Source: a virus. From it: 21,766 nucleotides of DNA. Shown piece by piece: positions 1 through 21,766 of the stretch. The first letter of the stretch is position 1; every line of letters begins with the position of its first letter. Both the position numbers and the translations under genes were made by a program. The DNA lies in IMG/VR virus record IMGVR_UViG_3300021197_000232, positions 1-21,766 of that record; one strand, written 5' to 3'. The notes under the pieces were generated by a model. It was not told the DNA's origin. It ran no database searches and saw nothing but the letters and a program-made list of their open reading frames with translations.

Positions 1-74
1 TTTTCTTACCTAATTGTTGTGGTAACAAAATTAATTGTATATTCGTAGTGTCAAAACACACAAACAAACAAACA
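1..74 (+). promoter_or_regulatory. Promoter/leader element, copy 1 of 3
   Basis: Bacteroidota-type promoter: TTG at 17-19 (or 14-16), then TATATTCG at 38-45, matching the TAnnTTTG -7 consensus except at one base. With TTG 17-19 the spacer is 18 bases. Transcription would start near 50-53. Positions 1-74 match 9633-9706 with only two differences (positions 8 and 34). The dyad TTGTT-N5-AACAA at 14-28 overlaps the -33 region and could be an operator. Downstream is a CA-rich untranslated leader ending at the ATG at 83. The promoter role is inferred from consensus and repetition. Confidence 0.8.
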
Positions 75-82
75 CACACATC

Positions 83-352
83 ATGAATCACTTACAGTTT
101 ACAGTAGAAACATTTACAACGGTAGTTTCGCACTATCAAGACGCTATACCAGCGCACATCCGAGACCAAGTAAAGTTCATAGCCTTTGCTATAGAGTTGA
201 ACGCAGACTTCAGAGATACCAACATAGTAATGAAGAAATCAGACTTTGAAGACCTGTGCAACGCGATGGGCTTTGGCTCTAGGTATGAATGGATGTACAT
301 AGATGACAAAAACGAAAACAACATAATCACAATCCAAAAATCAAGTTACTAA
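83..352 (+). CDS. Hypothetical protein, first gene of transcription unit 1
   Basis: The 89-residue product has no family I recognise. I chose ATG 83 because an in-frame TTG at 35 lies inside the promoter's -7 region and cannot be in the mRNA; the first ATG after the CA-rich leader is at 83. The sequence looks soluble, mixed alpha/beta and slightly acidic, with no signal peptide, membrane segment or Cys motif. Its position directly after the strongest promoter fits an early host-takeover or regulatory protein, but that is inferred from position only. Its stop TAA shares its last base with the next gene's ATG at 352, indicating translational coupling. Confidence 0.75.
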   Translation: MNHLQFTVETFTTVVSHYQDAIPAHIRDQVKFIAFAIELNADFRDTNIVMKKSDFEDLCNAMGFGSRYEWMYIDDKNENNIITIQKSSY

Positions 353-582
353 TGACACAAGAACAAATCACGAAACGGGTTAGGTTGCTATTGAGCAATC
401 TACCCTACGGAGGCATCAAAACCATTTCTGAGCGGTCAGGTTTTCCGCGCTCAACTGTTATTGATGTGCTGAGTAATCACAGAACCAACAGGCGTATTGA
501 CCAGCGTATTATTTTCCGCGAAACAGCCGCCTACCTCAAAGAAAGAAAAATCAGTTACGAACCACTTAAAACACTATTCTAA
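352..582 (+). CDS. Small helix-turn-helix-like DNA-binding protein
   Basis: The 76-residue basic protein has a helix-turn-helix-like pattern at about residues 20-45: a helix around IKTISERSG, a turn at FPRS, then a recognition-like helix TVIDVLSNH followed by basic residues (RTNRRIDQR). This resembles small phage or transposon HTH proteins, but I cannot name a family. It overlaps the upstream gene by one base and stops one base before the ERF gene's ATG. A plausible role is a regulator of the phage's own promoters, perhaps binding the dyad at 14-28, 9646-9660 and 21751-21765. That role is speculation from position and fold pattern. Confidence 0.6.
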   Translation: MTQEQITKRVRLLLSNLPYGGIKTISERSGFPRSTVIDVLSNHRTNRRIDQRIIFRETAAYLKERKISYEPLKTLF

Positions 583-583
583 G

Positions 584-1108
584 ATGAAACACATATACAG
601 GGCTCTCGCAGCATTTCAACAAGAATGTCCAACCATACACAAAGGGACACAGGGGTACGGTTACTCATACGCAGACCTTCCAACCATACTGAAGACAATT
701 AACCCACTACTAGAAAAGCATGGGTTAGGCTTTTCGCAGCCTGTGGACTTGGACACCATACAGACTATTCTGTTTCACGTGGAAAGCGGTGAAACCATTA
801 CGAGTTCAACCCTAATGCCTACGGGTGTAGAGTTGAAAGGCATGAACCAATTCCAAGTTGACGGGTCTAAGATTACTTATTACAGGCGGTACGCTTTGAG
901 TTCTTTGCTGGGTATTGTTACCGACAAAGACACAGACGCAGGGGGGCAGCAAGTAGCAAAGACTGAAAAGCCAGCCTTGACGCCTACATCAAGCGCATGG
1001 CATGACGCGATTAAACACCTACAGGCTTCGGGAACAATAGCACAAATTAAGAAGAAGTACACCCTAACCGCTGAACACGAAGAACAGCTAAAGAACGACA
1101 CGCTATGA
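584..1108 (+). CDS. erf: ERF-family single-strand annealing recombinase
   Basis: The 174-residue protein is a recognisable ERF-family annealing protein, which coats single-stranded DNA and pairs complementary strands during phage recombination and genome circularisation. Diagnostic stretches are YSYADLPTIL (residues 28-37) and ITYYRRYALSSLLGI (97-111) followed by acidic DKDTDA. The variable C-terminal tail is charged. ATG 584 is chosen because it lies one base after the upstream stop and begins the family's normal N-terminus; the in-frame ORF upstream to 497 only reads through the HTH gene. Its stop overlaps the next start as ATGA. The adjacent exonuclease forms the usual annealase-exonuclease pair, like lambda Bet-Exo. 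Confidence 0.9.
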   Translation: MKHIYRALAAFQQECPTIHKGTQGYGYSYADLPTILKTINPLLEKHGLGFSQPVDLDTIQTILFHVESGETITSSTLMPTGVELKGMNQFQVDGSKITYYRRYALSSLLGIVTDKDTDAGGQQVAKTEKPALTPTSSAWHDAIKHLQASGTIAQIKKKYTLTAEHEEQLKNDTL

Positions 1109-1776
1109 AGATAAGATGCAGCGCGCTTGGTCAGGTAATGACCAACAGTAGGAAGAAGGGCGAACTTTCAAAGACAGCACAATCCTACGTCAAGAAATGG
1201 CTCAAGGAAAAGCAATACGACAGGCGTATTGTGTTCAGTTCCAAGCAGATTGAAAAGGGGTTAATCATGGAAGATGAAGCGATTGACTTTGTCGGTGAAT
1301 ATTACGGTTTGGGCTTTGTCTTGAAGAACGAAGAACACTTTTCAAATGACTTCGTAACAGGAACGCCCGACCTAATCACGGGGGACACGGTACGTGACAT
1401 CAAATGCAGTTGGAGTCTAGACACATTCCCAGCGTATGAGAGCGAACTTCCCAACAAAGATTACTATTGGCAACTGCAGGGGTATATGTGGCTCACAGGT
1501 AAGGAGAACGCCTATTTAGACTATTGCCTAATGAACACACCTGAACACCTAATTCAAAGCGAATTGAGGTCGGAGGCATACCGCCACGCTAAAAAGAAGT
1601 TAAGCGACAAGCAAGCGGTCAAAATTAGGCGTAGAATGACGTTTGATGACGTGCCTACACAGTTAAGAATCAAAACCTTTGAAGTGCCTAGAAACGAAGA
1701 AGATATAGAGGCAATTAAGGAAAGAGTAAACGAGTGCAATACATATATGAACCAAATCAAAATCAAATTATCATGA
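1105..1776 (+). CDS. YqaJ/lambda-exonuclease-type recombination exonuclease
   Basis: The 223-residue protein has the PD-(D/E)XK nuclease core of YqaJ and lambda exonuclease relatives: an N-terminal helix with MEDEAI (55-60), GTPD with catalytic D89, the D98-I99-K100 motif, and the QLQGYMWLTG helix (123-132). It probably resects double-stranded ends 5' to 3', producing single strands for the ERF annealase encoded just upstream. The ATG overlaps the erf stop by four bases (ATGA), so the two products are probably translated together. Length is normal for small phage members. The C-terminal third is charged and helical. Confidence is high for family, moderate for polarity of digestion. Confidence 0.88.
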   Translation: MKIRCSALGQVMTNSRKKGELSKTAQSYVKKWLKEKQYDRRIVFSSKQIEKGLIMEDEAIDFVGEYYGLGFVLKNEEHFSNDFVTGTPDLITGDTVRDIKCSWSLDTFPAYESELPNKDYYWQLQGYMWLTGKENAYLDYCLMNTPEHLIQSELRSEAYRHAKKKLSDKQAVKIRRRMTFDDVPTQLRIKTFEVPRNEEDIEAIKERVNECNTYMNQIKIKLS

Positions 1777-2030
1777 CTGAAAAACAATTCTGCGGAAGCG
1801 CAAAAATCATTGAAACCCAATACGGTGAAATGACCAAAGTATCGTTCAGCGAAAAAGACGTTGAAGTACTGAAAAACAACTTGGACAACGGGTGGGTCAA
1901 CGCTGTAATCAAGGAAAAGATGAACAAGCAAGAAGGCAAACCAACGCACTACCTACAAGTTGACACATGGAAGCCTGAAGTAAAGGCAGCGCAAGCCGCC
2001 CCAGCTAAAGATGAAGACCTACCTTTCTGA
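1773..2030 (+). CDS. Small single-stranded-DNA-binding-like protein with SSB-type acidic tip
   Basis: The 85-residue protein ends in DEDLPF, closely resembling the DDDIPF tip with which bacterial SSB recruits partner proteins. The body (residues 8-67) alternates short beta-like stretches (SAKIIET, MTKVSFS, WVNAVIKEK, HYLQVDTW), compatible with a small OB-like fold. An Ala/Pro linker (72-78) precedes the tip, as in SSBs. I chose ATG 1773 because it overlaps the exonuclease stop as ATGA; the ORF extends further upstream to 1734 only inside the exonuclease gene. Position within the recombination module supports ssDNA binding. Overall similarity to classical SSB is not evident, so the role is inferred. 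Confidence 0.6.
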   Translation: MTEKQFCGSAKIIETQYGEMTKVSFSEKDVEVLKNNLDNGWVNAVIKEKMNKQEGKPTHYLQVDTWKPEVKAAQAAPAKDEDLPF

Positions 2031-2458
2031 TGCAAGAAAGAAGGTTTGAAACCAATGACGACAGGACGAGGGAGGCGCTAACCCTCCTTCGCCTTGCCGA
2101 CCATGCAGGCCTAACAGTTGAACTGATGCAAGAACTATCCCCCGTTGACGCGAAACTTTACAGGAACGAAAAGGTGGTGGCATACGCAGAGGTCAAAACC
2201 TATAAGCAGACCTTTGAAAAAGCAAAGACCTACATATTTGTCGCGGTCAAAAAGTTGGCAAAGTTGCAAGAGGTGTCTGTTGCTAATAGGCTTCCCGTGT
2301 ACATGGTGTACAGGTTCAATGACTGCATCGGCTATTATGCGATTTCACAGATTGATGACGCGCTATGTGGTTGGGACGGTAGAAACCCGCGTGAGGGTAG
2401 TATGTACGACAAAGAGTTGGTGGTCTATATACCAAAATCAATGATGAAACTTATCTAA
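2030..2458 (+). CDS. Possible PD-(D/E)XK nuclease-like protein
   Basis: The 142-residue protein has a pattern compatible with a PD-(D/E)XK nuclease: D40 in the sequence SPVDAKL, then the strand VVAYAEVKTY carrying E54-V55-K56, then a long helix and a strand (LPVYMVYRF, about 89-97). This is the spacing seen in resolvase-like and Vsr-like nucleases, but I do not recognise a specific family and a missing catalytic residue cannot be excluded. It overlaps the SSB-like gene by one base (TGATG) and the NinG gene by one base (TAATG). Position between recombination proteins supports a role in processing replication or recombination intermediates. Confidence 0.45.
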   Translation: MQERRFETNDDRTREALTLLRLADHAGLTVELMQELSPVDAKLYRNEKVVAYAEVKTYKQTFEKAKTYIFVAVKKLAKLQEVSVANRLPVYMVYRFNDCIGYYAISQIDDALCGWDGRNPREGSMYDKELVVYIPKSMMKLI

Positions 2459-2844
2459 TGGCTAAGAAATCAAATAGAAGCAGGCTCGTAAAAAAACTAG
2501 ACGCAGCGTTCAGCCAATACATAAGGCATCGTGACAGCGTTGACGGTATCTGCACCTGTTGCACCTGTGGCACACGCAAGCCGATTAAAGAAATGCAATG
2601 CGGTCACTTTATTTCGCGCTCCAAATATGCAACGCGCTGGGATGAAGATAACTGCGCGGCTCAATGTGTTGGTTGCAATATGTTCAAACAGGGCGAACAG
2701 TATAAGTTCAGCATCTATATTGACCAAAAACACTACGCAGGCAAAGCGGATGAAATCTTACAGCGCAGCCGCGCAACACAGAAATTCACAGAATACGAAC
2801 TAGAAGAAATGATAACACACTACAAAAACAAAATCAATGGATAA
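2458..2844 (+). CDS. ninG: NinG/Rap-family recombination endonuclease
   Basis: The 128-residue protein matches the phage lambda NinG (Rap) family, structure-specific endonucleases acting on branched intermediates during phage recombination. Visible hallmarks are the basic N-terminal helix followed by FSQYIRHRD (18-26), a Cys cluster CTCCTC (32-37), the CGHFISR motif (48-54), the ATRWDEDNCAAQC stretch (58-70) and CVGCN (70-74), together forming a zinc-supported HNH-like core. Length is shorter than lambda NinG because the C-terminal extension is reduced. The start overlaps the upstream stop by one base, and its 3' end overlaps the next gene by eight bases. Works with ERF and the exonuclease upstream. 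Confidence 0.88.
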   Translation: MAKKSNRSRLVKKLDAAFSQYIRHRDSVDGICTCCTCGTRKPIKEMQCGHFISRSKYATRWDEDNCAAQCVGCNMFKQGEQYKFSIYIDQKHYAGKADEILQRSRATQKFTEYELEEMITHYKNKING

Positions 2845-3310
2845 CACATACAAGAACATCTTAGAAAAACACGCAGACATTTTGAACGAACTTGAGGAAG
2901 CAGTAATCATGAGGGAACTACAGCAAATCAAAACCAACACGAAAAAGGTAGTAAAGAGCATTGACGCGCTTATCGAACATTGGTGCAAGGTGTACTCCGT
3001 GCAGCGCGTTGAACTAGAAGGGAGTAGCCGCAGACATCAGTTGAAGATGGCTAGGTTCTGTATATGGTGGTGCATAAGGAATAAGATTGTGCCAAATGAA
3101 TTAACTTATGAGGCGGCTGGTAAGATATTCAACAGGAATTACGCTACCGCTCTACATGGTGTGTCACAGATTGACCAATGGATGGTTTTTGAAACAGACT
3201 TACGAAACACTATCATGAAACTGTTGGCAGACTATGGCTTCAGGAGTAGTTGGAATGAGGCTGATAAACAACTGCATTGGATGTTGAAGGAGGAACTCTA
3301 TGCTGAGTAG
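2837..3310 (+). CDS. Protein with DnaA domain IV-like DNA-binding region
   Basis: The 157-residue protein has an N-terminal helical region (1-45, charged, possibly coiled coil) and a C-terminal part (about 60-132) resembling domain IV of DnaA, the DnaA-box-binding helix-turn-helix: a basic start (SSRRHQLK), the helix ARFCIWWCIRNK, then YEAAGKIFNR and the signature-like NYATALHGVSQI, corresponding to the DHTTVLHAxxKI region of DnaA. No AAA+ ATPase segment is present. It could bind origin DNA or repress replication or transcription. The start overlaps ninG by eight bases (ATGGATAA). It ends just before a short spacer with a promoter-like dyad. Confidence 0.65.
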   Translation: MDNTYKNILEKHADILNELEEAVIMRELQQIKTNTKKVVKSIDALIEHWCKVYSVQRVELEGSSRRHQLKMARFCIWWCIRNKIVPNELTYEAAGKIFNRNYATALHGVSQIDQWMVFETDLRNTIMKLLADYGFRSSWNEADKQLHWMLKEELYAE

Positions 3311-3352
3311 TTGATATAACAAAAACGTTATATTAGCGGCAAAATAACACAC
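3311..3352 (+). promoter_or_regulatory. Spacer with inverted repeat and weak promoter before the initiator gene
   Basis: This 42-base spacer is one of the few non-coding gaps in unit 1. It has a perfect inverted repeat, ATATAAC (3314-3320) and GTTATAT (3327-3333), separated by six bases. The right arm overlaps TATATTAG (3329-3336), one mismatch from the TAnnTTTG -7 consensus, with TTG at 3311-3313; the 15-base spacing is shorter than optimal. The leader then reads ACACAC to the ATG at 3353, as with the main promoters. It may be a weak or regulated internal promoter for the replication initiator. Confidence 0.4.
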
Positions 3353-3994
3353 ATGGAAAACAAGAAATCATTTGTCCTATACTGCGACTTGATGCACACA
3401 GTCAAGCGTTTGCCCGATGATGTGGCTGGTCAGCTATTTAAGCACGTTCTAAGCTACGTTAACGATGAAAACCCTGTAACGGATAACCTACTCATTGAAG
3501 TATGCTTTGAGCCTATTAAACAGCAACTGAAGCGCGACCTGTGCAAATGGCAGGAGCGCAAAGATAAACGGGTTGAGGCTGGGAAGAAGGGTGGTCTAGC
3601 AAAAGCTAGCAATGCTAGCAATGCTAAAAAGCCTCTAGCAAACTTAGCTGTAAATGGTAATGTAAATGTAAATGGTAATGTAAGTGTAAGTGTAATAGAT
3701 GAAATAAAAGACACCGCACTTCGTGCAGCGTTTGTTGAGTTCATTAAGCACCGTAAGCAGTTACGAAAGCCGATGACACCCATCGCCATAACACGCATGA
3801 TTAAGAAGCTAAACAAACAAGACCCAGCAACAGCCGAAGCGATGTTGATACAGAGCATGGAAAACGGTTGGTCAGGCATATTTGAATTGAAAGAAAAACA
3901 CAATGGAAAATCAAGAGCAGAACAAGCTATCCAAAACATCAACGAAGGCGGCAACGAAGACCTCAACCAAATTGAGGGACTCGGTAGCTTCTGA
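3353..3994 (+). CDS. Replication initiator-like protein (DUF6291-type N-terminus)
   Basis: The 213-residue protein has three parts. Residues 1-66 (SFVLYCDLMHTVKRLPDD..., then GQLFKHVLSYVND) match the DUF6291-type N-terminus common in Bacteroidota phage replication proteins. Residues 83-115 are low complexity, with repeated ASN and NVNV units. Residues 120-213 have the helical arrangement ending in NGWSGIFELK (171-180), seen in O-like and DnaD-like initiators or helicase loaders. It probably marks the phage origin and recruits host helicase, since no phage helicase or polymerase is in the window. The low-complexity stretch is encoded by DNA repeats at 3596-3696 that resemble origin iterons, as in lambda O. 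Function is inferred. Confidence 0.65.
   Translation: MENKKSFVLYCDLMHTVKRLPDDVAGQLFKHVLSYVNDENPVTDNLLIEVCFEPIKQQLKRDLCKWQERKDKRVEAGKKGGLAKASNASNAKKPLANLAVNGNVNVNGNVSVSVIDEIKDTALRAAFVEFIKHRKQLRKPMTPIAITRMIKKLNKQDPATAEAMLIQSMENGWSGIFELKEKHNGKSRAEQAIQNINEGGNEDLNQIEGLGSF
3596..3641 (+). repeat. Iteron-like repeats CTAGCAAW inside the initiator gene
   Basis: Four copies of CTAGCAA lie at 3596-3602, 3606-3612, 3615-3621 and 3635-3641, each followed by A or T, all in the same orientation. They encode part of the protein's low-complexity linker. Together with the adjacent hexamer tandem they form a candidate replication origin, as in lambda where iterons lie within gene O. Origin function is inference; a coding microsatellite is the alternative. 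Confidence 0.55.
3649..3696 (+). repeat. Eight tandem hexamers of TGTAAN/TGGTAA
   Basis: Eight consecutive six-base units occupy 48 bases: TGTAAA, TGGTAA, TGTAAA, TGTAAA, TGGTAA, TGTAAG, TGTAAG, TGTAAT. They encode alternating Val and Asn/Ser/Gly (NGNVNVNGNVSVSV) and are A+T rich, which could serve as an unwinding element beside the CTAGCAAW iterons. Similar Val-Asn microsatellites occur in other phage initiators, so either coding-linker drift or origin selection is possible. Confidence 0.6.
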
Positions 3995-4580
3995 CATTGC
4001 TGACCAGCTAGACAAGGTGAGCGCTTACTTAGACGCGCCTGTACTAACCAAAGTTCAGAAGGTTGCAGTAATAGACTTTTTGATAAGCGAGTTCAAAACA
4101 GTACAAGTTGACGAACTGAGCACAGCCGTCAAATTAGTGCTAGCTGAAAAGCTAGAAACAACGCGCGATATTGCGTACATAACGAAACAGTCCGTTGGCT
4201 GGTGGGGAACAATCCTGTCAGCATGGACAAAACACAAGAGGGAAATGAGAAAAAGACCTGACCCAATAGACTTAACTAAGCCGCAGTTGACGCAGTACAC
4301 GGGCGTTGATGGTAAAGACCGCGAGTATTATGAGCAGTTGGTCAAGTGGTACAAATTGAACGGGATGCCTGACTATGGTTGGGCCTACAACAAGGCTAGA
4401 AAGTACGCGGAAAACAACGGTTTACTTTTGGTGAAACCAAGCGACAAAGACGCAGTTTGGGAAGTTGCTCGTGAATACTTTAGAACCAAGCGAAGGGAGC
4501 GTAACGAAAAGATAGGTCAGCCTCACTTAGATTACGCTGTAATGTTTCTGCACCTAAAACGGTTGCCCAAAAACAAATAA
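3903..4580 (+). CDS. Hypothetical replication-module protein
   Basis: The 225-residue protein belongs to no family I recognise. ATG 3903 makes a 92-base overlap with the initiator gene in another frame; the next in-frame ATG is near residue 118, which would lose the well-formed helical region, so 3903 is preferred (a GTG at 4018 is possible). Residues 1-25 are Lys/Thr/Ser rich and probably disordered. Residues 30-100 look helical, followed by VGWWGTILSAWTKHKREM (about 99-116) and a basic C-terminal half with YGWAYNKARKYAEN (about 158-171). No catalytic motif is evident. Position after the initiator suggests a helicase-loader or accessory replication role, but this is inference. Confidence 0.65.
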   Translation: MENQEQNKLSKTSTKAATKTSTKLRDSVASDIADQLDKVSAYLDAPVLTKVQKVAVIDFLISEFKTVQVDELSTAVKLVLAEKLETTRDIAYITKQSVGWWGTILSAWTKHKREMRKRPDPIDLTKPQLTQYTGVDGKDREYYEQLVKWYKLNGMPDYGWAYNKARKYAENNGLLLVKPSDKDAVWEVAREYFRTKRRERNEKIGQPHLDYAVMFLHLKRLPKNK

Positions 4581-4581
4581 G

Positions 4582-4815
4582 ATGAAGAGGAAAGACAGGG
4601 AAATACTTTTACGCGCCTTAAAACATTACCAAGCAAGGGACGAAGATGAGGCGTGGGAGGTGCAGCAAATTAGGCTCAGGCTCTACAACGCACACCCCGA
4701 CCAAATAAAGGCAAGAGCGCTAGGAGATAAGCTAAAGAATATGAGTAACAGGCTGTTAATAATTATTATGACGATTGTTGTAGCTTTGGGCCTCTTAGCA
4801 GTATTCTTGAGATAA
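4582..4815 (+). CDS. Small tail-anchored membrane protein
   Basis: The 77-residue protein has a highly charged N-terminal cytoplasmic part (1-56, Lys/Arg/Glu-rich helices) and one hydrophobic C-terminal segment (about 58-76, LLIIIMTIVVALGLLAVFL) ending in Arg. It is therefore probably a tail-anchored inner-membrane protein. It starts one base after the upstream stop. It lacks the two to three membrane spans and context of a typical holin and lies far from structural genes, so lysis is not the favoured idea; membrane anchoring of replication or a superinfection-exclusion role are possible but unsupported. Confidence 0.65.
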   Translation: MKRKDREILLRALKHYQARDEDEAWEVQQIRLRLYNAHPDQIKARALGDKLKNMSNRLLIIIMTIVVALGLLAVFLR

Positions 4816-5379
4816 GTGAAAGACAAGGCAATCTTAGACCTATTATGTGACGAAAGTTTAATAGAACTTTCAAGGAAGTTGGCGGCAAAATATGCTGATG
4901 ACTTGCTTCAAGAGGTTGCTTTGCTTCTGCTGGAAATGCCTGACGAGAAGTGGCGCGACATTAACGAGGGTGAATACTTGCGCTGGTATGTGGTGCGAAC
5001 GATGATGAACATGGCTACATCACCCCGTTCTAATTTTGCGGTGAAATACAGGATATTTGAACACCGATACGAAGTGCCAGCCATTGTAGATGAAGACCAC
5101 TACGATTACGAAAAGGAAGCAGACCTAACCCTTATTGATCAGCTATTAAGCACGTATCATTGGTACGATGCAGACATGGTGAAGCTATGGATTGAAAAAG
5201 GCAGTTACAGGAAAGTCGCAGCCGCCACAGGTATTCCATTCAAGTCAATAGGAAACACAGTAAGAAAAACATTAGACAACTTAAAAGATGACTATATCAA
5301 GCATCATATTGAACGCGCTGTTGAGCGCAGTCCTTTCGCTAATATTTACCGAAATATTGATGATAGACCTGAAGATTAA
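4816..5379 (+). CDS. RNA polymerase sigma-factor-like protein
   Basis: The 187-residue protein starts at GTG 4816, directly after the previous TAA. Residues 15-66 resemble sigma region 2 (YADDLLQEVALLLLEMP, then YLRWYVVRTMMNM). Residues 119-158 resemble sigma region 4: a helix-turn-helix with YRKVAAATGIPFKSIGNTVRKTLDNLK. An acidic linker (90-103) joins them. Such sigma-70-like proteins are common in Bacteroidota phages. It may direct host polymerase to phage promoters, including the repeated element. The gene overlaps the following membrane-protein gene by 92 bases in another frame. It is short for a full sigma and lacks obvious region 3, like ECF types. Confidence 0.7.
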   Translation: MKDKAILDLLCDESLIELSRKLAAKYADDLLQEVALLLLEMPDEKWRDINEGEYLRWYVVRTMMNMATSPRSNFAVKYRIFEHRYEVPAIVDEDHYDYEKEADLTLIDQLLSTYHWYDADMVKLWIEKGSYRKVAAATGIPFKSIGNTVRKTLDNLKDDYIKHHIERAVERSPFANIYRNIDDRPED

Positions 5380-5557
5380 GAAGCTACTAAACATCCCTGA
5401 CTATATTGGGCTGAAACCGTTGGACTGCCCTATGTGCCTTTCATGGTGGACAGGGTTTGCTATTGGGTTTCTTGACTGCGGTATTATGCCAGCGCTTTAC
5501 ACCGCATCCATCGCGCTACTTATGGAGCGCATCATTTATAAGCAGGAATGGATATGA
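5288..5557 (+). CDS. Small integral membrane protein with CPMC motif
   Basis: The 89-residue protein has a hydrophobic N-terminal segment (4-24), a central CPMCLSWWTGF motif (47-57) leading into a second hydrophobic stretch (about 52-64), and a third (68-80). The paired Cys next to a membrane helix resemble the phage-encoded DUF1360-like small membrane proteins, but this is only a weak match. ATG 5288 overlaps the sigma-like gene by 92 bases; a start at the internal ATG near 5360 would delete the first membrane helix, so the longer form is preferred. Function unknown. Confidence 0.6.
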   Translation: MTISSIILNALLSAVLSLIFTEILMIDLKIKKLLNIPDYIGLKPLDCPMCLSWWTGFAIGFLDCGIMPALYTASIALLMERIIYKQEWI

Positions 5558-5793
5558 CCAAAAAGGGAGTAGTAGATTTCATCAAAGAAAACCGTGAGCA
5601 GATAGAACGCTTTTCGGAGAACAGGAATTTCGGTAGGCTAACGAGGGCTGAACAGAAAGGGTATGTTGAAGCATACCAATACATTGAGCCAAAAGCAACG
5701 CTCTGTTTCACCTGTGGGCGTTCAGCGCAGATAATGGGGCGCAGGATGTTGCAATGGTTTGAAGATGCTAAACCAAAGCGAAGGAAGAAATGA
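5554..5793 (+). CDS. Hypothetical basic protein with CxxC motif
   Basis: The 79-residue protein is unrecognised. ATG 5554 overlaps the upstream stop as ATGA, the spacing used repeatedly in this operon; an in-frame ATG at 5548 adds only two residues and is also possible. The N-terminal 45 residues are helical and charged. CFTC at 51-54 followed by a basic helix (GRSAQIMGRRMLQWF) could bind a metal with partners elsewhere, but only one Cys pair is present. The C-terminus is strongly basic (KPKRRKK), consistent with nucleic-acid binding. Its stop overlaps the next ATG as ATGA. Confidence 0.6.
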   Translation: MTKKGVVDFIKENREQIERFSENRNFGRLTRAEQKGYVEAYQYIEPKATLCFTCGRSAQIMGRRMLQWFEDAKPKRRKK

Positions 5794-5975
5794 AATCAGA
5801 ATGGAAGTACGGGTTGTACACAACTTACAACATCTATGACGGTAAATGGTATGCCTTCAACCGAGAAGATTCAATGAAATATTGGAGCGGTGAACCTTGT
5901 CTAAAGGGTACGGGTTACACAGCAAATGAAGCACTAAACGATTATAAGAAATGCAAGTCAAGATTACAGAAGTAA
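5790..5975 (+). CDS. Small hypothetical protein
   Basis: The 61-residue protein is unrecognised. It is rich in aromatic residues (KYGLYTTYNIYDGKWYAF near the N-terminus) and reads like a compact beta domain followed by a helix (TANEALNDYKKCKSRL). The GYTANEAL stretch resembles the end of small HicB-like or modification-associated beta-alpha folds, but similarity is too weak to assign. It overlaps the upstream gene as ATGA and the downstream ParB-like gene by 25 bases, arguing that it is translated with the modification cassette. Confidence 0.55.
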   Translation: MKSEWKYGLYTTYNIYDGKWYAFNREDSMKYWSGEPCLKGTGYTANEALNDYKKCKSRLQK

Positions 5976-6517
5976 AGCCAAACGAAGAGAACCCTCGTTA
6001 CATAAAAGAAGGGAGGTTTGAAAAGCTAGTCAAGTCGCTGAAGGAGTTCCCTGAAATGGCAACGGTTCGCCCGATTGTGGTGAATAAGGACATGGTTGTG
6101 CTGGGTGGCAATATGCGGCTGAAGGCAATGCAAGAAGCAGGCTGGAAAGAAGTACCTGTTGAAGTTGTGGATTGGTCTGAAGAGAAACAGCGCGAGTTCA
6201 TAATCAAGGACAACGTAGGTTTCGGTGAATGGGAATGGGATGCACTTGCAAATGAATGGGACGCGCCTCAGTTGAAAGATTGGGGTTTGGATGTGTGGCA
6301 ACCTGAAGAAGATATTGATTACTCAATACTTGATGAAGAAGATGTTGACGGCCAGCTTGATGATATGGCAGGCGGTGTCAAGAAAGCTATTCAAATTGAG
6401 TTTCAACCTGACCATTATGGAGAGGCTTGCGAGTTGGTTAAGTTTTGGCGCGACCAAGATGCCTACATTGGTAAGATGATAATAGACTTCTTGAAAACAG
6501 AAAAGAATAAACTGTGA
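5951..6517 (+). CDS. ParB/sulfiredoxin-fold protein of the modification cassette
   Basis: The 188-residue protein has an N-terminal ParB-like domain (about 1-90): VRPIVVNKDMVVLGGNMRLK spans 39-58, with GGNMRLKA corresponding to the GERR-type nucleotide-binding motif, followed by VPVEVVDWSEEKQREFII (68-85). The remainder is acidic and Trp rich, then a helical C-terminus. Stand-alone ParB-like proteins, or ParB domains fused to methyltransferases, are frequent beside phage DNA-modification genes. It is unlikely to partition DNA, because no ParA is present. It may act as a CTP-dependent or DNA-targeting partner of the next two enzymes. Its stop overlaps the GTG of the glycosyltransferase gene (GTGA). 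Confidence 0.75.
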   Translation: MQVKITEVKPNEENPRYIKEGRFEKLVKSLKEFPEMATVRPIVVNKDMVVLGGNMRLKAMQEAGWKEVPVEVVDWSEEKQREFIIKDNVGFGEWEWDALANEWDAPQLKDWGLDVWQPEEDIDYSILDEEDVDGQLDDMAGGVKKAIQIEFQPDHYGEACELVKFWRDQDAYIGKMIIDFLKTEKNKL

Positions 6518-7242
6518 TTTGTTGCATACCTACAAAGGGGAGGCCTCATACCAAGACGTATTTGATTTTTGAAGAAGCGAACATCGTTACGTATCACTTC
6601 ATTGAGCCGCAAGATTGGGGTTCTTACGAAGTTCCAAATAAGGTAAAACTACCCGCGAATGATATGGGTGTAGGTTACGCTCGCAATTTTATATTAGAAT
6701 GGTGTAGGTCACAACGGGAGGACATTTGTATAATGAGCGATGATGACATCAATTCGTTTGGATATGTGGCCAATGAGAAAGCCGTGAAAAGTGACGCAAG
6801 CATTTTCCATGAAATGTTGCCTGTCATACAAAAGACCCCATTTGAAATGTACGGCATGAGTTTTCGTCAATTTGCTTGGGCAGAAAAAACCAAATACAGT
6901 ATCAATTCAAAGCCGATTACGGGGGTGGTTATCGTAAAGCCTAGAAAATTGTTGTGGAAGTATCCAAGTACATTCAAAGAGGATCTAATTTTTCAATTTG
7001 AAACGATAAGGAATGGGTATGGAGCGCTGAAATTCAATCACTTTTTCTTTAATTGCCCAGCAGTTGGGACGAATCAAGGGGGCTGTTATGATGGTTATCA
7101 AAAGAAAGAAGATGAATCTGCTGCGAAAAGAATCATGCAGATTTACCATGGCTTCGTAAGGATTGTTAAGAAGCCGAAAAGAATTGACATCAGGTGGGAT
7201 TTTAAGAAATGGGCGAAACACCACAAAAGGGATGTAAGATGA
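6514..7242 (+). CDS. Probable DNA-base glycosyltransferase (TET-associated type)
   Basis: The 242-residue protein starts at GTG 6514 (GTGA overlap). It has features of a GT-A nucleotide-sugar-dependent glycosyltransferase: the N-terminal strand and loop CCIPTKGRP (3-11), a helix with VGYARNFI (53-60), and the metal-binding ICIMSDDDIN (71-80) carrying a DxD motif. This layout, directly next to a TET/JBP dioxygenase, fits the TET-associated glycosyltransferase group, which transfers sugar to oxidised pyrimidines in phage DNA. The C-terminal half (FFFNCPAVGTNQGGC about 173-187) may form the acceptor site; the tail is very basic, consistent with DNA contact. Sugar and acceptor are not readable from sequence. 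Confidence 0.65.
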   Translation: MICCIPTKGRPHTKTYLIFEEANIVTYHFIEPQDWGSYEVPNKVKLPANDMGVGYARNFILEWCRSQREDICIMSDDDINSFGYVANEKAVKSDASIFHEMLPVIQKTPFEMYGMSFRQFAWAEKTKYSINSKPITGVVIVKPRKLLWKYPSTFKEDLIFQFETIRNGYGALKFNHFFFNCPAVGTNQGGCYDGYQKKEDESAAKRIMQIYHGFVRIVKKPKRIDIRWDFKKWAKHHKRDVR

Positions 7243-8036
7243 AAACCGTTCAACTCAAGCAAATTGAACACTCTGTAAAGATTGGCGACCAATGTCCAGC
7301 GTTTGAGCCAAACATAACAGAGGACTGTATATTCTACGCAGACGGTGAGCCCGTTGGTTTCTATCTACGGAAAATGCCTGAAAAAGCCTGTAAAATTGCT
7401 GACCTAGCAAATTATGAGTTCAACGGTGGCAACGTGCCAAAGCAAGAAATGAGCAGAGGGCCACAAGGAAACAAGGCACAGAAAGCACAGCGCAAGAAAG
7501 ACGGAGTTGAATTGGTTACTCAGATGAGTTGTATTCTTGGCAGCGTAGCACCAAAGCCCCACATGAGGAGGCCTTACCCTACAATCAGCAGCGTCCACCA
7601 AGTTGGGTCAGCTAAAACGTTCATCAAAGCGATGCTCTTATTGGCACAGGAAAGCGAAAAGGTGCTTGAACAAATTATGCCTGAACAATACCAGCGCCAA
7701 GTAGAACTATTCAAACGGGTTCAGCAGCAATACAAGTTCGGCAACATCTTCACGAGTTCAATAAGCAACTACAACATCAGCGCGGCAATACACAGGGACA
7801 CAGGCAACATCAAGGGCACAGTCAACGTCATAATCACCAAACGAAGGAACAGTACAGGCGGCAACCTTCACGTTCCTGAATACGGTATAACGATAGACCA
7901 ATGCGATAATTCAATGCTCGTTTACCCAGCGTGGAGGAATGTTCATGGTGTAACGCCTATTGAGCCAACCCACGAAGGAGGGTATCGTAACAGCCTAATC
8001 TTTTACCCATTAAAGGGGTTTGAAACAAAGGACTAA
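7239..8036 (+). CDS. TET/JBP-family Fe(II)/2-oxoglutarate DNA dioxygenase
   Basis: The 265-residue protein carries the double-stranded beta-helix signature of TET/JBP enzymes, which hydroxylate 5-methylcytosine or thymine in DNA. Likely iron ligands are H185 and D187 (IHRDTG) and H236 (NVHGVTP); R250 (GGYRNSL) would bind 2-oxoglutarate. GGNLHVPEYG (208-217) is the typical intervening strand. Residues 70-90 form a basic, glycine-rich segment probably touching DNA. ATG 7239 overlaps the glycosyltransferase stop as ATGA; an in-frame ATG at 7209 adds ten residues inside that gene and is less likely. It probably makes hydroxymethyl bases for the upstream glycosyltransferase. The substrate, methylcytosine or thymine, is unresolved. 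Confidence 0.75.
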   Translation: MKTVQLKQIEHSVKIGDQCPAFEPNITEDCIFYADGEPVGFYLRKMPEKACKIADLANYEFNGGNVPKQEMSRGPQGNKAQKAQRKKDGVELVTQMSCILGSVAPKPHMRRPYPTISSVHQVGSAKTFIKAMLLLAQESEKVLEQIMPEQYQRQVELFKRVQQQYKFGNIFTSSISNYNISAAIHRDTGNIKGTVNVIITKRRNSTGGNLHVPEYGITIDQCDNSMLVYPAWRNVHGVTPIEPTHEGGYRNSLIFYPLKGFETKD

Positions 8037-8041
8037 CAAAG

Positions 8042-8455
8042 ATGGCCAAGAAAATAGAGCAAGCGCACGGGGGCGCAATCAACCGTTTTGAAAAAGGCGA
8101 AAGCGGCAACCCAGCAGGCAGGCCGCCAAAAGTTGAAACGCTACTGAAGAAGCACTTCCTTGAAGAGCATAACGTGAAGCTATCTAAAGGGCAGGTTCAG
8201 GACATCATTAAGAACATACTAGGGAAAAACAGAAGCGAGTTAATTGAGTTAGCTAAGAACGAAGAACTACCTTTTTGGATAGCGTTGATAGCGAACAAGG
8301 CGCAACGTGATTTCAGGAGAGGTTCAATTCATATCTTAGACGTCTTATTTGATAGGGTGTACGGTAAGCCAAAGGAGGAAATTGACCAAACGGTAAACGG
8401 TGGCAAGCCCGAAACGATTGAGGTTGTAATCCACCCTAAACAGGATGAAGATTGA
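8042..8455 (+). CDS. terS: Terminase small subunit-like protein (DUF5681-type)
   Basis: The 137-residue basic protein opens with FEKGESGNPAGRPPK (16-30), the hallmark of the DUF5681 group often encoded beside phage terminases. The rest is helical, with DVLFDRVYGKPKEEID (about 99-114). It starts five bases after the TET stop and overlaps the large terminase gene by 11 bases. That position supports a small terminase role: recognising the phage genome and feeding it to the motor. It is slightly short compared with classical TerS, and sequence alone does not prove the function. Confidence 0.7.
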   Translation: MAKKIEQAHGGAINRFEKGESGNPAGRPPKVETLLKKHFLEEHNVKLSKGQVQDIIKNILGKNRSELIELAKNEELPFWIALIANKAQRDFRRGSIHILDVLFDRVYGKPKEEIDQTVNGGKPETIEVVIHPKQDED

Positions 8456-9629
8456 AGGGACTGAAGTATTTGCTAACCTGTGGTCAGCGCTTAATGATAA
8501 ACAAGTTCGGGGAGTTGTGCTTGAGGGAGGAAGCCGAAGCAGTAAGACGTGGTCGATATGCCAAGCGCTGTACATTCTTGGCACTCAAAGCCCGAAGAGA
8601 ATTGCGGTGGCAAGGTTCAGGCGAACGTGGATTAAGCCAACAGTCCTTGACACGTTCAAAAAGGTTCTTTCATCACTTGGGGAATGGCAGGAAGAGGCGT
8701 TCAATAAATCGGAACTAACTTACCAGCTACACGGTTCTTCATACGAGTTCTACGGATTAGATTCACCCGAAAAGCTACACGGTATTGAAACCGACATATT
8801 TTGGTTGAACGAGGCAATACAAACCAGCAAAGACGACTTCGACCAGCTAGAGCAACGGTGCAAGGGTAAGTGGATTCTTGACTACAACCCCAGCACAGAT
8901 GAGCATTGGATTTATGACAGCGTTTTAAGGCGTCCTGACGTTGTTTATATCCACAGCACAATGCTGCACAACACATTCCTAGAACCACACATCAGGAAGA
9001 AGATATTAAGCTACAAGCCAACGCCTGAGAATGTAGATAAAGGCACAGCAGACGAGTTCAAGTGGAACGTCTATGGTTTGGGAAAGCGTTCAAGGCGTGA
9101 AGGTGCGGTCATTACAAATTGGGCTGAAACTAGAGATTGGCCTACGGGCTACAAGTGGAAAGCCTACGGGCTTGACTTTGGGTTTACGCACGACCCCACC
9201 GCCTTAGTAGAGGTTCTGTTCAATGACGGCAAGCTATGGGTCAGGGAAATAATCTACGACACAGGCTTAATGAATACAGATATAGCCAACAGGTGCGGCC
9301 TCAAAAGGTCAGACGAAATAATAGCAGACAGCGCAGAGCCTAAGTCTATTGAAGAAATAAGGCGGCACGGGTTTAGAATAAGGGGCGTAAAAAAGGGCAC
9401 AGACTCCGTGAGGGCTGGCATAGACAAATTGAAAAGCGTTCAAATTATGGTACACGCAGACTCAATCAATGTAATACGGGAACTGAAGTCATACGCTTGG
9501 AAGCGCGACTTCAAAACCAACCAAGCAACCAACGTTCCTGAAGATGCAAACAATCACGCGATGGACGCGCTGCGGTATGTGGCAATGGAAAAACTGAACA
9601 CCAATGCAGGGAAATACGTAGTGCGATAA
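8445..9629 (+). CDS. terL: Terminase large subunit (packaging ATPase-nuclease)
   Basis: The 394-residue protein has both terminase domains. The ATPase has Walker A GGSRSSKT (28-35), Walker B IFWLNE (118-123, catalytic E123) and the coupling motif DYNPS (146-150). The RNase H-like nuclease has D244 (GLDFGFTHDP), D295 (IIADSAEPKS) and D374 (HAMDALRY). It resembles the PBSX/XtmB type (Terminase_3). It packages DNA into proheads through the portal and cuts it. It is the last gene of unit 1: its stop is followed at once by the second promoter element. Confidence 0.93.
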   Translation: MKIEGTEVFANLWSALNDKQVRGVVLEGGSRSSKTWSICQALYILGTQSPKRIAVARFRRTWIKPTVLDTFKKVLSSLGEWQEEAFNKSELTYQLHGSSYEFYGLDSPEKLHGIETDIFWLNEAIQTSKDDFDQLEQRCKGKWILDYNPSTDEHWIYDSVLRRPDVVYIHSTMLHNTFLEPHIRKKILSYKPTPENVDKGTADEFKWNVYGLGKRSRREGAVITNWAETRDWPTGYKWKAYGLDFGFTHDPTALVEVLFNDGKLWVREIIYDTGLMNTDIANRCGLKRSDEIIADSAEPKSIEEIRRHGFRIRGVKKGTDSVRAGIDKLKSVQIMVHADSINVIRELKSYAWKRDFKTNQATNVPEDANNHAMDALRYVAMEKLNTNAGKYVVR

Positions 9630-9632
9630 TAT

Positions 9633-9706
9633 TTTTCTTCCCTAATTGTTGTGGTAACAAAATTATTTGTATATTCGTAGTGTCAAAACACACAAACAAA
9701 CAAACA
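9633..9706 (+). promoter_or_regulatory. Promoter/leader element, copy 2 of 3
   Basis: This element matches positions 1-74 at 72 of 74 bases. The TTG at 9649-9651 and TATATTCG at 9670-9677 form the same Bacteroidota-type promoter, and the dyad TTGTT-N5-AACAA lies at 9646-9660. The element lies entirely between the terminase stop and the ATG at 9712, including the CA-rich leader. Such identity in otherwise unrelated non-coding DNA implies shared regulation of units 1 and 2, probably by one factor. Confidence 0.85.
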
Positions 9707-9711
9707 AAGTC

Positions 9712-9897
9712 ATGAAAGGTACTTTAACATTCACAACGAGAACAGAAGCCGAAAAATTTGCAACCGCTTGGTCAAGATACAGCGGATTAGGTCACACAAT
9801 CGGAGCAGGTGACATTCTTGTTGCTGTTACTATTTACGGAATCACAGATTCTTTGAAAGCTTGGATCAACAATTATGTTCGGGAGGCACACGCTTAA
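9712..9897 (+). CDS. Small hypothetical protein, first gene of unit 2
   Basis: The 61-residue protein is unrecognised. ATG 9712 is chosen as the first start after the promoter and CA-rich leader; an in-frame TTG at 9667 lies within the promoter. The sequence alternates beta-like (LTFTTRTEA, DILVAVTIYGI) and helical parts (EKFATAWSRY, DSLKAWINNYV), suggesting a compact alpha/beta fold. No Cys motif or membrane segment is present. Position as first gene of the late-type unit mirrors the 83-352 gene, and the two share leader sequence but not protein sequence. Confidence 0.65.
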   Translation: MKGTLTFTTRTEAEKFATAWSRYSGLGHTIGAGDILVAVTIYGITDSLKAWINNYVREAHA

Positions 9898-9968
9898 ATC
9901 AAGATTTTTCCAAAGAAAAGAGGTTACTAATTACAAACACAAACACAAACACACAAACACACAGAGCA
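9898..9968 (+). other. CA-rich leader before the CxxC protein gene
   Basis: This 71-base gap has no recognisable promoter. Its last half (9936-9964) is a run of ACAAAC/ACACA repeats ending just before ATG 9969, very like the leaders at 53-82 and 9685-9711. It probably provides an unstructured ribosome landing region, which suits Bacteroidota initiation without a Shine-Dalgarno sequence. The role is inferred. Confidence 0.5.
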
Positions 9969-10139
9969 ATGAGAATCCAAGAGCAACAAGATGAAATCCT
10001 AGCAGGTACTGAAGACCACTCAGAAAACGAGTGTGCATCATGTGCAGAGGGTCATGAATACGTTTGCCAAGAGTGTAAAGATTGGTGGGGTTTTGAGACT
10101 GTCGAAGAAATAAACGAATGGAAAAGAACACAACCATGA
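9969..10139 (+). CDS. Small CxxC-CxxC probable zinc-binding protein
   Basis: The 56-residue acidic protein has two Cys pairs, CASC (22-25) and CQEC (33-36), separated by seven residues, as in a compact zinc knuckle. They are followed by DWWGFETVEEINEWK (38-52). ATG 9969 follows the CA-rich leader; an earlier in-frame start at 9861 would lie in the previous gene. The strongly acidic N-terminus makes DNA binding unlikely, and a protein-protein or host-polymerase interaction is more plausible. Its stop overlaps the following ATG at 10136 (ATGA). Function unknown. Confidence 0.65.
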   Translation: MRIQEQQDEILAGTEDHSENECASCAEGHEYVCQECKDWWGFETVEEINEWKRTQP

Positions 10140-10348
10140 AGCGGAAATACTACATTGAAACAGAAGGGGGGCGCGTCTATTATGACCGCCTCCCGAATGA
10201 CGTACACAAAACGACTGAGTCCGTAGCGGCTTACACGCGAACGCCTGTGAACGCTTGCTGGATTAGACGTGGTTCTACGCTGCACCCTTTGAGGTCTGTG
10301 GATAATGACTTACAGGTTGTCAAAGTAGATTACAAGACACAGTTCTAA
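10136..10348 (+). CDS. Small basic hypothetical protein
   Basis: The 70-residue protein is unrecognised. ATG 10136 makes a four-base ATGA overlap with the CxxC gene; an in-frame ATG at 10118 adds six residues and cannot be excluded. It begins with beta-like KYYIETEGGRVYYDRLP (4-20), ends with LQVVKVDYKTQ, and is net basic. Possibly a small beta-rich protein; no motif or membrane segment is seen. A short A/T-rich gap of 19 bases separates it from the next gene. Confidence 0.6.
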   Translation: MKRKYYIETEGGRVYYDRLPNDVHKTTESVAAYTRTPVNACWIRRGSTLHPLRSVDNDLQVVKVDYKTQF

Positions 10349-10367
10349 TTAATTTCTATTTACATAC

Positions 10368-10715
10368 ATGAGACTACTTGAAAGACTTGCTAGCGTGTGG
10401 CGTATGCAGGAGTCATATAGAGACTACCCAAAGCAGGCATCAGAAAACGCTAAGACCGCTTTGAGGTGGGCTGAAGAAAACGGCTGGAAAAGTTGTGGCA
10501 CACCCGTAGGAAAGCGCAGGGCGAACCAGCTAGCCAACCGTGAGCCTATAAGCCTTGAAACGGTTGAGCGAATGGCTGCGTTCATACGCCATAAACAGAA
10601 CAGTAAGAAACCACTAGGAAAGGGCTGCGGTCGTTTGATGTGGTTAGCGTGGGGCGGTGACGCTGGTATAAATTGGGCAAAGCGTAAAATTGAAAGCCTG
10701 AAGAATGAAGATTAA
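10368..10715 (+). CDS. Phage head-associated-type protein with WGGDAG motif
   Basis: The 115-residue basic protein has a domain found in many phages: YPKQASENAKTALRWAEENG (19-38), VGKRRANQLANREPIS (46-61), then a helix and GCGRLMWLAWGGDAGINWA (about 86-104). In related phages I recall this domain attached to XkdF-like proteases or other head proteins, but here it is a separate gene far from the protease at 18723. Its precise function is unknown. The start follows an A/T-rich spacer, and the 3' end overlaps the chaperone gene by 11 bases. Confidence 0.6.
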   Translation: MRLLERLASVWRMQESYRDYPKQASENAKTALRWAEENGWKSCGTPVGKRRANQLANREPISLETVERMAAFIRHKQNSKKPLGKGCGRLMWLAWGGDAGINWAKRKIESLKNED

Positions 10716-11337
10716 CATCCCAACAGATTGGTCAGGCGTAACCGTTGCACAGTTCCAAGCGATTCAGGAACTAATTAAGGAAGGCAGCGAAGATGAAAGC
10801 ACGTTGAACATGGCTATTATCAGCATCCTTTCAGGCTGGTCAATGGACGATGTGGAGCAACTTTCAATAGGAAGTTACAAGTCTATCCTAGACAAACTGA
10901 AGTTCATCAGCCAACCAATAGCAGGCGAATTGAAGAAGCGCTTTGAATTAGGCGGTCAGAGGTACGAAGTAATTTCAGACATCTATAGCATTACGGGAGG
11001 GCAATATATCACGTTGATGCACTTTATAAAGGACGAGGAAAGCATATTAAAGAACCTTCATAATATCATGGCTTTGTTCTGTGTGCCTTACGTCAAGAAA
11101 TGGTGGGGGTGGAAGAAAGGAAAATACGTTGCCGATAATCATGCAAAGGTCGCGGAGGAAATGAAGCAACTTACCATGAACGTTGTCAACCCGTTGTCCT
11201 CTTTTTTTTTGGCCAAATACCTAGAGTCCGTAGAGAGTTTGTTGGAGTCTTCGGTGACGGAGTTGGAGAAGGTCAAGACACAAGCGGAGAAAAAGTTAGC
11301 ACGTTTGAAAGCCGATACGGTTGGCTCAACATCGTAA
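10705..11337 (+). CDS. Tail-assembly chaperone, short form
   Basis: The 210-residue protein resembles the G-like tail-assembly chaperone of Bacteroidota siphophages: IPTDWSGVTVAQF at the N-terminus, a helical core, NPLSSFF (about 162-168), then a charged coiled region (LESVESLLESSVTELEKVKTQAEKK). It would bind tape measure protein and help it nucleate the tail tube. Its stop at 11335-11337 is not followed by a start but by an open reading frame in the -1 frame (to 11474) that looks like the typical chaperone C-terminus, as in lambda G/GT. Two candidate slip sites are described separately. Chaperone identity rests on context, layout and resemblance. Confidence 0.65.
   Translation: MKINIPTDWSGVTVAQFQAIQELIKEGSEDESTLNMAIISILSGWSMDDVEQLSIGSYKSILDKLKFISQPIAGELKKRFELGGQRYEVISDIYSITGGQYITLMHFIKDEESILKNLHNIMALFCVPYVKKWWGWKKGKYVADNHAKVAEEMKQLTMNVVNPLSSFFLAKYLESVESLLESSVTELEKVKTQAEKKLARLKADTVGSTS
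11202..11295 (+). promoter_or_regulatory. Candidate -1 ribosomal frameshift sites for the chaperone
   Basis: Two slippery candidates lie in the shared region. Site 1 is a run of nine T (11202-11210) read TTT TTT TTG in frame, a canonical T-TTT-TTN type. Site 2 is G-AAA-AAG at 11289-11295, weaker by rules but joining the coiled region to the downstream sequence with little out-of-frame residue. Either moves ribosomes to the frame that stays open to 11474. Confidence 0.6.
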
Positions 11338-11474
11338 ACAACTTGAGCAACAATGACGCAACGAAATGGAATTACTTCTTTGAATTGGGGCTGCGTGAGT
11401 TCCTGAACTTAATCGCGTTCCAAAAGGCAAAGCAAGCGAACGATTACCACAAGCAGAAGCAGAATGGCTTATGA
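11208..11474 (+). CDS. Tail-assembly chaperone long-form C-terminus (-1 frame)
   Basis: In the -1 frame relative to the chaperone, codons are open from upstream of the T run to TGA at 11472-11474. The distal part reads protein-like: ESRYGWLNIVNNLSNND, then TKWNYFFELGLREFLN, then LIAFQKAKQANDYHKQKQ. This resembles the ending of full-length chaperones in related phages, with a hydrophobic-helical N[G/N]D-T-K-W pattern. If shifting occurs at the T run the product is about 256 residues; at the AAAAAG site it is similar in length but keeps the coiled region. It ends 11 bases inside the next gene. An independent start is not evident, since no ATG follows the shift before the conserved part. Confidence 0.65.
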   Translation, partial: FGQIPRVRREFVGVFGDGVGEGQDTSGEKVSTFESRYGWLNIVNNLSNNDATKWNYFFELGLREFLNLIAFQKAKQANDYHKQKQNGL

Positions 11475-11997
11475 AAAACTGATAGAAACGCTTAACAGGT
11501 ACAGAGCAGAGTATTTGGTTGAAGCCCAAAAGAACATTCAGAAGCAGAACATCATGGCTTCAGGTAGTTTGGGGGACAGCCTTAGAATTGACGTACAGCC
11601 CAAAGTGAAGCTATTTGGCAAGATTTACAAGATGGCTATCACGATGCTTCAATATGGTCAATATATAGACAAGGGGGTAAGCGGTACGAAGGTGCAATAC
11701 AACACGCCTTTCAAGTTTACTAAGCAGCCGCCAGCCGATGTCTTTAAGAAGTGGCTTCGCTACCGTAACGTGGCTATGAAGATAACAGGCTTTGACGAAG
11801 ACATGACCGAAAGTGAAATTGACGGTATGGCTTTCGCAATAGCGCGGAACAAGAAACTGTTCGGCATTAAGCCCCGCAAGTTCTTCACCAACGCAGTTGA
11901 GACCGTTAGCAAGGGAATTGAAGATGATGTGGCTAAAGCTATCAAAGAGGACACAGTATTAAGAATTGACGAAATGAACAAAAGACTGAACAAGTAA
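11464..11997 (+). CDS. HK97-gp10-like tail completion/neck protein
   Basis: The 177-residue protein matches the gp10-like tail completion group in layout: a helical N-terminus, YGQYIDKGVSGTK (64-76), a middle region, and AIARNKKLFGIKPRKFFTNAV (about 134-154) near the end. Such proteins cap the tail or join it to the head. It follows the tail chaperone with an 11-base overlap, and its stop shares a base with the next ATG (TAATG). Confidence is high that this is a structural or assembly protein, moderate for tail completion. Confidence 0.65.
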   Translation: MAYEKLIETLNRYRAEYLVEAQKNIQKQNIMASGSLGDSLRIDVQPKVKLFGKIYKMAITMLQYGQYIDKGVSGTKVQYNTPFKFTKQPPADVFKKWLRYRNVAMKITGFDEDMTESEIDGMAFAIARNKKLFGIKPRKFFTNAVETVSKGIEDDVAKAIKEDTVLRIDEMNKRLNK

Positions 11998-13298
11998 TGG
12001 CGATAATACCATACACCCCAGCAATCCCTGAACAGTATTCACTAGCCTATAACGACAACGTCTATGTTTGGCGCTCAACTGACACCAGCCCAACGCTACG
12101 ATTTAAGGTTAACGTAATGCCAAGCGGTACGGCTACGACATTGGCGACCCTAATAATCTACCCTATACCTGAACCGTTCGGGACAAGCCAAAACAGGGCT
12201 TTCGTAGATGTGAGCCGCATACTGCAAAGTCAACTGAGTAAAGACCTAGCAATACCAACGGCTAACAACGCAGCGTTCTTCATGTGCCCTAATATGCACA
12301 CGGAATATCGGCTTGTCATACAGGAGCAGGATATAAACCCCAACACGGGCGCATACCAAGACTTGAACCAAATCTATTTCTACGAAGATAGGTCAGTTTG
12401 GAACGGGGTGCAGAATACAGCCGATTGGTTAGACTTTAACCACACGGACTACCTAATGACGGTAGGCGTAGGAACAGACAAGTTCTTAACTGAAGGCCCA
12501 ACCAATAGGGAAATAAACAGCGCACAAAGCGCCTTCCTTTATTTCATAGCAGGGGAAGACCAAGCCCCAGCACGTTACAGGCTTCAAACCTATAGCGGCT
12601 ACAACGGGACAGGCTCAACGTTGAACAACGTAACAGTTTCCAACCCGTTCGCGGCTGCTATGTCTGCAAGCTACCAAAAGAAGTATCTTAGAATACCTGT
12701 AGGAACGCATGACATCCCTCTGATTGCATCATCTTCCATGACAGGCGGTACACCTTCAACAGTTCTGAACAACGCTAAAAGCTACACCATACGCCTAGAA
12801 GATAACGTGGGGGTAGGACAGGTTATCAGCGAAACGTTAACGTTCAACATAGACCAAGACTGTAGCAAATACACACCCGTTCGGCTGCATTGGATGAACA
12901 GGCTAGGCGGATTTGACTCGTTTAATTTTGACCTGAAAAGCGAAGAAAGAACAGGCGTAAATAGAAAAGACTTCAGGCAGCAGCACCACACTTGGGACGG
13001 TGCGAATTATGCTTCTGTGACTTGGGGCTACAACGCGGAGAATAGAGGGCGCAAAACTTACGACACGCAGCTAACCAAGAAGCTACGGGTGAACACCAAT
13101 TACCTGACGGATGCTGAAAGCGTGTGGATGGAAGACCTGTTTACCAGCCCTGAGATTTACCAAGAGGTCAACAACCAACTTCTAGCGGTTAATGTTGACG
13201 GGCGAAGCATAACCAAGCAGACCAGCCTAAACGACAAGCTAATGCAGTACAGTTTTGACTTAGAGTATTCACTACAAAACAGCAGGCAGCGTGGGTGA
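11997..13298 (+). CDS. Large tail structural protein
   Basis: The 433-residue protein is beta rich with many Thr, Asn and Ser residues, typical of virion components. PVRLHWMNRLGGFDSFNF (294-311) is a stretch I associate with minor tail proteins of Bacteroidota siphophages. No catalytic motif is visible. It lies between the tail completion gene and the 1009-residue tail protein, so is probably a distal tail or baseplate component. ATG 11997 overlaps the upstream stop by one base, and the 3' end overlaps the next gene by eight bases. The exact position in the particle is unknown. Confidence 0.65.
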   Translation: MAIIPYTPAIPEQYSLAYNDNVYVWRSTDTSPTLRFKVNVMPSGTATTLATLIIYPIPEPFGTSQNRAFVDVSRILQSQLSKDLAIPTANNAAFFMCPNMHTEYRLVIQEQDINPNTGAYQDLNQIYFYEDRSVWNGVQNTADWLDFNHTDYLMTVGVGTDKFLTEGPTNREINSAQSAFLYFIAGEDQAPARYRLQTYSGYNGTGSTLNNVTVSNPFAAAMSASYQKKYLRIPVGTHDIPLIASSSMTGGTPSTVLNNAKSYTIRLEDNVGVGQVISETLTFNIDQDCSKYTPVRLHWMNRLGGFDSFNFDLKSEERTGVNRKDFRQQHHTWDGANYASVTWGYNAENRGRKTYDTQLTKKLRVNTNYLTDAESVWMEDLFTSPEIYQEVNNQLLAVNVDGRSITKQTSLNDKLMQYSFDLEYSLQNSRQRG

Positions 13299-16200
13299 GG
13301 TTTGGGTTGAAGGCAAAAGGCTAGACGTATTTGAGGGGTTCAATTTCTCCTTCAATTACAGCATCGCGGATGTAAGGCATCCCGACAAGCGAAACACAGA
13401 ATACAGCAAGACAATCAAGTGTCCTGCAACGCAGAATAATGACACGCTATTCGGGCAGATTTACGATGTAAACATCAGCAACGTTTACAACGCTTCTAAC
13501 GACAATATAGAAGTCAACTTTAATCCTAATAAGCAGGCTAGGGCAGAGGTTATGAGCGAAGGCGTGAACATTATGCGCGGCACGTTGCAACTGCGTAAGA
13601 TAGTCCGCAAGGGTACGGAGTACGTCTATGAAGTGGTTTTCTTGGGTAAGCTAGTGGACATCTTTGGAGTGTTGGGCGATAAGCAGCTAAACGGCCTAGA
13701 CGATAACTCTGTAAACTACATTGATTTCAGCGACCTAGACCATGACTACACGCAGGCGAATCAGATAGCAAGTTGGACGGCTACCTACGGGGAAGGCTAC
13801 GTTTACCCAATGCTAGACTTTGGAAAGGGTATAGACTTCAACCCACAGGGCTTAAAGAAATACTTTGTCGATGATTTCAAGCCTGCCCTATATCTAAAGG
13901 AAATAATAGACCGAATCTTTGCCTTTGCTGGGTTCAGTTATACTAGCAGTTTTCTTTCGTCTGCTTTCTTTGAGCGTCTTATAGTACCCGTTACGTCAAA
14001 GACTACACCCGTACCTGAGCGTCTTTTTCGCGCAGGAATACCGTCTTCGGAATACTTCGTGACGAGTTTAACGCCACAGGTTGAGCAGGTATTAATAGAC
14101 TACCGCGAAGAGTCAGTTATGGGAGCATTAAGCGCGCCTTTTATATCTAGCGCGACACCGTTAGCTATTGGCAATGATTCTAGGATAGGCTGGGACGGAA
14201 ACGGTATGGCTTTAATCTGCTTTGATAACGACAGTACGTTAGGAAACTTTGACAACGGAACTGCAACCAGCTTCGGGAATTATCGGGTAAACCCCACAGC
14301 CTACCCTCCTGTTGGTGGTACTAACAGTTCAGGATTCCCCAATGTAGAACTAGGGTGGCAAAGTTTAGATAGCGGTTCTTACTCATTTCGGGTGAATCAA
14401 GAAACCGCTGGACACTACGACCTGTCCTTTAGGCTTAGATTTAGGTGGAGAGAACAGAGAAGGTTGGGCGATACTGCTAATGATTGGTGGGACAATTTAG
14501 TAGCAGAAATAGAATACCAATACGGGCTCACGCAAACCGAGTATCTACAAGGGACGGCAAAAATACACCGAAGAAGGGCTAACGCTTCGGGGGGCTGGTC
14601 TGTTATCACGGTTCACGAAGAAGCTATTAGCATACCGCTAAACGCTTTTGATGACACTACGAGCGTTAGTGCTGAACAACTTGGTGAATTGTATATTGAG
14701 GGGGTCGCTGAAAGCGTGGAATGTTTACCCGATGACGTCTTTTTTGTCGCGGTTCATTTTCCACAGAGTTTAGATGGTGCGGCTGCAACGGGATTCAGTC
14801 CTGAATTATCTTACTTCGCTTATTTCAATGACCTAACTAGAGGGGCTTACAGTATGTATATGGTGGTCAGCGGTCAGTTTTGGAATGAACAGAGCGCAGG
14901 GGCTGACGCGGTAGAGTATGAGAATTACCACTTTAACGGTAATATTCCTGAAGTGGGTATGGCAGACCTATTGAAGTCTGTTATTAATATGTTCAACCTG
15001 TACGTCACAACAGACCCGAACCAAGAGAACAACCTGTTGATTGAAACACGGGACGACTTTTATGAGGCTGGTTCAGTAAAAGATTGGACACACAAGCTAG
15101 ACTATTCTAAAGAAATAACGCTTGAGCCTTTGGCGCTTCTCACGGCTAATGAATTTGAATACACCTATTCGGAAGATTCAGACTATTACAACGAGCGCTA
15201 CCAAGACGCGCACGGGCACACCTACGGACGCGCTAGAATAGATGTAGATAACGACTTCTTGCAGAATACGAATAAGACGGAAGTAGTATTCAGTCCTACG
15301 CCTTTGGTAAATGACAACCCTAGTAACAGGATAATAGGAAAGGTTTACGACAGCGACATTGAGGAAGGCGCACAGCCTACGGACTTTAATATTAGAGTCC
15401 TTTACTATGCTGGTCTTTTAGTTAGCGACCCTAGATGGATACACGCTTCGCTGATAGATAGCTGGGACTATCGACTAGAATACCCTTACGCTGGACACCT
15501 AACGCACCCAACAGCACCATCTCAAGACATTAACTTCGGTATTCCTAATGAATTGTATTATTCAGGAAATAGCTACACGGGAACGCTTCTTTACACCAAC
15601 GACAACCTGTTTAACCGCTATCACAGGCGGGGGCTTCTTGAAATAACCAACAAGGACAGCAAGCTAAAGACAGCCTATTTTTACCTAACGCCTGTTGATG
15701 TACACAAGCTAGATTTCCGCGACCAAATCCTAATAGATAACAGCTATTGGCGTATCAACAAGGTTATGAACTACAACCCGTTCAATGACGACCTAACCAA
15801 AGTTGAACTGATTAAGGTTATTACCAAAGAGCCACTAAAGTCGCGGACTTTTGAAGTGGGAACAGGCGGCACAGTACAAGGCGGTTCAGGCGTAGAGAAG
15901 CGCCCTACAACGCGCAAGAGCCTAAAGAATGGCAATAGGTCACCTTTGTTCGGTGGTATCGTTAGGGGTAAGGATAACGAGGTAGAAGAGGGCGTTACTT
16001 CTTTCATGGTGCAGGGCAACAGAAACAAGGTTAAGAAAGGAAGTAGGGACGTTACAATTATCGGGGACGACAACACGGTAGAAGAGGGCGTTACGGCTGT
16101 GAGGCTTATCAATACGAACGGGGTAACTGTAACCGAATCTAACGTAACATTCGTGAACAACCGCCAGCAAGAAAGTTCAGACGTACTAGAGGGCGGCTTA

Positions 16201-16320
16201 GACGAGGTTCGCGACCTGAACGGGGGCACTAACATATTCACGGTGGACGGTGGGTTGAATACTGTTCAGACACAGTTTAGCGAAACGTCTATTTACTTAA
16301 TAGAAGGAGGTAACAACTAA
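13291..16320 (+). CDS. Very large tail/baseplate protein with C-terminal repeat
   Basis: The 1009-residue protein, the largest in the window, starts at GTG 13291 (GTG GGT GAG) and overlaps the upstream gene by eight bases. N-terminal sequence VFEGFNFSFNYSIADVRHPD (about 11-30) and FNPNKQARAEVMSEGVN resemble tail proteins in Bacteroidota phages. The middle is beta rich. Residues about 890-955 contain repeated units such as DNEVEEGVTSF, NRNKVKKGSRD and DNTVEEGVTAV, giving a parallel beta-helix-like repeat; the DNA GGTAGAAGAGGGCGTTAC occurs at 15981-15998 and 16077-16094, 96 bases apart. It probably forms a tail hub or side-fibre base. Host-binding function is inferred. Confidence 0.7.
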   Translation: MGEVWVEGKRLDVFEGFNFSFNYSIADVRHPDKRNTEYSKTIKCPATQNNDTLFGQIYDVNISNVYNASNDNIEVNFNPNKQARAEVMSEGVNIMRGTLQLRKIVRKGTEYVYEVVFLGKLVDIFGVLGDKQLNGLDDNSVNYIDFSDLDHDYTQANQIASWTATYGEGYVYPMLDFGKGIDFNPQGLKKYFVDDFKPALYLKEIIDRIFAFAGFSYTSSFLSSAFFERLIVPVTSKTTPVPERLFRAGIPSSEYFVTSLTPQVEQVLIDYREESVMGALSAPFISSATPLAIGNDSRIGWDGNGMALICFDNDSTLGNFDNGTATSFGNYRVNPTAYPPVGGTNSSGFPNVELGWQSLDSGSYSFRVNQETAGHYDLSFRLRFRWREQRRLGDTANDWWDNLVAEIEYQYGLTQTEYLQGTAKIHRRRANASGGWSVITVHEEAISIPLNAFDDTTSVSAEQLGELYIEGVAESVECLPDDVFFVAVHFPQSLDGAAATGFSPELSYFAYFNDLTRGAYSMYMVVSGQFWNEQSAGADAVEYENYHFNGNIPEVGMADLLKSVINMFNLYVTTDPNQENNLLIETRDDFYEAGSVKDWTHKLDYSKEITLEPLALLTANEFEYTYSEDSDYYNERYQDAHGHTYGRARIDVDNDFLQNTNKTEVVFSPTPLVNDNPSNRIIGKVYDSDIEEGAQPTDFNIRVLYYAGLLVSDPRWIHASLIDSWDYRLEYPYAGHLTHPTAPSQDINFGIPNELYYSGNSYTGTLLYTNDNLFNRYHRRGLLEITNKDSKLKTAYFYLTPVDVHKLDFRDQILIDNSYWRINKVMNYNPFNDDLTKVELIKVITKEPLKSRTFEVGTGGTVQGGSGVEKRPTTRKSLKNGNRSPLFGGIVRGKDNEVEEGVTSFMVQGNRNKVKKGSRDVTIIGDDNTVEEGVTAVRLINTNGVTVTESNVTFVNNRQQESSDVLEGGLDEVRDLNGGTNIFTVDGGLNTVQTQFSETSIYLIEGGNN

Positions 16321-16904
16321 TGGCAACACAAGACTCAAGAATAAGATTAAAGCGTTCAACGGTGGCAGGGGCGCAACCAGCCGCAGCGCCAAGCGCAGAC
16401 CACACAGATGGAACGTGGGGGGTGAATGACGTTTATGTGGGTGAACTGTACCTGAACGACACCGACCAACGGCTGTATGTTAGGACTACAGGCGGCATCC
16501 TTGAAGTGGCTACAGGTGGGGGCGAACTAAAACGGGCGCAGATAACACTAACAACCGCCCAAGTTCTAGCTCTGAACTCAACTCCTATTACGATAGTTGG
16601 AGCAATCTCAGGCAAGGAAATTCAAGTGGTATCTGCTTCATTTCACTTGAAGTATGCTACAACGGCCTACGCAACCAACACAACGCTTGCATTGCGAAGC
16701 TCGTCAAGCACAGGCTCTGTATTGCAAGCGGAGGCGGTTATCAATGGAGCAGCAGACGCGATTGGAGTTCTTAGCCTTAACTCAGGAACGAACAACATAG
16801 TGACGGGAGATGCTCTTGTTGCAACCGTTCTCACAGGCAATCCAACCGCAGGCGATAGCGATATCGTAGTTGATGTTCTTTACCGTGTAACCGATTTACC
16901 ATAA
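16320..16904 (+). CDS. Tail-tip/fibre-like protein
   Basis: The 194-residue protein starts at ATG 16320 (TAATG overlap). An N-terminal region (5-62) with RIRLKRST followed by VYVGELYLNDTDQRLYVR (38-55) resembles the N-terminal attachment domain of phage tail fibres and tropism determinants. Residues 70-194 are Ala/Thr/Gly rich and beta-like, as in a small head or stalk. It may form a receptor-contact subunit attached to the large upstream protein. No chaperone or enzymatic domain is seen. It overlaps the tape measure gene by one base (taATGg), so translation may be coupled. Function is inferred. Confidence 0.55.
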   Translation: MATQDSRIRLKRSTVAGAQPAAAPSADHTDGTWGVNDVYVGELYLNDTDQRLYVRTTGGILEVATGGGELKRAQITLTTAQVLALNSTPITIVGAISGKEIQVVSASFHLKYATTAYATNTTLALRSSSSTGSVLQAEAVINGAADAIGVLSLNSGTNNIVTGDALVATVLTGNPTAGDSDIVVDVLYRVTDLP

Positions 16905-18730
16905 TGGCAGATAGTAGAATAGCGCTAGAGGTTGACGTTAATATAGGCGACCTAGACGAAAGGCTAAAAACCGTTGAAGGCAAATTAGGCGATTTAGGCG
17001 ATTTAGGCGAGGAGGCTGGGCAAAAGGTATCAGACGGGTTTAATGCAGCAGGCAAGAACGCTGAAAACGCTTCTAAAGGGATAAAGTCTGCGGCTGGTGG
17101 TCTTGGAGACATGATTAAGGCGCTTGGTGTCATAGGCATTGCGCTACAGGTTTTCAATTTCTTAAAAGACATCTTGATGAAAAATCAAGCGGTCATGGAT
17201 GCTCTAAACACCGCCACACTAGCCTTTGAGATTCTAGTCAAGAAACTGTTTGACTCTATCAGTTCGCTGGCAGAACCAATCAAAGCGGCCTTTGAAGACC
17301 CGAAGCAATCAATAAAAGACTTAGGGAACTTTATAGTAGACAACTTAATCAATAGGTTTCAAGGCTTGATGCTTGCCGTTGAGGCACTTGGGACAACTTT
17401 CAAAGCATTATTTGAAGCAGATTGGGACGGTGCTGTAGAAGGTGTAAAAGATTACGGTCAGGCTTTAATACAAGTCAGCACAGGCTTAGACAAAGAACAA
17501 CAGGCCGCGATAGTAGATGGGGTCAAAGAGTTTGCCGAAGAAACAGCCAACGCAACAAAGGCGGCAGTTGATGAAGCAGCCGCTATCATTAGGCTAGAAA
17601 ATGAACTGAAAATACTAGAGGCAACCCAGCGTAAGCAAATCCTAGTATCACAGAACCTAGCAGAACTTGAAAGACAAAAGAGGGACGACATAAGCCTTAC
17701 AATAGCTGAAAGGGTTAAGGCGAATGACAAGTTGGGTGAGATACTTGATGACCAACTAGAAATTGAAACAGGCATAGCGCAGAAGCGTCTTGAATTAGCT
17801 AAAAGGCAAGCGGCACTAGATAAGACGAACGTTGATTTACAGGCTGCGGTCATAGATGCAGAGACAGAATTAGCTGATGTCCGCGAAAGGATAAACGGTC
17901 AAAGGTCTGAACAGCTAGTAAACCAAAAGGCGCTAGAAAAAGAATTAGCCGACTTCCAAAAAGAACTAAGGGTAGTTGGCAAAAGTGAAAGAGAACTTGA
18001 ATTAGAAGAACTTCTAATTGAAATAGAACGCCTTGCAGAAATAAAGCGCCTAGCAAACGACACCGAACTAGACATTGAAGAAGAAAAGCGCGTAAGGTTA
18101 GCAGAACTTCAAGCCACTTGGGACGCTGCAGACTTAGCCGCTAAAGAAAAGAAGGCCGCTGAAGAAGCCAAGTTAGCAGAACAGGAGGCTAAGGCAATAT
18201 CCGAAGCAGAAAAGAAAAAGCAAGATGCAAGGGAGGCAGGGCTATCAGCAGCAGGCTCTGTTCTAAATTCACTAGGTCAATTAGTAGCCGCAAGCGGTGA
18301 ACAATCTAAGGAAGCCGTAGCGCTTCAAAAGGCGATAGCAGTTGCACAAATAGCAATAGACACAGCAAAGGCGGTGACGGGCGCAATAGCACAGGCTCAA
18401 AGCGTTCCTTACCCTGCTAACCTTGTCGCAATAGCTACGGGGGTCGCTGCGGTGCTGGGTGGAATTGCTTCAGCTACGGCAACCCTAAACTCTGCACCAA
18501 TGGGAGGCATGACAGCCCCTGCTCCACCCAATGCAAACGCGGCTATTTCATCGGCTGCGGCTTCTGCTCCTAGTATGCAACAGGTGTCAACGTCAACTAC
18601 AGAACTAGGGGGCGCAGAACAGGCACAGCTAGCACCGATACAAGCCTTTGTCATAGAAACAGAAATGACGGGCAACCAAAACAATATTTCACAAATTGAA
18701 AACCAAGTAACATTCGGAATTGATGGATGA
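16904..18730 (+). CDS. Tape measure protein
   Basis: The 608-residue protein has a helical N-terminus, a hydrophobic stretch (about 72-90), a long coiled-coil central region (about 225-450, with many Glu/Lys/Ala heptads), a hydrophobic C-terminal part (about 505-535: PYPANLVAIATGVAAVLGG) and a low-complexity tail. These are tape measure features, the protein setting tail length and later entering the host envelope. The rough rule of 1.5 angstrom per residue would suggest a tail near 90 nm, an estimate only. A nine-base unit TTAGGCGAK is repeated three times at 16985-17011 (LGDLGDLGE). The 3' end overlaps the protease gene by eight bases. Confidence 0.85.
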   Translation: MADSRIALEVDVNIGDLDERLKTVEGKLGDLGDLGEEAGQKVSDGFNAAGKNAENASKGIKSAAGGLGDMIKALGVIGIALQVFNFLKDILMKNQAVMDALNTATLAFEILVKKLFDSISSLAEPIKAAFEDPKQSIKDLGNFIVDNLINRFQGLMLAVEALGTTFKALFEADWDGAVEGVKDYGQALIQVSTGLDKEQQAAIVDGVKEFAEETANATKAAVDEAAAIIRLENELKILEATQRKQILVSQNLAELERQKRDDISLTIAERVKANDKLGEILDDQLEIETGIAQKRLELAKRQAALDKTNVDLQAAVIDAETELADVRERINGQRSEQLVNQKALEKELADFQKELRVVGKSERELELEELLIEIERLAEIKRLANDTELDIEEEKRVRLAELQATWDAADLAAKEKKAAEEAKLAEQEAKAISEAEKKKQDAREAGLSAAGSVLNSLGQLVAASGEQSKEAVALQKAIAVAQIAIDTAKAVTGAIAQAQSVPYPANLVAIATGVAAVLGGIASATATLNSAPMGGMTAPAPPNANAAISSAAASAPSMQQVSTSTTELGGAEQAQLAPIQAFVIETEMTGNQNNISQIENQVTFGIDG

Positions 18731-19295
18731 TAAACTACCCGTGATTTACCTCACAATTGACGATAACGAAGAAGCAGGCGTAGAGGCGGTTGCCTTAGTT
18801 GACACACCAGCCATTGAAAGAAATTGGATGGCGTTTAGCGACCAGCCCAAGCCGTACAGGTTTGAAATAACCAACGAAGAAAAACGTATCATTTCAGGGC
18901 CGCTTATGGTTGCTGATTTCCCTATCTACAGACGGGACGATGAAGGGCGTGAATACTACGTTGTTTTCAACGCTGAGACAATACGCAAGATTGTCTATAG
19001 GTATATGCGGCAAGGGCGCACAGATAGCGTCAATGAGATGCACGAAACAGCCTTAGACGGGGTATTCATGTTTGAGTCTTTCATAATAGACGAAATGAAG
19101 CCAACGCCTAAAGGATACGGCAAGCTACCTGAAGGTTCTTGGTTTGGCTCGTTTAGGGTTGAGAATGACGATGTGTGGCAGCAAGTAAAGGAGGGCGACT
19201 TTAACGGTTTTTCCGTTGAAGGGCTGTTCAGCGAAGACCGTGAAATGACAATAGACAGGGAAATAGTTGAGGCTATTGTTTCGTCCATGTCGTGA
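18723..19295 (+). CDS. XkdF-like prohead serine protease
   Basis: The 190-residue protein has the XkdF/Peptidase_S78_2 pattern: SVNEMHETALDGVFMFESF (102-120) with likely catalytic H107, GSWFGSFRVENDDVWQQVK (138-156), and GFSVEGLF (162-169) with likely nucleophile S164. It matures the prohead by cutting scaffold and capsid proteins. ATG 18723 is preferred over the TTG at 18720 directly before it. It overlaps the tape measure gene by eight bases. It lacks the fused WGGDAG-type C-terminal region seen in some relatives; that domain is encoded separately at 10368-10715. Place before the scaffold and capsid genes supports the role. Confidence 0.85.
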   Translation: MDDKLPVIYLTIDDNEEAGVEAVALVDTPAIERNWMAFSDQPKPYRFEITNEEKRIISGPLMVADFPIYRRDDEGREYYVVFNAETIRKIVYRYMRQGRTDSVNEMHETALDGVFMFESFIIDEMKPTPKGYGKLPEGSWFGSFRVENDDVWQQVKEGDFNGFSVEGLFSEDREMTIDREIVEAIVSSMS

Positions 19296-19424
19296 CTAAT
19301 CGCCCCGTAAAGGCTTAATTACGTTTGTTCTTACGGCTCTTACGTTTGTTCTTACGGCTCTTACGGAGCGGGCTAAGTGGCACAATTAATTGAGCCTTCT
19401 ATTTACTTCAAAGCACTTTAATTC
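19296..19424 (+). promoter_or_regulatory. Structured intergenic region before the scaffold gene
   Basis: This 129-base gap is the longest in the virion operon. A 21-base unit, ACGTTTGTTCTTACGGCTCTT, is repeated perfectly at 19321-19341 and 19342-19362. Each copy completes a TAcgTTTG box (19320-19327, 19341-19348), a match to the -7 consensus, but no suitable -33 TTG is present. GGCTTAATTA (19312-19321) can pair with TAATTGAGCC (19387-19396), ten pairs with one GU, enclosing the repeats. GCTC-TTACG-GAGC forms a small inner hairpin. A regulatory RNA element or a promoter is possible. Confidence 0.5.
19321..19362 (+). repeat. Perfect 21-base tandem duplication
   Basis: The unit at 19321-19341 is repeated without change at 19342-19362, followed by a partial TTACGG overlap. 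It lies in the non-coding gap described above. The lack of divergence suggests recent duplication or selection for a repeated binding site. Confidence 0.85.
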
Positions 19425-20090
19425 ATGAACATCACAGAACTCGTAACGGGCAAACTGCCTGAAATTAAGAAGCTACTGTTTTCAGAAGAAGCAGAGCCAA
19501 AGGTTGAAACAACAGTTGAACCAGCAACGGAAGAAGCGGTTGAAATGGCTACAGAATCCTTTGAGGATGCAAAGCTAGCAGACGGAACAATCGTTAGAAT
19601 TGAGCCAGCCGTAGAAGTTGGGGCGACCGTTAAGGTTATTGGCGAAGATGGTGAACTAACTGACGCACCTGACGCAGAACATGAAATGGAAAGCGGTGCA
19701 ATCGTTAGAACTGAAGGTGGCCTTATCGTAGAAATTATGGAGCCTGAAGTTGAAGAAGAGGCAAAGGAGGAAGAGGAAGAAAGCAAGAAGGAAGAGGAAG
19801 AATACGCAGCAGAAGCCCCAGCGTTTGACGCAGATGCTTTCAAAGAGGATATACTAGGCGCAGTTTCAAACCTTATCAAGTCTGAAATTGACGCGGCTGC
19901 ATTTGCTTCTAAGAAGAACGTTGATGAAGTAACTGAAGCGGTTACTATGGTAACAGACATCATTGAAAAGATGGCTGCAACACCAAAGGAAGCACCAACA
20001 AAGAAAGTGACCAACCCGTTTGTCAAGCCTGACCATTTCCAAATGGCTGAGCAGATAAGAAAGGTAATGGTTGAATCAAAGAAACTGTAA
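19425..20090 (+). CDS. Acidic scaffolding protein
   Basis: The 221-residue protein lies between protease and major capsid genes, where scaffolds usually occur. It is very acidic, with Glu-rich segments at about 23-47 and 108-128, and has LADGTIVRIEPAVEVGATV (about 51-69) and related Gly/Val repeats typical of scaffolds in Bacteroidota phages. The C-terminus is helical and basic (NPFVKPDHFQMAEQIRKVM), suitable for binding the capsid shell. A long opposite-strand ORF covers it but is a by-product of its codon bias. Probably removed by the upstream protease. The role is inferred from context and composition. Confidence 0.7.
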   Translation: MNITELVTGKLPEIKKLLFSEEAEPKVETTVEPATEEAVEMATESFEDAKLADGTIVRIEPAVEVGATVKVIGEDGELTDAPDAEHEMESGAIVRTEGGLIVEIMEPEVEEEAKEEEEESKKEEEEYAAEAPAFDADAFKEDILGAVSNLIKSEIDAAAFASKKNVDEVTEAVTMVTDIIEKMAATPKEAPTKKVTNPFVKPDHFQMAEQIRKVMVESKKL

Positions 20091-20112
20091 CACAAAACAA
20101 ACAAATTAGAAA

Positions 20113-21075
20113 ATGGGATTTAACAACCTAGCAGGCAATCTTCAGCCTTACATTGAAGAACAGAATTTCCCCCTCATCACTAAGGCGCTAATCGGAGGAA
20201 GAACTGCGTCTATGTTGACGCCTCAACTTGGTGTCAAGGGCGCAACGAAAATCAACCTTATGGATACTGATGTCACTATGGCTGACGGTTCAGGTTGTGG
20301 CTGGTCTGCAAGTGGAGACATCACTTACACCCAGCGTGAAATTGATGCGAAGCAAGTGAAGATTAACATGGAGTTCTGCCCAAAGGAGTTGAACGGGTAC
20401 TACCTAAGAACTCAGCTAACCGCAGGGACACACCAAGAGGCGCTTCCTTTTGAAGAGCAGTTCGCTAACTACCTTGTTGAAAAGGTTCAGGACGAATTGG
20501 AAAAAGTAATTTGGGGCGGTAACGCTTCAACAGGCGTTGGCAATTTGGGAATGTTTGACGGGCTTCTTATCCCGACAGCATCTTTCACAGACTGCAACAC
20601 GGCTGGAGGTGCTTTCGGTGGAACACCGTTAACAGGTGCAATCACCCTCAGCAACGTATTGGAGGCGATTGAGCGTATCTACGTTGATACCCCTTCTGCG
20701 GCTATCGCACAGAATGACTTCAAAATCTTCATGGGAACTGATAAGTTCAGACTCCTTGCTGCGGCTCTAATGAACGGAAACGGTCTATCATCAGTTGGTG
20801 GTCAGTTGAACAACTACACTTCTGACTTTGACCCGATGCGTTTGGTTTTCCCCGGCACTAACATTGAAATCGTTGGCGTTGGTGGACTTGAAGGGTTCAA
20901 CGGGGTTTATGGTTTCAGCCTAAGTAACGCCTTCCTAGGAATGGACTTGGAAGCTGATTCTAGCAGCCTAGAGTCTTGGTACTCACAAGATGACAGAGTC
21001 TTCAGAGTAGCGATGGAGTTCACGATGGGAACACAGTTCGCATATCCTGACCAAGTTGGTAAGGTAGCTATCTAA
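20113..21075 (+). CDS. Major capsid protein (HK97-fold type)
   Basis: The 320-residue protein follows protease and scaffold genes and has the composition and length of a phage major capsid protein. Recognisable features are LAGNLQPYIEEQNFPLI near the start, GATKINLMDTDVTMADG (43-59), DELEKVIWGG (126-135), and the C-terminal EFTMGTQFAYPDQVGKVAI. HK97 fold is inferred from family resemblance. The leader at 20091-20112 is A/C rich with no Shine-Dalgarno sequence. No cleavage site is obvious, so processing at the N-terminus is uncertain. Confidence 0.87.
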   Translation: MGFNNLAGNLQPYIEEQNFPLITKALIGGRTASMLTPQLGVKGATKINLMDTDVTMADGSGCGWSASGDITYTQREIDAKQVKINMEFCPKELNGYYLRTQLTAGTHQEALPFEEQFANYLVEKVQDELEKVIWGGNASTGVGNLGMFDGLLIPTASFTDCNTAGGAFGGTPLTGAITLSNVLEAIERIYVDTPSAAIAQNDFKIFMGTDKFRLLAAALMNGNGLSSVGGQLNNYTSDFDPMRLVFPGTNIEIVGVGGLEGFNGVYGFSLSNAFLGMDLEADSSSLESWYSQDDRVFRVAMEFTMGTQFAYPDQVGKVAI

Positions 21076-21090
21076 GAAAACTGATTTAAC

Positions 21091-21112
21091 GGGAGGGGCG
21101 CAAGCCCTTCCC
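21091..21112 (+). other. GNRA hairpin in the capsid-tail tube gap
   Basis: GGGAGGGGC (21091-21099), loop GCAA (21100-21103) and GCCCTTCCC (21104-21112) form a nine-pair stem with one GU and a stable GNRA tetraloop. There is no T run afterwards, so it is unlikely to be an efficient intrinsic terminator. It may attenuate transcription or stabilise the abundant capsid mRNA. The gap 21076-21137 otherwise contains an A-rich leader. Confidence 0.65.
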
Positions 21113-21137
21113 TTAACCACCTAAAACAAAAAGAGAA

Positions 21138-21656
21138 ATGAGTTGTGCATTAACGACAGGGTTCACCCTAGATTGCAAGGATGCGATTGGTGGAATTAAG
21201 TCAGTAAGATTTGCTAGCCTAGCTGATTGGGAGGCGCAGACGCCCGTATATGCTTCAGGAGTTGTAACCGTTACACCTGTAGGAAACGCCTTTTGGAAAT
21301 ACGAGCAGTTGAAGGAAACTTCAAGCCTCACCGAAACCATTAACAGTAACGTTCAAAACGGGACAGTCTATTTCACTCCTGAGGTAGTTGTAGTTCTTTC
21401 CAAGTTGGACACAACTAAGAGGAACGAAATTCAGCTATTGGCTCAGAACCGTTTGGTTGCCATCATTGAAACCAATGACGAGACACCTAGCTACTTCGTA
21501 GTTGGTTGCACTACAGGTCTTGAGGTAACGGCTGGAACATCAGCGTCAGGTACTGCCTATGCAGACCTTCAAGGCTATTCAATAACGCTTTCAGGAATGG
21601 AGGCTGCACCAATGTTCAACATCAGCAAGACTGATGCTGACGGAATGACTAATTGA
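21138..21656 (+). CDS. Probable major tail (tube) protein
   Basis: The 172-residue protein is beta rich with alternating Thr and Val. It begins MSCALTTGFTLDC and has KSVRFASLADW (21-31), NGTVYFTPEVVVVLSKLD (about 74-91), and the closing YSITLSGMEAAPMFNI (about 147-162). The pattern resembles tail tube or other virion proteins conserved in Bacteroidota siphophages. It is the last gene of unit 2, followed by terminators. Its place after the capsid gene is compatible with a tail tube or a head-completion protein, so the precise role is uncertain; no portal or connector is otherwise seen. Confidence 0.5.
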   Translation: MSCALTTGFTLDCKDAIGGIKSVRFASLADWEAQTPVYASGVVTVTPVGNAFWKYEQLKETSSLTETINSNVQNGTVYFTPEVVVVLSKLDTTKRNEIQLLAQNRLVAIIETNDETPSYFVVGCTTGLEVTAGTSASGTAYADLQGYSITLSGMEAAPMFNISKTDADGMTN

Positions 21657-21667
21657 TTATATTTGTG

Positions 21668-21689
21668 TCAGAGCAAATGCTCTGATTTT
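21668..21689 (+). terminator. Intrinsic terminator, first hairpin
   Basis: TCAGAGC (21668-21674) pairs with GCTCTGA (21679-21685) around a short AAAT loop, followed by TTTT at 21686-21689. This lies 11 bases after the tail tube stop and is the first of two terminators for unit 2. The T run is short, so it may be only partly effective or act in both directions. Confidence 0.75.
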
Positions 21690-21701
21690 CCTGTGTGTGT
21701 G

Positions 21702-21731
21702 GGGGTTGTCGGAAGGCAGCCCCTTTTTTTT
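21702..21731 (+). terminator. Intrinsic terminator, second hairpin
   Basis: GGGGTTG (21702-21708) pairs with CAGCCCC (21717-21723), one wobble pair, with loop TCGGAAGG, then eight T at 21724-21731. This is a strong-looking rho-independent terminator between the end of unit 2 and the third promoter copy. Confidence 0.85.
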
Positions 21732-21741
21732 GCACTTTTTT

Positions 21742-21766
21742 TTCCTGTAATTGTTGCGGTAACAAA
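21742..21766 (+). promoter_or_regulatory. Promoter/leader element, copy 3, cut by window end
   Basis: CCTGTAATTGTTGCGGTAACAAA at the end of the window matches copies 1 and 2 up to the edge except for one inserted G (CCTGTAATT for CCTAATT) and one base change. The dyad TTGTT-N5-AACAA at 21751-21765 is fully kept, with only the spacer changed (GCGGT for GTGGT). The -7 region would lie beyond the window. It presumably starts a third transcription unit. Confidence 0.75.

Follow-up and report, generated by a model that had tools for sequence, protein, structure and literature searches.

Genes of the cassette and their protein families

The window, which is the whole 21,766-base IMG/VR record, is a linear fragment in which three overlapping genes occupy positions 5951-8036 of the plus strand. 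They encode a stand-alone ParB/Srx-fold protein (5951-6517, 188 amino acids), a glycosyltransferase of the TAGT family, probably of GT-A type (6514-7242, 242 amino acids) and a TET/JBP 2-oxoglutarate/Fe(II) dioxygenase (7239-8036, 265 amino acids from the conserved ATG). The ParB stop codon overlaps the start codon of the glycosyltransferase, a GTG, in the GTGA at 6514, and the end of the glycosyltransferase gene (7242) overlaps the TET start in the ATGA at 7239. The longest open reading frame for TET begins at 7209; the start common to its relatives is 7239. On re-reading of the sequence, the coordinates and joins given in the earlier note were correct, and its residue numbering of TET agreed with the shared ATG at 7239. 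Terminase genes lie directly downstream of TET (8042-9629, plus strand): a probable small subunit (8042-8455), assigned from its position, the conserved gene order and DUF5681, and being the gene usually found after TET, and the large subunit (8445-9629; PF17288, E = 3.4e-19; PF04466, E = 3.8e-17).

Profile searches of the three proteins, which the earlier note had proposed, gave scores above the Pfam cut-offs in every case. The first protein matched ParB_N (PF02195; E = 1.8e-7, 31.5 bits, cut-off 26.3), in line with the ParB fold first assigned to it, and its residues 2-137 matched the ParB module of phrog_498 (E = 1.8e-26), a phage family of ParB-methyltransferase proteins. The profile of the family also matched solved ParB and Noc structures (E = 2e-9). 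By analogy, these results support the possibility that the protein binds DNA and serves modifying enzymes as an adaptor. In the RefSeq record of Prochlorococcus phage MED4-184 (L058), a stand-alone ParB gene at 15790-16431 is labelled 'DNA methylase', a name that looks inherited from PHROG family 498.

The glycosyltransferase matched TAGT (PF20691; E = 2.1e-9, 38.1 bits, cut-off 27.5) and phrog_842 (E = 9.9e-17). Both motifs named in the earlier note were found, IPTKGRP near the N-terminus and the DDD of SDDD at residues 76-78, and P6, K8, R10 and D76-D78 were invariant in an alignment of 13 TAGT relatives. A model built from 13 sequences reached moderate confidence (mean pLDDT 68.6) and matched the GT-A glycosyltransferase domains of LH3 and ColGalT1, together with nucleotidyltransferases and nucleotide-sugar folds of related structure.

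The third protein matched Tet_JBP (PF12851; E = 1.3e-14, 54.2 bits, cut-off 34.9). Its HRD motif (7791-7799) contributes H185 and D187 to the iron triad, which H236 (7944-7946) completes, as read from sequence and alignment; R250 (7986-7988), the presumed 2-oxoglutarate ligand, aligns with the arginine of RISLVFYQH in TET2. All four residues, named already in the earlier note, were invariant across 117 TET relatives. The AlphaFold model built from 40 relatives (mean pLDDT 91.2) recovered a double-stranded beta-helix of TET type, and its best solved matches were human TET2 (Z = 19.6) and NgTET1 (Z = 19.0), with FTO (Z = 14.8) and AlkB-type enzymes well below; the predicted structure thus bears out the family assignment. 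In RefSeq the TET/JBP gene of MED4-184 (17129-17914) is labelled 'queuine tRNA-ribosyltransferase', and this public label of the family is what would speak for RNA or a host target, in place of phage DNA, as the substrate of the dioxygenase and glycosyltransferase. It is apparently a misnomer that goes back to PHROG 6059. Pfam assigns the protein to Tet_JBP and the PDB comparison to the TET fold, not to a tRNA-guanine transglycosylase, and the partners found with it, ADDT (see below) and ParB, are DNA-modification modules, so that we regard an RNA or host target as highly improbable.

Two further features were observed elsewhere in the window. A direct repeat of 81 bases (1-81 and 9633-9713, 94% identical) stands ahead of two gene blocks and contains TTG...TATATTCG, resembling Bacteroidota promoters; judged from its sequence, it could be a phage promoter that occurs more than once. 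Positions 2837-3310 encode a small protein whose DNA-binding domain is of DnaA type, next to ERF, PDDEXK and NinG genes.

Conserved gene order and exchange of the middle gene

One scan of viral sequence returned 53 related loci, and a profile scan returned at least 599 stretches, at least 588 of them encoding a relative, from which the best 80 were compared. Most related records are fragments. Among 84,980 species-representative genomes there were three matches, all of them MAG contigs, too few for a host assignment via prophages. The nearest cultured phages by TET were Prochlorococcus phages MED4-184, P-HS2 and MED4-117 (48% identity); more distant cultured relatives were found in actinophages and in Nonlabens phage P12024L.

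The order ParB, middle gene, TET was kept in the sampled loci, and the terminase small and large subunit genes (TerS and TerL) then usually followed. Overlaps of four bases were present at 79 of 95 junctions between ParB and the middle gene (hereafter the slot) and at 75 of 103 junctions between the slot and TET. Mycobacteriophage Stinger carries ParB-TET-TerS-TerL at its genome start. The profiles, the high-confidence TET model and this gene order, seen in about 110 loci, back the reading of the three genes as a DNA-hypermodification cassette, which very probably hydroxylates a DNA base and then adds a sugar to it.

The slot was readable in 109 loci and held a glycosyltransferase-like gene in 70, an FkbM methyltransferase (PF05050) in 25, a kinase with a Walker-A P-loop in 9, a GT-B-like gene in 1, and no gene in 4. 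The glycosyltransferase-like genes comprised 46 of the TAGT family and two further groups of 17 and 7, the first matching phrog_842 only and the second matching TAGT weakly (24.2 bits, under the cut-off). The lone GT-B-like protein (301 amino acids) had no profile match and was read as GT-B from its sequence. On the TET tree the slot label changed at least 41 times. In 27 pairs of loci, ParB and TET were about 78-97% identical in DNA and the slot genes were unrelated, and in the best of these pairs, L040/L043, L066/L067, L110/L113 and L101/L115, the DNA alignment broke off and resumed within a few bases of the ends of the slot gene.

When the comparison was extended to every pair of loci alike in ParB and TET, whatever the slot, replacement of the slot gene was seen in 37 of 76 (49%; the pairs are not independent) as against 21-39% for the flanking genes. 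The excess was only modest because phage mosaicism is generally high, and with so small a margin over its neighbours the slot was not retained as a strong exchange hotspot. The functional kinship of the enzymes is a stronger point than the frequency of their exchange: to judge from their families, nearly all the replacements could act on a hydroxyl group. An exchangeable gene between ParB and TET was not found described in the open-access literature, outside which the main papers of the field lie.

The constancy of ParB might also be taken to mean that modification is guided to a few sites, for instance near the packaging site, where it would mark the DNA for packaging or timing instead of covering the whole genome. 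In nearly every locus TET is accompanied by a ParB-fold gene, and most relatives have the cassette beside the terminase genes; in Stinger ParB-TET-TerS-TerL stands at the start of the genome. This adjacency, however, may reflect operon history alone, and an exchange among sugar, methyl and amino acid decorations better fits an arms race with nucleases; marking of a few sites is therefore, in our judgement, improbable.

Thymine or 5-methylcytosine as substrate

The known phage TET enzymes that have been assayed in vitro use 5-methylcytosine as substrate, and the window TET could do the same, with a C5 methyltransferase encoded outside the fragment or by the host. TET would then produce 5-hydroxymethylcytosine (5hmC) and TAGT would glycosylate it, a scheme that resembles phage TET pathways as described and is analogous to the T-even phages. 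TAGT takes its name from its link with TET; its T6 member acts on glucosyl-hmC, to which it adds a second glucose (PMC13216743). In a profile alignment N190 of the window TET corresponds to N1387 of TET2 and is invariant in the relatives, which also agrees with a cytosine substrate. H1904 of TET2 corresponds to L258, a difference that suggests another base pocket and does not indicate which base would fit.

The earlier note had reported no cytosine methyltransferase in view, and indeed PF00145 was absent from the 21,766-base record, a linear fragment and not a whole phage. Among related records, C5 methyltransferases were detected in 3 of 50 and 8 of 50 (11 of 100), directly upstream of ParB in L016 and away from the cassette in some other records; none was found in the other 89 records or in five cultured phage genomes, including that of MED4-184, which carries ParB-FkbM-TET. 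Since these genes are sporadic, an obligate source of 5-methylcytosine is not visible, and a C5 methyltransferase is not a regular partner of the cassette.

In contrast, partners characteristic of a thymine route were linked to TET in close relatives. ADDT (PF18724), an amino acid:DNA transferase of the 5-hydroxymethyluracil route, was present in four of the seven kinase-slot records tested (L112, L049, L051 and L114) and was not found in the other three (L024, L034 and L115), nor in any of 14 large IMG/VR records whose slot was filled by another gene, empty or unread. It adjoins TET in Microbacterium phage Kozie and lies near TET in Rhodococcus phage Tonitrus. The TET of L112 is 64% identical to that of the window, and between ParB and TET (3711-6001) this record encodes a glutamine-amidotransferase-like protein, a GNAT acetyltransferase, ADDT and a kinase, a gene set that suggests an elaborate base adduct of amino acid type; L112 also encodes a C5 methyltransferase. 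In the thymine route 5hmdU is phosphorylated and then derivatised, a 5hmdU DNA kinase and alkylamine transferases acting on it (PMC6449724), and the Pfam names ADDT and HMUDK_hel likewise point to this route. The authors of the Tonitrus study called its ParB, TET, ADDT and kinase genes a predicted thymidine hypermodification system (PMC11955845). A Pfam scan of 20 window proteins revealed neither ADDT/aGPT-PPlase nor a 5hmU kinase, the slot being occupied by TAGT.

Thymine is favoured because ADDT and kinase partners occur in close relatives and a regular C5 methyltransferase partner does not. The comparative evidence has thus moved a question that the earlier note left open, thymine or methylcytosine, towards thymine, to which, from these gene associations, we give about twice the weight of 5-methylcytosine as the probable substrate; the route through 5-methylcytosine appears rather unlikely to us, if by no means negligible. 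The specificity of ADDT-bearing relatives need not be that of the window TET, and it is possible that specificity differs among subclades.

Two other possible indicators of the substrate were discarded. Dinucleotide composition gave no usable signal of 5-methylcytosine, the CpG odds being 0.90 in the window and spread from 0.49 to 1.53 in relatives. Residues of the base pocket gave no clear separation either: a second phage TET clade has D and R at the positions of N190 and L258, and its member L157 adjoins an ADDT-like protein. On the 59 kb contig of L157, positions 5404-9100 encode consecutively a TET, a probable GT-B glycosyltransferase and the ADDT-like protein, the last two read by eye.

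Proposed pathway and comparison with known systems

The scheme that we favour, with somewhat more confidence than doubt, is that the cassette converts thymine to 5-hydroxymethyluracil (5hmU) and then to glycosylated 5hmU, with loading by ParB, and thereby protects packaged phage DNA. The three genes would act on the DNA of the phage itself once it has been replicated. TET/JBP would hydroxylate thymine in DNA at its 5-methyl group, producing 5hmU, and TAGT would move a sugar from a nucleotide sugar onto the 5hmU hydroxyl, yielding a glycosylated base comparable with base J of trypanosomes. The ParB-fold protein would load or target the enzymes as a DNA-binding adaptor, and the modified DNA, once packaged, would resist host nucleases. 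Escape from host nucleases, which the earlier note had also proposed, would be reasonable to expect by analogy with other hypermodified phages.

A broader proposal, which we put forward tentatively and hold to be plausible without being probable, is that TET-made 5hmU is a common hub in a widespread phage lineage, whose ParB-TET frame would take different decorating enzymes in exchange for one another: base-J-like DNA would result from glycosyltransferases, possibly O-methylated 5hmU from FkbM methyltransferases, and amino acid adducts from a kinase with an amino acid transferase. The comparative pattern makes testable whether phages contain glycosylated 5hmU and whether one hydroxylase serves several decorations, and MED4-184, MED4-117, Stinger and Tonitrus are cultured relatives suited to direct chemistry. 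Such systems could also yield new glycosyl-, methyl- and aminoacyl-transferases acting on DNA, which would be useful as reagents. Papers on base J in phages, or on FkbM in DNA modification, were not found in the open-access literature, a weak sign of novelty; glucosylated 5hmdU was unreported in phages as of 2019 (PMC6449724).

The closest parallel in chemistry is base J of kinetoplastids, where a hydroxylase of the TET/JBP family (JBP1/2) acts first and a glycosyltransferase (JGT) then acts on the hydroxymethyl base; JBP and JGT make base J in trypanosomes (PMC6449724). That system, unlike the window, is eukaryotic and uses another glycosyltransferase. In T2 and T6, as in the window, an enzyme of the TAGT family acts on phage DNA, whereas T-even hmC is already formed as a nucleotide, with no part played by TET. 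As another likeness to the slot, T4 and T6 carry different glycosyltransferase genes at one syntenic position (PMC13390438).

Among phages with TET/JBP, Nonlabens phage P12024L resembles the window in that its TET/JBP gene (PF12851) adjoins a TAGT gene (PF20691; gp26-gp27), but TET precedes TAGT, the neighbouring methyltransferase is of N6/N4 type and no ParB is annotated alongside; three residues past the HxD aspartate its TET has D where that of the window has N. Tonitrus shares ParB-fold and TET/JBP genes in the same order with terminase downstream (PMC11955845), but has ADDT and a kinase of 5hmU type, with no TAGT in the displayed region. MED4-184 and MED4-117 share the entire order ParB-slot-TET-TerS-TerL and a TET 48% identical to that of the window, whereas the slot of MED4-184 holds an FkbM methyltransferase. 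Pairs of TET/JBP and glycosyltransferase have already been predicted in phages; what is added here is the exchangeable slot and the argument for thymine.
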